The position numbers and the translations under genes were made by a program. 64,000 nt of DNA from Acidobacteriota bacterium (lineage in GTDB: Bacteria > Acidobacteriota > Vicinamibacteria > Fen-336), in NCBI GenBank assembly GCA_022340585.1, contig JAJDNS010000003.1:1-64000 (forward strand), written 5' to 3'. The notes beneath the pieces were generated by a model. It was not told the DNA's origin and searched no databases. It saw only the letters and a program-made list of their open reading frames with translations. Of the stretch, positions 1 to 64,000 are shown one piece after another (position 1 is the first letter of the stretch; each line of letters starts with the position of its first letter).

Positions 1-960
1 GAGGCCGATGCCCAGGAGAGCACCCACCGCCGACGCGGCCACGGTCTCGACGAGGACCAGCCCGAAGACCTGCTCTCCGGTCGCCCCGAGCAGGCGCAGC
101 GTGCCGATGACCGCGCGGCGCTGGACGACGCTGAACATCACGGTGTTGTAGATGAGGAACATCCCCACCACCAGGGCGAGCAGACTGAGGGCGGTGAGGT
201 TGAGCTCGAAGGCGTCGGTGAGCTGGCCCAGGGTCTCGGCCTGCGCTCGGGCCGAGGCGATCCGGGCCCCGGGCGGGAGGAGGGCGGCCAGGCGCTCGGC
301 TTCGCCCTCGGTGGCGATGAGGTCGACGCGAGTGATCCGGTCCGTCATCCGGAGCAGGCGCTGGGCGTTCCCCACGTCCATGATCACGAGCCCGTCGAGC
401 GCCGCCGCCTCGTCGGAATCCGCGGCCCGGAGGATGCCGGCCAGCCTCAGCGCCTCGATCCGGTCCTGAACGCGCACGCGGACCTCGTCGCCGACGCTCA
501 GGCCGTAGCGATCGGCCAGGGCCGAGCCGACGATCACGCTCTTTTCATCGAGAAACAGACGCTCGAATCCGCGATCGGCGAGCGACCTGGTGCTCATATG
601 ATCCCGAAATGGGCCTTCAGAGAGTGCGTCGAGCCCCAGAACGCGCAACGGCTGGCGGTCCAGGTCGAGGGCGGTGACCCAGGCCTCGACCACCGGCGCG
701 CTCTGGCGCACGCCCGCACGCGTCCGGATCCTGACCAGGGTGTCCTGGGGAAGGCCCCCGGGGCCACCGAGGACCTGATGGGTGGCCCGCCCGACCACCC
801 TCGCGGTGCTGCGGGCGAACCCCCGGCTCGCGCTCGTGTGGGCGAGGTCGATGGCGACGACCACCGCGACGCCGAGGGCGACCCCCAGGACCATGAGCCC
901 GGTGTGCAGCGGGCGGCGGACGAGGTCGCGCAGGCCGGTGAGCAGCAGCGAGCGGGTCAC
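1..960 (-). CDS. ABC transporter permease, FtsX/MacB-like (partial, C-terminus outside window)
   Basis: Inner-membrane permease of the FtsX/MacB (LolC/E-like) family. I translated the minus strand from a GTG at 960; about 320 codons are open to the left edge, so the C-terminus is missing. The N-terminus has a basic start then a hydrophobic segment ([19 protein letters not shown]), a soluble periplasmic domain of roughly 220 residues, and a second hydrophobic stretch followed by [20 protein letters not shown], the typical FtsX-domain region. The preceding ATPase gene ends 1 base upstream, so the two form an ATPase-permease pair. Substrate is unknown; lipoprotein release or peptide/drug export are the usual roles of this family. 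Confidence 0.85.
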
Positions 961-961
961 C

Positions 962-1672
962 TCAGCTCGGCCCGCCCGACCCGTCCGCCGGGACCGGCAC
1001 GACGTGGCCCTTCTCGATGGTGAAGGTCCGGTCCGCCCGGGCCGCCACGTGGGGACTGTGGGTGACGAGAAGGAGCGTGCGTCCCGCCCTGCGGGTCACC
1101 CGATCGAGCAGCTCCAGCACCGCCTCGCCGGTGGCGTCGTCGAGGTTCCCGGTGGGCTCGTCGGCGAGGACGATACGTGGATCCTGCACCAGGGCCCGCG
1201 CGATGGCGACACGCTGCTGCTCGCCGCCGGAGAGACGGTCGGGGAAGCTGTTCTCACGCTCGGCGAGGCCGACCTCGCCCAGGAGAGCACGGGCCTTTCG
1301 GGCGGCCTCGTCCACCGAGACTCCTCTCAGCTCCAGGGGGAGCTGGACGTTCTCGAGGACACCGAGGGTGGGAATCAGGTTGAAGAACTGGAAGACGAAG
1401 CCGAGTCGGTCACGGCGGAAAAGGGTCCGCTGTCCCGGTGAGAGCCGGCCGAGGCTGGTCCCCTCCACCCAGACCTCTCCCCCGGTGGGGGAATCGATCC
1501 CGGCCACGAGATTGAGGAGAGTGCTCTTGCCGCTGCCGCTACGCCCACGGATGGCCACGAGCTCGCCCTCGAGAAACTCGACGCTCGTCTCGCGGAGGAC
1601 GTGCCGGGTCTCGGCGCCCTCGGTGTAGCTCTTGCTGACGCGGTCGAGGCGGATGAGGGGTTCGCGCGTCAT
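962..1672 (-). CDS. ABC transporter ATP-binding protein, LolD/MacB type
   Basis: ATPase subunit (236 aa) that energises the FtsX-like permease starting 1 base downstream. Walker [12 protein letters not shown], signature [15 protein letters not shown], Walker [13 protein letters not shown] and a switch His (TLLLVTHS) are all present. The EPTGNLD string is typical of the LolD/MacB/FtsE subfamily. The ATG at 1672 gives MTREPLIRL directly before the first beta-strand; an upstream ATG (1759) would run back through scpB and is unlikely. It follows scpB by 10 bases, so it is probably on the same transcript. Confidence 0.92.
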
Positions 1673-1682
1673 GTCCCGGCGG

Positions 1683-2669
1683 TCAAAGCTCGCGGTCGGG
1701 CTCGTCCGAGTTCCCGCCCCGCGACTCACCGGCGTCGGCGGTCGTCCCCGCCGGCTCACCGCCCGCCACGCTCTCGTCTGGGCGGTTCCCGGCTCCGTCC
1801 TCGATCGCGAGGTCGTTCCCCGTTCCGACCCCGTCGGTCACGGCGTGATCCGCCGACTCGGGTCCGGAGCCTGGTTGGCCTCCGGGCTCGTCGAAGAGCG
1901 TGGCCTGCGTCACCTCCTCCTCCTCGGCGAGCGACGCCGCGGTGGGAAGCGGGGCCTCGATGGCACGCTTGAGGCCGGGGACGTCGACCTCCTCGCCCAG
2001 GATCTCCACGAACTCCTCGATCTGCGGAAGCTCCTCGAGGTCCTTCAGTCCGAAGTGGAGCAGGAACTGCTTCGTGGTCCCGTAGAGCATGGGCCGCCCC
2101 ACGACCTCCTTGCGGCCCATGATCCGGATCAGGCGCTTCTCGAGGAGCGTCTTCACGACCCCACTCGACCTCACCCCGCGCAGCTCGATGATCTCGGGCA
2201 GCGTGACCGGCTGCCGGTAGGCGATGACGGCCAGCGTCTCCAGGGCCTGGATCGAAAGGCGGGTGGGCGTCCGGGGGTCGATGAGCTCCCGCACCCAGTC
2301 GTTGTACTCGGGGCGGGTCGTGACCTGCCAGCCCCCGGCCACCTCGATGAGCTGGAGGCCCCGCTCGTCACGGCGGTAGTCCTCGCGGAGCGCCTCGAGC
2401 TCGCGCTGCCAGTCCTCCCGGGGAACACCGACGAGCACGCGGCCGATCTCCCGCGGGGTGATCGGCTGCGGGCAGGCAAAGACGAGCGCCTCCACGATGG
2501 CCCGCACCTCCCGGGCCGGGAGCACGGAGCCCTCCTCGACATCGGCACGCTCGTCGCCCGGCCCGGCGTCGTCGCCGGCCGGGGCCTCGGGACCGGGGGA
2601 GCTCTCTCCGGACACCTCGCACGCCTCGGGGGCCCTCGTCTCCTCGCTTCTGTCTTCCTTCTCGTCCAA
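1683..2669 (-). CDS. scpB: Segregation and condensation protein B
   Basis: ScpB (328 aa), the winged-helix partner of ScpA in the SMC-ScpAB condensin that organises and segregates the chromosome. The core from about residue 50 ([19 protein letters not shown]) through [19 protein letters not shown] and the winged helix with [14 protein letters not shown] is characteristic. The first ~45 residues are acidic and low-complexity, and the last ~100 residues form a long acidic tail beyond the usual family length (~200 aa). I chose TTG at 2669 because GGAGAG sits just upstream and it follows the scpA stop by 10 bases; the ATG at 2735 would overlap scpA by 56 bases. Confidence 0.93.
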
Positions 2670-2679
2670 CGGTTCTCTC

Positions 2680-3717
2680 CTACGTTGCCGGGGTCGGCGA
2701 CCCCTCGGCCGGCGGTCCCACCGGGCGGAAGACACGGATCGCCCCGAACATCCCCCGCTGGTACACGCGCACCCGCTTCATCCGCACCAGCTCCAGCAGG
2801 GCCAGGAACGTCACGATCATCGCGGCCTTGGTCTCGAGCGACGCGAACAGCTCCAGGAACTCCAGCGACTCACCTTCGCCGATCATGGCCAGGAGCTCGA
2901 TCATCCGATCCTCGATGCTCGGGCCCTCGGTCTCGACCTCGTGGTCGAGAAGTGCCTTGCGCCGGTCGAGCATCTCCTTGAACGCGGCAATGAGATCGTA
3001 CAACCCCGCCTCGAGCATCTCCTCGCCCGCGTCGTCGAACTTCGGGATCACGGTGTCCGGTCGCGTCCACTGGGCCGCGCGGATCTGGGCCTGCTGGTGC
3101 AGGATGCCCGCCGCCTCCTTGTATCGCTGGAACTCGAGGAGCCTCTGGGCGAGCTCCTCCCGGGGGTCGACGTACTCCTCCTCGCCCTCCGCCTCGGTGG
3201 GCTCGATCGGGACGAGCATCTTGGACTTGATGTGGATGAGCGTCGCCGCCATCACCATGAACTCGCCGGCGACGTCGAGGTTCAGCTCCCGCATCAGGTC
3301 GAGGTACTCCATGTACTCGCGGGTGATGGGAGCGATGGGGATGTCGTGGATGTCGAGCTTCTCGCGCCGGATCAGGTACAGAAGCAGGTCGAGAGGCCCC
3401 TCGAAGAGCGGAAGCTGGATGCGGGGAACGTCCTCGGGCAGGGTGGACTCGACGCCCTCGGGAACGGTGACGCGATGCGGCCCGCCGGGCGTGTCGCCCT
3501 CCTCGGATGGGGGCGCCCCGGGCTCCGGGCCGGGCGACGCGGCGTCCTCGCCGGCAGGGAACGGCTCGTCCTCCGACGAGCCCGGCGTCTCCTCCGGGTC
3601 GCGGCTCGTTCCGGCGGTCGCCTCCGCCACCTCGGCGGCGGTCTCGTCGGGGCGATGCTCACCGGGCGCGGACGGACCGTCGGCCGTCCCGGGCTGCGGC
3701 TTGGGCTCGTCGCTCAC
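2680..3717 (-). CDS. scpA: Segregation and condensation protein A
   Basis: ScpA kleisin (345 aa), which bridges the SMC heads in bacterial condensin. After ~100 Pro/Glu/Gly-rich residues the conserved start IQLPLFEGPLDLLLYLIR appears, followed by the helical N-terminal domain and a C-terminal winged helix (AAMIVTFLALLELVRMKRV). The low-complexity N-terminal extension is unusual; typical ScpA starts almost directly at the FEGPLDLL motif. The start is GTG at 3717, overlapping the trpS stop as GTGA, so translation is coupled. A longer open frame upstream is only the trpS complement in another frame. Confidence 0.94.
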   Translation of the reverse strand: MSDEPKPQPGTADGPSAPGEHRPDETAAEVAEATAGTSRDPEETPGSSEDEPFPAGEDAASPGPEPGAPPSEEGDTPGGPHRVTVPEGVESTLPEDVPRIQLPLFEGPLDLLLYLIRREKLDIHDIPIAPITREYMEYLDLMRELNLDVAGEFMVMAATLIHIKSKMLVPIEPTEAEGEEEYVDPREELAQRLLEFQRYKEAAGILHQQAQIRAAQWTRPDTVIPKFDDAGEEMLEAGLYDLIAAFKEMLDRRKALLDHEVETEGPSIEDRMIELLAMIGEGESLEFLELFASLETKAAMIVTFLALLELVRMKRVRVYQRGMFGAIRVFRPVGPPAEGSPTPAT

Positions 3718-4712
3718 GCGTTCCGGTAGTCGATCTTCATCGCCTCCCGGACCTCGTTCATCGTGGCCTGGGCGACGGCACGGGCCTTCTTCGAACCCTC
3801 CCGAAGGATGTCCCAAACGGTGTCCGGGCGCGAGGCGAACTCGGGCCGCCGCGCGTGGATGTCGGCCAGACGCTCGAGCATGTGATCGGTCAGCTTCGCC
3901 TTGCAGTCGAGGCAACCGATGCCGGCGGTCCGGCACCCCTCCGCCGCCCAGTCCCGCGTCTCCTTCGGGGAGAACGCCTTGTGCAGGTCGAAGACGGGGC
4001 ACTTCTCGGGTGTGCCGGGGTCCTTGCGCCGCATGCGCGCGGGGTCGGTGATCATGGGATTGATCTTCTGCCGGACGGTGTCGGCGTCGTCCTTCATGTA
4101 CACGGCGTTGTCGTACGACTTCGACATCTTCCGCCCGTCGGTACCCGGGATGCGCTTCGCCTCGGTCAGCAGCGTCTTCGGCTCGGGGAACACCGGGCCG
4201 TAGAAGTTGTTGAAGCGCCGGACGATCTCCCGCGTCAGCTCCACGTGGGCGGCCTGGTCCTCCCCCACCGGGACCGCGTCGGCCTTGTAGATGATGATGT
4301 CGGCGGTCTGGAGCAGGGGGTACCCGAGGAAGCCGTAGGTGGACAGGTCCTTCCCGGTGAGCTGCTGCTGCTGCTCCTTGTACGTGGGCACCCGTTCCAG
4401 CCACGGCACCGGGACCACCATGGACAGGAGCAGGTGGAGCTCGGCGTGCTCCGGCACCTGGCTCTGGATGAACAGGGTCGACCGCTCCGGGTCGAGGCCC
4501 GCGGCCAGCCAGTCCGTCGCTACCTCGACCACGTTGTCGCGGATCCCCGAGGGGTCGGCGTAGTCGGTGGTGAGCGAGTGCCAGTCGACGATGGAGAAGA
4601 AGCACTCGTAGGTCTCCTGGAGGCGCACCCAGTTGTCGAGGGCCCCCATGAGGTTGCCGAGGTGGAGCGCCCCGGTGGGGCGCATGCCAGAGAGGATGCG
4701 GGGTCTGGGCAT
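3714..4712 (-). CDS. trpS: Tryptophanyl-tRNA synthetase
   Basis: Class Ic aminoacyl-tRNA synthetase charging tRNA-Trp (332 aa, usual bacterial length). The HIGH-type motif appears as GALHLGN near residue 14 and the KMSKS loop as GRKMSKSYDN near residue 195. The TYGFLGYPLLQTADI segment matches the tryptophan pocket region. It begins 7 bases after the M50 protease gene and its TGA overlaps the scpA GTG, so it lies inside an M50-trpS-scpA-scpB run, an arrangement seen in many phyla. The ATG has GAGGAC just upstream. Confidence 0.97.
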   Translation of the reverse strand: MPRPRILSGMRPTGALHLGNLMGALDNWVRLQETYECFFSIVDWHSLTTDYADPSGIRDNVVEVATDWLAAGLDPERSTLFIQSQVPEHAELHLLLSMVVPVPWLERVPTYKEQQQQLTGKDLSTYGFLGYPLLQTADIIIYKADAVPVGEDQAAHVELTREIVRRFNNFYGPVFPEPKTLLTEAKRIPGTDGRKMSKSYDNAVYMKDDADTVRQKINPMITDPARMRRKDPGTPEKCPVFDLHKAFSPKETRDWAAEGCRTAGIGCLDCKAKLTDHMLERLADIHARRPEFASRPDTVWDILREGSKKARAVAQATMNEVREAMKIDYRNA

Positions 4713-4719
4713 GGTGTCC

Positions 4720-5370
4720 TCAGAGGTGGGCGAGAGTGAACAGGAAGCCCTGAACGACGTCCACGATGGGTCCGATCACCGTCCAGAGCACCCCCGTCAT
4801 CACGAGGGCCAGGAGTATGAGACCGCCGTACGGGCCAATCGCTCGAACGAAGCGGTGACCCAGGCCGTTCGGCAGGGCCCACTGGAGGATGTGGGAACCG
4901 TCGAGCGGGGGCAGCGGCACAAGGTTGAAGATGGCCAGAACGATGTTCAGGCCGATGCTCAACTTGAGGCCCAGCGCCACTGCGGGGGGCACGGGCGCCG
5001 GGATGATCCGTACCACGACCAGGGCGACCAGTGTGAACAACAACGCCAGCAGCAGGTTGGACAGGGGGCCCGCTCCGGAGACGACGATCTGGCCACGCTT
5101 CAGGTGGCGGAAACGGCGCGGATCGACGGGACAGGGCTTCGCCCATCCAAAGAGGAAGCCCGTGCCGCTGAAGATCATGAGCAGGGGCAGGATCACCGTC
5201 CCGACGAGGTCCATGTGAACGAGGGGGTTCAGGCTGATGCGCCCCATGGACTGGGCGGTCGGGTCCCCCTCCCTCAGGGCCGTCCACGCGTGGGCCGACT
5301 CGTGCACGGAGAGGCTGAAGAGCAGGACGATGTAGGCGGTCAGGCCAACGGCGAGGGTCTCGGCGTTCAG
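4720..5370 (-). CDS. Site-2 protease family (M50) membrane metalloprotease
   Basis: Polytopic zinc metalloprotease of the M50B 'small' subgroup (YwhC-like; about 216 aa). The zinc motif is HESAH in the first hydrophobic segment; the third ligand lies in NLVPLPPLDGSH; GAGPLSN is the conserved third motif. I count about six hydrophobic segments. Start is uncertain: CTG at 5370 has GAAGGAG with 7-base spacing and gives the usual family N-terminus, while GTG at 5430 adds 20 non-hydrophobic residues without a ribosome site. First gene of the trpS-scpAB run. Natural substrate unknown. Confidence 0.88.
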   Translation of the reverse strand: MNAETLAVGLTAYIVLLFSLSVHESAHAWTALREGDPTAQSMGRISLNPLVHMDLVGTVILPLLMIFSGTGFLFGWAKPCPVDPRRFRHLKRGQIVVSGAGPLSNLLLALLFTLVALVVVRIIPAPVPPAVALGLKLSIGLNIVLAIFNLVPLPPLDGSHILQWALPNGLGHRFVRAIGPYGGLILLALVMTGVLWTVIGPIVDVVQGFLFTLAHL

Positions 5371-5437
5371 GGGCAGGCTCCTTCGAGGGGACGAAACCGT
5401 GATGCTAGCACGGGGCCGCCAGGGGTTCACCTGGGGC

Positions 5438-5443
5438 TACAAT
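5438..5443 (+). promoter_or_regulatory. Candidate -10 element, TACAAT, for the ClpX-like gene
   Basis: TACAAT lies six bases before the GTG start of the ClpX-like gene. No convincing -35 at 16-18 bases was found. With this spacing the transcript would begin at or near the start codon, which fits the missing ribosome site. Confidence 0.35.
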
Positions 5444-5449
5444 CCCCCC

Positions 5450-6595
5450 GTGAGCACGCCACCCGCCCCCACCCAGATCGCCGCCGCCCTCGAGAAGCGC
5501 ATCATCGGCCAGCAGGAGGCGGTCCGGGAGATGTCGGTGGCCCTGGCCAAGAAGCTGGCCGGCCTCAACGTCGGCAACATCCTCCTGATCGGCTCCTCCG
5601 GATCGGGCAAGACGACACTCATGGGCGCGGTGGAGGAGCTCCTGGCCGCCAACCCCGCCCTCGCCAGCCGCTCCACCGTGATTCGGGTCCACGCCAACGT
5701 CCTGGGCGAGGAGGCCGAGCTCGGGCACCCCGGCGAGAAGCTCCTCATGCGGCTCCTGGACAGGGCGCGGCAGCAGCTCGGCGCCGACGCCTCCGTCGAG
5801 AGGCTGCTCGAGCAGGCGACCCACGGCCTGGTGTTCGTCGACGAGGTGGACAAGATCCGCAGCCACGTGGGAGGACAGCCCAACATCTCCGGCATCCGGG
5901 CCCAGGAGGCCCTGCTCACCCTCATCGAGAACGAGGCGGTGCCCTTCACCCTCCCCGACTGGGCGGGCGGAGCCACGCTCAACGTGGACTCCAGCGGCCT
6001 CCTGTTCGTCTGCGCCGGGGCCTTCGAGGGTCTCTACGACGCGGTCTACGAGCGCGTGACCTACGGGAAGGACCAGGGCGCCTTGAAGCCGGTGACGGTG
6101 GTGGACGAGACCGGGCGTGCCCACGAGGAGCTGCACTTCGTCCTGCGCGACTGGCTCAAGCACGAGGACCTGTTCGAGTACGGCGTCAGCCCCCAGTTCC
6201 TCTCGCGCTTCGACGCCGTCGTCCTCCTCGAGGCCCTGGGCGAGGACCAGCTCCTGCGGATCCTGGCCGAGGGCACCCACTCCGGGCTCCGGCAGTCGCA
6301 GACCTACTTCGCGAGCTTCGGAGTGAAGCTGGAGGTCACGCAGGAGGCCGCGCGCCGCATTGCCAGGGAAGCGGCTCGGCAGCCGCGGCTCGGGGCTCGC
6401 GCCCTCAAGGAGGTGCTCCGCCGCGTGGTGAGCCCCCTCGAGTACGACCCGAAGGCGGCGGCGGACTCGAACGGCGTGCTCCGGATCGATGTCGAGCGCG
6501 TCGAGAAGGTGCTGACCCGGGACCGGAAAGACGGCTCGTCCTCGACCGTCGCCGGCTGGGACCAGAGCTTCCCGACTCCGTCCGCGGGATCATGA
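5450..6595 (+). CDS. ClpX-like AAA+ ATPase lacking the zinc-binding domain
   Basis: AAA+ unfoldase-type ATPase of 381 aa related to ClpX/HslU. It starts directly with the ClpX-type helix (IAAALEKRIIGQQEAV), has Walker A GSSGSGKT (about 48-55), Walker B LVFVDEVDKI (about 127-136) and a sensor-2 region PRLGARALKEVLRR. The N-terminal zinc-binding dimerisation domain of true ClpX is absent, and no clear IGF loop for docking to ClpP was seen, so it may act as a remodeller rather than with ClpP. GTG at 5450 follows a TACAAT element by six bases and has no Shine-Dalgarno, so the message may be leaderless. A canonical clpX elsewhere in the genome is likely. Confidence 0.85.
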   Translation: MSTPPAPTQIAAALEKRIIGQQEAVREMSVALAKKLAGLNVGNILLIGSSGSGKTTLMGAVEELLAANPALASRSTVIRVHANVLGEEAELGHPGEKLLMRLLDRARQQLGADASVERLLEQATHGLVFVDEVDKIRSHVGGQPNISGIRAQEALLTLIENEAVPFTLPDWAGGATLNVDSSGLLFVCAGAFEGLYDAVYERVTYGKDQGALKPVTVVDETGRAHEELHFVLRDWLKHEDLFEYGVSPQFLSRFDAVVLLEALGEDQLLRILAEGTHSGLRQSQTYFASFGVKLEVTQEAARRIAREAARQPRLGARALKEVLRRVVSPLEYDPKAAADSNGVLRIDVERVEKVLTRDRKDGSSSTVAGWDQSFPTPSAGS

Positions 6596-6655
6596 TCGGT
6601 CCACCAACCTGGAACAACGGGCGGACGTTTCGCGTCCACAACGAGTGAGGACGAC

Positions 6656-6841
6656 ATGAGCGAGACCGAGATCAAGTCGAACTGCGCCACGTGCAAGGGT
6701 CGGGCGTACGCCGAGGCCCACCCCGACAAGCTGCTGGCGCGCCTGTGGCGCTGGCACACGGGCTGGTGTCCCGGCTGGAAGGCCTACCAGCGAGAGCTGA
6801 AGGAGCTCGAGGCGAGGCAGCAGGAGGGCCAGGCCCCGTAG
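6656..6841 (+). CDS. Small conserved-looking cysteine protein, function unknown
   Basis: 61 residues, hydrophilic, with an N-terminal CATC pair and a later WHTGWCPGWKAYQ segment rich in aromatic residues, then a charged helical tail (ELKELEARQQ). The CxxC plus single Cys could bind a metal, but only three Cys are present. I do not recognise a named family with certainty. It follows the ClpX-like gene by 60 bases on the same strand and has GAGGACGAC before the ATG. Codon use matches the neighbours, supporting a real gene despite its size. Confidence 0.65.
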   Translation: MSETEIKSNCATCKGRAYAEAHPDKLLARLWRWHTGWCPGWKAYQRELKELEARQQEGQAP

Positions 6842-6864
6842 CCTCGGCCTGCGACTGACGGTGT

Positions 6865-6895
6865 CGCCGGGGTGCCTGGCACCGGCGCCCCGGCG
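6865..6895. terminator. GC-rich hairpin between convergent genes
   Basis: A 12-bp stem (CGCCGGGGTGCC with GGCGCCCCGGCG, one T-G wobble) around a 7-base loop lies between the ends of the small Cys protein gene and the DUF2007 gene. It lacks a T-run on either side, so it could stop transcription from both directions only weakly, or act as an mRNA 3' end stabiliser. Confidence 0.5.
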
Positions 6896-6925
6896 TGCGG
6901 CGGGGGCGGCGAGAGCGCTCCTGGC

Positions 6926-7168
6926 CTATTCGTCCTCGTCTTCGCTCCCGGTGTCGCGCTCCTCGAGCAGCTGCCTGGCCCGTTCCGCGTCCTCGGCCGA
7001 GACGAACACCTTCACCCCCTGAGTCCTCTCGAGCGATGGGATCTGGTCCCCCGCGTCGTCTTCGGACATCCGCGCCTCGATCCCCTGCGACTCCAGGAAG
7101 CCGATCACGATTCGCGCCCCGACCTCGTCGTTCTCGACATGCACCATGACTCCGCCCTTGTTGCCCAC
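6926..7168 (-). CDS. DUF2007-type putative signal-transducing protein
   Basis: Small cytoplasmic protein of about 80 aa. The pattern MVHVENDEVGARIVIGFLES followed by QGIEARMSEDD and VKVFVSAEDAERARQLLEE matches the DUF2007 fold (single beta-alpha domain, related to GlnB-like). Biochemical role is unknown. Start choice: GTG at 7168 has AGGAG with good spacing; GTG at 7174 is too close to it and ATG at 7147 would begin exactly at the domain. It ends in an acidic GSEDEDE tail. Confidence 0.75.
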   Translation of the reverse strand: MGNKGGVMVHVENDEVGARIVIGFLESQGIEARMSEDDAGDQIPSLERTQGVKVFVSAEDAERARQLLEERDTGSEDEDE

Positions 7169-7275
7169 TGGCACTCTCCTCGTTCGCTGGACGACGGGAT
7201 TGTAGTCGCTGCCCCCTCTGGACGGAACCTGCTACCCGGGGACCTCACGGCGCTCGTCCCGAGCGCCTCGGCGCA

Positions 7276-9075
7276 CTAGCGTCGCGACCCGTCGAAGTGG
7301 GCCCGCACCCGCGCGGCCATGGCCGGGCCCACCACCGTGGTCAGCTCGGCCTCCGTCGCCCCCCGGACGCCCCGGAGGGAGCCGAAGGCCGACAGGAGCT
7401 TGCGTCGCTTGGCCGGGCCCACGCCAGGGATGTCATCGAGCTCCGAGCGGAGGGTCCGCTTCGAGCGGGTCTTCCGGTGATACCCGATGGCAAACCGGTG
7501 GGCCTCGTCCCGGACGCGCTGGACGAGCTGGAGCACCGGAGAGGAGCGTGGCAGGGCGAGGGGCAGGTCCTTCCCCCGGACGAAGAGGAGCTCCTCGCGC
7601 TTGGCGAGACTGGCCACCGGCTGATCGCCGAGGCCGAGCTCCTCGAGGGCCTCGACCGCGGCCCCGAGCTGGCCCTTGCCACCGTCGACGAGGACGAGCT
7701 CGGGAAGATCCCTCCCTTCCTCAAGGAGTCGGCGGTAGCGCCGGCCCACCACCTCGCGCATGGAGGCGAAGTCGTCCGGGTTCCCCGAGACGCCCTTCAC
7801 CCGGAACTTCCGGTAGTCGGACTTCCGGGGAAGGGCTTCCTCGAAGACGACCATGGACGCCACGATGTCGGAGCCCTGGATGTTGGAGATGTCGAAGCAC
7901 TCGATGCGGCGAGGCTCGACCTCCAGATCGAGAAGGTCGCCCAGGGCGCGCATGATCTCCCGCGACTGCTGCCGCGGGTGCTTCCACTCGAGCTCGAAGG
8001 CGAGGCGGGCATTGCGGACCACGAGGTCGAGGAGCCGGAGCTTCTCCCCCCGCCGGGGGGTGCGGATGTGGACCCGGGTTCCTCGGCGCTTGCCCAGCCA
8101 GGACTCGAGCAGCTCGCGATCCGGCACATCCACCGGGAGCAGGATCTCGCGGGGGACGTACCGGCCGTCGGCGTAGAACTGCTGGAGGGTCGTGGAGAGG
8201 ACCGTCTCCGGCTCGGTGAGGCGGTCGAGTAGAAAGCCCTCGCGGGCCACGACCTTGCCGTCGCGGACCGAGAACGCCTGGACCGCGGCCCGCTCGCCCT
8301 CCACGTGGACGGCGAAGAGGTCCCGCTCCTCGAGCTCGGTGGTGGTGATCTTCTGCGGCGTCTCCAGGCGCTCGAGGGCCCGCACCTGGTCGCGCAGGGA
8401 GGCCGCCTCCTCGAAGCGCTCCTCGGCGGCCACTCGCTCCATGTCGGCGCGCAGGCGGCGCACGACCTCCTCCGTGCGCCCCTCCAGGAAGAGACGGGCG
8501 TCCTCGCACGACTGCCGGTAGCGCTCGAGGGAGCACACCTCGGCGACGCACGGGGCCAGGCAACGCTTGATCTGGTATTGCAGACACGGCCGGGGCCGCC
8601 GGCCGTTCAGGGTCTCCTTGCACGAGCGGATCCCGAAGAGCTTTCGCACCAGCCCTGCGGTCTTGTGGCCCAGCTTGGCCGGGATGTAGGGCCCACCGTA
8701 GGCGTCGCCGTCCTCCGACGGCCGGCGCACCACGTAGAGGCGCGGGTAGTCCTCGCGCAGGGTGAGGCGGAGGTAGGGGTGGTTCTTGTCGTCGCGGAGG
8801 CGGAGATTGTAGAGCGGCTTGTGCCGCTTGATCAGGTTGTTCTCGAGGGCCAGGGCCTCCATCTCGGAGTCGGTGACCACGAGCTCGAGGTCGGCGATGT
8901 CCCCCACCATGCGGCTCTTGTGGAGCTCGGTGGGACGCGAGGCCTGGAAGTACGACCGCACCCGGTCGCGGAGCACCCGGGCCTTTCCCACGTAGATGAC
9001 CGTGCCCCCCCGGCCCTTGAACAGGTAGACCCCGGGTCGAGCCGGGAGCTGCTCGAGCTTGTCGGCGAGGGCCAC
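7276..9075 (-). CDS. uvrC: Excinuclease ABC subunit C
   Basis: UvrC (599 aa), the dual-incision nuclease of nucleotide excision repair. Order: GIY-YIG nuclease (GVYLFKGRGGTVIYVGKAR, residues about 13-32), Cys cluster region, UVR domain for UvrB contact (about 200-240), RNase H-like second nuclease (CFDISNIQG and LVLVDGGKGQL), and C-terminal tandem helix-hairpin-helix (IPGVGPAKRRKLL). GTG at 9075 gives the typical short N-terminus; the open frame continues to 9189 but adds 38 Pro/Gly-rich residues unlike the family. Confidence 0.97.
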   Translation of the reverse strand: MALADKLEQLPARPGVYLFKGRGGTVIYVGKARVLRDRVRSYFQASRPTELHKSRMVGDIADLELVVTDSEMEALALENNLIKRHKPLYNLRLRDDKNHPYLRLTLREDYPRLYVVRRPSEDGDAYGGPYIPAKLGHKTAGLVRKLFGIRSCKETLNGRRPRPCLQYQIKRCLAPCVAEVCSLERYRQSCEDARLFLEGRTEEVVRRLRADMERVAAEERFEEAASLRDQVRALERLETPQKITTTELEERDLFAVHVEGERAAVQAFSVRDGKVVAREGFLLDRLTEPETVLSTTLQQFYADGRYVPREILLPVDVPDRELLESWLGKRRGTRVHIRTPRRGEKLRLLDLVVRNARLAFELEWKHPRQQSREIMRALGDLLDLEVEPRRIECFDISNIQGSDIVASMVVFEEALPRKSDYRKFRVKGVSGNPDDFASMREVVGRRYRRLLEEGRDLPELVLVDGGKGQLGAAVEALEELGLGDQPVASLAKREELLFVRGKDLPLALPRSSPVLQLVQRVRDEAHRFAIGYHRKTRSKRTLRSELDDIPGVGPAKRRKLLSAFGSLRGVRGATEAELTTVVGPAMAARVRAHFDGSRR

Positions 9076-9522
9076 GGGTTGATTATGGCCCGCGACCGGG
9101 GCCGGCGCCGGGAAGGCCGTCCCCCTGATCCTCCGGGGCCCTCCTTCCCCGCAGTCCGGAAACGGGAACACCCATTCATCGCGGATCATTCTTAGTCACC
9201 AAAATGACTACCCTCAGTTGATCCGGAGGGCGCACGAAGATGGCTCATCAGTTCTATGGCCCGCGACCACCCGCTGAGAGGAGACTTGAGCTGGGGAAGG
9301 CACCGACGATTCACGCCTTGATGCATTCTCCCTTTCCCCCTTCCGTCCCGCGTCCGGCGTGCGGACCCCGCCGCTGGACTCGCCGCCCATCCCCCGGGCG
9401 AGCCGAATCTTTAGTCGGACGCGGGACGGGTCTTTCCCTGGACTCGTGAAGACGTCGGAGCGTGCGCACGCGGACCCGGAGTTGAGGCACAATGCGGGCC
9501 GTCAACCCACGAGGAGACCGAC
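9076..9522. other. Intergenic region upstream of uvrC and the NTF2-like gene
   Basis: About 450 bases between two divergent genes. It holds one clear inverted repeat (9193-9210) and otherwise only low-complexity GC-rich sequence; short open frames here look like chance and have no ribosome sites. I see no RNA gene. Confidence 0.6.
9193..9210. promoter_or_regulatory. Inverted repeat TAGTCA-N6-TGACTA, candidate operator
   Basis: Perfect 6-bp arms separated by CCAAAA form an 18-bp dyad about 118 bases upstream of the uvrC start, in locally AT-richer sequence. It does not match a LexA box I know. A dimeric regulator site is possible, regulating uvrC or a far-upstream promoter of the NTF2-like gene. 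Confidence 0.4.
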
Positions 9523-9999
9523 ATGACACGTTGGATTCGATTCGGCTCCGTCCTGCTGCTCGTCCTGGCCTCGGCCCCCACCGGCGCCGCCGGGGATGGC
9601 GACACCGCGGCGGTGGAGAAGGCGGTCCTGAAGGCTCACCACGAGATGAAGGTGGCGGCCGAGGCGCTGGACGCCAACTCCTTCTTCTCCTTCATCCTCG
9701 ACGAGGCTCGAGGGCCGGTCATCCAGGACGGACGGCTGTTTCCCAGCCGAGCCGAGGCCTTCGAGGTCGTCGAGCGTGGCTTCGAAGGAGTCGCCAGCGT
9801 GGAGCGCGTCTACGAGAGTGAGGACGTCACCGTGATCTCCGATGAGGCCGCGCTCCTCACCGGGAACGGCACCTCCACGGTCACCCTCGGAGACGGCCGC
9901 CGCCTCAGCGGGCCCTTCGCCGTTTCCCTGGTCTTCGTCCAGAGGGACGGCGCGTGGAAGGTGCTCCACGGCCATTACTCCACCCCCAACCCGCGCTGA
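9523..9999 (+). CDS. Secreted SnoaL/NTF2-like protein (DUF4440-type)
   Basis: 158 aa with a Sec signal peptide (basic start, hydrophobic VLLLVLASAPTGAAG). The mature part has the NTF2-like pattern: a helix (VEKAVLKAHHEMKVAAEALD), a strand region around FFSFILDEARG, and the paired final strands FAVSLVFVQRDGAWKVLHGH, with the terminal W-K-V-x-x-x-H typical of DUF4440/SnoaL-like proteins. Such proteins act as small-molecule binders or isomerases; no substrate can be deduced. Monocistronic, with AGGAG upstream of the ATG. Confidence 0.78.
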   Translation: MTRWIRFGSVLLLVLASAPTGAAGDGDTAAVEKAVLKAHHEMKVAAEALDANSFFSFILDEARGPVIQDGRLFPSRAEAFEVVERGFEGVASVERVYESEDVTVISDEAALLTGNGTSTVTLGDGRRLSGPFAVSLVFVQRDGAWKVLHGHYSTPNPR

Positions 10000-10023
10000 A
10001 CGCCGGCCAGACGACCGGTCGGG

Positions 10024-10767
10024 CTAGGAGCGTGTCGCCTCGAGCAGGCGCTTCCGCTCGTCCCGGGGAAAGCGCTCGATGGCGTAGCGGACCGTCGTGC
10101 GTGGGATCTTCGGTCCCTCGGCTCTGAGGAACCGCTCCAGGCGCGGCATGTCGGACTTGCCGGCCTCCCGCAGCAGCCAACCGACGGCCTTGCGCATGAG
10201 GTCTTCGCGGTCCTCGAAGAGCCGCGAGGCCACGTCGTAGGCCGTGTCCAGGCACTGTCCGTGGCGAGCGAGGGGAACGAAGGTCACCACCGCGCCGCGA
10301 CGCAGCCAGAGACTGGGCGACCGGGTCCAGGCCACGATCTCCGGAATGACGTCGGGGTGCTCTTCCACCAGGGGGGCGAGCACCGACGGGGCCAGGTTGT
10401 CCACGAGGGCCCAGTTGCCGCACGACCTCTCGAGCCAGCGCCGCACGTCCTTGACCAGCTCGGGGCCGGCCTCGCCGACGAAGGCGGCCACCGCCTGGAA
10501 GCCCATCCCTCGGGGCTCGAGGTGCGGGTCCCTCACCATGGCATTGCAGAAGGTCACGGCGTCGCGCAGGGTCCAGGATCCCTTCACCTGCCCCAGCAGG
10601 TCCTTGAGCATCTTCCTGGCGACGGGCGTCGAGAGACCGTAGAGCTCGACGGGCTCCTTGAAGTATCGCTGGTCGGACGCCGCCCGGCCGGGATCCGCCC
10701 TCCTTCGCATCGTCGCGATCATCTCCTCGGCCGCCCGCCGGGGCGGGATCCCGCTGGTTCTGGCCAT
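10024..10767 (-). CDS. DNA alkylation repair protein, AlkD family
   Basis: 247 aa, all-helical ALK/HEAT-repeat DNA glycosylase family that excises N3- and N7-alkylated purines without base flipping. The N-terminus has YFKEPVELYGLSTPVARKM as in AlkD; the active-site segment CGNWALVDNLAP keeps a Trp and an Asp four residues apart, as in Bacillus cereus AlkD (W109/D113); SLWLRRGAVVTFVPLA matches the second Trp region. ATG at 10767 is preceded by GGGAAGAAGAG. Lies alone between two plus-strand genes. Confidence 0.88.
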   Translation of the reverse strand: MARTSGIPPRRAAEEMIATMRRRADPGRAASDQRYFKEPVELYGLSTPVARKMLKDLLGQVKGSWTLRDAVTFCNAMVRDPHLEPRGMGFQAVAAFVGEAGPELVKDVRRWLERSCGNWALVDNLAPSVLAPLVEEHPDVIPEIVAWTRSPSLWLRRGAVVTFVPLARHGQCLDTAYDVASRLFEDREDLMRKAVGWLLREAGKSDMPRLERFLRAEGPKIPRTTVRYAIERFPRDERKRLLEATRS

Positions 10768-10950
10768 CTCTTCTTCCCTCGATTGGAAGATGGGAGTCGG
10801 GACAGTTCATATCACGACCGGGCCAGGAGCCGGAGGTTCGATCCGGGCCCTGTGGAGCCGTGCCTCCGCGCCGGCGCCAAAGGCGCGACTCGACCACGCT
10901 TGTCCCGGCGCGCTTCGTGGATGCTCGTGTCGTCGAGGTATAAAGCAGGC

Positions 10951-13002
10951 GTGGGGGGAAGGACGATCACCGCGGGGCTCCTGGCCGGCATGGCGCTGAC
11001 GGCAGCCACCGCGAGCGCCGCCGACGCTCCGAGCACCACCGCCACGCTTCTGCCCGCGCCCCCGGTGATCGACGGCGACGTCACCGAGGTCGAGTGGGCG
11101 GGGGCCGCCGTCGTCGACGGGCACTTCATCCAGATCGAGCCGGAGTTCGGGCAGCCCTCGCCGTTTCGTACGGTCGTCCGCATCGGCCAGACGAACGCCG
11201 CCCTCTACGTGGCATTTGAAAGCTACGACCCCGATCCCGACCGCCTGGCGGCGGCGGTGACCCGCCGCGACGGGGACCTGGGCGACGACGACGCGGTGGG
11301 CGTGGTCCTGGACACGTTCCTCGACGGGCGCACCGCCTACGGCTTTGCCACCAATCCCCTCGCGACTCAGTGGGATGCCCGGATTGCCGACAACGGGCGC
11401 ACCACCGACGAGGTCTGGGACGAGGCCTGGGCCTGCGCTTCCCGACGCCACGGGGACCGGTGGACCACGGAGTTCGAGATCCCGTTCGCGATCTTGAGGT
11501 TCGAGCCCGGCGAGGATCGCACCTGGGGCTTGAGCCTGATGCGAACGGTCCCGCGGCGTCTGGAGGTCTCGTTGTGGTCGGGGCCGGCCGAGGACCCGTT
11601 CCGGGTTTCCCGTTTCGGCACGCTCACCGGCCTGAAGCTCGGGTCGCGAGAAGAGAAGTCGTGGCAGCTGATCCCCTATGGCCTCGCCGCGGCGGAAGAG
11701 GGGGAGAAGACCGACCTCGAGATCGGTGGAGATGCCCGCTGGCGCCCTTCGAGCGCGGTCGCCGTGGACGCCACGGCGAACCCCGACTTCGCTCTCATCG
11801 AAGCCGACGTGGAGGTCATCAACCTCACGCGCTTCGAGCTCTTCATCCCCGAGAAGCGGCCCTTCTTCCTCGAGGGCAGCGAGATGTACCAGCAGCGCAT
11901 CCGACAGTTCTACAGCCGTCGGATCGGGGACATCACCTGGGGCACGAAGGCCATCGGCACCGTGGGAAGGACGGACTTCTCGGCCATCGTCGCGTCGGAA
12001 AGCCAGCCGATCGAAGGCTTCGACGACACCATCCGGGCCCACTACGGCATCGGGCGCCTCCAGCGGACGCTCCCCGGCGGGTCGACGGTCGGCCTGCTCG
12101 GCGGCAACCGTCGGCGCGGCGGCATCGACCAGGGCTCCGTCGGGGTCGACACGACGCTCTTCTTCACCGAGACGCTGGGCTTCACCGGGCAGCTCCTGAG
12201 CGTTCACGGCCCCACCGCGAAGGGCGGCCTGGCGTGGTTCGTGCGTCCCTCGTACGACAGCGCCCGGACCCACTTTCACGTCCGCTATACGAACCTCGAC
12301 CCCGGAATCAGCGAGGATTTCAACGCAGTCGGCTTCCTCCGGGACGACGACCGGCGCGAGTTCGACACGAACCTCACCCGCAACTTCTGGATCGAGAACG
12401 GACCGGTGGAGAAGGTCGAGGCGGGGGCGAACTACAACCGCTTCTACAGCCACGACGGCACCTTGCGGGCCTGGGCTCTCGACGCCGAGGTGGAGGTGAC
12501 CTTTCGCAACGGATTCGAGGTGGAGATCGGGAGGATCGACGACTACCAGCTCTTCGAGAAGGGGTTCCGCAACGACCGCACCGCCCTGGAGGTGGGCTGG
12601 GACGGACGGGACGGAAGGTCGATCCGAGCGTTCGCGGCGCGGGGCGTCAACTTCGATTCCGATCTCCGGCTCTACGGTGCCTCCGCGGACTGGGCCTTCG
12701 GCGACGCCTGGCGCCTCGGCTACTCCCTCACCCGCCTCGAGCTCGACCCGGACCCGGCGGGGGACACCACCTGGATCCACGTGCTCGAGGGGCTCTACGC
12801 CTTCACCCCCGACCTCTTCGTCAAGCTCTTCACCCAGACCAACTCCGCCATCGACAAGGTCAACGTGCAGCTCGTGGGGGTCTGGCGGTTCAAGCCGCCC
12901 TTCGGATCGCTCCAGCTCGCCTACCAGAGAGGCACGTCGGAAGCCGGCGAGGTCTCCACCCAGGGTGACACCGTCTTCACCAAGCTCTCCTGGGTCTTTT
13001 AG
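10951..13002 (+). CDS. DUF5916 outer-membrane protein with N-terminal CBM9-like domain
   Basis: About 683 aa. Signal peptide ending near ATASAADA, then a carbohydrate-binding family 9-like beta-sandwich (APPVIDGDVTEVEWAGAA) of ~200 residues, then the DUF5916 barrel with the hallmark FIPEKRPFFLEGSEMY and many amphipathic strands, ending KLSWVF with a C-terminal Phe typical of BamA substrates. Role unknown; these occur widely in Bacteroidota and Acidobacteriota. Start is uncertain: GTG at 10951 lies seven bases after TATAAA (10939-10944) and gives a normal signal peptide; ATG at 10921 or 10990 are alternatives. The frame is open far upstream but that part antisense-overlaps alkD. Confidence 0.83.
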   Translation: MGGRTITAGLLAGMALTAATASAADAPSTTATLLPAPPVIDGDVTEVEWAGAAVVDGHFIQIEPEFGQPSPFRTVVRIGQTNAALYVAFESYDPDPDRLAAAVTRRDGDLGDDDAVGVVLDTFLDGRTAYGFATNPLATQWDARIADNGRTTDEVWDEAWACASRRHGDRWTTEFEIPFAILRFEPGEDRTWGLSLMRTVPRRLEVSLWSGPAEDPFRVSRFGTLTGLKLGSREEKSWQLIPYGLAAAEEGEKTDLEIGGDARWRPSSAVAVDATANPDFALIEADVEVINLTRFELFIPEKRPFFLEGSEMYQQRIRQFYSRRIGDITWGTKAIGTVGRTDFSAIVASESQPIEGFDDTIRAHYGIGRLQRTLPGGSTVGLLGGNRRRGGIDQGSVGVDTTLFFTETLGFTGQLLSVHGPTAKGGLAWFVRPSYDSARTHFHVRYTNLDPGISEDFNAVGFLRDDDRREFDTNLTRNFWIENGPVEKVEAGANYNRFYSHDGTLRAWALDAEVEVTFRNGFEVEIGRIDDYQLFEKGFRNDRTALEVGWDGRDGRSIRAFAARGVNFDSDLRLYGASADWAFGDAWRLGYSLTRLELDPDPAGDTTWIHVLEGLYAFTPDLFVKLFTQTNSAIDKVNVQLVGVWRFKPPFGSLQLAYQRGTSEAGEVSTQGDTVFTKLSWVF

Positions 13003-13090
13003 TTGCGAGTCCGCTGCCCGTGAACGTCGGACTCGCAACCTTCCTTTCTCTCATTCCGAGTCCGCCCCGTTCCAGCGTCGGACTCGGAAT
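13003..13090 (+). repeat. Tandem pair of 51-bp units, each a perfect hairpin
   Basis: Unit 1: TTGCGAGTCCG (13003-13013) pairs with CGGACTCGCAA (13028-13038), 11 bp. Unit 2: ATTCCGAGTCCG (13053-13064) pairs with CGGACTCGGAAT (13079-13090), 12 bp. The units are offset by 51 bp and share GAGTCCG and CGTCGGACTCG. One stem pair differs between copies as a compensated change (G-C at 13005/13036 versus C-G at 13056/13087). The first begins one base after the DUF5916 stop and is followed by CCTTCCTTTCTCT, so it may also terminate transcription. Confidence 0.8.
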
Positions 13091-13091
13091 C

Positions 13092-13139
13092 TTCCGTTCC
13101 GTTCCGTTCCGTCGTCCGTTCCGTTCCGTTCGGTTCCGT
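13092..13139 (+). repeat. TTCCG pentanucleotide tandem repeat, degenerate
   Basis: Four perfect TTCCG units (13092-13111), a TCG/TCCG interruption, then two or three further TTCCG-like units ending at about 13139. Follows the hairpin pair directly. It lies outside any supported gene, about 70 bases beyond the egtB stop. Confidence 0.75.
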
Positions 13140-13209
13140 CGCGCGTCACTCCCCCCCACCGCCCTGCCACACTCCCCCCGCACCTGGCCTCCGCATCGTG
13201 TCCCCGGAC

Positions 13210-14511
13210 CTACCCGTCCCGCACGCAGCGGAACTTCGAGAACACGTACGGGTAGTGGGGCCGGAACCAGTTCCGGAAGCTGCGCCGGACGAGGCCGAGA
13301 TCGGTGGCCCACGAGCCTCCGAGCATGACGAAGTGCCGGTCGTCGAAGAAATCGGCAGAGTACCCCTCGTAGCCTTCCAGCGGCCGGAACCCCGGGAGCG
13401 GGCCGAAGGGAGTGGAGGTCCACTCCCACCCGTTCCCCACGAGCTCGTGGACCCCGAACGCGCTCGCTCCCGCGCGGTGGGACCCGACCGGCGCCGGCGA
13501 CCAGAGCCGGAAGCCGAGGTTGCCGTGCTCGGGGCGCGGGCCGTCGTCCCCCCAGGGGTGCTCCCGGAGTTCACCCTCGGGAGTGCCGAAGGCCGCCCGG
13601 TGGTACTCGGCCTCGGTGGGAAGGCGCCCGTCCCGCCAGCGGGCGTACGCGGCCGCCTCGCAGTGCGTGACCGAAACCGGCCACGCCGCGGCCTCCTCGA
13701 AGGGCCGGTCGCCCAGAGCGGTCTTCACCCGAACCTCTCCGTCGACGCACACCCACGAACCCGGCCGCACGTGCCCGCGCCCGTCGATCCAGCCCCACCC
13801 GTCCGGGGTCCACAGCTTCTGATCCCGGTATCCGCCGTCCTCCACAAAGGCCCGGAAGTCCTGGTTGGTGACCGGCACGGTGTCGATCCGAAAGGCCGGG
13901 ACCTCGAGGGTGAGCTCGTCGTGCTCGTTGTCCCAGCGGAAGCGACCGCTTCTGGGCGCCCCGAGGACGGCGGATCCGGCGGGAACCAGCACCGAGTCCG
14001 GGCGGGCGGCCTCCCCGGCCGGCGCCTCGGGGAGCTCGCCCTCTCTCCGCTTCAGCCCCCCCGGCAGCTCCTGGACCATGTACAGCAGCGTCTCGTGGTG
14101 CATGAGCTCGTGCTCCAGCACCATGGGCACCACGTCGCGGACCGCGGCGTCGTCGAGGATCTCCGGGAGCGCGCCTCGCACGCGATCGCGGTACGCGAGC
14201 ACGTCGTCATGCGGGGGCCAGGCCGCACCGTCGTCGGTGGGCGCCTCGCCGTCGTCGGGGGGATCGATGCCCCGCTCGAAGAGGTCGTCGAGCTCGGCGG
14301 CGAAGGCCGGACGGCCCGCCACCCGTCTCCAGAGGTGGTTCCAGGCGAAGGCCGGCAGATGGCCCACGTAGAAGAGAAACGGCTGGCGGAGAGAGATGGG
14401 CCGAGCCAGGATCGCCTCGGGCTCCAGGAGCCCGAAGATCTGGTCCGACCGCTCCCAGGCAGCCTCGAGCTGCCCAAGAGGCGTCGACGGTGGGGCCGGC
14501 GAAGGGGTCAC
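13210..14511 (-). CDS. egtB: Ergothioneine biosynthesis sulfoxide synthase EgtB
   Basis: Non-haem iron enzyme (433 aa) that joins hercynine with a thiol (gamma-Glu-Cys or Cys) using O2. N-terminal DinB-like domain with the iron triad as H51 (YVGHLP), H134 and H138 (LEHELMHHE), the same numbers as in Mycolicibacterium thermoresistibile EgtB. A middle ~50-residue acidic insert (80-100) precedes the C-terminal formylglycine-generating-enzyme-like domain (VPAGSAVLG, RLPTEAEYHRAAFG, NGWEWTSTPFG). GTG at 14511 overlaps the egtD stop as GTGA. The egtA, egtC and egtE genes are not in the window; thiol donor cannot be told. Confidence 0.94.
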   Translation of the reverse strand: MTPSPAPPSTPLGQLEAAWERSDQIFGLLEPEAILARPISLRQPFLFYVGHLPAFAWNHLWRRVAGRPAFAAELDDLFERGIDPPDDGEAPTDDGAAWPPHDDVLAYRDRVRGALPEILDDAAVRDVVPMVLEHELMHHETLLYMVQELPGGLKRREGELPEAPAGEAARPDSVLVPAGSAVLGAPRSGRFRWDNEHDELTLEVPAFRIDTVPVTNQDFRAFVEDGGYRDQKLWTPDGWGWIDGRGHVRPGSWVCVDGEVRVKTALGDRPFEEAAAWPVSVTHCEAAAYARWRDGRLPTEAEYHRAAFGTPEGELREHPWGDDGPRPEHGNLGFRLWSPAPVGSHRAGASAFGVHELVGNGWEWTSTPFGPLPGFRPLEGYEGYSADFFDDRHFVMLGGSWATDLGLVRRSFRNWFRPHYPYVFSKFRCVRDG

Positions 14512-15509
14512 GGCTCCTCCTCGGAGGGGATGGTTTCATGGCTGCGACGCAGCAGGGCGCACGCAAAGAGCTGGTCGGGGTCGGTGTACCAGGCCTCGAC
14601 GCAGAGGCCGGTCCCCGGGAGGCGGGCTTCCAACGATCCCCGGGTGTACTTGCAGGACAGCTCGGTCCGGATCTCGTCGCCGGGCTCCAGGACCATCTGG
14701 AGGTTGGCGCCGGGGATGGAGACCCGCATGCCGCGGGTGGCCCGGAGGCGCATCTCGATCCAGGCGTTGTCCGGGTCGTAGAAGGCCACGTGCTCGAAGG
14801 CCTCGGGCTCGAAGTCGGCGCCGAGATGGGTGTTCACCACTCGCAGGATGTTGCGGTTGAACTCCGCCGTCACTCCCGCGGAGTCGTTGTAGGCGGCGTG
14901 GAGCCGGGCCGCGTCCTTCACCAGGTCGAGGCCCAGGAGGAAGGCATCGCCCGGGTCGAGCTGGCGGGCCAGGTCCCGCAGGAACGGGGGCACCCGGTCC
15001 GGGTGAAGGTTGCCGATGGTGCCGGCGAGAAAGAGCGCGAGGCGCCCGCCACCGGCCCCCAGGGCCGGAAGGTCCTCGAGAAAGTCGCCGACCACTCCCC
15101 GCACCGCGAGATCGGGGTAGTCGGCGTCGAGCTGACGGGCCGACTCGATCAGGAAGCCCTCGCTGATGTCGAGCAGCACGCAGCGCTCCAGGAGCTCCCG
15201 GTGCGCCATGGCGTCCAGGAGCAGGCGGACCTTGCGCCCCACCCCGGAGCCCAGCTCGCACAGCTCCCGGGGCTGCACCCGGTCCACGACTTCCTGGGCG
15301 ATGGTCTCCAGGATCGCCTCCTCGGTGCGCGTCGGGTAGTACTCGGGCAGACGCGTGATGTCGTCGAAGAGGGCGCTGCCCCGGTCGTCGTAGAAGTACT
15401 TGGAGGGCAGCTCGGGCAGGGGACGCTTCTGAAGCCCCTCGCGCACCTCGTCCGACATGCGCGAGGACATGTCGCTCGAGTCTCGAACGCGCTCGATGCG
15501 CGCGCTCAC
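14508..15509 (-). CDS. egtD: L-histidine N-alpha-methyltransferase EgtD
   Basis: SAM-dependent enzyme (333 aa) that trimethylates histidine to hercynine, first step of ergothioneine synthesis; feeds EgtB encoded directly downstream. Conserved parts: substrate-loop Tyr residues in KYFYDDRGSALFDDI and EYYPTRTE, SAM motif CELGSGVGRKV, AGTIGNLHP containing the histidine-binding Asn, and IRTELSCKYTR near the C-terminus with the conserved Glu. GTG at 15509 fits the family length; the ATG at 15593 would add 28 unrelated residues. An egtD-egtB coupled pair is a minimal ergothioneine cassette found in many phyla. Confidence 0.94.
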   Translation of the reverse strand: MSARIERVRDSSDMSSRMSDEVREGLQKRPLPELPSKYFYDDRGSALFDDITRLPEYYPTRTEEAILETIAQEVVDRVQPRELCELGSGVGRKVRLLLDAMAHRELLERCVLLDISEGFLIESARQLDADYPDLAVRGVVGDFLEDLPALGAGGGRLALFLAGTIGNLHPDRVPPFLRDLARQLDPGDAFLLGLDLVKDAARLHAAYNDSAGVTAEFNRNILRVVNTHLGADFEPEAFEHVAFYDPDNAWIEMRLRATRGMRVSIPGANLQMVLEPGDEIRTELSCKYTRGSLEARLPGTGLCVEAWYTDPDQLFACALLRRSHETIPSEEEP

Positions 15510-15719
15510 CGGCCTCGTCTTCCTGGGAGCACCTTCCCCGAGTCTATCGAGCGATCGCCTGTGAGCCAAATGGGATGAGCTCGCCGCCGTCACACGGATG
15601 CCACGCGCCGCTCCAGGGCGCCCAGGATCCGCTCCCCCTTCCCGCGGATCTCCCTGTCACATGTTCGTCGTGCGCGTGCCTGTCCCTTCTGCGGGGGCGA
15701 CCGGCCGAATGCGGCTCCT

Positions 15720-17078
15720 CTATGTCCGCTGCATTCGCTCCGGGTCCCACCCGAGGATCTTCTTCTCCCGGTAGCTCTGGTTGCACAGGAGCGCCGGCGC
15801 CGCCGCCCGATACCCGAAGGTCGCGTCCTCCACGACCTTTCCACCGGTCCTCATCGCGTGGAAGAAGTTGCGGAAGTGGTCCAGGCGGTCGCTGTATCCT
15901 CTCGGTGAGCGGTACAGGGTCTCTCCCGACTCCGACAGGTTCGGCCGCTCCAGCTCCGGGTACTTCTTCCGGTACTCCTTGAGGAAGGCCTCCTGCTGGG
16001 CCTTGCTGAACGTTCCGATCGTGTAGCCGGGCTCCCCTTCAGCCGCCCGACGGGAGACGCTGACCCCGGCCCCGCTGATGGTCATGATGCCCTCGTTCCC
16101 GACGAAGCGGAACTCCTGGCTGCCGCCGCTGCCGTCGGCGAAGTCCACCTGCAGGGACATGGTGAAGGGCGGGTGGCTCTCGGTCTCCGGGTAGTCGAAC
16201 AGACCGACCATCACGTCCGGGGCGTCCCGGCCGTCCTTCCAGTAGCGGATCCCGCCGGTGGCGGTGACGCGCTCGGGCCCGTTCGACCCCAGCGCGAAGT
16301 GGATCCCGGAGAACAGGTGGACGAACAGGTCTCCGGAGACGCCGGTGCCGTAGTCCCAGTAGTTGCGCCAGCGGAAGAAGCGCACCGGGTCGAAGGGCCG
16401 CGACGGGGCGTTCCCGAGGAACCGCTTCCAGTCGACGGTCTCCGGGGAGGCGTCGGTGGGGATGGAGTACTGCCAGGCACCGATGGCCGAGTTCCGGTTG
16501 TAGCGCGCCTCGACCATGTTCAAGGTGCCGATGGCGCCGGCGCGGAACAGCTCCCCGGCCTTCTCGTACACCACGGAGCTGACCCGCTGGCTGCCGACGA
16601 TCAGGACCTGCCCGGTCTCCTTCTCGGCCTCCATGAGGTCCGGCCCCTCCTCGAGATCGTGGATCATGGGCTTCTCGAGGTAGACGGCCTTGCCCGCCCG
16701 CATGGCGTCGACGGCGATCTGGGTGTGCCAGTGATCCGGGGTGGCCACGATCACCGCGTCGACGTCCGGGCGATCGAGGATCTCCCGGTAGTCCCGGGTG
16801 GTCGTCACGTCCTCGCCGAACGTCTCCTTGACCCGGGTCAGCCGGCCGTCGTAGCAGTCCGCCGCCGCCACGAACTCGACCCCGGGGACCTCCAGGGCCG
16901 TCCGGGTGTCGCCGAAGCCCATGCCGCCCATGCCGATGGTGGCGATCCGGATCGCGTCGCTGGGGGCGACGGAGCGGGATTCCTGCGCCTCGAGAGCGGA
17001 CGGGCCGAGGGTGGCCACCAGGGTCGAGCCGGCCGCCAGCTTCATGAAGTCGCGTCGTGAGCTTTGGTCTTTCGCCAT
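15720..17078 (-). CDS. Tat-exported Gfo/Idh/MocA family oxidoreductase
   Basis: 452 aa. Twin-arginine signal SSRRDFMKLAAGSTLVATLG, then a Rossmann domain (IRIATIGMGGMGFGDTRTAL; VDAVIVATPDHWHTQIA; YLEKPM with the conserved EKP Lys) and a C-terminal alpha/beta substrate domain. Members act on sugars or polyols with tightly bound NAD(P), which fits folded Tat export. Substrate unknown. The WKRFLGNAPSRPFDPVRFF pattern is common in secreted members from Planctomycetota and Acidobacteriota. ATG at 17078 has GAGGAAGAG upstream; an upstream ATG (17180) is not preceded by a site. Confidence 0.92.
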   Translation of the reverse strand: MAKDQSSRRDFMKLAAGSTLVATLGPSALEAQESRSVAPSDAIRIATIGMGGMGFGDTRTALEVPGVEFVAAADCYDGRLTRVKETFGEDVTTTRDYREILDRPDVDAVIVATPDHWHTQIAVDAMRAGKAVYLEKPMIHDLEEGPDLMEAEKETGQVLIVGSQRVSSVVYEKAGELFRAGAIGTLNMVEARYNRNSAIGAWQYSIPTDASPETVDWKRFLGNAPSRPFDPVRFFRWRNYWDYGTGVSGDLFVHLFSGIHFALGSNGPERVTATGGIRYWKDGRDAPDVMVGLFDYPETESHPPFTMSLQVDFADGSGGSQEFRFVGNEGIMTISGAGVSVSRRAAEGEPGYTIGTFSKAQQEAFLKEYRKKYPELERPNLSESGETLYRSPRGYSDRLDHFRNFFHAMRTGGKVVEDATFGYRAAAPALLCNQSYREKKILGWDPERMQRT

Positions 17079-17199
17079 GGTCTCTTCCTCAAGGAAAGGG
17101 GGGACACGAGGAGCGTCGCAGCAGTTTGTCGGTCGGAGGATAGATGTCGGGACGTCTCCTGCGCAACCGTTCTGGGCCACGCGGCGTGAGGCGGTGCCG

Positions 17200-18690
17200 C
17201 TACCCGAACAGCGCTCGGACCGCGGGCTTCATGACCTTGCCCATGGCGTTGCGGGGAAAGTCGGCCACCACCTCCAGCCGCCGGGGGATCTTGTAGCCCG
17301 AGAGCCTCTCGCCGGCCCACGCCTGCAACCCGGCCAGATCCAGCTCCGCCCCCCCTCCGACCACCGCCGCCACCGCCACGATCTCCCCCCAGGTGGCGTC
17401 GTCCAGGCCCACGACGGCGCAGTCCTCGATCGCGGGGTGTTGGCGCAGTGTGTCCTCGATCTCCAACGCCGAGAGCTTGTAGCCGCCCGACTTGATGATG
17501 TCCACCGAGAGCCGGCCCAGGATCCGGTAGTACCCGCTCTCCAGGACCGCCATGTCCCCGGTCCGGAACCACCCGTCCACGAAGGACGCCTGCGTCACGC
17601 CGGGCTGGTTCCAGTACTCGCGGAACACCGCGGGTCCCCTGACCTGGATCTCACCGGGTTCGTCCTCGCCCTCGATCACCTCGCCTGACTCCCCCGTCAG
17701 GCGCACCTCGACGCGCGGGAGGGCCTGTCCGACGGCCCCGGGCCGGCGCTCGCCGTGGAGCGGGTTGGAGAGGGCCATGCCGATCTCCGTCATCCCGTAG
17801 CGCTCGAGTAGCCTCTGCCCCGTCAGCGTGGTCCACCTCTCGTGGACGCTGGCCGGGAGGGCGGCCGACCCGGAGACCATGAGGCGCATGCTCCCGAAGC
17901 CCTCGGCCCAGCGCCGCCTCTCGTCCGCCCCCGCGGACTCGAGGGCCCCGATCAGCCTGACGTAGATCGTCGGGACGGCCATGAAGACCGTGTACGCCCT
18001 CTTCCCCACCCGCTCGAGGATCCGGTCGAGGTCGAAGGACTCGAAGGCGTCCACGAACGCCCCCGACCACAGCGCGCACCCGAGCACGTTCACGATGCCG
18101 TGGACGTGATGCAGCGGGAGGAAGAGAGGGATGCGGTCGTCCGCCCGCCACTCCCAGGCCTCGGCGAGAGACGTGATCTGCGCCTCCACGTTCGCGTGGG
18201 TGGTGACGACTCCCTTTGGCTTGCTGGTCGTGCCGCTCGTGTAGAGGATCAGGGCCGGCCGCTCGGAGGAGACTCGGGGGAGCGGGCCGGGCTCCGCATC
18301 GAGAGCCTCTTCGATCAGCACGAGCCGGACGCCCAGGCGGCGACAGAGCGGCGCGATCCGATCCTTCAGGCGTCGGGACACGACGGTCACACCCACGCCG
18401 GCGTCGGCGAGAACGTGCCGGAGCTCCGGCTCGGGGGCGGCCACACTGAGCGGCACGGCGATCCCGCCCGCGCGCCACGCACCCCACTGGGCGGCCGCGT
18501 ACTCCAGGCCGGCGGGGATCAGTGAGGCGACGCGCATCTCCCTTAGGTCCTCCTCGCCGTCGAGGAGAGCTGCGGCCACCCCGGCGGAAGCGCGGAGCAG
18601 GTCCGCGTAGGAGTGGGTCTTTCCACCCGAGGCCACGGCCGGCCTCTGACCGTGGCCTTCAGCTCGCTCGATGAGTCTGATCCCTGTCAC
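17200..18690 (-). CDS. AMP-dependent acyl-CoA synthetase, malonyl-CoA synthetase (MatB/ACSF3)-like
   Basis: ANL-superfamily ligase, 496 aa. P-loop LILYTSGTTSKPKG, A5 motif ERYGMTEIGMALSNPL, hinge GWFRTGDMAV, A8 DIIKSGGYKLSALEIE and C-terminal catalytic Lys in PRNAMGKVMKP. The ERYGMTEIGMALSNPL string resembles MatB and mitochondrial ACSF3, which activate malonate (or methylmalonate) to the CoA thioester. A malonate transporter (madL-madM) lies about 5 kb away in the same orientation, supporting but not proving malonate as substrate. Lies 121 bases upstream of the oxidoreductase gene, so possibly separately transcribed. Confidence 0.82.
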   Translation of the reverse strand: MTGIRLIERAEGHGQRPAVASGGKTHSYADLLRASAGVAAALLDGEEDLREMRVASLIPAGLEYAAAQWGAWRAGGIAVPLSVAAPEPELRHVLADAGVGVTVVSRRLKDRIAPLCRRLGVRLVLIEEALDAEPGPLPRVSSERPALILYTSGTTSKPKGVVTTHANVEAQITSLAEAWEWRADDRIPLFLPLHHVHGIVNVLGCALWSGAFVDAFESFDLDRILERVGKRAYTVFMAVPTIYVRLIGALESAGADERRRWAEGFGSMRLMVSGSAALPASVHERWTTLTGQRLLERYGMTEIGMALSNPLHGERRPGAVGQALPRVEVRLTGESGEVIEGEDEPGEIQVRGPAVFREYWNQPGVTQASFVDGWFRTGDMAVLESGYYRILGRLSVDIIKSGGYKLSALEIEDTLRQHPAIEDCAVVGLDDATWGEIVAVAAVVGGGAELDLAGLQAWAGERLSGYKIPRRLEVVADFPRNAMGKVMKPAVRALFG

Positions 18691-18748
18691 CGTCTTCCAG
18701 GGCCCCAGCCTACCTCAGGGGGCGCGTCGGCCGGGTGGACGAGCCGTG

Positions 18749-21004
18749 TCAGTCGCGGCTCGCGGCCAGGTCCACCGCGATCACCTCGTGGGCGTGGATC
18801 GACGGCACCGTGACCTCCAGCCACTCCCCCGTCTGGCGGACAGGAGGCGCCTGTACACCGACGAGAAGCTCGAGCCGCGTCGCCCGGAGCCCGTCCGGGA
18901 GCCGCACACGCACGCGTTGCTCCGCCACCGGAAGCAACTCGCGCACGGGCCCCTTCATCATCATGGGGTTGGTCAGGTTCACGAGGTGCACGGTGAGGGA
19001 GTCCCTCTGCCGCCACACGGTGACGTCGAGGACCCCCGGACCGACCACGCTCACCGGCGGGTCCTCGTTCGTGGCCCAGGTCACAGCGTTCCGCAACAGC
19101 TTCAGGTGGTCCGGCGAGAGCACCTCCCAGAAGGTCCGGTCGACGTCCCAGGGGAAGTAGGCCACCCGGCCCGCACCCACCTCACGAAGGAAGACCTGGG
19201 GGATGCCTGTCCGGGGCTGCCGCACGTAGACCTTCTCCATGGGGAGGTCGGGGTAGGACGGGATGAGGGTGAGGGGCGGGTTCGGGAACGGCACGTTGGC
19301 CTTCACGTCGAGTTGCCAGACGCCATTAATGATCCGCGGGGCGTCCTCGAGCCCCTGCAGCAGCGGGTGCCCCGCCGCCGAATCGTGCTCGAGGCGGAGG
19401 TACGAGTTGCGCACCGGGCCCGGACGGCGGCCCACGAACGAAACGCCGAGGAGGTCGGCGAGGCCGAAGTCGCTCCGCTCGATGCCATCCTCGTCGCGGA
19501 GCGAGGTCTCGGAGGTGGCCACGAGCCCTCCGCCCCGCGTCACGAAGTCGGAGAGCTGGGCACACTGCCGATCGGAGAGGGCCTCGATGTTCGGCAGGAT
19601 GAGGGTCTCGAGCGGCGCGAGGTGAGGGGCGTCGAGGAGGCGGTCGTGGACCATCTCGAACGGGATGCGGCTTTCGACCAGTGCCTGGTACCAACCGAGG
19701 GCCGGCTCCTCGACCCGCTGCCGGACGCGGTCGCCGGCGCAGGACCACGCCGTCTGCTGGGAGTACACGAGGCCCACCCGGGCCAGCGGCCTCTCGTTGC
19801 GCAGGTAGCGCTCGGCGCCGTGGCACCAGGTGTAGAGCTCTTCGACGGGGCGGAGCCATCGCTCGTCGTGCAGCGTCCCCGCGAACTTCGTGAACCACGG
19901 CCTCATGCCGTTGGCGACGAGGTCCGCGACCCAGAGGCGGATCTCGTCGCCGCTCTGCACGGAGTCCTTCCAGCGGTAGGGCTCCTCGACCCCGACGCTG
20001 AAGATCCCCACCACGGGCTTCTGGCCCATGGTGGCGCGGTACTCCTTGGCGTTCATACCGATCGCCCACGGCGCCATCAGGCCACGGCGCGCCTGGCGGT
20101 CGGCGGCCAGCATGGGCGCCCGTTCGCCAATGGTCTTCATGTCGAGACGGCTGCTGGCCCCCCCGCCGGCATTGGGGATGACGCAGGAGTCGGCGTTGAT
20201 CTTGCGGACCTCGGAGTCCCAGAGCCGCCACAGGGCGAAGAGCCGCTCCTCCCGCCACTGCCGGTAGTCGCGGTGCACCGGGTCCCCTGGATCGGCCGTC
20301 CGCGGCAGGTCGCGGCCGGTGGCGGCCCGAAACCCGGTCCGGCAGTGCTCGCAGTAGCACGGCCCCGACCCGTCCCAGCGGTTGACGAAGAGGGCGTCCA
20401 CCCGGTAGCGGGCCATGATCTCCCTCATCACCTCGGTCATGAACTCGAAGTTGTAGGGACCCAGGCCGCAGGTGACCCACATCTCCGGCGACGCCCAGTG
20501 GCGCCGCGGCCGGCCCTCCTCGTCCACGGCGATCCAGTCGGGGTGCGCTGCCTGCACGTCGTCGTAAGTGGCGTGGGGGTCGGTGCGGGCCGCGACGACC
20601 ATGCCGAGGCGCCGGCACCCGGCGGCGAGCTCGCCGAACACGTCGCGATCACCGAGCCAGGCGCTGCGGTGGTGGAAGGGCACCTCCGTGGGGTAGTAGG
20701 CCACGCAGCCCCCGGCGCTCAGGCAGACGGCATCGGAGTGGGTGCGCTGGAAGTAGTCGAGCCAGAACCCGGCGTCGAGCCCGGGCGGGTCGTCCTCGAC
20801 CAGGGTGAGCTGAGCCCACCGCATCGGTCGAAAGGTCCACGATGGCAGGGGCGGCACCTCGTCCGCCGTCGCCGCCGGCGCGGGTCCCGACGCGGGCCAG
20901 GCCAGGCGGCCGAGACCCTGGGCGACGCCAGCGAGCGCTGACGTCTTCAGAAAGTCGCGGCGGGCGGGCAAGGGGGGAGCGGGTGGACGGGCAAGCCTCT
21001 TCAT
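18749..21004 (-). CDS. Tat-exported glycoside hydrolase-like protein with beta-galactosidase trimerisation-type domain
   Basis: 751 aa. Tat signal RRDFLKTSALAGVAQGLG, then a TIM-barrel domain resembling hypothetical glycosyl hydrolase families (GHL6/GH29-GH42 edge): DLYFQ-like barrel strands, a Cys pair in PCYCEHCRTGF, YRVDALFVNRWDGSG. Residues ~400-620 look like the class I glutamine-amidotransferase-like trimerisation domain of GH42 (ILPNIEALSDRQCAQLSDFV, GGGLVATSETS). A beta-sandwich tail follows. Catalytic residues cannot be assigned with confidence; role in polysaccharide breakdown is inference. Its ATG overlaps the stop of a short leader ORF as ATGA. Confidence 0.75.
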   Translation of the reverse strand: MKRLARPPAPPLPARRDFLKTSALAGVAQGLGRLAWPASGPAPAATADEVPPLPSWTFRPMRWAQLTLVEDDPPGLDAGFWLDYFQRTHSDAVCLSAGGCVAYYPTEVPFHHRSAWLGDRDVFGELAAGCRRLGMVVAARTDPHATYDDVQAAHPDWIAVDEEGRPRRHWASPEMWVTCGLGPYNFEFMTEVMREIMARYRVDALFVNRWDGSGPCYCEHCRTGFRAATGRDLPRTADPGDPVHRDYRQWREERLFALWRLWDSEVRKINADSCVIPNAGGGASSRLDMKTIGERAPMLAADRQARRGLMAPWAIGMNAKEYRATMGQKPVVGIFSVGVEEPYRWKDSVQSGDEIRLWVADLVANGMRPWFTKFAGTLHDERWLRPVEELYTWCHGAERYLRNERPLARVGLVYSQQTAWSCAGDRVRQRVEEPALGWYQALVESRIPFEMVHDRLLDAPHLAPLETLILPNIEALSDRQCAQLSDFVTRGGGLVATSETSLRDEDGIERSDFGLADLLGVSFVGRRPGPVRNSYLRLEHDSAAGHPLLQGLEDAPRIINGVWQLDVKANVPFPNPPLTLIPSYPDLPMEKVYVRQPRTGIPQVFLREVGAGRVAYFPWDVDRTFWEVLSPDHLKLLRNAVTWATNEDPPVSVVGPGVLDVTVWRQRDSLTVHLVNLTNPMMMKGPVRELLPVAEQRVRVRLPDGLRATRLELLVGVQAPPVRQTGEWLEVTVPSIHAHEVIAVDLAASRD

Positions 21005-21090
21005 GGCCCCTCAGTCGACGAGAATGTCGCGGCCCACCGCGCGATGGATGCGGAGGATCCGGTCCGTCCGGCGCCGGCGAGTCTGGTCAT
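21001..21090 (-). CDS. 29-codon leader ORF coupled to the glycosidase gene
   Basis: Open frame MTRLAGAGRTGSSASIAR... of 29 aa ending in TGA that overlaps the ATG of the glycosidase (ATGA). It has the strongest ribosome site in the region, AGGAGGA at 21098-21104 with seven-base spacing, and lies 31 bases after a promoter-like pair. The peptide is Ser/Ala/Arg-rich without a recognisable domain; it has no run of one amino acid that would point to classical attenuation. Most likely role: translational coupling. Confidence 0.5.
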   Translation of the reverse strand: MTRLAGAGRTGSSASIARWAATFSSTEGP

Positions 21091-21120
21091 CGTGGAGTCC
21101 TCCTGTTTCGATGTCCACGT

Positions 21121-21149
21121 AGCCTAGTGTGCCCGTCGAGCGCAGGCAA
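21121..21149 (-). promoter_or_regulatory. Sigma70-like promoter for the leader ORF and glycosidase
   Basis: On the minus strand TTGCCT (21144-21149) is followed by 17 bases and TAGGCT (21121-21126). TSS expected near 21114, leaving a short leader before the strong AGGAGGA site. Confidence 0.55.
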
Positions 21150-21341
21150 CGGAGGGGAATGACGCTCACCGGCAAGCGTCCCCTTGGTGGCCCCGTCCTC
21201 GGGCCATGGAGCGGTCGCCGGCTTCTGGCGTGACCTACTCGACCGGCTCCCTGGCCAAGGCGGTCTGGGGAATCTCGGTCTGGGGCTCGGTAGGAAGCCC
21301 CGCATACCCAAGGGTCCCGACGACAGCCGCACCGCCTTCGG

Positions 21342-21480
21342 ATACGCGACGATGGCGCGCGTGTCCGCTTCCGAGAAGCCGAACGGCGGCATCGGAGGGC
21401 GCGGGTGACTTCCGGTACGATCGATCCTCCGGGTCAGCAGGCGGATCCCCTTCTCCTCGCGTAGCCCGGCATGCCAGCGA
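21342..21480 (-). pseudogene. Possible remnant of a c-type cytochrome C-terminus
   Basis: On the minus strand 21392-21342 reads MPPFGFSEADTRAIVAY, closely resembling the C-terminal haem-Met helix of small c-type cytochromes (MP.FGF...e...I..Y). The flanking sequence up to ~21480 reads only as scrambled, frame-shifted matches and has no CxxCH, so this looks like a decayed end of a gene. The rest of 21150-21605 shows nothing else I can support. Confidence 0.3.
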
Positions 21481-21605
21481 TGCGCGGTGCCCGGATCGCC
21501 CAGTTTGCCTCGCCGAAGCTGGGTGGCGACACCGGGATCGGCGCCCCCGCACTCACTTGCCAAACGAGCGATCCTCCTGAGCGAGTCCCGCCAACTGGAG
21601 ATACG

Positions 21606-22907
21606 ATGCGCGCGGGAACGGCACGATCGATGAACACACCCCACGTCGCCCTCACACTGCTCCGCTTCCAGCTGCGAGCGGGGGCGCGGGTGGCGGTGCG
21701 GACCACCGTGCCCACGGCGATGGCCCTGGTCGGGGTGGTGGTGCTGTACGGCAGCCCCGCGGTCATCCTTGGAGCCGTGGCCACGCTGCTCTTCCCCCCC
21801 AGGGGGTCGATCCAGGCCGCCCTGCTCGCCAGCGGGCTCTTCTTCGCCGTCTCCCGGGCCGCGGCCTGTCGGCTCACTCTCGGCCTCGGAGGCTGGATCC
21901 GCCACCTGCCGGTCTCCTCCTCCGCTCAGCGGCGAGCGGTGACGGCCGGGCTCGTCGCGGTGCAGGGGCCAGCCCTCGCGGTGGTCCTCGCCGGGGGCCT
22001 GGCAGTGGTCTCGAGCCAGCCCGCGACGACTCTGCCGCGGCTGCTCGGCCTGCCGCTGCTCGCCTGGGGCGCAGCGCTGGCCGCGGTCGGCGCCGGATGG
22101 ACGCGCTGGGTGGCGGCCGCCGGCGCGATCAGCGCCTGGGCCGGGTCGTGGTGGGGACCGCTGCTGTCCGCGGGGCTCCTCCTGCTGGCCGAGACCGCGG
22201 CCCGACCCGTCGATGTCGAGACCCGCCGGCGCGCCGGTCGTTGGGCCAACGTCTCCCGTGCTCGGCAGGAGGGCGAGGCGCTGGGGGCCGCGGCGTTCTG
22301 GACGATGGTGAGCCGCCGGGCCATCGGCATTCGAGTGGCCAGGAGCTGGTTGACCAGCCTGCTCGCCGTGGGGCCGACGCTCCTGTTCCTGCGCAACAAC
22401 TCCCTCACCCCCGGGCAGGAAGAGGCCGCGGCGCGCCTGGGCGGGCTGGCCGCCGCGGTTCTCGCGATCGCGATCCTGGCCGAGGCCCTGGTGAAGCGGC
22501 GCCCGCCGTGGCCGTGGGCGCGGTCCCTGCCCTGGCCGGCGCGGCTCCGGGTCGGCCTGGACGCCGCTCTGCTCGGCGCGGTGGCGCTCCCGAGCATGGC
22601 GGTGGCCCTCGCCGTGCCGTCGGTGATCCCTTCCCTCCTGGCCACCGTGCCCTGGCTCGCCCTTCGGGGCGCTGCGGAGATCCGCCGTGCACCCGGCCAC
22701 CAGGGGGGCACCGCGCGGCTCCTGCTGGAGGGGGGGCTCGTGGGAGGGCTCGTGACGCTGGTCCCGTGGGTCGCGTGGGGCTTGCTCGCGGCGACGCCGG
22801 TGGCCCTGGGCATCGCCGCCGGGAGGGAGCGCCGCCAGGAGATCAGCCGCTGGCACGAGCTCCACCACGTGGCCGCCGGCGATCCCCTCTCGTGGAGCGA
22901 CGCGTGA
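21606..22907 (+). CDS. Polytopic membrane protein, putative ABC-transporter membrane subunit
   Basis: 433 aa, Ala/Leu-rich, with roughly ten hydrophobic segments and no recognisable soluble domain. Its stop overlaps the GTG of an ABC ATPase gene (GTGA), so it is probably the transmembrane half of a small ABC exporter, similar in organisation to ABC-2 type systems. ATG at 21606 follows GGAG by five bases; ATG at 21630 is an alternative. The sequence is too divergent for me to name a family. Ends with a basic/His-rich cytoplasmic tail (RERRQEISRWHELHHV). Confidence 0.75.
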   Translation: MRAGTARSMNTPHVALTLLRFQLRAGARVAVRTTVPTAMALVGVVVLYGSPAVILGAVATLLFPPRGSIQAALLASGLFFAVSRAAACRLTLGLGGWIRHLPVSSSAQRRAVTAGLVAVQGPALAVVLAGGLAVVSSQPATTLPRLLGLPLLAWGAALAAVGAGWTRWVAAAGAISAWAGSWWGPLLSAGLLLLAETAARPVDVETRRRAGRWANVSRARQEGEALGAAAFWTMVSRRAIGIRVARSWLTSLLAVGPTLLFLRNNSLTPGQEEAAARLGGLAAAVLAIAILAEALVKRRPPWPWARSLPWPARLRVGLDAALLGAVALPSMAVALAVPSVIPSLLATVPWLALRGAAEIRRAPGHQGGTARLLLEGGLVGGLVTLVPWVAWGLLAATPVALGIAAGRERRQEISRWHELHHVAAGDPLSWSDA

Positions 22908-23605
22908 TCGAGTTGCGAGGGGTGTGCTTCGGCTACACCTCCCCGGCCGAGGTGCTCGACGATGTGAGCCTGGTGCTCGAGCCAGGACTCACGCTCCTGC
23001 TGGGCCCCAACGGGTGCGGCAAGAGCACGCTCCTGAAGATCGCGGCCGGGGTCGAGAAGCCCCGCCGGGGGGTGGCCCGGGTGGGCGGACACGACCTGTG
23101 GCAGGAGGAGGTGAGCGCCCGTCGCGAGCTGGCCTATCTTCCCGAGCACCCGGACCTGACTCCCTACGCTTCGGTGCGCGACGTCCTGGCCCTGGTGTGC
23201 GGCCTGCGCGGGGAGCCCCCGGAGCGAGCGGAGGCGGCGCTCGAGTGGGTCGGGCTGCAGGGCCTGGGCGGGCGGACGATTCGAGAGCTGTCCAAGGGGC
23301 AGCGACGCCGCGCCACCCTGGCCGCCGCACGGATCGGGCACCCCGGGTGCCTCCTTCTCGACGAGCCGCTGGAGGGGATGGATCGGGTGTCGCGCCACCG
23401 CCTGGTCGGTTGGGTGCGGGAGCGGCTCGACGCGGGGGCCCTCGCTCTCGTCGTGACCCAGGAATTCGAGGCACTGGCGCCCCTGGCCACGCGCGCCCTC
23501 ACCGTGCGTCGACGGAGGTGCGAGATCGTCGAGCCCCTGCCCCCCATCGGCCCGGAGCGCGACGCGGTGCTGGAACGCCTCGCCCGGGGTGACGCGGCGG
23601 GCTAG
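22904..23605 (+). CDS. ABC transporter ATP-binding protein
   Basis: 233 aa ATPase. Walker A GPNGCGKSTLL, Q-loop region ELAYLPEHPDLTPYASVRD, signature IRELSKGQRRRATLAAA (LSKGQ variant of LSGGQ, common in ABC-2/CcmA-type ATPases), Walker B CLLLDEPLEGMD. The usual switch His position reads LVVTQEFEA, that is Gln instead of His, as happens in some non-canonical ATPases. Coupled to the upstream membrane protein by a GTGA overlap. Its TAG overlaps the stop of madM on the other strand (CTAG). Confidence 0.88.
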   Translation: MIELRGVCFGYTSPAEVLDDVSLVLEPGLTLLLGPNGCGKSTLLKIAAGVEKPRRGVARVGGHDLWQEEVSARRELAYLPEHPDLTPYASVRDVLALVCGLRGEPPERAEAALEWVGLQGLGGRTIRELSKGQRRRATLAAARIGHPGCLLLDEPLEGMDRVSRHRLVGWVRERLDAGALALVVTQEFEALAPLATRALTVRRRRCEIVEPLPPIGPERDAVLERLARGDAAG

Positions 23606-24378
23606 GCTCCGAAGAGCGCCCGGATCGTCACGAACACGGCGGAGGGACCCACGAGACAACCGAGGCCGGTATAGAAGGTGGCGGTCATGGCCCCGTAGGG
23701 CACGAGCCTCTCGTCGGTCGCCGCGAGGCCCCCGGCCACTCCGCTCGTCGTGCCCATCAAGCCACCGTAGACCATTGCGGCACGCGGGTTGTCGAGACCG
23801 ATGCGGCCAGCGACGAAGGGCGTGGCGGTCATGACCAGCATGGACTTGACCAGCCCGGCGGCGATGCTCAGGGCCACCACGTCCGAGGTCGCCCCGATGG
23901 CCGTTCCCGTCACCGGCCCGACGATGTAGGTGGCGGCACCGGCCCCGATGGTGGTCATGCTGATCGGGTCCGTGTAGCCGAACACCCAGGCGACGCCGGC
24001 CCCGACGGCGAAGGAGCCGAGCACGCCGGCGACGAGGGAGACGACGGCGCCGGCCCCCGCCCTTCGGATCTCGGCGAAGTCGACACCGAAGGCGGTGGCG
24101 ACGATCGCGAGATCACGGATCATGGCCCCGCCCAGGAGACCCACGCCGGCGAGAACCTCGATGTCCGCGAGCCCGCGGTGTCCTCCCGTCACGACGCCCC
24201 CCACGCCGGCCAGCACCAGGCCGATCAGGATGGCGATGGCCGATCCGTGCACCCGGCCCCGGGTGAGGCGGTCGGAGACGAGGTACGAGATCCAGACGAC
24301 GAGGCCAACGAACGCGAACGCGGTCACCAGCCCGTGGCGCTCCAGTACCGACCCGAGGATGTCGAGGATCCCGGTCAC
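23602..24378 (-). CDS. madM: Malonate transporter subunit MadM
   Basis: 258 aa membrane protein with about eight hydrophobic segments. The LGGAMIRDLAIVATAFGVD and TIGAGAATYIVGPVTGTAIG regions, and the RAAMVYGGLMGTTSGVAGGLAATD segment near the end, are characteristic of MadM, the larger subunit of the Na+-dependent malonate carrier known from Malonomonas rubra. ATG at 24378 overlaps the madL stop (ATGA). The malonate decarboxylase genes usually beside madLM are absent; see the MatB-like ligase at 17200-18690. Confidence 0.9.
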   Translation of the reverse strand: MTGILDILGSVLERHGLVTAFAFVGLVVWISYLVSDRLTRGRVHGSAIAILIGLVLAGVGGVVTGGHRGLADIEVLAGVGLLGGAMIRDLAIVATAFGVDFAEIRRAGAGAVVSLVAGVLGSFAVGAGVAWVFGYTDPISMTTIGAGAATYIVGPVTGTAIGATSDVVALSIAAGLVKSMLVMTATPFVAGRIGLDNPRAAMVYGGLMGTTSGVAGGLAATDERLVPYGAMTATFYTGLGCLVGPSAVFVTIRALFGA

Positions 24379-24761
24379 GGCTCGTCCCCGGAGTCGGGCG
24401 CGTGTCCCGCCCGGCCAATGCGACTGATCAGGGGCACGAGGAGGAAGCCGACCGCGACGGCCAGGGTCCCGGCGAGCAGCGCCGCCGGACCACCCTGGAG
24501 CGCGGAGAGCACGTCCTGCTTGGCGGCCATGGCCACCACCACCGGGATGTAGATCGAGCTCCAGAACACGATGCCCCGCTGCGACGTCGGGTTGAGCCTC
24601 CCCCTCGCCCTCAGGCGGTCGGAGAGCAGGATCAGCAGGAGCATGGCGATGCCCACGCCGCCCACGTTGGCCTCGACGCCGATGAGGTCCCCCAGCAGGT
24701 CGCCGAGGAACGCGCCGGCGAGCAGGCAGCCCGACAGCAGCGCGACGCCGTAGATCACCAA
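24375..24761 (-). CDS. madL: Malonate transporter subunit MadL
   Basis: 128 aa, four hydrophobic segments, small subunit of the malonate carrier. MVIYGVALLSGCLLAGAFLG and the GVEANVGGVGIAMLLLIL segment, then QRGIVFWSSIYIPVVVAMAA, are typical MadL. Reads from TTG at 24761 or GTG at 24758; AGGAGAG lies just upstream and favours either. Coupled to madM by ATGA. A sodium symporter gene ends 211 bases upstream in the same orientation; a shared transcript is possible. Confidence 0.9.
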   Translation of the reverse strand: MVIYGVALLSGCLLAGAFLGDLLGDLIGVEANVGGVGIAMLLLILLSDRLRARGRLNPTSQRGIVFWSSIYIPVVVAMAAKQDVLSALQGGPAALLAGTLAVAVGFLLVPLISRIGRAGHAPDSGDEP

Positions 24762-24972
24762 TCCTCTCTCCTGTCGTTCGAAGGTGCCCCTAACGGGGGC
24801 AACGCTGGCATTCTACGTGGTGGGTTCCACGCGGTGGGTTCCCCGTCCCGCGGAGGGGGGCCCACACAGACGCCACGCTCCCCGCTAAGCGGCACGGACG
24901 TCGGTCGACCAGCGCGGAGGGCAGCCCGCGCGAACCGCCCTCCGCACCCGGCTGTGCTCCGGCCGCGATCGC

Positions 24973-26868
24973 CTACCAGAAGACCCCGTAGAGGACCAGC
25001 GTGACCACCACCACCGCGATGCCCGCCATCTTCGCCCCGGGCGACGACTCGAGGGCGATCCTGGTCTGGACCGGCAGCTCCACCGGCTTCTCGAGGGGCT
25101 TCAGGAATGTGATCAGCGCCATGAGACCCAGGACCACGAAGAAGCAGACGGCCATGCGGTCGAGGAAGGCCAGGTTCGGGGCGAGCACCTTGAGGAGGCC
25201 GTAGATGATCGGGTTCACTACGAGCCCCACCACGCCGCAGATCGCCGGCGCCTTGTGGACCAGCAGGCCGAACACGAACACGGCCAGGATGCCCGGAGAG
25301 ATGAAGCCCTGGAACTCCTGGATGTACTTGAATATGCCCCCGAAGGCGGGGTTGTCGAGGAGCGGTGACATGATGCACCCCACCGCGGCGAAGGCCGCCA
25401 CCCCGATCCGGCCCACCCGAACCAGCGTCGCCTGGCTCGCTCCCTTGTAGATGTACTCCTTGAACAGGTCCATGGTGAAGATGGTGGAGGCGGCATTCAG
25501 CATCGAGGCCAGCGAGCTCATCACCGCACCCAGGATGGCGGCGAGCATGAACCCGCGCAGGCCGGTGGGGATCAGGTGCTTGATCAGGAGGGCAAAGGCG
25601 GAATCGTACTTGCGCCCGATGAGCGCCGTCTCCTCCTCGATCCGCTCCTCCCGGGGCAGGTTCTCGTTCGCGGCGGCGATGACGTCGAGCAGGGCGGCGT
25701 TGGCCTCGGCCGGGGGAAGGCCGGTGTCCGGGGTGGTGCCGGCGAGCGCGGCGTTGAACGCCAGGATGTCCGCCGCCTGTTCCGCATGGAGCTTCGCGAA
25801 ATCGCCATCGAATCGGAAGGCGACCCGGGCCGAGCCCGGGGAACCCTGGGCCTCTTCGAAGCTCTCCACGATCGGCTGGTTGCTCTTGATCGCCTCCTCG
25901 GCCATCTGGTCCTTGTAGAGGTTGAAGGCGATGATGCCCGGGATCACGATCACGAACGGGATGATCAGCTTGAGGCCAGCGGCGAACACCACCCCCTTCT
26001 GCCCCTCGGCCAGGGACTTCGCGCCGAGGGTGCGCTGGGTGATGTACTGGTTCAGGCCCCAGTAGTAGAAGTTGGGAATCCAGAGACCGAGCACCAGGGC
26101 CGTCCACGGGATGTTGAGGTCGGTCTTGGGCAGGACCATGTGGAGCTTGGCCGCGTTCAGGTGCCGGAACTTCTCCACCGCCCCCGCCCCCGCCATCTCC
26201 GCCGGCAGGCCGACGGCCGCCGGGTCGGCCATCCCCAGGGCCCGGAAGGCGAGAACCATCACCACCGCCCCTCCCACGATCAGGGCCGATCCCTGCAGGA
26301 GATCCGCCCAGGCGCAGGCCTTGAGACCGCCCGAGACCACGTAGATGGCGGCCAGGAGCCCGATGGCCCAGGAGGCGGTCACCAGGTTCACCTCGAGGCC
26401 CAGGAAGGTCTGGCCCCCGAAGATCGTGTCCACGGTGAGGGCGCCCGAGTAGATGACCGCGGCGATGGTCACGAACACGTAGATGATCATCATGAAGACG
26501 GACATGATGGTCCGCGCCGCCGCGCTGTAGCGGTACTCGAGGAACTCGGGGATGGTGTAGATGCCGGCCCGCAGGAACTTGGGGAGGAAGAAGAAGGCCA
26601 CCACCACCAGTGTGATCGCGGCCATCCACTCGTAGCTGGCGATGGCCAGGCCCACGTAGTCGGCGGCGCTCCCCGACATCCCCACGAACTGCTCGGTGGA
26701 GATGTTGGCGGCGATGAGCGAGAAGCCGATGAGCCACCAGCTCAGGCCGCGGCCGGCCAGGAAGTAGGACTCGGAGTCCTTCTCGTCGCGGCTCATCATC
26801 ACCCCGACCGTGACCACGGTGACGATGAAGCCGACAAAGACGATGAGATCAAAGGGGTTCAGCTGCAT
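24973..26868 (-). CDS. Sodium:solute symporter (SSS family)
   Basis: 631 aa SGLT-like symporter. First helices start QLNPFDLIVFVGFIVTVVTV and SYFLAGRGLSWWLIGFSLIA, with AANISTEQFVGMSG in TM2 holding the usual Na+-site region, YTIPEFLEYRYS, and SGGLKACAWADLLQG typical of the sugar/vSGLT branch. A hydrophilic insert of about 100 residues (about 315-415, rich in Glu/Ala/Asn) separates two helices and is longer than in vSGLT. Substrate not deducible; sugar or an organic acid are likely. ATG at 26868 is preceded by AAAGGACCGTCC. Confidence 0.92.
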   Translation of the reverse strand: MQLNPFDLIVFVGFIVTVVTVGVMMSRDEKDSESYFLAGRGLSWWLIGFSLIAANISTEQFVGMSGSAADYVGLAIASYEWMAAITLVVVAFFFLPKFLRAGIYTIPEFLEYRYSAAARTIMSVFMMIIYVFVTIAAVIYSGALTVDTIFGGQTFLGLEVNLVTASWAIGLLAAIYVVSGGLKACAWADLLQGSALIVGGAVVMVLAFRALGMADPAAVGLPAEMAGAGAVEKFRHLNAAKLHMVLPKTDLNIPWTALVLGLWIPNFYYWGLNQYITQRTLGAKSLAEGQKGVVFAAGLKLIIPFVIVIPGIIAFNLYKDQMAEEAIKSNQPIVESFEEAQGSPGSARVAFRFDGDFAKLHAEQAADILAFNAALAGTTPDTGLPPAEANAALLDVIAAANENLPREERIEEETALIGRKYDSAFALLIKHLIPTGLRGFMLAAILGAVMSSLASMLNAASTIFTMDLFKEYIYKGASQATLVRVGRIGVAAFAAVGCIMSPLLDNPAFGGIFKYIQEFQGFISPGILAVFVFGLLVHKAPAICGVVGLVVNPIIYGLLKVLAPNLAFLDRMAVCFFVVLGLMALITFLKPLEKPVELPVQTRIALESSPGAKMAGIAVVVVTLVLYGVFW

Positions 26869-27007
26869 GAGGACGGTCCTTTCAGCGCCACCGGGCGCTC
26901 CAGGCCACCGGCACGGCCCAGTTGGGGGCGAAGGCTACCACGAGGCCGGGCGATTGCCACGCGCCGGCGCTCCGCCCGCGGGCCACCACTCTCGCAGACG
27001 CTCGTCG

Positions 27008-27190
27008 TCAGCCGAGCTGAACGGAGCGTCGCGTGAACGCGCCGCTCCCGTTCCAGAACCCCGTGATCGGAAAGCTCACCCGGGGCGAGGCATGACTCGC
27101 GGCCCCGGCGGCCACCAGAACGGGTGCGTAGTGCTCCCAGGTCGGCAGCGCGGTCTCGGCGGCGGGCGCACGCCGACGGAAGTCCCCAAC
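27008..27190 (-). pseudogene. Truncated extradiol dioxygenase (4,5-DOPA dioxygenase/LigB-like), C-terminus only
   Basis: Minus-strand frame from about 27190 to TGA at 27008-27010 reads ...ETALPTWEHYAPVLVAAGAA, then VSFPITGFWNGSGAFTRRSV and QLG at the end. This is the typical last ~55 residues of YgiD/DODA-like LigB dioxygenases (the P.pEHylPll.alGA helix and the G.d.gS...RS..fg end). An in-frame TGA lies just upstream and the rest of the gene, including the catalytic His residues, is absent. The remaining part of the 26869-27221 gap shows no other feature. Confidence 0.65.
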
Positions 27191-27221
27191 TCATTGGCCT
27201 TCGACGACAGCCCGTGGCGGA

Positions 27222-28451
27222 TCAGCCCTTGACGCACACCACCTGGCGCAGGGTGTGGACGACGTCCACGAGGTCGCTCTGCGCCTCCATCACCGCGTCG
27301 ATGGGCTTGTAGGCGGCGGGGGTCTCGTCGATGACGTCCTCGTCCTTGCGGCACTCGACGTCTCGGGTCGCCGCCGCGTGCTGCTCCACCGTGAAGCGCC
27401 GCCGCGCCTCGGTACGGGACATGGCCCGTCCCGCCCCGTGGCTGCAGCTGTGGTAGCTCTGGGGATTGCCCTTGCCGCGCACGATGTAGGACCGCGCGCC
27501 CATCGAGCCGGGGATGATGCCGAGGTCGCCCTCCCGCGCTCGCACCGCGCCTTTGCGAGTGAGCCAGACGTTCTTCCCGAAGTGACTCTCCTTCGCCACG
27601 TAGTTGTGGTGGCAGTTCACCACCTCCCGGTCCGCGGAGAGCTCGGGCAGGCCGGGCAGAGCCCGGATCGCACCCACGACCGCCCGCATCATGATCTCGC
27701 GGTTGATCCGGGCGAAGTCCTGGGCCCAGCCCACCGCCTCCACGTAGTCCCCGAAGTGCGACACGCCCTCGGGAAAGTACGCGAGGTCCACGTCGGGCAG
27801 GTTGATCATCCACGTCCGCATGTCCCTCTTCGCGAGCTCGATGAAGTAGCTGCCGATCTTGTTCCCCACCCCCCGCGAGCCGCTGTGGAGCATGCACCAG
27901 ACACGATCCTCCTCGTCGAGGCAGACCTCGATGAAGTGGTTGCCGGTGCCGAGGGTGCCGAGGTGGTTCACGCTGTTGGCCCGGCGGACCGTCGGGTGCT
28001 TCTCGGCGATCCGCTCGAAGCGCTCCCTCAGGCCCTCCCAGGCCGCGGACACCGGGTCGGGTACCTTCGCCCAGGCTCCCCGGTCTCCACGGCCGCCGCT
28101 GGCCGTCCGCCCGTGGGGAACCGCCGCCTCGATCGCGCTGCGCATGGGGGCCAGGTTGTCGGGCAGGTCGCTGGCGGTCAGGCTGGTCTCCACCGCCATC
28201 ATGCCGCACCCGATGTCGACGCCCACCGCGGCGGGGATGATGGCCCGGTGGGTGGGGATCACGCTGCCCACCGTCGCCCCCATCCCCCAGTGCACGTCGG
28301 GCATGACCGCCACCCAGCCGTGAACGAAGGGCATGGACGCCACGTTGAGGACCTGCTCCTTCGCCTTGTCGTCGAACTGGACACCCCGGGTCCACGCCTT
28401 GACCAGCTTGCGCCCGGGCTCGCTGAAGATCTCGAATCGCGGGTTGCTCAT
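27222..28451 (-). CDS. rtcB: RNA-splicing ligase RtcB
   Basis: 409 aa GTP- and Mn2+-dependent RNA ligase joining 2',3'-cyclic phosphate or 3'-phosphate to 5'-OH ends. Motifs: MPDVHWGMGATVGSVIP (50-66), VGVDIGCGMM with Mn-ligand Cys82, NHLGTLGTGNHFIE (162-175), HSGSRGVG (189-196), HHNYVAKE (281-288), GSMGARSYIV (315-324) and SHGAGRAMSR with the guanylylated His338. ATG at 28451 has GGGAGGGG upstream; the open frame continues to 28544 without a better start. No rtcA, rtcR or archease gene is adjacent. Confidence 0.96.
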   Translation of the reverse strand: MSNPRFEIFSEPGRKLVKAWTRGVQFDDKAKEQVLNVASMPFVHGWVAVMPDVHWGMGATVGSVIPTHRAIIPAAVGVDIGCGMMAVETSLTASDLPDNLAPMRSAIEAAVPHGRTASGGRGDRGAWAKVPDPVSAAWEGLRERFERIAEKHPTVRRANSVNHLGTLGTGNHFIEVCLDEEDRVWCMLHSGSRGVGNKIGSYFIELAKRDMRTWMINLPDVDLAYFPEGVSHFGDYVEAVGWAQDFARINREIMMRAVVGAIRALPGLPELSADREVVNCHHNYVAKESHFGKNVWLTRKGAVRAREGDLGIIPGSMGARSYIVRGKGNPQSYHSCSHGAGRAMSRTEARRRFTVEQHAAATRDVECRKDEDVIDETPAAYKPIDAVMEAQSDLVDVVHTLRQVVCVKG

Positions 28452-28589
28452 CGGCCCCCTCCCCTGGCCACGGCCGCCTCGGCCCGTGACACGAAGCCCA
28501 CGGAACGCGGAGAAGAAGAGCTGGAGGGATGTTACCTGAATCAAACGTCTCAGTCCGAACGAATCGCGCGTCGGGCGCCGCGAGGCTCC

Positions 28590-28595
28590 TACAAT
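28590..28595 (+). promoter_or_regulatory. Candidate -10 element TACAAT upstream of the AmmeMemoRadiSam operon
   Basis: TACAAT lies 48 bases before the first gene of the operon, between it and the divergent rtcB. No good -35 at 16-18 bases. The leader would be about 40 bases with GGAGGACGCC before the ATG. Confidence 0.4.
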
Positions 28596-28642
28596 GGAAA
28601 GTGGCAGGGCGCCCCGCGGCGCGCCCTGACGCGGAGGACGCC

Positions 28643-30250
28643 ATGAAGACGCGGCTCTACCGGTCCTGGGGTTTCGCCACGGTCCTGGTGGCGCTCCTGG
28701 CCGCGGCCCCCGTCGTGTTCGGTCCCGAGAGCCCCCGCGCCGCGCGGACCCGGCCCCCCGCCCTCGCCGGGACGTGGTATCCCAAGGGGAAGGCCCACCT
28801 GATCTCGGCCGCCCACCTCCTCATGCGCCTCGCCGCCGGCGCGCCGACCCTCCCCTCGAAGCCGGTGGCCCTGGTCGTGCCCCACGCCGGATGGAACTTC
28901 TCCGGCTACGCGGCCGCCACCGCGTACCGCCTGCTCGAGCCGGGCGACTTCGACCGCGTCGTCGTCCTGGCCCCCTCGCACCACGGCGCATTCGCGGGCT
29001 ACGCCCTGGACGACGCCACGGCGTACCGCACGCCGCTGGGCGACATCCCCCTGTGCGAGGGAGTGACGAAGGCCCTCGCCGGCGACGTGGCCCGGATCGT
29101 GCCAGGCGTCACCGAGCCGGAGCACGCGGTCGAGATCGAGCTGCCGTTCCTACAGGTCGCCCTGGGGCGTTTCTGCCTCGTGCCGATCCTCGCCGGCGAC
29201 ACGCGACCGCGGGACCAGAAGGCCTTCGCGGACCAGCTCGCGAGACTGGACGACGGACGCACCCTCTTCGTCTTCTCCTCCGATTTCGCCCACTACGGCT
29301 CGCGCTTCGGCTACGCGCCTTTTGGAGATCTGTCGCCGGAGACCCGCGAGCAGGTCCGGGAGATGGACACCCGGGGAGTGGCCCTTCTCTCCGATGTCGA
29401 CGCGGACGGGTTCCGCTCCTACCTCACCGAGACCGGCACCACCATCTGCGGGCGCCACGGCCTCGCCACGATGCTGGAGCTGCTCCAGCGCATCGCTCCC
29501 CAGGCCCGGGCGGTCCTCCTCGCCCAGTACATGTCGGCCGACCTGCCCATCCCCAGCGAGGGCAGCTCGGTCTCGTACGTGGCCCTCGGCTTCGTTCGCG
29601 GCCCCGAGGCTCCCGCCCCCGGGAATCCGCTCCTCACGCTTCCCCGGCTCGAGACCGCGCCGGTGGGGGCCCCGCCCCTGACCGACGAGGAGGGCGCCCG
29701 GCTCGTCCACCTCGCCCGCGCCGCCCTCGAAACCGAGCTCGCCGGGAAGGACAGCCTCGGTCCCCTGCTGGCGGAGTGGCCCACCGGCCCGACCCACGAG
29801 CAGCGTCAGGGCGTCTTCGTGACGCTCAACCGGACCGACCCTCGGGAGATCCGAGCGCACGGACGGCTCAGGGGCTGCATCGGGCAGCCCGAGCCGCAGT
29901 TCCCCCTCTACTACGGCACGGTGCAGGCCGCCCTCGACGCGGCCCAGCGCGACCCGCGGTTCGAGCCGGTGGAGGCGTCCGAGCTCGACCGGATCGAGGT
30001 GGAGGTCACGGCGCTGTCCCCCCGGCGACCGGTCGCGTCCGCCCAGGAGATCCAGGTGGGCAAGCACGGGATCGTCCTCGAGAAGAACGGCAAGGCCGCG
30101 TTGTTCCTGCCCCAGGTGGCCACGGAGAGCGGCTGGACCCGCGAGCAGACCCTGACCGCGCTCTCGCAGAAGGCGGGGCTGCCCCCCGACGGCTGGAAGG
30201 ACGGGGCCCGCTTCTCGGTCTTCACGGGCCAGGTGTTCAAGGAGGAGTGA
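28643..30250 (+). CDS. AmmeMemoRadiSam system protein: fused Memo and AMMECR1 domains, with signal peptide
   Basis: 535 aa. Residues 1-30: basic start, hydrophobic WGFATVLVALLAAAPVVFG, a likely Sec signal or anchor. Residues ~37-320: Memo (class III extradiol dioxygenase-like); the metal-site residues are visible as VVPHAGWNFSG (H81), LAPSHHGAF (H113/H114), SSDFAHYGSRFGY (H217) and TTICGRHG (C269, matching human MEMO1 C244). Residues ~350-535: AMMECR1 domain with GRLRGCIGQPEP. The two are separate proteins in many genomes. Function of the system is unknown; human MEMO1 binds iron and copper. First gene of a three-gene operon; AGGACGCC precedes the ATG, and the stop overlaps the next ATG by one base. 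Confidence 0.93.
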   Translation: MKTRLYRSWGFATVLVALLAAAPVVFGPESPRAARTRPPALAGTWYPKGKAHLISAAHLLMRLAAGAPTLPSKPVALVVPHAGWNFSGYAAATAYRLLEPGDFDRVVVLAPSHHGAFAGYALDDATAYRTPLGDIPLCEGVTKALAGDVARIVPGVTEPEHAVEIELPFLQVALGRFCLVPILAGDTRPRDQKAFADQLARLDDGRTLFVFSSDFAHYGSRFGYAPFGDLSPETREQVREMDTRGVALLSDVDADGFRSYLTETGTTICGRHGLATMLELLQRIAPQARAVLLAQYMSADLPIPSEGSSVSYVALGFVRGPEAPAPGNPLLTLPRLETAPVGAPPLTDEEGARLVHLARAALETELAGKDSLGPLLAEWPTGPTHEQRQGVFVTLNRTDPREIRAHGRLRGCIGQPEPQFPLYYGTVQAALDAAQRDPRFEPVEASELDRIEVEVTALSPRRPVASAQEIQVGKHGIVLEKNGKAALFLPQVATESGWTREQTLTALSQKAGLPPDGWKDGARFSVFTGQVFKEE

Positions 30251-31254
30251 TGGCCATCGACCGTGATCGCCGACGCACCCTGTCGGCCCTGGGCGCGGGC
30301 GCCTTGACCGCCTCCCCTCTCGCCCGAGCGGCCGAGGCGTTCTTTCCCGGCCCGCCACCAGGGCCACGGTCAGCCCCCGCCGGACCGACGGTCGCGGTGG
30401 CCCGGCGCCCGGGGCTGGTCGGGGCCCGGGACGTGCTCGACCCGGCAAAGCTCGCCGATGGCCTCGGCGCAGCGGTGGCTCGAGCCGTGGGAGAGAGCTC
30501 CCCCGTCGACGGGCTGCGACGGCTCTTCGAGCCGACCGACGTCGTGGGGATCAAGGTCAACTGCCTGGGCGGGGCCGGGGTGTCGACCCGCCCGGAGGTG
30601 GCCCACGAGCTCGCGAGGTGGCTGCAGGCGGCCGGCGTTCCCGCCAACCGCATCCTGATCTGGGACCGCAGCGACCGGGAGCTGAGCGCCGCCGGCTACA
30701 CGTTGAGCGACGGCCCGGGTGTCCGCGTTCGAGGCACTGGCGTCGACTGGGATCGAAGGCTCACCGAGTGGGGCCCCTCCGCTTCCCGGTTCGCCCGGGC
30801 GATGGTGGAGGACCTGACCGCGGTCATCTCGCTGGGCCGACTCAAGGACCACGGCCTCGCCGGAGTCACCCTCTCGCTGAAGAACTGGTACGGGACCGTG
30901 AACAACCCCAACAAGCTGCACGCCGAGGGCTGTGCCCCCTACGTTCCCCACCTCGTGGCCCACCCCCTGATCCGGGAGAAGCTGCGGCTGTCGATCGTGG
31001 ACGGCTCCACCGGGCAGTGCCACGGCGGCCCCGGCCGGGCCCCCAACTGGGACTGGCCCTTCCACGGCTTCCTCGCCTCCACCGACCCCGTCGCCCTCGA
31101 CACGGTGGGGTGGCGGACCCTGGAGGCGCAGCGGAAGCGGGTCGGCCTGCCGACGCTGGCCGCCGAGGAGCGGGCGCCCCGCTACATTGCCGGCGCCGCG
31201 AAGCTCGGACTCGGTGTCGATGACCCGGCTCGCATCGAGATCGCGGAGGTCTGA
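30250..31254 (+). CDS. DUF362 domain-containing protein with Tat-like signal
   Basis: 334 aa. The N-terminus RDRRRTLSALGAGALTASPL looks like a twin-arginine signal, cut near ARAAEA. The body carries the DUF362 core: VVGIKVNCLGGAGVSTRPEV, ISLGRLKDHGLAGVTLSLKNWYG and the late DGSTGQCHGGPG and STDPVALDTVGW segments. DUF362 proteins are uncharacterised and often associated with Fe-S proteins, but there is no ferredoxin domain here and few Cys. Starts in the TGATG overlap with the preceding Memo-AMMECR1 gene and directly abuts the radical SAM gene, so a role in the same process is likely. Confidence 0.9.
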   Translation: MAIDRDRRRTLSALGAGALTASPLARAAEAFFPGPPPGPRSAPAGPTVAVARRPGLVGARDVLDPAKLADGLGAAVARAVGESSPVDGLRRLFEPTDVVGIKVNCLGGAGVSTRPEVAHELARWLQAAGVPANRILIWDRSDRELSAAGYTLSDGPGVRVRGTGVDWDRRLTEWGPSASRFARAMVEDLTAVISLGRLKDHGLAGVTLSLKNWYGTVNNPNKLHAEGCAPYVPHLVAHPLIREKLRLSIVDGSTGQCHGGPGRAPNWDWPFHGFLASTDPVALDTVGWRTLEAQRKRVGLPTLAAEERAPRYIAGAAKLGLGVDDPARIEIAEV

Positions 31255-32448
31255 ATGGCCCGCCCCCGAGGCCCGTCCGGCGTGAACGCACCCGAGCGGA
31301 GGATGTTTCTCGCGCAGCTGGCCGGTTCGTGCACGGCCTGCGCCCTGGCCGGGATGGGGCCCGGGGACGCCGAGGCGGCGGACCGCGGTCGCCAGGACCC
31401 GGCCATGGGCTTGACGTCGATCGAGGAGGGCGGCCTGAACCCCCATCCCGCCCGCTGGTACGAGAAGCTCCCGGACAGCTGGGTCCAGTGCGGCCTGTGT
31501 CCCCGTGGCTGCCGGATCTCCGACGACGAGCGCGGCACGTGCGGGGTGAGGGAGAACCGGGGCGGGACGCTCTTCACCCTCGTCCACTCGCGCCCCTGCA
31601 CCATCGCCGTCGACCCCGTGGAGAAGAAGCCCTTCTTCCACGTCCTGCCCGGGTCCGTGGCCCTCTCCCTCGCCACCCCCGGCTGCAACCTCTGGTGCAA
31701 GGCCTGCCAGAACTGGGAGATCGCCCAGGCCCGCCCGGAGCAGATCCCCACCCGGACGCTCACCCCTGCCGGCGCGGTCCAGCTGGCCCGGCGCCAGGGG
31801 GCCCCCCTCATCGCCTGCACCTACACCGAGCCCGTGGTCTTCGCGGAGTACGTCCTCGACATCGCCGTCGCCGGCCGGGCCACGGGCGTGCGCACGGTGA
31901 TGATCTCCAACGGCTACATCCAGGAGGAGCCGCTGGCCGATCTCTGCCAGGAGATCGCCGCCTACAAGGTGGACCTGAAGGGATTCGACCCCGTCTTCTT
32001 CGAGGAGCACTGCGGGGGGAAGCTCCCGGCCGTCCTCGACACGCTCCGGCGGCTGCGGAAGCACGGGATCTGGACGGAGATCGTGGCCCTCATCATCCCC
32101 ACCCAGAACGACTCGGTCGCCGAGATCCGGGACCTCGCCCGCTTCGTGCGCGACGACCTCGGGGACGAGGTCCCGGTCCACTTCACTCGCTTCCATCCCG
32201 CCTACCGCCTCGCCAACCTTCCGTCGACCCCGGTGGCCACGCTCGAGCGTTGTCGCGACGTGGCCATGGGCGAGGGCTTGAGGTTCGTCTACATCGGCAA
32301 CGTGCCCGGACACCCCGGCGAGAACACCTACTGCCCGGGTTGTGGTGAGGTGCTCATCCAGCGGCTGGGCATGGCGGTCATCAGGAACCGCCTGAAGGGC
32401 GGGGCTTGTCCCGACTGCCACCGCTCGATCCCCGGCATCTGGAGCTGA
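31255..32448 (+). CDS. AmmeMemoRadiSam system radical SAM enzyme with Tat-like N-terminus
   Basis: 397 aa related to pyruvate-formate-lyase activating enzymes. Residues 14-33 (PERRMFLAQLAGSCTACALA) resemble a Tat signal. A Cys set C79-C82-C86-C96 (VQCGLCPRGCRI) precedes the radical SAM motif C144-x3-C148-x2-C151 (CNLWCKACQNWEI). The GCRT of a typical GGE stretch is not obvious, but IISNGYIQEEPL and VDLKGFD follow the family. The C-terminus has a CPGC...CPDC zinc ribbon. ATG follows the DUF362 stop without a gap. Substrate and product unknown; no candidate peptide substrate is visible nearby. Confidence 0.94.
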   Translation: MARPRGPSGVNAPERRMFLAQLAGSCTACALAGMGPGDAEAADRGRQDPAMGLTSIEEGGLNPHPARWYEKLPDSWVQCGLCPRGCRISDDERGTCGVRENRGGTLFTLVHSRPCTIAVDPVEKKPFFHVLPGSVALSLATPGCNLWCKACQNWEIAQARPEQIPTRTLTPAGAVQLARRQGAPLIACTYTEPVVFAEYVLDIAVAGRATGVRTVMISNGYIQEEPLADLCQEIAAYKVDLKGFDPVFFEEHCGGKLPAVLDTLRRLRKHGIWTEIVALIIPTQNDSVAEIRDLARFVRDDLGDEVPVHFTRFHPAYRLANLPSTPVATLERCRDVAMGEGLRFVYIGNVPGHPGENTYCPGCGEVLIQRLGMAVIRNRLKGGACPDCHRSIPGIWS

Positions 32449-32473
32449 CACGCACGCGCGGTCCGTCGCTGGC

Positions 32474-33349
32474 TCAGCTCTGCGTGGGGCGCTCGAACCG
32501 GAAGGTCACGGTGATCGTCATCCTGACCGGGGTGGGCACTCCGTCGAGAAGGGTGGGCGTGTACTCCCACTGGCGGACGGCCTCCAGGGCCGCCTCGTCG
32601 AGCATGGGCACGCCACGGAGAATCCGGGTTTCAGCGACACGACCCGTGGCGTCGATCACCGCCTCGATGATCACAACCCCCTGGACCGAGGCCGCCATCG
32701 CCACCTTCGGGTAGACCGGGGCCACGTGCCGGAGCTTCGTCGGCTGCTTGATGTGACCACCCACGCGCACCGGGGCCACCGGCGGGGGCGCCCCCGCCAC
32801 GGCGTCCGAGAGCCCTCCGACGACGCCGCCGACGACACCGCCGGGCACACCGCCGGCGACGCCCCCCGCAACGCCGCCCCCGATCCCGAGGTCGAGCCCC
32901 TCGTCCGGTCGCAGCTCGGAGGGCACCTCGACCGGCACGGTCAAACGGTCGATGGCGTCAGCCGCCGGGGCGGGCGCGGCCCGAGACGGCGTGGCGGGAG
33001 AGGCCGGCGGAGGAGGTGGAGGAGGCGCCGGGGGTGGGGCGACCATGGGCTCCACGAAGAACGCCTGAATGGCTCGAGGCGGACGGGGGATCTCTGACGA
33101 TCCGAAAAGGGGCACGGCGATCAGGGCGACCGCGGCGGCAGCATGGAGGGCCGCCGAGCACGGCAGGGTCGTGCACTGCCTCTTCCCGGCCACACTTGCG
33201 ACGGGCAACACGAAGGCGTCGAAGACCTCGGGGGGGGCGGAGGAGGGAGGGTCGCTCCGGCGGCCCCCAGCCGAAACGGAGTCCGCTCGTTCGTCCGGAG
33301 AAGCCACCACAAAAGGCCCGAACAGGTCGATATGACCGTTCCCTGCCAT
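32474..33349 (-). CDS. tonB: TonB energy-transducing protein with Gly-Val repeat
   Basis: 291 aa. ~75 hydrophilic residues precede the single membrane helix (SAALHAAAAVALIAVPLFG), an unusually long cytoplasmic part. Then a Pro-rich spacer (PMVAPPPAPPPPPPPASP), a low-complexity GGVAGG/GGVVGG repeat, and a C-terminal TonB domain (RHVAPVYPKVAMAASVQGVV, AALEAVRQWEYTP). Function: couples inner-membrane proton force (ExbBD) to TonB-dependent receptors; exbBD are not in the window. ATG at 33349 follows GGTGGTGAC; the open frame continues upstream without a better start. Convergent with the radical SAM gene. Confidence 0.9.
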   Translation of the reverse strand: MAGNGHIDLFGPFVVASPDERADSVSAGGRRSDPPSSAPPEVFDAFVLPVASVAGKRQCTTLPCSAALHAAAAVALIAVPLFGSSEIPRPPRAIQAFFVEPMVAPPPAPPPPPPPASPATPSRAAPAPAADAIDRLTVPVEVPSELRPDEGLDLGIGGGVAGGVAGGVPGGVVGGVVGGLSDAVAGAPPPVAPVRVGGHIKQPTKLRHVAPVYPKVAMAASVQGVVIIEAVIDATGRVAETRILRGVPMLDEAALEAVRQWEYTPTLLDGVPTPVRMTITVTFRFERPTQS

Positions 33350-33483
33350 GTCACCACCCTGTCGGCTTCGAGTGCTCGGCTCTGTGAAAAAGGTAGGCAG
33401 CCCGGAACTGAATGTCCACTCATTGATCTCGACCCCGCTTCCGGGAGGCGCCACCGGCGCCTTCCGCCCGGCCCGGTAGGCGG

Positions 33484-33489
33484 TACACT
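33484..33489 (+). promoter_or_regulatory. Candidate -10 element TACACT upstream of the aspartokinase gene
   Basis: TACACT lies 57 bases before the start; CTTCCG at 17 bases is a poor -35. Same hexamer as in the better promoter before the OPT gene. Confidence 0.3.
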
Positions 33490-33545
33490 TCGGCCTTGGC
33501 CACGTCGGGCGGATGGCCCGCGCGTGCAACGAGGAGAATCACGCG

Positions 33546-36071
33546 ATGCCAGCAGGACGTCGAGGCGCGAGCGCCCGCCGTGGGGGCAAGCCGCAACTGG
33601 AGGTGTGGAAGTTCGGGGGGGCCGCCCTGGCCGACGCGGAGGGCGTCCGCAACGCGGTGAAGCTCATCTGCGATCACCCGGGCCCGCTGGTGGTCGTCGT
33701 CTCGGCACTCTCCGGCGTCACCGACTCTCTCCTCGAGGGGGCCCGGGACGCCCAGGCCGGTGACACGAAAGCGGCGGACGCCGCCGCGGCCGCCTTCGTG
33801 CGTCGGCACCGCGACATCGCCCATGCCCTCGTCCCGGCCGGGCCTCCGCGCCGGAAGGTGCTGGCCACCGCCGACCAGCTGGCCCGCGAGTACCACGAGA
33901 TCGCCCACGCCGTGGCCCGCCTGGGTGACCTGAGCCCCCGGGCCAGCGACATCCTCGTGGCGCGCGGCGAACGGGGGGCCAGCACCCTCATGGCCGCGGC
34001 CCTGGGCGCGGCCGGGCGGCGGGCGGAGAAGGTCGACGCCATGGAGATCGTGGTGACCGACGGGCGCTACGGCGCAGCCGCCCCCGACATCCCGGCGACG
34101 CAACGGGCCGCACGACGGCGCCTCACGCCCCTGCTGAAGCGTGGGGTCACGCCGGTCGTGCCGGGCTTCTTCGGGGCCGCTCCCGACGGGACGCTCGCGA
34201 CCCTCGGCCGCGGGGGCACCGACCTGACCGCCACGCTCCTCGCCCGCACCCTGGGCGCGGCGCGCGTCGTCCTGTGGAAGGACGTGAAGGGCATCCTCAC
34301 CGCGGACCCGCGCAGCGTGCCCGACGCCCGCCTGCTGCCCCAGATGCACCACCGCGAGGCCGCCGAGGTGGCCTACTTCGGCGCCAAGGTCCTCCACCCC
34401 CGTGCGCTCATTCCCCTCGACGGCAGCCGGGTCGCGTTGCAGGTGCGCTCCTTCCTGAAGCAGGACGACCCGGGCACCGAGGTCTCCTCCCGCCGCACCC
34501 TCGAGGCCTACCCGGTCAAGGCCCTGGCGACCATCCGCGACCAGGCCCTCGTCACCGTCGCGGGCAAGGGCCTCATGGGCGTGCCCGGCATCGCCGCGCG
34601 CACGTTCTCCGCCATCCACGACGAGGGGCTCTCGGTCTCGACCATCTTCCAGTCGTCCTCCGAGAGCTCCATCGGCTTCACCGTCTCCGGGAAGGAAGCC
34701 GATCGGGCCGTCCAGGCGCTCGAGAGGGCCTTCGCCATGGAGCTCACCGCCGGGCTCGTCGACAGCGTGAGCGCCCGCCCCGGGGTGGCGGTCATCGCGG
34801 TCGTCGGCCGCGGCATGGCCGGCAGCCCCGGCATCGCCGCCCGGGTCTTCTCCGCGCTCGCCGCCGGCGGGGTCAACGTGATCGCCATCGCCCAGGGCTC
34901 GTCCGAGCTCAACATCTCCTTCGTGGTGGACGAGAAGCAGGCCGCCGATGCGGCCCGGGCCGTCCACTCCGCCTTCCAGCTCGCCAAGATTGGCGGCGGT
35001 CGACCGCCGGACCGGCCACGGACCGACGTCGTTCTCCTGGGCTTCGGCCGCGTGGGCCGCGCCCTCGCCAACCAGGTCTCGAGCACGGACCGCGAGCGGG
35101 TCCGGATCGTGGCCGCGCTCGACCGGTCGGGCTACGTCTTCGATCCGCGGGGTCTCAGCCGACGGCGGCTGCTGCGGCTGGCCGAGGGCAAGGACCGTGG
35201 CGAGCTGCTGGCCGATCTCGGAGGCCGGGCCGCCGACGCCGCCTCCGCGCTCTCGGACATCGCCGCGCACGCCGTCTCCCGCCCGGCGCTGGTGGACGTC
35301 ACCGCCGACGAGACGACGCCGCTCCTGGTGGCGGGACTCGAGCACGGATTCGACCTCGTCCTCGCCAACAAGAAGCCCCTGGCCGGCAGCGAGGCCCACT
35401 ACCGACGCCTCCACGACACCGCCGCCGCCACGGGACGTCGCCTGCTCTACGAGGCCACCGTCGGGGCGGGGCTGCCCGTCATCGACACCTTCCGCAAGCT
35501 GGTGGCCAGCGGTGACCGCATCCTCCGGGTCGACGGGTGCGTGAGCGGGACGCTGGGGTACGTGCTGTCGGCCGTGGAGGAAGGTCAGAGGTTCTCCGAG
35601 ATCGTGCGCGAGGCCGTGGACAAGGGCTACGCCGAGCCGGACCCCCGCGACGATCTCCTGGGCCGTGACGCCGGACGCAAGGGGCTGATCCTGGCCCGCC
35701 TCCTCGGCTACCACGGGACCGCCCCCAATCCAGAGTCGCTGGTCCCGGCCTCGTTTGGCCGGCTCTCGCTGGCCGCCTTCTTCAGGAAGCTGCCGTCGCT
35801 GGACGAGGGTTGGCGGCGGCGCGTCGAGCGCGAGGCGACGCGAGGTCGTGTCCTCCGCTACGTCGTGAGGGCGACCGCGCGCGGGGTGAGCGCCCGGCTG
35901 CAGGCGGTTCCCAGGGATTCGTACTTCGGGGTGCTCAGCGGCACGCGCAACCGCCTCGCCTTCACCACCCGTCGCTACAAGGACGAGCCCCTGGCCGTCG
36001 GCGGTCCGGGCGCGGGCGCGGAGGTCACCGCCGCCGGCATCCTCAACGACATCCAGTCACTCGGGGTCTGA
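33546..36071 (+). CDS. Bifunctional aspartokinase / homoserine dehydrogenase (ThrA/MetL type)
   Basis: 841 aa fusion for the first and third steps of the aspartate pathway to Thr/Met. Order: aspartokinase ~18-300 (QLEVWKFGGAAL; RGGTDLTATLLARTLGAARV; VLWKDVKGILTADPRSVPDA), tandem ACT domains ~325-470 (VTVAGKGLMGVPGIAARTFS repeated as VVGRGMAGSPGIAARVFSAL), homoserine dehydrogenase ~490-841 (VLLGFGRVGRALA; DPRDDLLGRDAGRKGLILAR). The kinase start reads KFGGAALAD rather than the usual KFGGTSVA. ATG at 33546 has GAGGAGAA upstream. Feedback by Thr or Lys would act through the ACT domains; specificity not deducible. Confidence 0.95.
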   Translation: MPAGRRGASARRGGKPQLEVWKFGGAALADAEGVRNAVKLICDHPGPLVVVVSALSGVTDSLLEGARDAQAGDTKAADAAAAAFVRRHRDIAHALVPAGPPRRKVLATADQLAREYHEIAHAVARLGDLSPRASDILVARGERGASTLMAAALGAAGRRAEKVDAMEIVVTDGRYGAAAPDIPATQRAARRRLTPLLKRGVTPVVPGFFGAAPDGTLATLGRGGTDLTATLLARTLGAARVVLWKDVKGILTADPRSVPDARLLPQMHHREAAEVAYFGAKVLHPRALIPLDGSRVALQVRSFLKQDDPGTEVSSRRTLEAYPVKALATIRDQALVTVAGKGLMGVPGIAARTFSAIHDEGLSVSTIFQSSSESSIGFTVSGKEADRAVQALERAFAMELTAGLVDSVSARPGVAVIAVVGRGMAGSPGIAARVFSALAAGGVNVIAIAQGSSELNISFVVDEKQAADAARAVHSAFQLAKIGGGRPPDRPRTDVVLLGFGRVGRALANQVSSTDRERVRIVAALDRSGYVFDPRGLSRRRLLRLAEGKDRGELLADLGGRAADAASALSDIAAHAVSRPALVDVTADETTPLLVAGLEHGFDLVLANKKPLAGSEAHYRRLHDTAAATGRRLLYEATVGAGLPVIDTFRKLVASGDRILRVDGCVSGTLGYVLSAVEEGQRFSEIVREAVDKGYAEPDPRDDLLGRDAGRKGLILARLLGYHGTAPNPESLVPASFGRLSLAAFFRKLPSLDEGWRRRVEREATRGRVLRYVVRATARGVSARLQAVPRDSYFGVLSGTRNRLAFTTRRYKDEPLAVGGPGAGAEVTAAGILNDIQSLGV

Positions 36072-36105
36072 CGCCGCGGCCAGCCCGACGCTGGCAGAAA
36101 CGACA

Positions 36106-36135
36106 TTGCTGGGCAGGGTGGGATTGGAGTAGGCT
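36106..36135 (+). promoter_or_regulatory. Sigma70-like promoter for the Yip1-like gene
   Basis: TTGCTG (36106-36111), 18-base spacer, TAGGCT (36130-36135), about 21 bases before the ATG with AAGGAGG between. Same TAGGCT -10 as at 21121. Confidence 0.5.
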
Positions 36136-36155
36136 GCGGCGATCAAGGAGGCACC

Positions 36156-36689
36156 ATGGCCAGCTTTGTCGATCGCGTCCTCGGTGCGGCGCGCCTGGAT
36201 ATCGCCACTTACGAAGAGGTCGAAGCCGACGCCACGGCGACGCCCCAGGCCATGGGCGTGGTAGCGCTCGCCGCCCTCTCCGCCGGAATAGGAGCGGTCA
36301 CGACCGGCGGCACGGGGGTCGTCGGCAGCCTGGTGGGCGCCCTCGTCGGTTGGGCGGCGTGGGCGGCGGTCATCTGGCTCATCGGCACGAAGCTGCTGCC
36401 GGAGCCGCAGACCGAGGCGGACATTGGGCAGCTTCTTCGTACCATCGGCTTCGCCGCCTCCCCGGGCCTCCTGCTGGTGCTCCGCCTCGTGCCCCTGATC
36501 GGGGGGCTGATCGCCCTCGTGATCTGGGTGTGGCAGCTCACGGCGACGGTCATTGCCGTGCGCCAGGCCCTGGACTACAAGAGCTCCGGCCGGGCCGTGG
36601 CCGTCTGTCTCATCGGCTGGGTCATCTACCTGGTGGTGTTCCTGGGCATCGCGCTCCTGTTCGGGGTCGTCGGCTTCGACCTGGGCTGA
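36156..36689 (+). CDS. Yip1-family membrane protein
   Basis: 177 aa with a short amphipathic start (MASFVDRVLGAARLDIATYEE) and about five hydrophobic segments; the pattern of a polar loop TLRTIGFA-like (QLLRTIGFAASPGLLLVLRL) between helices is typical of bacterial Yip1/YIP1-domain proteins. Function unknown in bacteria. The ATG follows AAGGAGGCACC. Single gene between thrA and the convergent spermidine-synthase-like gene. Confidence 0.8.
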   Translation: MASFVDRVLGAARLDIATYEEVEADATATPQAMGVVALAALSAGIGAVTTGGTGVVGSLVGALVGWAAWAAVIWLIGTKLLPEPQTEADIGQLLRTIGFAASPGLLLVLRLVPLIGGLIALVIWVWQLTATVIAVRQALDYKSSGRAVAVCLIGWVIYLVVFLGIALLFGVVGFDLG

Positions 36690-36709
36690 GACGCCCGCGA
36701 CGCACAACA

Positions 36710-39001
36710 TCAGGACTCACCGGCCCGGGATCCCGGCGTCGCCCGGGCCAGGGCGACGAGGGCAATGGCGAGCAGGGCCGCCAGCAGCCAGGCCGTCCGG
36801 CTGAAGCCCAGGACGGGGACGAAGAGAACCGCTCCGACGAGGGCGGCGACGGCGGCTCCCAGGTGGTCGGCGGTCTCGAGACGACCCGCGGCGCTGCCGG
36901 TCTCGTCACCGGCGGCGAGGCGGATCGCGGCGGCGGTGGGAAAGAGGGCCCCGGTCACGACCCCGGCGACGAGAAGCAGCGCTCCGTGAGCCACGAGCGC
37001 CGCGACCTGACCTGACCCCGAGGCCCGTCCGGCCGCCTGGAGAGTCCAGGGCAGCGCGGCGGAGTACGACAGAGCGGCGGCGAGGGCGAGCCGCGGCGCC
37101 AAGAGAGGCGAGGCCCCCACCCCGCGGGCCCGGACCACCCGGTGAGCCAGGGTGGCCCCGAGGGCGAGACCGAGCATGAAGAACGCGGTCAGGGCCCCGA
37201 GCGCCCCATACAGGGCCCCCACTCTCGCCTGGAACGAGAGGAGCACCAGGAGAGAGAAGCCCATGCCGGCCGCACCGGTCACCGCCACCGCGTGCGAGGC
37301 CGCGGCGGCGGCGCGCCGGCCCTGCGGACGCCGGACGGTCCACGCGGCGACCAGGAGCGAGGGGAGGAGGGCCAGAAGGACCAGGACCGGCACCGGCAGG
37401 CGGCTCATCGCTCCGATCGCACGGCCCCCCCTTCCCGCCGTCGTTTGCTGTCGGCGCGCGAGGGCGTGGACGAGCGAGGCCGGGCGATCGTCCCGGCTCG
37501 GCTCGACGGTCGCCGAGGCGTCGGCGAGAGCGGTCTCGAAGGCCGCCACACGTTCGGGGGGGAGGAGCACGGGGAGCAGCGCCGCGGCGAAGGAGTCCGC
37601 CACGATGGCGCGGTCGGTCCAGCGCCCGGCGAGGGTCTCGGGATCGAGGGTGACCGCCTCCGCGCTCGTGCCGGCCACGAGGAGCGTCTCCGGCCCCGGG
37701 GTGGCCCGGACCACGGGCAGCGCCTCCCGCATGGCCCCGAAGAGCGAGCCCGCGAGGGCGGCGGTCTCGCCCACGAGGACGCTCGGCGCGGTCCGGACAC
37801 CGGCCACGACCACGCCGTCGGGCTCGAGGCGCGCCGCCACCTGACGGAAGAACTCGACGGTTCCCAGCCGGGCCCGCAGCAGGGTCACCGGGTCGGGGCC
37901 CAGTGCGAGAATCAGGCCGAAGCGGTCGGTCGACCGCCCGAGGAAACGCCGGGGATCGTCGTGAACCAGCCTCACCCGCGGGTCGTCGAGGGCCGCCCGG
38001 TCCTGGTCGGCCAGGCGGTCGCGAACGAAGGCGAGCTCGTGGCGATCGGGCTCCACGACGACGATCTCGCGCACGGGATGGCGGAGCAGCACGCGCACCA
38101 GTCCCCGCTCCGTCCCCCCGAGAAGGAGGACTCGCTCGGGTCGGGGGGACAGACACGCGACCAGGTGACCGAGGCTCTCGCTCCCGTAGACATCCGGAAA
38201 GCTGCTCACGTACTGCCCGCTCGCGTAGAGGTTCCACACGCCGTTGCTGCCGCCGAGTGCGAGGTGCTGGAGTGGGGTGTCCCGCACCGCCCGAAGCGGG
38301 ATCCCGGGCGCGACGCCGGAGAAGCGCAGGCGCTCGCTCCACGAGTCCAGCGAGCGGGAGCCCACCAGGGCGAGGGCACACAGAGCCACCGCGGCGGCGA
38401 GGGTCTTGCCTCCCTCGACCACGCCCGTCCGCGCCGCGAGGAGGGCCAGCAGCGCGGCGAGAGCCCCGAGAAGGCCGGCGGCGGGGAGGGGCGCGAGGTG
38501 GGGTCCGACGAGCAGGCTCACGGCGAGACCTCCCACGAGCGAGCCGAGGGACTCGACGACGTAGAGTCGGGTGATCGCCTCGGTGGCCATCCAGAGCCGT
38601 GATGCGGACGCGGCGAGGGTCGTGAAGGTCCAGCCGACCATCCCGCCCGGGGGCACCAGGGTCGCGACGGCGAGGAGCGCGGTCAGGCCGAGCCCGGGCA
38701 GCTCCCCGGAATCGGGTCCCAGGGCACTGCGCAGCAGGCGTCCGGCTACGATGCCGAGGACGGGCAGGAGGGCCAGGAGGGCGATCCCCATCGCGGCCTC
38801 CCGGGAGGCGCGCCGGACCGGCCGGCGTCGCCCGCCAGCGGCGCCGACGGCAATCCCCAGCAGCCACGCGGCGAGACCGATGCCGATCGCGAGCTCGTCG
38901 CCGGCCACGTCCACCACGAGCTCCCGCAGGAGAAGCACCTGCGCCGCTACCGCGAGGAACCCCGCCGCGAAGAACGCACCGTGCTGAACCAGCGTCTTCA
39001 T
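36710..39001 (-). CDS. Polytopic membrane protein with internal spermidine synthase-like domain
   Basis: 763 aa. N-terminal block of ~6-7 hydrophobic helices (1-230), a soluble Rossmann domain like spermidine synthase/methyltransferase (about 255-430: RVLLLGGTERGLVRVLLRHP, EIVVVEPDRHELAFVRDRLA, DPRVRLVHDDPRRFLGR), then a second block of ~8 helices. This matches the family of fused MFS-like/spermidine synthase-like transmembrane proteins whose function is unknown. The catalytic Asp of aminopropyltransferases (D.sDP.gp..LyT.eFy) reads ALGPDPVTLLRARLGTVEFF, so normal spermidine synthesis is unlikely. ATG at 39001 abuts a direct repeat. Confidence 0.85.
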   Translation of the reverse strand: MKTLVQHGAFFAAGFLAVAAQVLLLRELVVDVAGDELAIGIGLAAWLLGIAVGAAGGRRRPVRRASREAAMGIALLALLPVLGIVAGRLLRSALGPDSGELPGLGLTALLAVATLVPPGGMVGWTFTTLAASASRLWMATEAITRLYVVESLGSLVGGLAVSLLVGPHLAPLPAAGLLGALAALLALLAARTGVVEGGKTLAAAVALCALALVGSRSLDSWSERLRFSGVAPGIPLRAVRDTPLQHLALGGSNGVWNLYASGQYVSSFPDVYGSESLGHLVACLSPRPERVLLLGGTERGLVRVLLRHPVREIVVVEPDRHELAFVRDRLADQDRAALDDPRVRLVHDDPRRFLGRSTDRFGLILALGPDPVTLLRARLGTVEFFRQVAARLEPDGVVVAGVRTAPSVLVGETAALAGSLFGAMREALPVVRATPGPETLLVAGTSAEAVTLDPETLAGRWTDRAIVADSFAAALLPVLLPPERVAAFETALADASATVEPSRDDRPASLVHALARRQQTTAGRGGRAIGAMSRLPVPVLVLLALLPSLLVAAWTVRRPQGRRAAAAASHAVAVTGAAGMGFSLLVLLSFQARVGALYGALGALTAFFMLGLALGATLAHRVVRARGVGASPLLAPRLALAAALSYSAALPWTLQAAGRASGSGQVAALVAHGALLLVAGVVTGALFPTAAAIRLAAGDETGSAAGRLETADHLGAAVAALVGAVLFVPVLGFSRTAWLLAALLAIALVALARATPGSRAGES

Positions 39002-39028
39002 TGGGTGGGGTCACATTGGGTGGGGTCA
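39001..39028. repeat. Direct repeat TTGGGTGGGGTCA, 15-bp period
   Basis: Two copies at 39001-39013 and 39016-39028. The first overlaps the start codon of the minus-strand membrane protein gene; the second runs into the REP-like element. Confidence 0.65.
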
Positions 39029-39103
39029 GATCTCAGAAAGCGCAATTGGGGTCCCGAATTGACCTCTCCGGGGGACACCATGCAACATTCACGACCTGAC
39101 CCC
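39022..39103. repeat. REP/RAYT-type palindromic element, copy 1
   Basis: GGGGTCAG (39022-39029) and CTGACCCC (39096-39103) end an 82-bp element with inner inverted stretches (CAATT/AATTG near 39042-39062). GGGGTCAGGTC...GACCTGACCCC ends are typical of repeats mobilised by REP-associated tyrosine transposases (IS200/Y1-like). A second copy is at 58523-58592. No transposase is in the window. Confidence 0.6.
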
Positions 39104-39153
39104 TTCTCTGGGAGTCTACAGGGAGGAGAATAGGCGCGGCCAGGAGGAACCAC

Positions 39154-42100
39154 ATGAGACGACGGCTGGGACTTCTCGCCGGGGGAAGCGCCCTGCTTGT
39201 GTTGCTCGCCCTCGTCGCCCCAGCTCCGACAGTCCACGCCGGAGAGAGCGGGGTCCGGGCGTGGGCCGAGCCGCTCACCATCCCGACGTACCCGGTGGGA
39301 CCGGCCGAGCCCAACCCGATGTTCTACGCCGGCCGCCAGTACCAGGGCGCCCGGGGCCCGATCTACCCCTATGCCCTTCTGGACCAGCTGAGCAGCGAGA
39401 AGGAAGACCACACCTGGCGAGCCCTCTGGCTGGAGAACGAGTACGTGAAGCTGTCGGTCCTTCCGGAGATCGGGGGGCGGATCTTCACCGCCGAGGACAA
39501 GACCAACGGCTACGACTTCTTCTACCGCCAGCACGTCGTCAAGCCCGCCCTGATCGGCATGCTCGGGGCCTGGATCTCCGGCGGGGTGGAGTGGAACGTG
39601 CTCCACCACCACCGGGCCACCACCTTCATGCCCGTGCAGAGCGCCCTCGCCGAGAACGCCGACGGCAGCCGCACGATCTGGATCGGCGAGACCGAGTGGC
39701 GGCAACGCATGCGGTGGGTCATTGGACTCACCCTGCGCCCCGGCCGCAACGTGATCGAGCAGTCGGTGCGGATCTTCAACCGCACTCCGGTTCCCCACTC
39801 CGTTCTCTACTTCGCGAACCCCGCGGTTCACGCGAACGAGAGCTACCAGATCCTCTTCCCGCCCGACGTGCAGTGGACCACCTTCCACGCCAAGACCGAC
39901 TTCTCCACCTGGCCGCTCTCGGACGGGCCCTACCGGGGGATCCACTACGCGCCGGGCACCGACCTCAGCTGGTGGAAGAACCACCCCAACCCGGTCTCCT
40001 TCTTCGTCTATCACTCGGACCTCGACTTCTTCGGCGGCTACGACCACGGACGACGCGCCGGCGTGGCCCACGTTGCCGACCACGAGACGGTGCCGGGCAA
40101 GAAGCTCTGGGAGTGGGGCAACGGCCCCGACGGCCGGGCCTGGGACGAGATCCTCACCGACGCGGACGGCCCCTACATCGAGCTCATGGCCGGGGGCTAC
40201 TCGGACAACCAGCCCGACTACGCCTGGATCGAGCCGGGACAGGCACGCACCCTCGTCCAGTACTGGTACCCCATTCGCGAACTCGGCGGCCTCAAGGCCG
40301 CCAACACCGAGGGTGCGCTCGAGCTCGCGATCCACGGCCAGACGGCCCGGATCGCCGTCAACACCACGTCCCGGCACGAGGGGGCCGCGGTTCGGCTGAC
40401 CGCGGGGGAGAAGGTCGTCTTCGAGGAGGTCGTCACCCTCGCCCCCGACGCGCCGTTCTCCCGTGAGACAACCCTGCCGGACGGAACGAGCGACGAGGAC
40501 CTGCATCTGTCCGTCCTGACCGCCGCGGGAGTGGAGCTCGTGGGCCACCGGCCCCGGGCGATTCCCTCGACCCCCGAGCCGCCGCCCTACCGCGAGCCGC
40601 CCGCCCCGGACGCCATCGGGGGCGTGGAGGAGCTCGTGCTCGCCGGGCAGCGGATCGAGCAGTTCCACAATCCCTACTTCGCGGCAGAGCCCTACTATCT
40701 CGAGGCCCTGAGCCGGGACCCCGGGTACTCGCCGGCTCACGTCGCCCTGGGAGCGCTCGCGCTGAGGGCCGGCCGGTACGAGGCGGCCGAGAAGCACCTC
40801 GCACAGGCCGTGGCGCGGGTCACCGCGAACCACACCCGGGCCCGCAGCGGCGAGGCCCAGTACCTGCACGGCCTCGCCCTCGAGTCACTGGACAGGATTC
40901 ACGAGGCCCGCGAGGCCCTGGCCGCCGCCGCGTGGGACCGGGCCTTCACCGGGGCCGCCTCGCTCGCCCAGGCACGGCTGGAATCGAGGTCTGGCGACAC
41001 CGCCCGCGCGCTCACCCTCGTCGGACGCGCGATGGAGGCCGACCCGCGGAGCACCGCGGCCCTGGCGCTTCGGGCGGCCCTCCTCCGTCACTCCGGCCAC
41101 GGGGACGAGGCGCTCCGGCAGGCGACGGCGGCCCTCCGGATCGACCCCCTCGACCCGTTGGCCGCGCGCGAGCGTGCCCTGGCCCTCGAGGCGGGGGCGA
41201 CGGCGGAGGCCGACGCTGCCCTGGACGCCACCACACGGGCGGCGCTGAAGGCGCTCGACGACGACCAGTACGCCCTCGAGGCCGCACACGACTACGCGCG
41301 GGCCGGGCTTCTGGACGACGGCGTGACCGTCCTTCAGGCTCGCCGTCCCGGGGACCACGACGTCGATCCCCTGGTGGCCTATACGCTCGGGTGGCTCCTG
41401 GGACGGGCGGGCGACCCGGCGGCAGCGGCCAGGTGGGCGCGACGGGGACGGGAGCTGCCGTCCGACTACTGCTTCCCGTTCCGTCTCGAGAGCATTGCCG
41501 TCCTCGAGAGCGCGGCCGCCCTCGACCCGGAGGACCCTCGGGCACCGTACTACCTGGGCAACCTCCTCTACGACCACCAGCCCGAGCGGGCGATCCGGGA
41601 ATGGGAGAGAGCCCGCGCCCTCGACCCCGGCTTCGCCCGGGTCCACCGCAACCTCGCTTTCGCCTACGCCCGGGTGCGGGACGACCTGGAGGCGGCGGTG
41701 GCCAGCCAGGAGAGGGCGGTCACCCTGGAGAAGGGCGAGCCGCGTCTCTACTACGAGCTCGATCAGCTCCTCGCCTGGTCGGGCGCACCCCTCGAGAAGC
41801 GGCTCACCTGGCTCGCGGACAGCCCGGAGACGGTGGCCCGCCGTGACATCACCCGGGCCCGCCTGGCCCGAGCGCTGCTTCTCGACGACCGCGCGGACGA
41901 GGCCCTCGAGACCCTCGGCGGGGGGCGGTTCCACGTCTGGGAGGGCGAGCGCGGGATCCACGAGGTCTACGTGGCCGCCCGCCTGGCCCGGGGGCGGGAA
42001 CGACTGGCGGGGGGCGACGCCGAGGGTGCCCTCGCGGAGTTCCGGGCCGCGGTCGCGGTGCCGGGCAACATCGAGGTCGGCCGCAACGCGGAGGCCCACC

Positions 42101-42507
42101 TCCCCGCGGTCCGGTACCACGAGGGCCTCGCCCTGGAGGCGCTCGGGCGAGAGGAGGAAGCGAGGCAGGCGTTCCGTTGGACGGCGAACGCCCCCATCGC
42201 CGCGCCCGCCGACCGCTACTGGGTCGGCCGGTCGCTGGAGAAGCTGGGTCAGCCGGACGAGGCTCGCTCGCACTTCGAGCAGCTCGCCGGGACGACCCCG
42301 GCCGCGGTGGACGAGACGCTCCCCCTGGAGGGGCGGATGAAGGCCGTCGAGCGACGAGCGGACGGCTTCTACCTGACCGCTCTCGGCTTTCGTGGCCTGG
42401 GGCGGGAAGAGGAGGCGCGAGGCGCGCTGCGGGAGGCCCTGACCGCGGACCCCTCCCATCTGGCGGCGGTGGAGCTCGAGCGCTCGGGATTCGGCGTCAC
42501 CCCCTGA
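39154..42507 (+). CDS. Secreted DUF5107 protein with C-terminal TPR repeats
   Basis: 1117 aa. Signal peptide ending at TVHAGES; residues ~40-390 the DUF5107 domain (galactose mutarotase-like fold), with YAGRQYQGARGPIYPYAL, LPEIGGRIFTAEDKTNGYDF and SGGVEWNVLHHH; residues ~500-1117 at least nine tetratricopeptide-like repeats (for example AHVALGALALRAGRYEAAEKH, YLGNLLYDHQPERAIREWER). DUF5107-TPR proteins occur near polysaccharide-use genes in Bacteroidota and Acidobacteriota; function unknown but sugar binding is likely. ATG at 39154 has AGGAGGAACCAC upstream. Confidence 0.85.
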   Translation: MRRRLGLLAGGSALLVLLALVAPAPTVHAGESGVRAWAEPLTIPTYPVGPAEPNPMFYAGRQYQGARGPIYPYALLDQLSSEKEDHTWRALWLENEYVKLSVLPEIGGRIFTAEDKTNGYDFFYRQHVVKPALIGMLGAWISGGVEWNVLHHHRATTFMPVQSALAENADGSRTIWIGETEWRQRMRWVIGLTLRPGRNVIEQSVRIFNRTPVPHSVLYFANPAVHANESYQILFPPDVQWTTFHAKTDFSTWPLSDGPYRGIHYAPGTDLSWWKNHPNPVSFFVYHSDLDFFGGYDHGRRAGVAHVADHETVPGKKLWEWGNGPDGRAWDEILTDADGPYIELMAGGYSDNQPDYAWIEPGQARTLVQYWYPIRELGGLKAANTEGALELAIHGQTARIAVNTTSRHEGAAVRLTAGEKVVFEEVVTLAPDAPFSRETTLPDGTSDEDLHLSVLTAAGVELVGHRPRAIPSTPEPPPYREPPAPDAIGGVEELVLAGQRIEQFHNPYFAAEPYYLEALSRDPGYSPAHVALGALALRAGRYEAAEKHLAQAVARVTANHTRARSGEAQYLHGLALESLDRIHEAREALAAAAWDRAFTGAASLAQARLESRSGDTARALTLVGRAMEADPRSTAALALRAALLRHSGHGDEALRQATAALRIDPLDPLAARERALALEAGATAEADAALDATTRAALKALDDDQYALEAAHDYARAGLLDDGVTVLQARRPGDHDVDPLVAYTLGWLLGRAGDPAAAARWARRGRELPSDYCFPFRLESIAVLESAAALDPEDPRAPYYLGNLLYDHQPERAIREWERARALDPGFARVHRNLAFAYARVRDDLEAAVASQERAVTLEKGEPRLYYELDQLLAWSGAPLEKRLTWLADSPETVARRDITRARLARALLLDDRADEALETLGGGRFHVWEGERGIHEVYVAARLARGRERLAGGDAEGALAEFRAAVAVPGNIEVGRNAEAHLPAVRYHEGLALEALGREEEARQAFRWTANAPIAAPADRYWVGRSLEKLGQPDEARSHFEQLAGTTPAAVDETLPLEGRMKAVERRADGFYLTALGFRGLGREEEARGALREALTADPSHLAAVELERSGFGVTP

Positions 42508-42609
42508 CCCGGGGGAACCCCCGGTCCCCTTCTCTCGTAATTCCTGGTGACGAGAGGGGCAACCAGAAGGCTCCGGCGTGTCCAACACGCTGGACGAGCG
42601 AGGGTCGCG

Positions 42610-42795
42610 ATGGAGTATCCGCACGCCGGAATCAGGATCGACCGCATCCCGGCCGAGGGAGCGGGCGGCCTCATCTTTGCGATCGGCATCGCGGCGATAT
42701 TCCTGATCGGAGTGCCTGCCATGAGGCCGGTCGTGGCCCTGTCTGCGCTCTGCGGGATTCTGCTCGCCCCGGTGCTGCACCGGCTCTACCGCTGA
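42610..42795 (+). CDS. Small membrane protein, function unknown
   Basis: 61 aa: a polar start (MEYPHAGIRIDRIPAEGAGG), then two hydrophobic segments separated by MRPVVALSAL, ending in HRLYR. ATG at 42610; an ATG at 42547 would add 21 Arg-rich residues (TRGATRRLRRVQ) and is less likely. Codon use and a clear two-helix pattern support a real gene. I do not recognise the family. Followed by a strong terminator. Confidence 0.55.
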   Translation: MEYPHAGIRIDRIPAEGAGGLIFAIGIAAIFLIGVPAMRPVVALSALCGILLAPVLHRLYR

Positions 42796-42825
42796 GCCGT
42801 CACTGATACCGATCGGATCGTTCAA

Positions 42826-42863
42826 CCGCCGGGGAGGGAACGGCTCCCCGGCGGCTTCTTTTT
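42826..42863 (+). terminator. Rho-independent terminator
   Basis: Perfect 11-bp stem CCGCCGGGGAG (42826-42836) with CTCCCCGGCGG (42844-42854), 7-base loop, followed by CTTCTTTTT. The clearest intrinsic terminator in the window; ends the small membrane protein/DUF5107 transcript. Confidence 0.92.
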
Positions 42864-42884
42864 GCCCCCCTGCCGCGTAGGCTG

Positions 42885-42914
42885 TTGACCCCCTTCCGGG
42901 CCGCGTGCTAGGTT
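42885..42914 (+). promoter_or_regulatory. Sigma70-like promoter for the beta-barrel gene
   Basis: TTGACC (42885-42890), 18-base spacer, TAGGTT (42909-42914), directly after the terminator. The start codon is ~92 bases after the -10, leaving a leader of about 85 bases. Confidence 0.65.
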
Positions 42915-42923
42915 GCATGCAAC
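42912..42923. promoter_or_regulatory. Perfect 12-bp palindrome GTTGCATGCAAC at the promoter
   Basis: It overlaps the end of the -10 and the predicted start site, a common place for a repressor operator. It is AT-richer than its surroundings. Only one copy was noticed. Confidence 0.4.
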
Positions 42924-43005
42924 GTTCTCCGTCAGTTTGATCGGATCTGTCGCGGCCGCGCCGTGGTGTCCTCGGGGAGGAGGCAGCGCCGCGAGGGGGG
43001 AAACC

Positions 43006-44334
43006 ATGACGAGAAGGGCTGTCCTCGTTCTTGCCGCGGTGCTCACGGTGCCGCTGCTGGCGGCGGCGGATGACGACGGGCACGCCGGGGGGATCGCCGA
43101 TCCGAAGCTCGGCATGCTCATCCCCAGCGTCTACGGGGAGGATGGCCTGATCGTCGACAGCCTCTCCGTGCTGCCGGACGGCTCGACCCACGCCGCCCAC
43201 TTCAACTCGGCCTTCCAGAGCGAGTTCGGCCAGTTCAACGTCGCGCTGGCGACCCAGCTCCTGACCGTACCCTTCCCGTCGCCCGCCTCCGGCTACACCT
43301 ACGAGTTCGACGAGAGCCTGGGGGTCTTCACCCGCAGCACCCAGAGCTTCGGGCCCATTCTCACTGAACGCGCGGAGACCATCGGCAAGGGCAAGTTCAC
43401 CTTCGGCTTCGCGTATCAGCGGTTCCGGTTCGACAGCATCGAGGGGCTGAACCTCGGACAGGTCCCGGCGGTGTTCACCCACGACGACTTCCAGCTCGGC
43501 GGGGGACGAAGCGACATCGTCAACACCCGGAACAGCATCGACGCCGATTTCAGCCGCTTCATCGCCTTCTTCACCTACGGCCTCACCGAGAACCTCGACG
43601 TGTCGGCGGCGATTCCCATCGTGGACGCCTCCCTCCGGGTGACCTCCGACACCCAGATCATCCGGGTCGGAACCGCCTCGAACCCGGCCGTGCACTTCTT
43701 CCAGGACGCCCAGGGGGGCTTCGGGGACACCCGTGAGTTCCTGGCCTCCGGCAGCGCCAGCGGGCTCGGCGACGTGCTCCTGCGGCTCAAGGGGACGGCC
43801 CCGAAGAGCGGCCCCACCCGCCTCGGGCTCCTGACCGACGTGCGCTTCCCCACCGGGGACGAGGAGGACCTCCTGGGCTCCGGGGCCTGGGGCGTCAAGC
43901 CCCTCCTCGTCGTGTCCTGGGAGCTCGGGCGCGTCTCTCCCCACGTCAACGTGGGCTACCAGTGGAACGGCGACAGCGTGCTCGGGGGAGACATCGCCAC
44001 CGGGCGCAAGGCCGACATGCCGGACCAGTTCCTCTATGCCGGGGGGGCCGACATCGGGGTGCACAAGAACTTCACCCTGGCCCTCGACATCATCGGCCAG
44101 AAGGTGGTCGACGCGCCCCGTCTCGTCGAGAAGACCTTCATCGCCGCCAACGGCGACACCTACGACCAGGTGGGGTTCGAGCGAGGCAGCTACTACGTCA
44201 ACGACCTCGCGGTCGGGCTGAAGGTCCGCGCCGGCGGGAGCCTTCTCCTCGACGTGAGCGTGCTCTTCAAGCTCGACGACGCCGGGTTGCGGGCCGACGT
44301 CTCGCCCCTGGTGGGCTTCGAGTACAGCTTCTAG
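43006..44334 (+). CDS. Predicted outer-membrane beta-barrel, putative transporter (phenol-pathway MetA-like)
   Basis: 442 aa. Signal peptide ending near LLAAADDD; alternating amphipathic strands throughout, and a C-terminal YSF. TERAETIGKGKFTFGFAYQR, SGLGDVLLRLKGTA and VDVRFPTGDEEDLLGSG-like segments resemble the PF13557 'MetA-pathway of phenol degradation' outer-membrane family. Likely a channel for small or hydrophobic solutes; none can be named. ATG at 43006 has GAGGGGGGAAACC upstream; an earlier ATG (42913) is within the predicted leader. Convergent with the kinase gene. Confidence 0.82.
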   Translation: MTRRAVLVLAAVLTVPLLAAADDDGHAGGIADPKLGMLIPSVYGEDGLIVDSLSVLPDGSTHAAHFNSAFQSEFGQFNVALATQLLTVPFPSPASGYTYEFDESLGVFTRSTQSFGPILTERAETIGKGKFTFGFAYQRFRFDSIEGLNLGQVPAVFTHDDFQLGGGRSDIVNTRNSIDADFSRFIAFFTYGLTENLDVSAAIPIVDASLRVTSDTQIIRVGTASNPAVHFFQDAQGGFGDTREFLASGSASGLGDVLLRLKGTAPKSGPTRLGLLTDVRFPTGDEEDLLGSGAWGVKPLLVVSWELGRVSPHVNVGYQWNGDSVLGGDIATGRKADMPDQFLYAGGADIGVHKNFTLALDIIGQKVVDAPRLVEKTFIAANGDTYDQVGFERGSYYVNDLAVGLKVRAGGSLLLDVSVLFKLDDAGLRADVSPLVGFEYSF

Positions 44335-44336
44335 AA

Positions 44337-44356
44337 GATCGGCCTACCGGCCGATC
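44337..44356. terminator. Hairpin between convergent beta-barrel and kinase genes
   Basis: GATCGGCC (44337-44344), TACC loop, GGCCGATC (44349-44356). No T-run; it overlaps the end of the kinase gene. May serve both strands. Confidence 0.4.
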
Positions 44357-46677
44357 GACTCGATCGTCCAGCCCCGGGGTCCCCGCTGCAGGGACAGGAG
44401 CTGCGCGCGGGGCTCGAAGGCCTGACCGCCGACGGTGTCGGTGCGGACCAGGCGGACGTGTGCGGAGTTCCCGGTCACCTCGACGGCGGTGATCTCGATG
44501 GCAACGACCTGGTCGCCGACCTGGAACGCCTCCCGCAGGCGCTGCTCCTCGTCACCGCTCAGGTTCGGCTTCACGCGCCGGAAGAGGGCCAGGTCCTTGG
44601 TGGTGATCGCCCGGCCGTAGTCGGCCACCACCTGACGGATCTGTGCCTCGTCCGAGGGCCCCCCCGGGGGCTCAGGAGCGGGGTCCGGGGGCGCGGCCGG
44701 CGGCGGCGCGGCCGTGGCGGGCGGCGGCGCGACCGTGGCCACCGCCGGCGGGGCCTTCGAGGCCGGGGGCGACGAGTCCCCCGACGGCCGCGTGTCCGGG
44801 GCCGGCGACGAGTCGGGGGGGCTGGACGTGGCCCGCTCCGACGGGACCGCCGGTCGCGGCTCCGGCGGCGAGTCGGCGCGCGGGCTCGCCGGCGCGGCGG
44901 CGGCGCGGGTTGCGGCCGCAACCTCGGCTTGCCGGGCCGCGGCGTCGCGGCCAGCGCGAGCGAACGCGTCGCGGGCGGCCAGGAACCTGTCGGTGGCGGT
45001 GGCGTACTCGCTCTGGGCGAACGCCCCCGCCCCCTCCCGGGACAGGGCGCTGGCTCGCGCCACATCGTCGCCGGACGCCCCGCTCTGGCGAGCCTGGGCC
45101 TCCGACCGGCGCATCGCGCGGCGCGCCTCCTCGGCCTGCGGCCGGAAGATGGCGTTCAGCTCGGTCGTCAGCTCCGCCACCGCAGGATGCCCCGGCTGAA
45201 TCTCCAGGAGCTCCTCGAGCCGGCGCGACGCGGTGGTGGTGTCGCCCTGCTCGAGCGCCGCCCGCGCCGCCGTCGCCGCCCCTTCCGCCGAGTCCAGTGC
45301 CTGTCGGGCCGCTTCGCGGACCCGAAGGGCCTCGGCGTCGTCGGGTTGGACGCCAAGGGCCTGCTCGGCGTGGTCGATCGCCTCCCGGTACTCCCGGTCC
45401 TGCAGGCTCTCCTGGGCGAGCTTCCGCTCCGCCGCCAGAAGCTGTCGCTCGAGGTCGCTCGTCCCGGCGTCGACAACCGGAGCAGCGGGCTCCGTGGAGC
45501 GTCCCGGCGACCGCAGGGTGCCCCAGGCGATGAGGCCGGCCGCGACGACCACCACCGCCGCCGCCGCGAGCATCACCCGACCCTTCCCGCTCCCCCCCGG
45601 CGCCCCGACCGCGTCCTCGGACCGGCGTCCGGGGGTGGAGCCCGGACGAGTGGGCGCCTTCCCCGACAGGGTCGGCGTGCCCGCCCGAGTCTCCACTGGC
45701 CCGGGCGCGGGGGCCTGGGGGTCGGAAGCGACGAGGGCCTCGAGGGCCAGGTTGCCCCGGGTCGCCTCGGGGGCGGAGGTGATGACGCGAGTGGCCTCGC
45801 TCTCCTCCGCGGCGAGGAGCGTGACCAGGGAGCCCGGAGGCTTCGAGCCCTCCCCGGAGAGCTCCGCGCGCACCGCGCGCACGACCGCGCCCAGGCGGGA
45901 GCCGTTCACGAAGCGCTGCTCGGGGTCCTTCGAGAGTGCCTTCGCCGCCAGCGCCACGACCGGGCTCGGGGCGTCGGGGCACCAGCGCCGCACCGGCTCG
46001 GGTTCGCTCTCGAGAATGCGGAAGAGCACCGCGTGCATCGACTCCGCCGCGAACGGCTGGTGGCCAGTGAGAAGCTCGTAGAGGATCGCCCCCAGCGCAA
46101 ACACGTCGGAGCGGGCGTCGGCCCTCTGGCCCTTCACCTGCTCCGGGGACATGTAGTGCGGCGTGCCCAGCACGGTGCCGGTCTGGGTCATGCCGCTCGA
46201 CGCCCCGATGCGCGCCAGCCCGAAGTCCATGACCTTGACGCGGCCGTCGCCCAGGACGTGGATGTTGGCGGGCTTCAGGTCCCGGTGGATCACGCTCTTG
46301 GAGTGGGCGTAGCCCACCCCCTCGCAGACCTGCTCGAAGAGGGCCAGCTTGCTGTCCAGGGTCGTCAGCTTCTTCTCGGTGATGAGGTGCCGGAGGTCAA
46401 CGCCCTCCAGGAACTCCATCGCCATGAAGACCTCGCCCTCTTCCTCGCCGAAGTCGAAGACGGTGACGATGTTGGGATGGTTGAGGCGGGCGATCGACTG
46501 GGCCTCGCGGTGGAAGCGCAGGCGGGCGTCCGGGCTGGCCCCCAGGCTCGAGGTGATCGTCTTCAGGGCGACGTGGCGGTCCAGAATCGCGTCGTGGGCT
46601 TTATAGACGTCTCCCATGGCGCCCTGGCCGATCTTTGCCACGACGGTGTACTTCCCGAACTGAGTGCGTTCCGCCAA
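44344..46677 (-). CDS. Transmembrane Ser/Thr protein kinase with extracytoplasmic NTF2-like tail
   Basis: 777 aa PASTA-less Hanks-type kinase. Residues 1-270 kinase: Gly loop IGQGAMGDVYKAHD, VALKTI Lys (~39), catalytic HRDLKPANI, DFGLARIG, then GTPHYMSPEQVKGQ. A linker of ~100 residues is followed by one membrane helix (VMLAAAAVVVVAAGLIAWG), a helical/coiled region with ASDLERQLLAAERKLA, TPR-like, a Pro/Ala-rich stretch (APPPATAAPPPAAPPD) and a C-terminal ~100-residue SnoaL-like domain (IRQVVADYGRAITTKDLALF). The outside domain could sense a ligand. ATG at 46677; promoter just upstream. Confidence 0.93.
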   Translation of the reverse strand: MAERTQFGKYTVVAKIGQGAMGDVYKAHDAILDRHVALKTITSSLGASPDARLRFHREAQSIARLNHPNIVTVFDFGEEEGEVFMAMEFLEGVDLRHLITEKKLTTLDSKLALFEQVCEGVGYAHSKSVIHRDLKPANIHVLGDGRVKVMDFGLARIGASSGMTQTGTVLGTPHYMSPEQVKGQRADARSDVFALGAILYELLTGHQPFAAESMHAVLFRILESEPEPVRRWCPDAPSPVVALAAKALSKDPEQRFVNGSRLGAVVRAVRAELSGEGSKPPGSLVTLLAAEESEATRVITSAPEATRGNLALEALVASDPQAPAPGPVETRAGTPTLSGKAPTRPGSTPGRRSEDAVGAPGGSGKGRVMLAAAAVVVVAAGLIAWGTLRSPGRSTEPAAPVVDAGTSDLERQLLAAERKLAQESLQDREYREAIDHAEQALGVQPDDAEALRVREAARQALDSAEGAATAARAALEQGDTTTASRRLEELLEIQPGHPAVAELTTELNAIFRPQAEEARRAMRRSEAQARQSGASGDDVARASALSREGAGAFAQSEYATATDRFLAARDAFARAGRDAAARQAEVAAATRAAAAPASPRADSPPEPRPAVPSERATSSPPDSSPAPDTRPSGDSSPPASKAPPAVATVAPPPATAAPPPAAPPDPAPEPPGGPSDEAQIRQVVADYGRAITTKDLALFRRVKPNLSGDEEQRLREAFQVGDQVVAIEITAVEVTGNSAHVRLVRTDTVGGQAFEPRAQLLSLQRGPRGWTIESIGR

Positions 46678-46730
46678 AACGAGGATCCACCCCGGTCCCG
46701 GGACACCTCAAAATGAAACTGGTTGCCAGA

Positions 46731-46757
46731 ATCATATCACGCGCGGCCGGCGGGCAA
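46731..46757 (-). promoter_or_regulatory. Candidate promoter for the kinase gene
   Basis: On the minus strand TATGAT (46731-46736) with TTGCCC (46752-46757) at a short 15-base spacing, or GCTTGC at 17. The AT-rich run to the start is unlike its surroundings. Confidence 0.4.
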
Positions 46758-46784
46758 GCCTTTTTTCCGCCCCGGCGAGGTTTC

Positions 46785-47108
46785 CTATTCGCCTTCCGAG
46801 TAGTAGCGGCCCAGCAGCTTGCGGCTGTGCTCGTCGTCGTGGCAGTAGACGCAGAGGTTCTCCCAGTTCGACCCGTCGGCGGGGTTGTTGTCGTGGTTGC
46901 CGTCCTTGTGGTGGACGGTCAGGAGGTGCCGGTCCTTCCGGGAGAACTCCCGGGCGCACCGGGCGCAGATCAGGCCGTGGCGCTCGAGAGAGCGCTCCCG
47001 GTAGTTGGTCGCGTCGGTCCGCTTGCGGCGGATCTGGTCGAGGAGCTCGTCTGCCGCGTCCAGGTCGGCCGGCTTCCTGGCCCCCAGCCTTCGCAGTCGA
47101 CGTGCCAT
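46785..47108 (-). CDS. YajD-family HNH nuclease domain protein
   Basis: 107 aa, close in organisation to Escherichia coli YajD. The zinc site is CARCAREF and CVYCHDDEHS, and the HNH core is LTVHHKDGNHDNNPADGSNW. The N-terminal Arg-rich segment may bind nucleic acid. Whether it cuts DNA in the cell is unknown. ATG at 47108 follows GAGGAGG; it is 20 bases after the DUF3501 stop, so it ends the perR operon. Confidence 0.88.
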   Translation of the reverse strand: MARRLRRLGARKPADLDAADELLDQIRRKRTDATNYRERSLERHGLICARCAREFSRKDRHLLTVHHKDGNHDNNPADGSNWENLCVYCHDDEHSRKLLGRYYSEGE

Positions 47109-47128
47109 CGGTGACCTCCTCCCCGGCC

Positions 47129-47692
47129 CTACTGGTCCAGGTCCTTCTGGAGCGCGGCTCGCTGGTCGCCCGTGAGCTCGGTCTCGTGGGCGAGCTCCGG
47201 GTCGGGGTGGTCGCAGCCGATGGCCGCCGGGGCCCGATCGCCGACCGGGAACTTCAGGTACTGCACGGAGGAGACGCGCTCTTCCCCCACCTGGCGCTCG
47301 TCGTAGGTCGGGCGAACCTTCGTCCCGTCGGCGAGCTTCGCGTAGACGTGCTTCGGGAGATCGAGCCATTCCACGAGCTTGACCGCCCGGGTCTCGGGGT
47401 CGTCGATCTCGACGAGCAGGGTACAGCCCAGCTCGCCGGGCCCGCCCAGGACCTCGTTGTAGGTCTCGATCTCGTGGAGGATGTCCGCCTCCTTCACGAT
47501 CTGCTCCGCCCGCATCATCTCCTGCACCTGGTAGCGCATCGTGGCGTGGGTCTCGAACAGGAAGGTCAGGTGCGGGCCGACATGGACCCGCCGGTGCTCC
47601 TTCTCCTTCATGACCGCGGCGCGGATCTCGGGGCGCAGCTCGGCGTAGGTCTGGTAGTCGACGATCTCGCTTCGTTCGACGGGCTTCGTCAT
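47129..47692 (-). CDS. DUF3501 family protein
   Basis: 187 aa, soluble, function unknown. It starts [20 protein letters not shown] and has [40 protein letters not shown] and the late [11 protein letters not shown] and [11 protein letters not shown] segments of DUF3501. ATG at 47692 overlaps the stop of the Fe-S protein gene (ATGA), so the two are translated together; DUF3501 is regularly found beside this kind of Fe-S protein in other genomes. No metal motif is evident, although several His/Glu are conserved-looking. Confidence 0.92.
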
Positions 47693-49065
47693 GACGTCGT
47701 CTCTCCTTGGCCCTCGGTCTTCTCCGGCACGCGGGTAGGGAAGCCGTCCTGGCGGTAGGCCCGGGCCAGGATCGACATCGGGTGCATCGGCTTCTTCCCG
47801 GCGTGCTGCTCGAACTGCAGCGCGGCCAGCGGGCAGTCGGTGGCCCAGACCTCGGCTGAGGCCGCCTTCATGCCGTCGAAGGCCTTCTTCCCGATGCGCT
47901 TCGACGCCTCGAATCCCTCCCGCTTCATCGCGTAGGTGCCGTTGTGACCACAGCACTCCATGGTGATCTTCGGCTTGACCCCGGGGATCTTGCGCAGCAG
48001 GTCCCGCCCCTTGAATCCCACCGCCTGGGCTCTCAGATGGCACGGCGCGTGGTACGCCACCGGCCCGTCCGGCGTGGACTGGAAGTCGGTGTTGAATCGC
48101 GGCTCCTCGCGAATCGACCAGAGGAGCTCGCCGGGGTCGCGGATGGCCTCGGCGAGCTGGCGCGCGTCCTCGCGCTGGTCCTCGGGAAGCAGCTCCGCGT
48201 ACTCTCGACGCATCATCATGGCGCAGGTGGGGTTGAGGGCCACGACCTTCGCCCCGGCCTTCACGAACGGCTTCAGGATGCCCATGTTGTGGGCGGCCTG
48301 CTTGCGGAGGGACTCCAGATCGCCCGACTCCCAGGCCGGCATGCCGCAGCACTGCAGCCCCTTCACACAGGCGGTCTTCACCTGGTTCTTGTCGAGGACC
48401 TCCAGGGTGTCCCGCCCGATCTGGGGCTCGTTGTTCTGGACGTAGCAGGTGGGGAACAGCACCGCCTCGACGCCCTCGGGCCCCCGGATGCGGCCCTGCT
48501 CTTCGGCCCAGCGCTCGAAGGTCGTCGAGGCGAAGTCGGGCAGCAGCTTGTCCCGGTGAATGCCCAGCGCGGCCTCCATGAACACCCGGTGGAGCTTGAC
48601 CCGGTTCAGCACGTTGGCCGTGCCGAGGCTGAGGCGAGCCATCCGGGCGGACCCGTCGGGGTCGGCGAGGACGCGGGCCCGCAGGGGGACTCCCTTCTTC
48701 TTGACCCCCTGGGCCTTGTAGCGGTGCACCAGCTTCGGGAAGTCGAGCTGGTACTCGTGCCCGTCGCGCGGGGTGTAGGGACACTGCACCTCGCACAGCT
48801 TGCACTGGAAGCAGGCGTCCATGACTCGCCCCGTCTCCACCGGGCCGATCCTGTGGACGTCGCCGTCGTGCTTCTTGTCGAGGAGATCGAAGAGGATCGG
48901 GAAGCTGTCGCAGTACTTGAAGCACATGCGGCAGCCATGGCAGATCTCGAAGGCCCGGGTGATCTCCTTCTGCAGGGCCTCCGGCTCCCAGTAGCGGGCG
49001 TCCTCGGGGTCGTAGCTGAGGCCGTCGGTGGGCTGGTAGGAGACGGGCTTGTCGATGTCGGTCAT
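47689..49065 (-). CDS. Heterodisulfide reductase/GlpC-like [4Fe-4S] protein
   Basis: 458 aa. Two N-terminal ferredoxin clusters: C42-C45-C48-C52 ([11 protein letters not shown]) and C85-C88-C91-C95 ([11 protein letters not shown]). Two CCG domains follow: [13 protein letters not shown]...LQCCGMP and [12 protein letters not shown]...MECCGHNG, as in HdrD/GlpC-like subunits that hold a catalytic or electron-transfer Fe-S cluster. It lacks a flavin domain, so a partner oxidoreductase is needed. Co-located with rubrerythrin, it may deliver electrons for peroxide reduction; that is inference. ATG at 49065 is preceded by AGGCGACACC. Confidence 0.88.
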
Positions 49066-49173
49066 GGTGTCGCCTGGTTGCCGCGCGCTCGAAGGTCGGG
49101 GGGACGCCGCGGACGGTCACGCGCGGCCCGAGTCGGCCGCCCGCGGCGTGCGAGATGCTGTGGCGCGAGGCTT

Positions 49174-49596
49174 CTAGCTGAGGCTGTCGAGCATCTTCTG
49201 GAAGCGCCCGGCGTGGGACTTCTCGGCCTTGGCCAGGGTCTCGAACCAGTCCGCCACCTCGCCGAAGCCCTCGTCGCGGGCGGTCTTGGCCATCCCCGGG
49301 TACATGTCGGTGTACTCGTGGGTCTCGCCGGCGACCGAGGCCTTCAGGTTCTCGGCGGTGTCGCCGATGGGGAGCCCGGTGGCGGGGTCGCCGACCTGCT
49401 TGATGTAGTCGAGGTGGCCGTGGGCATGGCCGGTCTCGCCCTCCGCGGTCTCGCGGAAGTTGCTGGCGATCTCCGGGTAGCCCTCCACGTCGGCGATCTT
49501 GGCGAAGTACAGGTAGCGACGGTTCGCCTGCGATTCGCCGGCGAAGGCGTCCTTCAGGTTGTCGTGAGTCTTCGTGCCCTTCAGTTCCTTGGCCAT
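49174..49596 (-). CDS. Rubrerythrin without rubredoxin domain
   Basis: 140 aa four-helix diiron protein. E21 ([12 protein letters not shown]), E54/H57 ([11 protein letters not shown]), E91 (VAGETHEYT) and E125/H128 (AEKSHAGRF) make the diiron site. It ends after the four-helix bundle, lacking the C-terminal rubredoxin, so like sulerythrin it needs an external electron donor for peroxide reduction. AAGGAGAACGAGCC precedes ATG at 49596; the open frame to 49701 overlaps the perR gene and is not used. Located 31 bases after perR. Confidence 0.95.
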
Positions 49597-49627
49597 TGGC
49601 TCGTTCTCCTTGATTCGTAACCTTGGT

Positions 49628-50062
49628 TCAATGACAGCTCGAACACAGTCCGTTGAAGCTGACGGTGTAGTCGCGGATGCGGAACCCGGCGCCCCTGGCA
49701 TCGGGGATGGGCACCCGCGGCACCACGGAGTCGTCCAGGTCCACCAGGCTTCCGCAGCTCTCGCACACCAGGTGGTGGTGCCGTCCGGTGGTGGGGTCGA
49801 AGCGCACCACCGCGTCGGGATGGTGGACCTTGCGCGCGAAGCCCGTCTCCACCAGCGTTTCGAGCACGCGGTAGACCGTCGTGCGCGAGAGGCTGGGCAG
49901 ACGCCGGTGCACGGCGTCGTAGACCTGGTCGGCGGTCGGGTGGTCCCTCCGGCCGGCCAGCTCCTCGAACACCGTTCGGCGCTGGACGGTGAGGGCGAGA
50001 CCCCGACGCCGGCACTCCTGCTCGAAGGAGGCGAGTCGGTCGTGACGCTCTGTGGGCTTCAT
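49628..50062 (-). CDS. perR: PerR-type peroxide sensor (Fur family)
   Basis: 144 aa repressor. Winged helix 1-85 (DQVYDAVHRRLPSLSRTTVY) and dimer domain. It aligns with Bacillus subtilis PerR with a constant offset of four: regulatory site H41, D89 (VVRFD), H95 and H97 (RHHHLVC), D108 (SLVD), structural Zn C100, C103, C140, C143. The Asp at 108 (PerR D104; Glu in Fur) is linked to peroxide sensitivity by metal-catalysed His oxidation. The ATG at 50062 lacks a ribosome site and begins two bases after a 21-bp operator, implying a leaderless, autoregulated message. First gene of a five-gene operon. Confidence 0.93.
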   Translation of the reverse strand: MKPTERHDRLASFEQECRRRGLALTVQRRTVFEELAGRRDHPTADQVYDAVHRRLPSLSRTTVYRVLETLVETGFARKVHHPDAVVRFDPTTGRHHHLVCESCGSLVDLDDSVVPRVPIPDARGAGFRIRDYTVSFNGLCSSCH

Positions 50063-50063
50063 C

Positions 50064-50084
50064 GTTTGGTAATCTATACCAAAC
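50064..50084. promoter_or_regulatory. 21-bp inverted repeat, predicted PerR operator
   Basis: GTTTGGTA-ATCTA-TACCAAAC: perfect 8-bp arms, 5-base spacer. It covers the predicted -10 and ends one base before the perR start codon. A second, overlapping dyad TACCAAACGGTA (50077-50088) touches it. The size and symmetry fit a Fur-family site, but the sequence differs from the B. subtilis PerR box. Confidence 0.78.
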
Positions 50085-50099
50085 GGTATCTAGTGTCAA
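50071..50099 (-). promoter_or_regulatory. Consensus sigma70 promoter of the perR operon
   Basis: On the minus strand TTGACA (50094-50099, perfect) then 17 bases then TAGATT (50071-50076). The -10 lies within the inverted repeat. Start of transcription would fall at or within a base or two of the ATG. Confidence 0.75.
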
Positions 50100-50185
50100 T
50101 CTCTGATCCGCGGGCACGAACACCCGCTACGATCGACTTATAGGTCGAACCGTGGGCGCAGGGCAAGGGTGGGTGCTCGAAGCGG

Positions 50186-52027
50186 TCACCGCTCCCCCTC
50201 CGCGAGCCGGCCGTACCACTCCCGAAGCACGAAGAACGCCTTCTTGCGCTCGCCGCGGTCGGAGACGACGCCCTTGCGGTTCCACCCGTCCTGCACGCCG
50301 GGGAGGAGGCGGTGGGGAGACCGGAAGTCCATGAGCAGCCACGGGCTGGTCCCGGCCAGGAACGGGATCCGGTCCAGCATCTCCGCTTGCCGGCGGTACA
50401 CCTCGGCCTGGAACTCCTCGCTCCACCGGGTGCGCGTGGTGCCGTGCCGCCCGTAGCGGGCCCCCGCCCCCCACTCGCTCATGATGTGGGGCTTCTCGTA
50501 GACCGACCGCCACGAGACCCGGTCGGCCTTCTCGGCGAGCCCGTCGTACCACCCCACGTACTCGTTGCAGCCGATCACGTCCAGGTGCTTCCCGAAGGGA
50601 TCGTCGATGACCTGGGTGTCGCCTTCGGGCTCCCCCCGCTCGAGGGCGGCGGTCACGAGCCGCGTGTCGTCGAGCTCCCGCACCCGGTCCACCAGGGCCT
50701 TCAGGAAGGCGTTCCGGGGGTCGGAGATCGGTGTCTCGTTGGCCACGGACCACAGCGCGATCGAGGCCCGGTTCCGGTCGCGGGTGATGCTCTCCGTCAG
50801 CTGCGTCCGCGCGTTGTCGAGGGTGTCCGGGCTCTCCCAGCGAATGGCCCAGTAGACCGGGATCTCCGACCACACCAGGAGCCCCATGCGGTCGGCCTCC
50901 CGGAGCATCGCCTCGTCGTGGGGGTAGTGGGCGAGCCGCACGAAGTTGCCGCCCAGCGCCTTGACCCAGCCCAGCAGGGTCCGGGCGTCATCGACTCCGA
51001 AGGCCCGACCCGAGCGGTACGGTGCCTCGCCGTGGACACAGATCCCACGGAGGAAGACCGCCTTGCCATTGAGCAGGATCGTCGTGCCCCGCGTCTCCAG
51101 GCTTCGGAAGCCGATGCGATCCTGAACGACGTCCTGCCCCGCCGCGACCTCCACGTCATAGAGCTTCGGGTCCTCCGGCGACCAGAGGTCGAGCCGAGCC
51201 GGGAAGTCGAAGGCGGCCCGACCCCCGCCGTCGGTGGTCGCGGTCTCGGAGATGCCGGCCTCGGCGATTCGGACCGTCACCTCCTGGCCGGCCTTCGTGC
51301 CGTCGAGAGTCACCCACCCCCGCACCCGGTCCCGTGATCCCTTCGCGAGCTGAACGACGAAGTCCCGGATGAAGGTCCCGGGCACCTCGACGAGGCGCAC
51401 GGGGCGAGTGATCCCCCCGTAGTTCCACCAGTCGAAGTCCAGGGTCGGAACCGCCTCCGGGCGACGGGCGTTGTCGGCCTTCACGACGAGCACGTTGTCG
51501 GTGGGCTTCACCCGGTCCGTGATCTCGAAGTTGAACGGGGTGAAGGCGCCCTCGTGGACCCCCAGCAGCTCGCCGTTGAGAAAGACGTGGGCCTTCGAGG
51601 CCACCGCCCCGAACCAGACGAACAGCCGCGAGGTGCCGCTCTCCCGCGGGTCGTCGAAGGTCCGGCGGTACCAGACCGTCCCCTCGTAGAGCAGGAGCGA
51701 CTCCCGCTGGGTGTTCCAGTCGCCGGGCACGAGGAGGGTCGGCGACGTGTCGAAGCTGTACTCCACGCGGTCCGTCTCGTCCTCCGCCTTCCGGTCGAGG
51801 AAGTAGCCGTCGGCCCGGGGCTGGTAGCGGTAGTCGTAGTAGCCCGTCTCGAAGGCGTCGACGATGGTGCGCCAGATGCCGTCGAGGGACGTGGTCCGCC
51901 TCCCGTCCACGTTGGTGATGAGGGGGTCGGGCCCGGGGGGCGCGTCGGCCGCGGCCGGCGCCGCCACCGCGACGGCCAGGACGAGAGCTCCGGTCAGAAA
52001 GGCGTGGAGGGATTGTCTCTGGTGCAT
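50186..52027 (-). CDS. Secreted glycoside hydrolase family 2 protein (beta-glucuronidase-like)
   Basis: 613 aa. Signal peptide ending PAAADAP, then sugar-binding jelly roll (VWYRRTFDDPRESG, HVFLNGELLGVHEGAFTPF), immunoglobulin-like domain and TIM barrel. Acid/base Glu is in WSVANETP, the nucleophile Glu in IMSEWGAGA; LRGICVHGEAPYRSG and RLAHYPHDEAMLREADRMG are typical GH2. The NYGGITRP segment is shared with beta-glucuronidases. It could be a beta-glucuronidase or -galactosidase; substrate not fixed. ATG at 52027 follows AGGAGGACCAC. A 163-base gap from perR contains no other gene. Confidence 0.92.
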   Translation of the reverse strand: MHQRQSLHAFLTGALVLAVAVAAPAAADAPPGPDPLITNVDGRRTTSLDGIWRTIVDAFETGYYDYRYQPRADGYFLDRKAEDETDRVEYSFDTSPTLLVPGDWNTQRESLLLYEGTVWYRRTFDDPRESGTSRLFVWFGAVASKAHVFLNGELLGVHEGAFTPFNFEITDRVKPTDNVLVVKADNARRPEAVPTLDFDWWNYGGITRPVRLVEVPGTFIRDFVVQLAKGSRDRVRGWVTLDGTKAGQEVTVRIAEAGISETATTDGGGRAAFDFPARLDLWSPEDPKLYDVEVAAGQDVVQDRIGFRSLETRGTTILLNGKAVFLRGICVHGEAPYRSGRAFGVDDARTLLGWVKALGGNFVRLAHYPHDEAMLREADRMGLLVWSEIPVYWAIRWESPDTLDNARTQLTESITRDRNRASIALWSVANETPISDPRNAFLKALVDRVRELDDTRLVTAALERGEPEGDTQVIDDPFGKHLDVIGCNEYVGWYDGLAEKADRVSWRSVYEKPHIMSEWGAGARYGRHGTTRTRWSEEFQAEVYRRQAEMLDRIPFLAGTSPWLLMDFRSPHRLLPGVQDGWNRKGVVSDRGERKKAFFVLREWYGRLAEGER

Positions 52028-52080
52028 CGTGGTCCTCCTGGTGCAGGCAGGGGGATCTTACCCCCAGGCGACGTCATCCC

Positions 52081-52310
52081 GAGGACCGAACCGGCCTGCG
52101 GCCAGACGCCTTGGCCAAGGGCACGATTCCGCCATGGCGATCGTGTCCTTAGCAGGACCGAACCGGCCTGCGGCCGGATGCCCTGGCCAGGGACTTGTCA
52201 TCCCGAAGCGCGCCATCGTGTGGTCGTCGCGCGAGGGATCTGCTGCCTGGGACACGAGCAGCAGATTCCTCGCCCGACGCTCGACGCAGCCGGGCTCGGA
52301 ATGACACACG
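52081..52310. repeat. Dispersed-repeat cluster in a 440-bp intergenic gap
   Basis: Two ~38-bp direct copies starting AGGACCGAACCGGCCTGC (52082 and 52154), about 90% identical. Next come CTTGTCATCCCGAAGC (52194) and GGCTCGGAATGACACA (52289), the two ends of the common 'tCATcCCGA...TCGGAATGAc' repeat, with CGCGAGGGATCTGCTGC inside. A related CGCGCGAGGGATGACC lies at 52450-52466. The gap 52028-52467 has no supported gene. Confidence 0.6.
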
Positions 52311-52467
52311 CAGGGAGATTCTCAGAACGGCGCGTCGAGGGCCCGGCAGAGAAACTGGACGAACCCGGCGCCTTCGCGCCAGATGCCGGCAAGGCGGCGC
52401 TCGAAGCCCGTCTCGAGAACGAGATCCCTCGCGCGACGGCCTGACGACCGCGCGCGAGGGATGACCG

Positions 52468-54681
52468 TCAGTCCAGGCCCATCTCCTCCACGAGGTGTCC
52501 CGCGCCGTCGACCTCCTCCATGACCCAGAGGAGGTACCGCACGTCGGCGTGGATCGAGCGGGTGCGGACGGGGTCGAAGAGGAAGTCCGAGGCAATGGTG
52601 TCGTAGGTGCCGTCGAAGAGCAGACCCACGAGCTCGCCCTTGCCGTTGAGCGTCGGTGAGCCGGAGTTGCCGCCGGTGGTGTCGACGGTGGAGAGAAAGT
52701 CCACGGGCACGTCGCCGAGAGACTCCATCGCGTAGGGCGTCTCCCTTCCCTTCCGCAGGGCCTCGATGGCCTCCAGCTCCGCGACGGGGGCGTCGAACTC
52801 GCCCTCACCGGTGTGCTTCTGCTCGATGCCGGCCAGGGTGGTGAACGGCTTCCAGTAGACGCCGTCCGGGCCGTCGACGCCCTTGACCTGCCCGTAGGTC
52901 ACCCGGAGGGTGCTGTTGGCATCGGGGGCCACCGGCCCGTCCGCCATCTCGATCAGCGCTTGCACGTAGAGCGGTCGCAGGCGGGACTCCGCGCCGTCGG
53001 TCCTGTTCTCGGCCTCGCGACTGGCCTGGTAGAGGGGATCCAGGGCGGCGGCCAGGCCCACGAAGGGGTCGGCGACCGCGTCCAGATCGACCGTGCTCAT
53101 CTCGAACAGCGAGAGCCGGAACGACTCGTCCGTCATCTTCGTCGCCGCGTAGGCCTCGTCGAGCCAGGCGTCGATGGCCGGTGTGCTGTCGGCCTCCACC
53201 ATGCCCGGGGTGAGGCCGACCAGCTTGTCGATCGCACGGATGCGCTGCTCGGCGGGAAGCGCCGCCGCCCGCCGGAAGGCCCAGCGCAGGAGGGCGCGGT
53301 CGATTCGCGGATCGAGGGAGCGCTCCATCCGCTCCTGGGTCTCCAGGATCGGGCCCCAGTCCCGCTCCTGCAGGCCGCGCTCGCGGTCGACGTCCTCCTC
53401 CGGCCGCGCCGCCGCCAGGAGTCGGGCGGTGTGGGCCACGGAGACGTACGAGGCGCGGCTCGTGCGCCGGCGGTAGCTCAGCGGGGGGAGCAGCTCCTCG
53501 AGGATCTCGTCCCGCTGACGGGTGGCCACGGTCGCCTCCTCCAGCGCGGCGAGGGCGGGCAGGACGTGACCGTACCGCCTCTGCCGCTCGGGGTCGGCGG
53601 CGATCCACTCCACGAGCTCCTTCTGGGCCTTCTCCTTCCGGGCCAGGATTCCCCCGTCGACCAGACCCTCGAGCATCCCCTGGCGGTTGGTCAGGTAGTT
53701 GTGGAGGCCGCGGAGGCGACCCGAGGCCTTGATCTGCAACGCCTCGTCCCCGGCGCCGAGCTCCTCGAGTATGGCGATCTGCTCCCGGTAGCGGCGGATG
53801 GTGCTCGGGTACGTCCAGTCGACGATCGTCCTCACCTCCTCGTACGTGTAGTGCCGTTGGGTCCGTCCGGGGTATCCCACCACGAACACGCAGTCGCCCT
53901 CGGCAACGCCGCGGGGCTGGACCTTCAGCCAGTGCCGCGGGTGGAAGGGAACGTTGTCCTTCGAGTACGAAGCCGGGTTGCCGTCAGGGCCCACGTAGGC
54001 CCGGAAGAACGACCAGTCCCCGGTGTGGCGGGGCCAGCGCCAGTTGTCGGTCTCCCCGCCGAAGTTCCCGATGCCCTCGGCGGGGGCGTAGACGAGACGC
54101 ACGTCCGAGATCTCGAGCTGGGCCAGCTCGTAGTACTCGAGTCCCCCGAAGAACGACGCGACCTTGCAGCGCAGGCCGTCGTTCTCGCACTCGGCCGTCC
54201 GCTTCTTGAGCCGCCGCTCGATGAGCTCGTGGCGCTCGAGGTCGTCGACGCCGGGGTCGATGGCGCCGGTGATCGCGTCGGTGACGTTGGTGAACGAAAC
54301 CGTGACCCAGACCCGGGACCCCGGACCGTTGGAGACCTCGTCGGCCCGCGTCTTCGCCAGGAAGCCGTCCCGTAGGAGGTTGCGCTCGGGGGTCGAGTTG
54401 TACTGGAGAGCCCCGGCGGCACAGTGGTGGTTGGTGGCGATCAGCCCGTCCGGGGAGACGAAGGAAGCGGTGCAGCCCCCGAGCCAGACGATGGCCCCCA
54501 TGGGATGGCCGGTGAGGTCGGTGAAGGTCTCCGGGTCACCGTGGAAGCCCACCTCGGCGAGCTGGGGGGCAAGATCGGGGATCTGCGACGGCATCCACAT
54601 CCCCTCGTCCGCACGAAGGGGGGAGGCGGCCAGCGCGAGGGCGCCGGCGAGAGCGAGGCACGTCCGAAAGAGGGTGCGCAT
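52468..54681 (-). CDS. S46 family dipeptidyl peptidase (DPP7-type)
   Basis: 737 aa periplasmic exopeptidase removing N-terminal dipeptides. Signal peptide ends at PLRADEG; the trypsin-like domain has GLIATNHHC (His ~86), the Asp in GETDNWRWPRHTGDWSFFRA and Ser in DTTGGNSGSP, interrupted by a large helical domain. The residue 18 after the Ser is Gly (LLFDGTYD), as in DPP7 (Gly673), not Arg as in DPP11, so hydrophobic P1 residues rather than Asp/Glu should be preferred. ATG at 54681 has AGGAG; the frame is open to 56229 but that is antisense to the PLC-like gene. Confidence 0.94.
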   Translation of the reverse strand: MRTLFRTCLALAGALALAASPLRADEGMWMPSQIPDLAPQLAEVGFHGDPETFTDLTGHPMGAIVWLGGCTASFVSPDGLIATNHHCAAGALQYNSTPERNLLRDGFLAKTRADEVSNGPGSRVWVTVSFTNVTDAITGAIDPGVDDLERHELIERRLKKRTAECENDGLRCKVASFFGGLEYYELAQLEISDVRLVYAPAEGIGNFGGETDNWRWPRHTGDWSFFRAYVGPDGNPASYSKDNVPFHPRHWLKVQPRGVAEGDCVFVVGYPGRTQRHYTYEEVRTIVDWTYPSTIRRYREQIAILEELGAGDEALQIKASGRLRGLHNYLTNRQGMLEGLVDGGILARKEKAQKELVEWIAADPERQRRYGHVLPALAALEEATVATRQRDEILEELLPPLSYRRRTSRASYVSVAHTARLLAAARPEEDVDRERGLQERDWGPILETQERMERSLDPRIDRALLRWAFRRAAALPAEQRIRAIDKLVGLTPGMVEADSTPAIDAWLDEAYAATKMTDESFRLSLFEMSTVDLDAVADPFVGLAAALDPLYQASREAENRTDGAESRLRPLYVQALIEMADGPVAPDANSTLRVTYGQVKGVDGPDGVYWKPFTTLAGIEQKHTGEGEFDAPVAELEAIEALRKGRETPYAMESLGDVPVDFLSTVDTTGGNSGSPTLNGKGELVGLLFDGTYDTIASDFLFDPVRTRSIHADVRYLLWVMEEVDGAGHLVEEMGLD

Positions 54682-54792
54682 GAAGGCTCCTGTCATAGTC
54701 TCACCCGACCGGGCGGACAACCCTTCTAGGATAGCGGTGGCGGAGGGTGCGCTCCCATGGTTCGATCGCACTAGACGGGGATGACACATCAA

Positions 54793-54819
54793 TTGACGGA
54801 TTCGGCCGTGTGCTAGCAT
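54793..54819 (+). promoter_or_regulatory. Sigma70-like promoter with extended -10 for the PLC-like gene
   Basis: TTGACG (54793-54798), short 15-base spacer, TGC-TAGCAT (-10 at 54814-54819 with a TGn extension). About 28 bases to the ATG with GAGGGGAG between. Confidence 0.5.
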
Positions 54820-54847
54820 CCAGCCGCCCACGCGGAGAGGGGAGATC

Positions 54848-56995
54848 ATGTCCGACTCGAGCCGTTCCCGGTTCTGGGAGAAGGCCGCCCCGCCGATGCG
54901 CGTCGTCGGGGCCATCCTGCTCGCGGCGGGAATGATCCACCTGTACGCCGACAAGGTCGTCTTCGACGCGCCGACCTTCGGCTCCCGGGCCGCCGACAGC
55001 CTGGGCGACCCCCGGGTGTCCGGCTTCGTCGCCCGAGGCATCGCCGACCAGGTGATCGCGCGGGACCGGGACCTCCTGGCCTTCCGACCCGTGCTCGTGA
55101 GCACCGCCGACGCCGTCGTGCGCTCCGAGGCCTTCCGGGCCGGCTTCCGCCGCGCCGCCCAGGGCGCCCACGCCGCCGTCTTCTCCGACAGCGTCGGCAA
55201 GGTCGCTCTCTCGATCCCCGACGTCGGGGTCCTCGTCCGCAGCGCCCTGGCCCACGACCCCGCCCTCGCGGCCCACGTCCCCTCGGATCTCGACGCCGAG
55301 GTCTCGGTCCAGCCGGTGGGCAGGGTGGCCCAGGTCCTCGCCGACCTGGCCCGGCTCGGCCACCGGTTCCGGAAGAATGCCTTCTGGGCCATCGGGTCGG
55401 GGATCCTCCTCCTCGTCCTGGGCATCGGCCTTCCCCACAACCGCCGCAAGGCGCTCCTCAGCGGGGGCGCGACCCTCGCCGCCGTGGCCCTCGTCGTGTT
55501 CTTCCTCCCGCCGCTCACCCGGATCGTCCTCACCGCCTCCATTCCGAACGAGGATCTGCGGCCGGTGGTGGCCGGGGTCTGGGACGCGTTCTCCGGAGGC
55601 CTCCGGCACTGGGCGCTCCTCCTCGCCGGGGCCGGCATCGTCCTCGCCGCGGCGGCCTCTTCCTTCGCCAGCCACGTGGAGGTGGGCGGGGTCGGGCGCC
55701 GGGCGTGGACCTGGCTGAAGAGCCCGGCCCGATCCTGGCAAGGCGAGATCGTGCGGGCGGCGGTGCTCACCGGCATCGGCCTCCACGCCGTCCTCCGCCC
55801 CGCCGCGACTCTGCGTGGCTTGACCGTCGTCGTCGGGGCCGTCCTCGCCTTCGAGGGGCTGCGGGAGCTGTTCCTGCTCGTGCCTCCCCGGATCAGGGCG
55901 GCAGCCGACCACGCCGAGGACGCCCTCGCCGAGGCGAGAGAGGACGCAGACGAGCTCCACGGCGCCCGCACCTGGCTCCGCGCGGCGCTCGTGGGCCTCC
56001 TCGTCGTCGTGCTGATCGGGGCAGCCGCCGTCCTCATGCGCAGCCCTGCCGTTGTGCCGGAAGCGCCGGCCCTCACCGACGCCTGCAACGGGGACCGGGC
56101 GCTGTGCGAGCGCCGGCTGGACGAGGTCGCCCTTCCCGGCGCCCACAACTCCATGTCGGGAGCCGAGATCGACGGCTGGATGTTCCCGAACCAGGAGCTG
56201 GAGTCGGTCTCCCTGCTCGGGCACGGCATCCGGGCGTTGCTGTTCGACGTCCACTACGGGACGCCGATCGGCGACCGGGTGAAGACCGACGTCAAGGACG
56301 AGGAGGCGTTCCGGGCCGCCATGGAGAAGGCGCTGGGCACGGAGGGCTTCGACGCCGCCATGCGCATCCGCGAGCGCCTCACCGGGGACCCCACCGGACC
56401 TCGCGGGACCTACCTCTGCCACGGCTCCTGCGAGCTCGGGGCCGCGCCTCTGGTGACGATGCTGGAGGGGGTGCGTGACTTCCTCGTCCAGAACCCGGGC
56501 GAGGTCCTGGTCTTCGTGATCGAGGACTACGTGGTCCCGGCGGACATCGAGGCCGCGTTCCGGGACAGCGGCCTCGAGCGCCTGGTGTACCGCGGAGCCG
56601 TGACCGCCCCCTTCCCCACCCTCCGGGAGATGATCGACTCGGACCAGCGCCTCGTCGTCTTCGGCGAGAACGACACCGGCGGCGTGGCCTGGTACCACCC
56701 CGCCTTCGAGACGATCCAGGAGACCCCCTACACCTTCCGCACCCCGGAGGAGTTCTCCTGCCGGGCGAACCGTGGGGGGCCCGACGCGCCGCTGTTCCAG
56801 ATCAACCACTGGATCGAGACGACCCCCACGCCGAAGCCGTCGAACGCGGAGATCGTGAACCAGAAGGAGTTCCTGCTCGCCCGGGCCCGGCAGTGCCAGG
56901 AGGAGCGGGGCATGCTCCCCAACATCGTCGCCGTCGACTTCGCCATGACCGGTGACGTCGTCGGTGTGGTCGCCGAGCTGAACGGTCGGCAGTAG
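54848..56995 (+). CDS. Membrane-anchored PLC-like phosphodiesterase domain protein
   Basis: 715 aa. N-terminal half (1-400): one helix, a ~120-residue extracytoplasmic stretch, then several hydrophobic segments (about 175-192, 200-220, 250-270, 295-340, 375-395). The last ~300 residues form a TIM-barrel like PI-PLC X domains: VALPGAHNSMS (first His, ~431), LLFDVHYG, YLCHGSCELG (second His, ~525), VLVFVIEDYV and MLPNIVAVDF. Bacterial members cleave PI or GPI-type lipids, but many such proteins have unknown substrates. ATG at 54848 has GAGGGGAG. DUF1080 gene follows by 16 bases. Confidence 0.82.
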   Translation: MSDSSRSRFWEKAAPPMRVVGAILLAAGMIHLYADKVVFDAPTFGSRAADSLGDPRVSGFVARGIADQVIARDRDLLAFRPVLVSTADAVVRSEAFRAGFRRAAQGAHAAVFSDSVGKVALSIPDVGVLVRSALAHDPALAAHVPSDLDAEVSVQPVGRVAQVLADLARLGHRFRKNAFWAIGSGILLLVLGIGLPHNRRKALLSGGATLAAVALVVFFLPPLTRIVLTASIPNEDLRPVVAGVWDAFSGGLRHWALLLAGAGIVLAAAASSFASHVEVGGVGRRAWTWLKSPARSWQGEIVRAAVLTGIGLHAVLRPAATLRGLTVVVGAVLAFEGLRELFLLVPPRIRAAADHAEDALAEAREDADELHGARTWLRAALVGLLVVVLIGAAAVLMRSPAVVPEAPALTDACNGDRALCERRLDEVALPGAHNSMSGAEIDGWMFPNQELESVSLLGHGIRALLFDVHYGTPIGDRVKTDVKDEEAFRAAMEKALGTEGFDAAMRIRERLTGDPTGPRGTYLCHGSCELGAAPLVTMLEGVRDFLVQNPGEVLVFVIEDYVVPADIEAAFRDSGLERLVYRGAVTAPFPTLREMIDSDQRLVVFGENDTGGVAWYHPAFETIQETPYTFRTPEEFSCRANRGGPDAPLFQINHWIETTPTPKPSNAEIVNQKEFLLARARQCQEERGMLPNIVAVDFAMTGDVVGVVAELNGRQ

Positions 56996-57011
56996 CCCAG
57001 AAAGGAAGCAC

Positions 57012-58502
57012 ATGATGCGCGCCGTCGCCGTCCCCTCGCTCATCGGCATCGCCCTCCTCGTCGGGTGCGCGGCCCCTCCCCCACCGGAGCCGGATGCCGG
57101 GTCGGAGGCGGGCTGGGTGTCGCTCTTCGACGGCCAGTCCTTGGAGGGCTGGAGGGCCTCGGAGAACGCGGCATCCTTCGCCGTGGCCGACGGGGCCATC
57201 ACCTGCGACGGCGACCGCTCCCACCTCTTCTATGTGGGGTCGGAGGGAACCGACTTCCAGAGCTTCGAGCTCGAGACCGAGGTCCTCGCCCACAAAGGCG
57301 CCAACTCCGGGATCTACTTTCACACCGCTTTCCAGGAGGAGGACTGGCCGGGGCAGGGCTTCGAGATCCAGGTGAACAACTCCCAGGAGCGCCACGGTGA
57401 CTACCTGGAGAACAAGAAGACGGCCAGCCTCTACGGCTACCGGAACCTCTACAAGGCCATGGCCCCCGACGACGAGTGGTTCACGATCAAGGCCCGGGTG
57501 GAGGGCAAGCGGGTCCGCATCTGGGTCGACGGGACCCTCGTGGTGGACTACCGCGAGCCGGACCAGCTCCCCCCGTCCTGGGACGAGACGTTTCGCAGGC
57601 TCGGCCGGGGGACCTTCGCGCTCCAGTGCCACGACCCCGAGAGCAAGGTGTCCTTCCGCAACGTGCGCGCGAGGCCCCTGGCCGAAGAGGACGTCGACCA
57701 GGGCCCCTCCCCCGTGGCCGACGAGACCTTCATGCGCATGCTCGAGCTGGGCCAGGCCAACTTCCCCCTCGTGGACCTCCATGCCCACCTGAAGGGCGGG
57801 CTCACCCTGGAGCAGGCCCTCGAGCTGTCCCGGAAGAGCGGGATGTTCCTCGGGGTCGCGCTCAACATCGGCCAGGGCCAGGGGGCCGACACCGACGAGA
57901 AGGCCCTCGAGTTCCTGGAGCAGATGGAGGGCCAGCCCGTGTTCGTCGCCGCCCAGGCCGAGGGCCGCGAGTGGCTCGACATGTTCTCGCCGGAGGTTCT
58001 CGCGAAGTTCGACTACGTCTTCACCGACTCCATGACCTTCACCGACGACCGCACCGGCCGGCGGACCCGGCTCTGGATGCCCGAGGAGGTCGAGGTCGGC
58101 GACCCCCAGGCCTTCATGGACATGCTGGTGGAGAAGACCGTGGGCATCCTCGAGAGCGAGCCCATCGACATCTACGTCAACCCGACCTTCCTGCCCGAGG
58201 CCATCGGCGACGACTACGACACCCTCTGGACCGAGGCCCGGATGAAGAAGGTGATCGGCGCCGCGGTGGCCAACGACGTGGCCATCGAGATCAACGGCCG
58301 CTACCGGCTGCCCAGCGAGCACTTCCTCCGCCTGGCGAAGGAGGCCGGGGCGAGGTTCACCTTCGGCACCAACAACGCCGGCGCCGACGACCTGGGCGAC
58401 TGGTCGTACCCCCTGGAGATGCAGAGGGCGCTGGAGCTGGGCTGGGAGGACATGTTCGTCCCGGCTCACGCGCCGTCGAAAGCGCAGAAGGCCCTCCAGT
58501 AG
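57012..58502 (+). CDS. Lipoprotein with DUF1080 and PHP-like domains
   Basis: 496 aa. Lipobox LLVGCAAPP near residue 18. Residues ~37-205 are DUF1080 (3-keto-disaccharide hydrolase/laminin-G-like fold): SLFDGQSLEGWRASE, SGIYFHTAFQE, GFEIQVNNSQE. Residues ~255-490 look like a PHP phosphoesterase fold: LVDLHAHLKGGLTLEQAL, FDYVFTDSMTF, IYVNPTFLPEAIGDDY and ARFTFGTNNAG. The usual second metal-binding HxH of PHP is not clear, so activity is uncertain. Co-transcribed with the PLC-like gene (16-base gap). AGGAAGCAC precedes the ATG. Confidence 0.8.
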   Translation: MMRAVAVPSLIGIALLVGCAAPPPPEPDAGSEAGWVSLFDGQSLEGWRASENAASFAVADGAITCDGDRSHLFYVGSEGTDFQSFELETEVLAHKGANSGIYFHTAFQEEDWPGQGFEIQVNNSQERHGDYLENKKTASLYGYRNLYKAMAPDDEWFTIKARVEGKRVRIWVDGTLVVDYREPDQLPPSWDETFRRLGRGTFALQCHDPESKVSFRNVRARPLAEEDVDQGPSPVADETFMRMLELGQANFPLVDLHAHLKGGLTLEQALELSRKSGMFLGVALNIGQGQGADTDEKALEFLEQMEGQPVFVAAQAEGREWLDMFSPEVLAKFDYVFTDSMTFTDDRTGRRTRLWMPEEVEVGDPQAFMDMLVEKTVGILESEPIDIYVNPTFLPEAIGDDYDTLWTEARMKKVIGAAVANDVAIEINGRYRLPSEHFLRLAKEAGARFTFGTNNAGADDLGDWSYPLEMQRALELGWEDMFVPAHAPSKAQKALQ

Positions 58503-58522
58503 CGCCGGGGCCGGGTAGCGCC

Positions 58523-58592
58523 GGGGTCAGGTCTTGACGTTTCGCGTCGCGCCTGGATGGTCTTCACGGTGCGAAACGCAGGACCTGCCCCC
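58523..58592. repeat. REP/RAYT-type palindromic element, copy 2
   Basis: GGGGTCAGGTC (58523-58533) and GACCTGCCCCC (58582-58592) form imperfect ends, and CGTTTCGC (58538-58545) with GCGAAACG (58571-58578) an inner perfect 8-bp arm pair. Follows the DUF1080 stop by 20 bases; related to 39022-39103. Confidence 0.7.
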
Positions 58593-58597
58593 TTCAG

Positions 58598-58627
58598 TTG
58601 ACACCTTTTCCGGGGGACCGCTACACT
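58598..58627 (+). promoter_or_regulatory. Sigma70 promoter for the OPT gene
   Basis: TTGACA (58598-58603, perfect), 18-base spacer, TACACT (58622-58627). It lies five bases after the REP element and about 40 bases before the ATG. Confidence 0.75.
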
Positions 58628-58667
58628 TCGCCGTCCTCCTTGGCCTCAACGATCCCCGGGTGACCCC

Positions 58668-60638
58668 ATGGACCAGAAGCCGCTGAACCCGTACGTCCCA
58701 GCCTCCACCAACATGGCCGAGCTGACGCCCAAGGCCGTCATCCTCGGCGTCCTGATGGCCGTCGTCCTGGGCGCGGCTAACGCCTACCTGGGCATGAAGG
58801 CCGGCCTCACGGTGGCCGCCACCTTCCCCGCCGCCGTGGTGGCCATGGCCGCGCTCAGGCCCTTCAAGGGCACGATCCTGGAGGAGAACCTCGCCCGCAC
58901 CACGGCCTCGGTGGGCGAGGCGCTCGTGGCCGGGGCGATCTTCACCATCCCCGCCTTCGTGATCAGCGGCGCGTGGGACGAGCTCCAGTACTGGGAGAGC
59001 ACCGCCATCATGATGATCGGGGGCCTCCTGGGGGTGCTCTTCATCATCATCCTGCGCCGCACCCTGGTGGTGGAGGCGGACCTGCCCTTCCCGGAGAGCG
59101 TGGCCGCGGCCGAGATCGTCAAGGCCGGCCAGGGGGGGCAGACGGGGGCCGCCTACGTCTTCGGGGCCATGGGCCTCGCGGGGCTCTGGGAGCTGTTCAA
59201 GAACAGCAACGGGATCCACGTGATCGCGGACTCCGCCCACCGCTTCGTCACCTTCGGCCGCTCCACGATCGAGATCGCCCAGGAGCGGATCGAGTACACG
59301 GGAGGGATGCTGCTGGCCACCCCGGCCGCCTCCCCGGCCCTGATGGGCGTCGGCTTCATCGTCGGGATGCGTGTCTCGGCGGTCCTCTTCGCCGGCGCCG
59401 TGCTGGGCTGGCTGCTGCTGGTGCCCCTCGCGCTCTTCCTGAACCCGGCCTTCGCCGACAGCCTGAGCGGCGACCTGGCCACCCAGGTCTGGTCGCGGCA
59501 GATCCGGCCCCTGGCCGTGGGCACCATGATCGTGGCCGCCTTCTACACCCTCTACAACCTGCGCCAGTCCCTCGTCACGGGTATCAGGAAGGCCCTGGCC
59601 AAGGTGGGCGTCACCGGGCCCGAGGGCGTCGACCGGACCCAGGTGGACCTGGACTTCCGGGGCGTCGCCGTGGCCATCGGCGTGATGGCGGTGGCGACCT
59701 TCGGCCTCTACTGGTACTTTGCCCAGTCGATCGCCGGGGCGCTCCTCCTGACCGCGGTGATGGTGGTCCTCGGCTTCCTGTTCGCGGCCGTGGCCGGCTA
59801 CCTGGTCGGGCTGATCGGCAGCTCCAACAACCCGATCTCCGGCCTCACCCTGAGCGCCCTCCTGATCGCCGCCATCCTGATGGTCGTGATCGGCGTGACC
59901 GACGTCCACGGCGTGGCCGCCGTCCTCGGCGTCGCCGGCGTCGTCTGCTGCGCCGCGGGCATCGCCGGCGACATGATGCAGGACCTCAAGGTGGGCCACA
60001 TCCTCGGCGGCACGCCCTGGCGCATGCAGGTGGGGGAGATGTTCGGGGTGGTGGCGGCCGCGGCGGTCCTGGCCTTCCCGCTGATGGCGCTTCACCGCGT
60101 CTACACCATCGGCTCGCCCGAGCTGCCGGCCCCCCAGGCGGGGCTGATGGCGCTCATGGCGCGGGGCATCGTCGAAGGCGCCATGGCGTGGCCGCTCGTG
60201 ATCGTCGGGATGTTCCTGGCCCTCGGCCTGATCCTGATCAAGTCCCCTTCGCCCATGCTCGTCGCCGTGGGGATGTACCTGCCCTTCGAGTCCACCGCGG
60301 CCATCTTCATGGGGGGCCTGATCCGCTGGCTGCTCGAGGCCCGGCTCGCGCGCCGCAAGGCCTCCCCCGAGGAGAAGGTGCGGGCCGAGAACATGGGGAC
60401 GCTCCTCAGCTCCGGCTTCATCGCCGGAGAGTCGCTGATGGCGGTGATCCTGGCCTTCCTGGTCCTCGGTGAGGACTTCTTCCCGTTCCTGGTGCGCATG
60501 CGCGCGGCGGTGACGCCGAGCTGGGAGCCGAGCTTCTTCCTCAGCCTGCTGGTGTATCCGGCGCTGGTCTACCTGCTGGTCTTCCTGCCGCTCAAGAAGA
60601 TGCGCGAGAGCGGCCTGCCCAGCGTGAAGGCGGAGTAG
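58668..60638 (+). CDS. Oligopeptide transporter, OPT family
   Basis: 656 aa with about 15 hydrophobic segments. LTPKAVILGVLMAVVLGAAN, AYLGMKAGLTVAATFPAAVV and the EENLARTTASVGEALVAGAI stretch, SSNNPISGLTLSALLIAAIL and PSPMLVAVGMYLPFESTAAI are typical of the bacterial OPT branch (DUF/OPT, 'putative oligopeptide transporter'). Such proteins are proton-coupled symporters for peptides or metal chelates. The direction is uptake by analogy only. It starts ATG at 58668. PqqD-like gene follows by 30 bases. Confidence 0.93.
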   Translation: MDQKPLNPYVPASTNMAELTPKAVILGVLMAVVLGAANAYLGMKAGLTVAATFPAAVVAMAALRPFKGTILEENLARTTASVGEALVAGAIFTIPAFVISGAWDELQYWESTAIMMIGGLLGVLFIIILRRTLVVEADLPFPESVAAAEIVKAGQGGQTGAAYVFGAMGLAGLWELFKNSNGIHVIADSAHRFVTFGRSTIEIAQERIEYTGGMLLATPAASPALMGVGFIVGMRVSAVLFAGAVLGWLLLVPLALFLNPAFADSLSGDLATQVWSRQIRPLAVGTMIVAAFYTLYNLRQSLVTGIRKALAKVGVTGPEGVDRTQVDLDFRGVAVAIGVMAVATFGLYWYFAQSIAGALLLTAVMVVLGFLFAAVAGYLVGLIGSSNNPISGLTLSALLIAAILMVVIGVTDVHGVAAVLGVAGVVCCAAGIAGDMMQDLKVGHILGGTPWRMQVGEMFGVVAAAAVLAFPLMALHRVYTIGSPELPAPQAGLMALMARGIVEGAMAWPLVIVGMFLALGLILIKSPSPMLVAVGMYLPFESTAAIFMGGLIRWLLEARLARRKASPEEKVRAENMGTLLSSGFIAGESLMAVILAFLVLGEDFFPFLVRMRAAVTPSWEPSFFLSLLVYPALVYLLVFLPLKKMRESGLPSVKAE

Positions 60639-60668
60639 CGCGGCGACGCCTCCCCTCGGGGGCGTCCC

Positions 60669-61097
60669 GTGTCCACGCTCGTGGCGCGCCGTCAGGTCGA
60701 GGAGACGCTCGCAGGGGTCAACCTGCTCGAGCTGGCTCCCGTCCGGGCGGCCCGCTGGGAGGAGCGGGGCGACCGCGTGGTGCTGATCCGTCCTCGCCCG
60801 GATGTGCGCGGCCTGCGCTCCGCCCTCGAGTGGCTCGGCGGCCAGCTCGCCCCGCGCCGCCTGCGGCTCGATCCCATGGGCAGCCTGGCCTGGCGCCGCC
60901 TCGACGGGAGCGCCTCGGTGGCCCGGGTGGCGGCGGCCGTGCGCGAGCGGTTCGGCGCCGCTTCGGAGCCCACCGAGGAGCGCCTGGGCCAGCTCGTGCG
61001 GCTGCTGCGACGGGACGGCTTCGTCGTTCTGCCCCCCTGGGACCCGCGGCCCCCGGCGGAAGCGACCCCGCTCTCCCACCGCCCCCCACCGGCATGA
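60669..61097 (+). CDS. PqqD-like (RRE-fold) protein
   Basis: 142 aa. Middle part VVLIRPRPDVRG...LRLDPMGSLAWRRLDGSASV and RVAAAVRERFG...LVRLLRRDGFVVL follow the PqqD/RiPP-recognition-element winged-helix pattern. Stand-alone PqqD proteins bind precursor peptides or other proteins. No RiPP enzyme or precursor is adjacent, so its partner is unknown. Starts GTG at 60669; the usual Shine-Dalgarno is poor (CCTCGGGGGCGTCCC). Ends Pro-rich. Confidence 0.7.
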   Translation: MSTLVARRQVEETLAGVNLLELAPVRAARWEERGDRVVLIRPRPDVRGLRSALEWLGGQLAPRRLRLDPMGSLAWRRLDGSASVARVAAAVRERFGAASEPTEERLGQLVRLLRRDGFVVLPPWDPRPPAEATPLSHRPPPA

Positions 61098-61125
61098 CCG
61101 ACCAGAGCCTCGCCCGGAGGATCCC

Positions 61126-61602
61126 GTGAGAAGCTGCTCCGCCGCCCTGATGCTGCTCGCCCTGCTGGCCGTGTCCCTCGCCGCCGCGCCGGGTTCCCTG
61201 GGCTACGACCCCGAGGCCGACCCCGCGGCGGGGCTGAGGGCAGCGACCGAGGAGGCGCAGGCCTCGGGGCGGCGGATCCTGGTGGTGGTGGGAGGCGATT
61301 GGTGCTCCTGGTGCCACACGCTGGACCGCTTCGTGAAGGGAAACGAGGCGGTCCACGAGCCGTGGAACCGGGCCTACGTCACGCTGAAGGTCCACTGGGA
61401 TCGAGAGCACCCGAACGAAGCGTTCCTCGGCCGATACCCGGCCATCGAGGGCTACCCCCACATCTTCGTCCTCGACGGCGACGGAGCTCTCCTGCACTCC
61501 CAGGACACCGGCGAGCTGGAGGACGGGGACTCCTACTCCCCCGACCTCGTGACCGCGTTCCTGAGGCGCTGGGCCCCTCCGACGCCGGCGAGGAAGCCTT
61601 GA
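61126..61602 (+). CDS. Secreted thioredoxin-fold protein with CSWC motif
   Basis: 158 aa. Signal peptide ending SLAAAPG; then a thioredoxin fold with GDWCSWCHTLDRF as the active site (CxxC, not CGHC or CGPC) and cis-Pro in GYPHIFVLD. Such exported thioredoxin-7-like proteins act as disulfide reductase or isomerase, or in metal/cofactor assembly. GTG at 61126 has GGAGG eight bases upstream. Close to the PqqD-like gene (28 bases), so possibly co-transcribed with OPT and PqqD. Confidence 0.83.
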   Translation: MRSCSAALMLLALLAVSLAAAPGSLGYDPEADPAAGLRAATEEAQASGRRILVVVGGDWCSWCHTLDRFVKGNEAVHEPWNRAYVTLKVHWDREHPNEAFLGRYPAIEGYPHIFVLDGDGALLHSQDTGELEDGDSYSPDLVTAFLRRWAPPTPARKP

Positions 61603-61731
61603 GCAGGTCCGGCTCCCCGCGGTGACGTCGCTCGCCGCGGTGACACCATCCGGAGCTCGGCGCGACCTGTCATGGTTGGCAGTTGTGCCCCGCCCCTCCG
61701 CAGGGAATACTCCACGAGCCAGGGGGGCGAA

Positions 61732-62514
61732 GTGGCCGCGCGGCGAAAGAAGGAGTGGTTCGACGACGACGCCTTTTGGCGGGAGCTCTACCCGTTCCTG
61801 TTCACCAGGGAGAGGCTGGCCGCGGCCGACGATCACGTGGAGCAGGCCCTGGCCCTGGCCCGCCCCCGGGGGCACGCGGCCCTCGACCTGGCCTGCGGCC
61901 CCGGACGTTGCTCGGTCGCCCTGGCCCGGCGGGGCTTCACCGTCACCGGCGTGGACCGCACCCGGCTGCTCCTGGACCGGGCGCGGTCGCGGGCGCGGCG
62001 GGCCGGTGTTCCAGTGGAGTGGGTCCGGGCCGACATGCGGGACTTCGTCCGGGCGGAGGCCTTCGACCTCGCCCTCAGCATGTTCACCTCCTTCGGCTAC
62101 TTCGACGAGAAGGACGACGACGTGCTGGTCCTCCGCAACGTCCTCGCCAGCCTGAAGCCGGGAGGTGTCTTCCTCATGGAGCTGGTCGGGAAGGAGTTCC
62201 TCGCGGGCGTGTTCCAGCCCACCACGATGGACACCCGGCCGGACGGGTCCCGACTGGTGCAGAGCCACGAGATCCTCGACGACTGGACCCGGATCCGGAA
62301 CGAGTGGGTCCTGGTCCGCCGGGGACGCACCCGGACCTTTCGCTTCCACCACACCATCTACTCGGGGCAGGAGCTGAAGGACCGGCTCCTCGCGGCCGGC
62401 TTCGTCCGGATCCGGCTGTACGGGAGCCTGGGGGGCGCCCCGTACGGGCGAGAGTCGGAGCGCCTCGTGGCCGTGGCCCACAAGCCCGGGGCCCGCGGAG
62501 GGCGCCCACGGTGA
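61732..62514 (+). CDS. SAM-dependent methyltransferase (class I)
   Basis: 260 aa. MAARRKKEWFDDDAFWRELY is the type of start found in this Methyltransf_25-like family, followed by motif I ALDLACGPGRCSVALA, motif II region FTVTGVDRTRLLLDRA, ALSMFTSFGYF and VLASLKPGGVFLME. No substrate specificity can be deduced. GTG at 61732 has GGGGGGCGAA upstream; ATG at 61672 gives an implausible extension. Its TGA overlaps the next GTG (GTGA). Confidence 0.85.
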   Translation: MAARRKKEWFDDDAFWRELYPFLFTRERLAAADDHVEQALALARPRGHAALDLACGPGRCSVALARRGFTVTGVDRTRLLLDRARSRARRAGVPVEWVRADMRDFVRAEAFDLALSMFTSFGYFDEKDDDVLVLRNVLASLKPGGVFLMELVGKEFLAGVFQPTTMDTRPDGSRLVQSHEILDDWTRIRNEWVLVRRGRTRTFRFHHTIYSGQELKDRLLAAGFVRIRLYGSLGGAPYGRESERLVAVAHKPGARGGRPR

Positions 62515-63434
62515 ACTGCGCGGTGTTCGGGACCGGGGCCCTGGCCTGTGCCCTCGGGGCCCGCCTCGCGAGGTCGGGCCACGGCGCGGTCACCCTGGTG
62601 GGCTCGTGGGGGGAAGGCCGGCGGGCCATCGCGGACCGGGGGATCGTCGTCTATGATCCGGAGACCACCTGGTCCGTGCGCGTCCCCACCGCCCCCCTCG
62701 AGCGGGCCCCGCATCCCGTCGAGGTGGCCCTGGTGCTGGGCAAGAGCCACCAGACCGCCTCGATCGCGCCCCACGCGGCCCGGGTCCTCTCGCCGTCGGG
62801 GCTGGTTCTCACGCTGCAGAACGGGCTCGGCAACCGCGAGACCCTCGAGACGTCCGCGGGGAGCGGGCGCGTCGTCGCCGGGGTGGCCCTCTACCAGGCC
62901 ACCCTGGTCGGCCCGGGGGCGGTGACGGTCGTGCCCGGCCTCGTCATCCTCGGCGAGGAGCCGGGAGCGGAAGAGATCCTTCGCCCCGTGGCCCGGTGGC
63001 TCCGCGCGGCCGGAATCGGCGTGGACGCGACACCCCACCTGCCCCGTCTCTTCTGGCGCAAGCTCGTCGCCCACTGCGCCCTCGAGCCCATCACGGCCCT
63101 CGCCAACGTCCCCAACGGCGCGCTCCTCGAGGAGCCCGAGCTTCACGCCCGCCTCCTCGCCATCGCCAGCGAGGTCGGCGCGGTGGCCGAGGCGAAGGGG
63201 ATCGACCTGGGCGCGGACCCCGGCGCCCTCGCGGTGCAGCTCGTGCGGGCCACCGCCGACCGCCGCTCCTCGATGCAGCGGGACCTCGACCGGGGGGCGA
63301 TCACCGAGATCGACGCCCTGAACGGGGCGGTCGCGGCCGAGGGGCGGCGCCTGGGCGTCCCCGTCCCGGAGAACGAGCTGCTCTGGCGACAGGTCCGCGA
63401 GCGCGAGGGTCGACCGGCGCCCCCGGAGGTCTAG
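62511..63434 (+). CDS. 2-dehydropantoate 2-reductase-like (KPR) family protein
   Basis: 307 aa, PanE/ApbA fold. NADP loop VFGTGALACALGARLARSG, VLTLQNGLGNRETLE, the catalytic Lys in FWRKLVAHCALEPITALANVPNG, and EIDALNGAVAAEGRRLGVPVPEN are typical. The Escherichia coli enzyme has Asn at the positions read here as His (KLVAHC) and Glu (ALEP), so two active-site Asn are replaced; another 2-oxo-acid substrate is possible. GTG at 62511 is coupled to the methyltransferase by GTGA. Its TAG overlaps the stop of the converging transporter gene. Confidence 0.85.
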   Translation: MNCAVFGTGALACALGARLARSGHGAVTLVGSWGEGRRAIADRGIVVYDPETTWSVRVPTAPLERAPHPVEVALVLGKSHQTASIAPHAARVLSPSGLVLTLQNGLGNRETLETSAGSGRVVAGVALYQATLVGPGAVTVVPGLVILGEEPGAEEILRPVARWLRAAGIGVDATPHLPRLFWRKLVAHCALEPITALANVPNGALLEEPELHARLLAIASEVGAVAEAKGIDLGADPGALAVQLVRATADRRSSMQRDLDRGAITEIDALNGAVAAEGRRLGVPVPENELLWRQVREREGRPAPPEV

Positions 63435-64000
63435 CGGCGGCGGGTCACCACCGCGACGCCCATGAGCACCAGCAAACCGCCCAGAACCACCCGCGGCCGG
63501 ACCGGCTCCTGGAAGAGCAGCGCCCCCACCGCGACGGCGACGATGGGGATGGTGTAGGCGATGAGCGCGACCCGCGTGGCCGGGGTGTGAGCGAGCATCC
63601 AGTAGTAGACGGTGAAGGTGATGGCCGACCCGAAGACCGCCAGATAGAGCAGGGCCCCCACCGAGCGCAGGTCGAAGACGAGCGGGGCTCCCCTCTCGAA
63701 GAGCAGGGCCAACGTGCCCACGACCGCGGCGGTGAGAAGCATGGGGACCGCGGTCAGGGAGAGGGGGTGGATCCCCGCGCCCCAGCGCTTGACCGCGACC
63801 GTGGCCACCGCGGAGACGATCGGCGACAGGAGCATGACCAGGGCCACCTCGCGCACGCGGGCGCCGCCGAGGAGCTGGAGGTCGTCGGAGAAGATCACCG
63901 CCACCCCGGCAAACCCCAGGAGAATGCCCGCCGCCGCCCGCCGCCCGAGGCGCTCCCCGGGGAGGGCAAAGTGGGCGATCACCGCGACGAAGAGGGGGTA
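63431..64000 (-). CDS. EamA/DMT-family transporter (partial, N-terminus outside window)
   Basis: Reads off the right edge; 189 codons visible of the C-terminal half of the usual ~300. Six hydrophobic segments remain, with YPLFVAVIAHFALPGERL at the edge, LLGFAGVAVIFSDDL, AVATVAVKRWGAG, FGSAITFTVYYWMLAHTPAT and the last helix VVLGGLLVLMGVAVV, as in EamA drug/metabolite transporters. Function (amino-acid or metabolite exporter) unknown. Confidence 0.88.
   Translation of the reverse strand, partial: YPLFVAVIAHFALPGERLGRRAAAGILLGFAGVAVIFSDDLQLLGGARVREVALVMLLSPIVSAVATVAVKRWGAGIHPLSLTAVPMLLTAAVVGTLALLFERGAPLVFDLRSVGALLYLAVFGSAITFTVYYWMLAHTPATRVALIAYTIPIVAVAVGALLFQEPVRPRVVLGGLLVLMGVAVVTRRR

Follow-up and report, generated by a model that had tools for sequence, protein, structure and literature searches.

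The identification of a three-gene operon in an acidobacterium, in which every product begins with what looks like an export signal, raises the question of whether a radical SAM enzyme system thought to work only inside cells can also exist in a form that works outside the cytoplasm. The AmmeMemoRadiSam system is a widespread set of bacterial enzymes of unknown function, one of which makes radicals from S-adenosylmethionine (SAM). To address this question, we started from a window of 64,000 nucleotides (contig JAJDNS010000003.1, positions 1 to 64,000, of assembly GCA_022340585.1) and then extended the analysis to other genomes.

The operon and its N-termini

The first gene, at positions 28643-30250 on the forward strand, encodes a Memo-AMMECR1 fusion of 535 residues, with TIGR04336 matched at residues 37-315 (180.5 bits, cutoff 26) and TIGR04335 at residues 353-532 (150.2 bits, cutoff 99). 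It carries a Sec-type N-terminal signal, MKTRLYRSWGFATVLVALLAAAPVVFGPESPRA (28643-28741, forward strand), and equivalent signals are found on the fused Memo of relatives. Alignment to human MEMO1 (7kq8) showed that the H/H/C metal ligands equivalent to H49, H81 and C244 are present. The second gene (30250-31254, forward strand) encodes a DUF362 protein of 334 residues (PF04015, 75.5 bits, cutoff 24) with a Tat-type signal, MAIDRDRRRTLSALGAGALTASPLARAA (30250-30333, forward strand), and an RR-type signal is also seen on most relatives. The third gene (31255-32448, forward strand) encodes AmrS, the radical SAM enzyme, of 397 residues (TIGR04337, 344.4 bits, cutoff 220), with a Tat-type signal, PERRMFLAQLAGSCTACALA (31255-31377, forward strand), and the radical SAM motif CNLWCKAC (C144, C148 and C151; 31684-31707, forward strand). 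The AmmeMemoRadiSam families are thus encoded by adjacent genes, all above their curated cutoffs.

The first-pass annotation had described three overlapping genes with a Sec-like N-terminus on the first product and Tat-like N-termini on the other two, and this observation was confirmed, including its coordinates. The description of the genes as overlapping was slightly off, as only the first pair overlaps (1 nt, TGATG), while the second pair abuts (TGA followed directly by ATG). Alternative starts located after the signals had been put forward as a result that would overturn the observation; each of the three starts has a GGAGG box at a normal distance, placing the signals inside Shine-Dalgarno-supported reading frames. 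Moreover, R15 and R16 of AmrS are invariant in 28 of 28 aligned members of its clade, at 49-78% identity, although the rest of the N-terminus diverges. Signals were called with a heuristic detector developed for this work, as SignalP and DeepTMHMM were not applied; the detector fires on 5.4% of shuffled N-termini, but on 98 of 160 real ones. A twin-Arg motif followed by a hydrophobic region near the start is present in AmrS and DUF362 of the window and of most relatives. TatC is present in the genome, although Tat-dependent export itself was not measured.

A survey of AmrS loci

To evaluate how widespread this arrangement is, we surveyed 160 AmrS loci. Export-type N-termini were found on 110 AmrS (referred to as exported hereafter, on sequence grounds), and these cluster in one large clade (4 changes needed as compared with 41.2 for shuffled labels), with export-type members in more than twenty phyla. 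A further 48 AmrS are unsignalled, including the second copy found in the window genome itself. The apparent exceptions were also inspected, and two of them (loci L125 and L112 of the survey) have signal-bearing N-termini in another frame, likely due to assembly frameshifts. In three Bacteroidales loci (L118, L121 and L134) both signals are lacking in concert. Some AmrS, from Omnitrophota and others, carry Sec/TM-type instead of Tat-type N-termini, which is awkward for an iron-sulfur enzyme.

Exported proteins keep their catalytic residues. The radical SAM cysteines are invariant in both the 110 exported and the 48 unsignalled AmrS, and the iron-sulfur and SAM-site residues (T189, Y190, E192, D240, K242 and H309 in the window protein) are as conserved in the former as in the latter. 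In addition, the Memo H/H/C and D/H ligands and the AMMECR1 RGC are conserved in 53-57 of 57 exported fusions. Several Memo-AMMECR1 proteins have lipoprotein-type (lipobox) signals. Genomes with exported AmrS also carry a signal-bearing Memo-AMMECR1 fusion even when it is unlinked: it was found in 23 of 23 genomes whose exported AmrS locus lacked or truncated it, next to a signal-less standalone Memo in most of them.

It had been proposed beforehand that a genome survey should establish whether DUF362 joins the operon only when signals are present, and the survey showed that DUF362 adjoins AmrS only when AmrS is Tat-type (52 of 52), and never with unsignalled (0 of 48) or Sec-type AmrS (0 of 16). 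Nevertheless, the expectation that all products carry signals does not hold everywhere, since DUF362 lacks a signal in 13 related loci.

A subclade of Tat-type AmrS carries a CxxCH heme-c motif in the exported segment. The motif is present in 8 of 8 subclade members and in 0 of 102 other exported AmrS, and 12 more were found when relatives were retrieved. Heme c is attached only outside the cytoplasm. The window AmrS does not belong with these proteins, as its only CxxCH (CPDCH, residues 385-389) is its C-terminal ribbon; CxxCH in the C-terminal ribbon of AmrS was rejected as evidence for heme.

A membrane protein that co-occurs with exported AmrS

A further component, not seen in the first-pass annotation, emerged from the genome comparison. 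A polytopic membrane protein with a central spermidine-synthase-like domain co-occurs with exported AmrS, being present in 92 of 97 genomes with exported AmrS versus 9 of 299 genomes without. As the association of export with DUF362 or with the membrane protein at the level of loci offered only 3 pairs of independent tree transitions, too few for a test, a family-stratified genome test was used instead, which gave z = 7.1 for the membrane protein. Three apparent exceptions outside the phylum (genomes G456, G466 and G479) each proved to hold a second, exported AmrS. Of nine Acidobacteriota genomes with the membrane protein but no exported AmrS, four (G099, G100, G163 and G255) have split or truncated AmrS pieces, in part on the same contigs as the membrane protein, and no explanation was found for the other five.

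In the window, this predicted partner (763 residues; PF01564, 60 bits) is encoded at 36710-39001 on the reverse strand, 4 kb away from the operon and not part of it, and its adenosyl-site motifs are partly degenerate. The AlphaFold2 model (pLDDT 91.5) has 7 TM helices before the domain and about 7 after it, and the positive-inside rule puts the domain outside in 27 of 27 sequences.

A probable extracytoplasmic form of the system

Altogether, we consider it likely, with good though not complete confidence, that the operon encodes an ancient extracytoplasmic form of the AmmeMemoRadiSam system, paralogous to the cytoplasmic one. In this view, AmrS folds and receives its [4Fe-4S] cluster in the cytoplasm and is exported by Tat, Memo-AMMECR1 goes out by Sec, often as a lipoprotein, and DUF362 usually goes out by Tat; they would act together at the outer face of the inner membrane with a 14-TM membrane protein whose adenosyl-binding domain faces outwards. 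What the sequences themselves show are the signals and their conservation, the preserved catalytic residues, the heme motif in one subclade and the co-occurrence of the parts, whereas actual export, complex formation and the outward position of the domain are inferred from them, as no localisation data were available. It is speculative that the membrane protein supplies SAM, or removes its by-products, and that a c-type heme or another respiratory donor reduces AmrS; the substrate is unknown, but is probably an envelope molecule (lipid, isoprenoid/quinone or surface protein). No SAM pool or radical SAM reductant outside the cytoplasm is known to us.

The first-pass annotation had argued that the location is a new clue to the function of the system, and that either the complex is membrane-anchored with the catalytic parts inside or the proteins are exported, folded and pre-charged, by Tat. 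This interpretation is supported, and of the two options the evidence favours export, based on the heme-c motif, the lipoprotein-type signals and the N-in/C-out rule for Tat and Sec signals.

A bolder possibility, which our results do not exclude but which can only be put forward tentatively, is that a complete radical SAM pathway runs at the outer face of the membrane, with the SpeE-like membrane protein bringing SAM (or taking away 5'-deoxyadenosine/methionine) across the membrane, and periplasmic electron carriers, in one lineage a heme c on AmrS itself, reducing the iron-sulfur cluster.

Among the alternatives, the one that survives best, though we regard it as unlikely, is that Tat exports AmrS pre-charged with one SAM for a single turnover, for instance to install a radical or modification on its partner, in which case no outside SAM would be needed and the membrane protein would do something else. 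Tat moves folded, cofactor-loaded proteins, and AmrS resembles glycyl-radical activases, which turn over rarely; however, the near one-to-one link with a membrane protein having a SAM-type pocket suggests an adenosyl ligand at the membrane. Somewhat less likely is that the proteins are exported but no longer do radical SAM chemistry, serving instead as a metal-binding or redox module. The absence of known SAM outside, the binding of iron and copper by human MEMO1 (PMC11081632) and the heme motif in one subclade would agree with this, but all SAM-site and cluster residues are as conserved as in cytoplasmic AmrS, which relaxed chemistry would not keep, and the associated membrane protein is of adenosyl-binding type. 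That the hydrophobic N-termini are anchors only, with the catalytic domains on the cytoplasmic side, is very unlikely: SAM and reductants are cytoplasmic, and a few Sec/TM-type N-termini (for example at loci L085 and L100) have positive charges on both sides of the helix, but Tat and positively charged Sec signals give N-in/C-out topology, CxxCH in 20 Tat-type AmrS would be useless inside, and there are lipobox-type Memo signals. Finally, although GC-rich frames often extend upstream of real starts, wrong start codons or chance hydrophobic, Arg-rich stretches are a most unlikely source of the signals given the Shine-Dalgarno-supported starts, the twin arginines invariant in 28 of 28 sequences and the equally clear signals in AT-richer lineages.

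Memo and AMMECR1 are conserved up to humans, where both have been linked to disease, and their biochemical function is unknown. A second, exported version in more than twenty phyla constrains the substrate to something present or acceptable outside the cytoplasm, and adds two candidate components, the SpeE-like membrane protein and DUF362. We know of no described radical SAM enzyme that works outside the cytoplasm, and searches of the literature on AmmeMemoRadiSam, on DUF362 together with Tat and on extracytoplasmic radical SAM enzymes gave nothing relevant, although these did not cover the 2019 JBC study of Memo families cited in PMC7159879.

Comparison with known systems

Human MEMO1 shares the Memo fold and the H/H/C metal site, but it is cytosolic, unfused and not known to work with a radical SAM partner. 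DUF362 belongs to the same Pfam clan (CL0471) as the LarA/DUF2088 nickel-pincer racemase superfamily (PMC11770544), and the predicted structure of the window DUF362 (AlphaFold2 pLDDT 89.5) had LarA-like nickel-pincer enzymes as best Foldseek hits (E 9e-6, probability 1.0, TMq 0.47), indicating a LarA-like predicted fold. The protein differs in its Tat-type signal and had no sequence hit in the PDB; conserved K199-D200-H201, K211, K222 and H224 were observed, but were not matched to the NPN-binding Lys and catalytic His residues of LarA.

The membrane protein resembles spermidine synthase SpeE and membrane-fused SpeE proteins (PRK03612, NF037959) in its central Rossmann domain (TM-score 0.7 to 1uir/3anx) and its GGG-G, ELD and DGR adenosyl motifs. 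However, the catalytic Asp-x-x-Asp-Pro of SpeE, with the Asp pair of aminopropyl transfer, is replaced by Asn-Leu-Pro-x-Pro in the family consensus, there are 7 TM helices before the domain and about 7 after it, and scores fall below the NCBIfam equivalog cutoffs.

Among the closest known systems is the AmmeMemoRadiSam system itself (NCBIfam TIGR04335, TIGR04336 and TIGR04337), with which the operon shares all three families and the conserved catalytic residues, while biochemical function, unknown for both, was not assayed here. The form described here differs in that Memo and AMMECR1 are fused and signal-bearing, AmrS is Tat-type, DUF362 and a membrane SpeE-like protein are associated, and a heme motif is present in one subclade; moreover, the window genome also has an unsignalled TIGR04337 protein elsewhere.

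The AmmeMemoRadiSam operon and its N-terminal signals

We first examined the three consecutive genes found on the plus strand of the window, which encode a Memo-AMMECR1 fusion (28643-30250), a DUF362 protein (30250-31254) and an AmrS radical SAM enzyme (31255-32448). Their products match TIGR04336, TIGR04335 and TIGR04337 above the curated cutoffs, as well as Pfam DUF362. The first-pass annotation had described three overlapping genes; in fact, the first pair overlaps by one base, while the second pair abuts. Each start is preceded by GGAGG. The N-termini read MKTRLYRSWGFATVLVALLAAAPVVFG (Sec-type) for the fusion, MAIDRDRRRTLSALGAGALTASPLARA (Tat-type) for DUF362 and PERRMFLAQLAGSCTACALAG (Tat-type) for AmrS, and the observation in that annotation that all three products carry export-type N-termini was confirmed. 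Moreover, the genome encodes TatC, together with a second TIGR04337 protein located elsewhere, which lacks a signal. An RtcB-type RNA ligase gene (27222-28544, minus strand) is divergent from the operon, and its best NCBIfam matches include intein-containing RtcB models, below their cutoffs.

Distribution and conservation of export-type AmrS

To evaluate whether these signals are conserved, 28 AmrS sequences from the window's phylum, 49-78% identical to the window protein, were aligned, which showed that R15 and R16 are invariant while the surrounding N-terminus is not. We then scanned one genome per species across 84,980 species, from which 80 named loci were kept, and retrieved 80 more from relatives. 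A heuristic detector, complemented by reading by eye, labeled 94 of the 160 AmrS as Tat-type, 16 as Sec/TM-type, 48 as unsignalled and 2 as undetermined; the detector fires on 5.4% of shuffled N-termini. On a tree of the core domain, from which the signals were left out, the 110 AmrS with export-type N-termini (hereafter exported AmrS) require 4 changes of state, as compared to 41.2 for shuffled labels. In the same tree, two Acidobacteriota records fall beside genomes of the window's phylum, from which we infer that the host is an acidobacterium. Record titles place exported forms in more than twenty phyla or candidate phyla, including two archaeal ones (loci L107 and L108 of the survey). Sec- or TM-type rather than Tat-type N-termini were found on AmrS from Elusimicrobia, Omnitrophota, Chlamydiae and others (loci L072, L082, L085, L089, L093, L101 and L110); an iron-sulfur enzyme routed by Sec would be odd, and we have no explanation for these cases. 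The cluster cysteines, the extra CxxCxxxC...C set and the SAM-site residues are as conserved in the 110 exported as in the 48 unsignalled AmrS, indicating that the exported form is intact.

Memo-AMMECR1 and DUF362 partners

We then focused on the proteins encoded with AmrS. When AmrS is exported, the linked Memo is nearly always fused to AMMECR1 and signal-bearing, several with a lipobox-like Cys (loci L076, L077, L098, L106, L107 and L176), whereas in three Bacteroidales loci (L118, L121 and L134) both AmrS and Memo lack signals. In 23 genomes whose exported AmrS locus lacked or truncated Memo, a fused, signal-bearing Memo-AMMECR1 was found elsewhere in 23/23 (for genome G263, the evidence is locus L228), and most of these genomes also hold a separate, unfused, signal-less Memo. 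These genomes thus appear to hold two parallel systems.

A genome survey asking whether DUF362 joins the operon only when signals are present had been proposed with the first-pass annotation and was carried out: DUF362 lies about 1 kb upstream of AmrS in 52 loci, all of them Tat-type, and in none of the 48 unsignalled or 16 Sec-type loci. However, DUF362 is not always signal-bearing itself, as 13 related loci start DUF362 at the domain. In loci L165, L168, L169, L171, L173, L175, L178, L181, L185 and L187-L190, it stands next to a Tat-type AmrS without any signal of its own, for a reason that our data do not provide, and co-export with AmrS or a cytoplasmic role are both possible. In addition, a second, divergent DUF362 protein is encoded some kilobases from AmrS in loci L065, L148, L150, L151 and L153, upstream in most and downstream in L065.

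A heme-c motif in a subclade of Tat-type AmrS

A supported subclade of Tat-type AmrS (Chloroflexota, Latescibacterota, Acidobacteriota and others), to which the window AmrS does not belong, has a CxxCH motif between the Tat signal and the radical SAM core. The motif is present in 8/8 subclade members, in 0/102 other exported AmrS and in 1/48 unsignalled AmrS. Retrieving 13 further members gave 12 more, the thirteenth being split; most of these stand on one strand with Memo-AMMECR1 and the membrane protein treated below, and none has DUF362. In all, Tat-type AmrS with the motif were recorded at loci L098, L104, L113, L194, L197-L199, L078, L223-L236, L244 and L245, none of which has DUF362. As heme c is attached only on the outer side of the membrane, this represents sequence evidence for the location that does not depend on reading signals.

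A membrane protein associated with exported AmrS

Neighborhood clustering exposed a protein of about 745 aa with seven TM helices, a spermidine-synthase-like domain and about seven more TM helices. It lies in the retrieved neighborhood of 58 of the 110 exported AmrS loci and of no unsignalled one. Genome-wide in the window's phylum, 92 of 97 genomes with exported AmrS have it full length, versus 9 of 299 without, although exported AmrS was assigned there mainly by bit score, so that the split is approximate. Nevertheless, within ten families in which both traits vary, the association holds (30 genomes with both, 4 with AmrS only, 4 with the membrane protein only and 74 with neither; z 7.1). 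Outside the phylum, of 26 exported loci with no adjacent copy, about 22 genomes have the protein elsewhere; of 24 unsignalled loci, three genomes have it, and all three turned out to encode a second, exported AmrS. The membrane protein is near one-to-one with exported AmrS. The distribution of K and R places the central domain outside in 27/27 sequences. In the window, the protein is encoded at 36710-39001 on the minus strand, separate from the operon.

Possible mode of action

The signals, their conservation, the association of the parts and the heme motif are direct results of the sequence analysis. From these we infer that AmrS is exported as a folded holoenzyme by Tat and Memo-AMMECR1 by Sec, and that they assemble at the outer face of the inner membrane. 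That the membrane protein handles SAM or its products, and that periplasmic electron carriers reduce AmrS, is no more than a guess; whether the membrane protein binds SAM is open, as is the substrate of the system. The suggestion in the first-pass annotation that location is a new clue to this system is supported, with export, rather than anchoring with the catalytic parts inside, being the inferred topology. Memo families were linked to base or isoprenoid modification in a 2019 JBC study, a link that was not tested in this work. Moreover, AMMECR1 is a strong marker of anaerobes (3.4% of aerobes, 50.7% of anaerobes; PMC13386939), which would let an oxygen-sensitive cluster survive outside.

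Comparison with known protein families

The Memo ligands equivalent to MEMO1 H49/H81/C244 (PMC11081632) and the AMMECR1 RGC motif are kept in 53-57 of 57 exported fusions. The predicted structure of the window DUF362 protein (pLDDT 89.5) matches LarA-like nickel-pincer enzymes best, in line with the shared Pfam clan (PMC11770544). Finally, the spermidine-synthase-like domain of the membrane protein looks inactive; it keeps the adenosyl-binding motifs, which are partly degenerate in the copy from the window, but lacks the catalytic Asp pair of SpeE.
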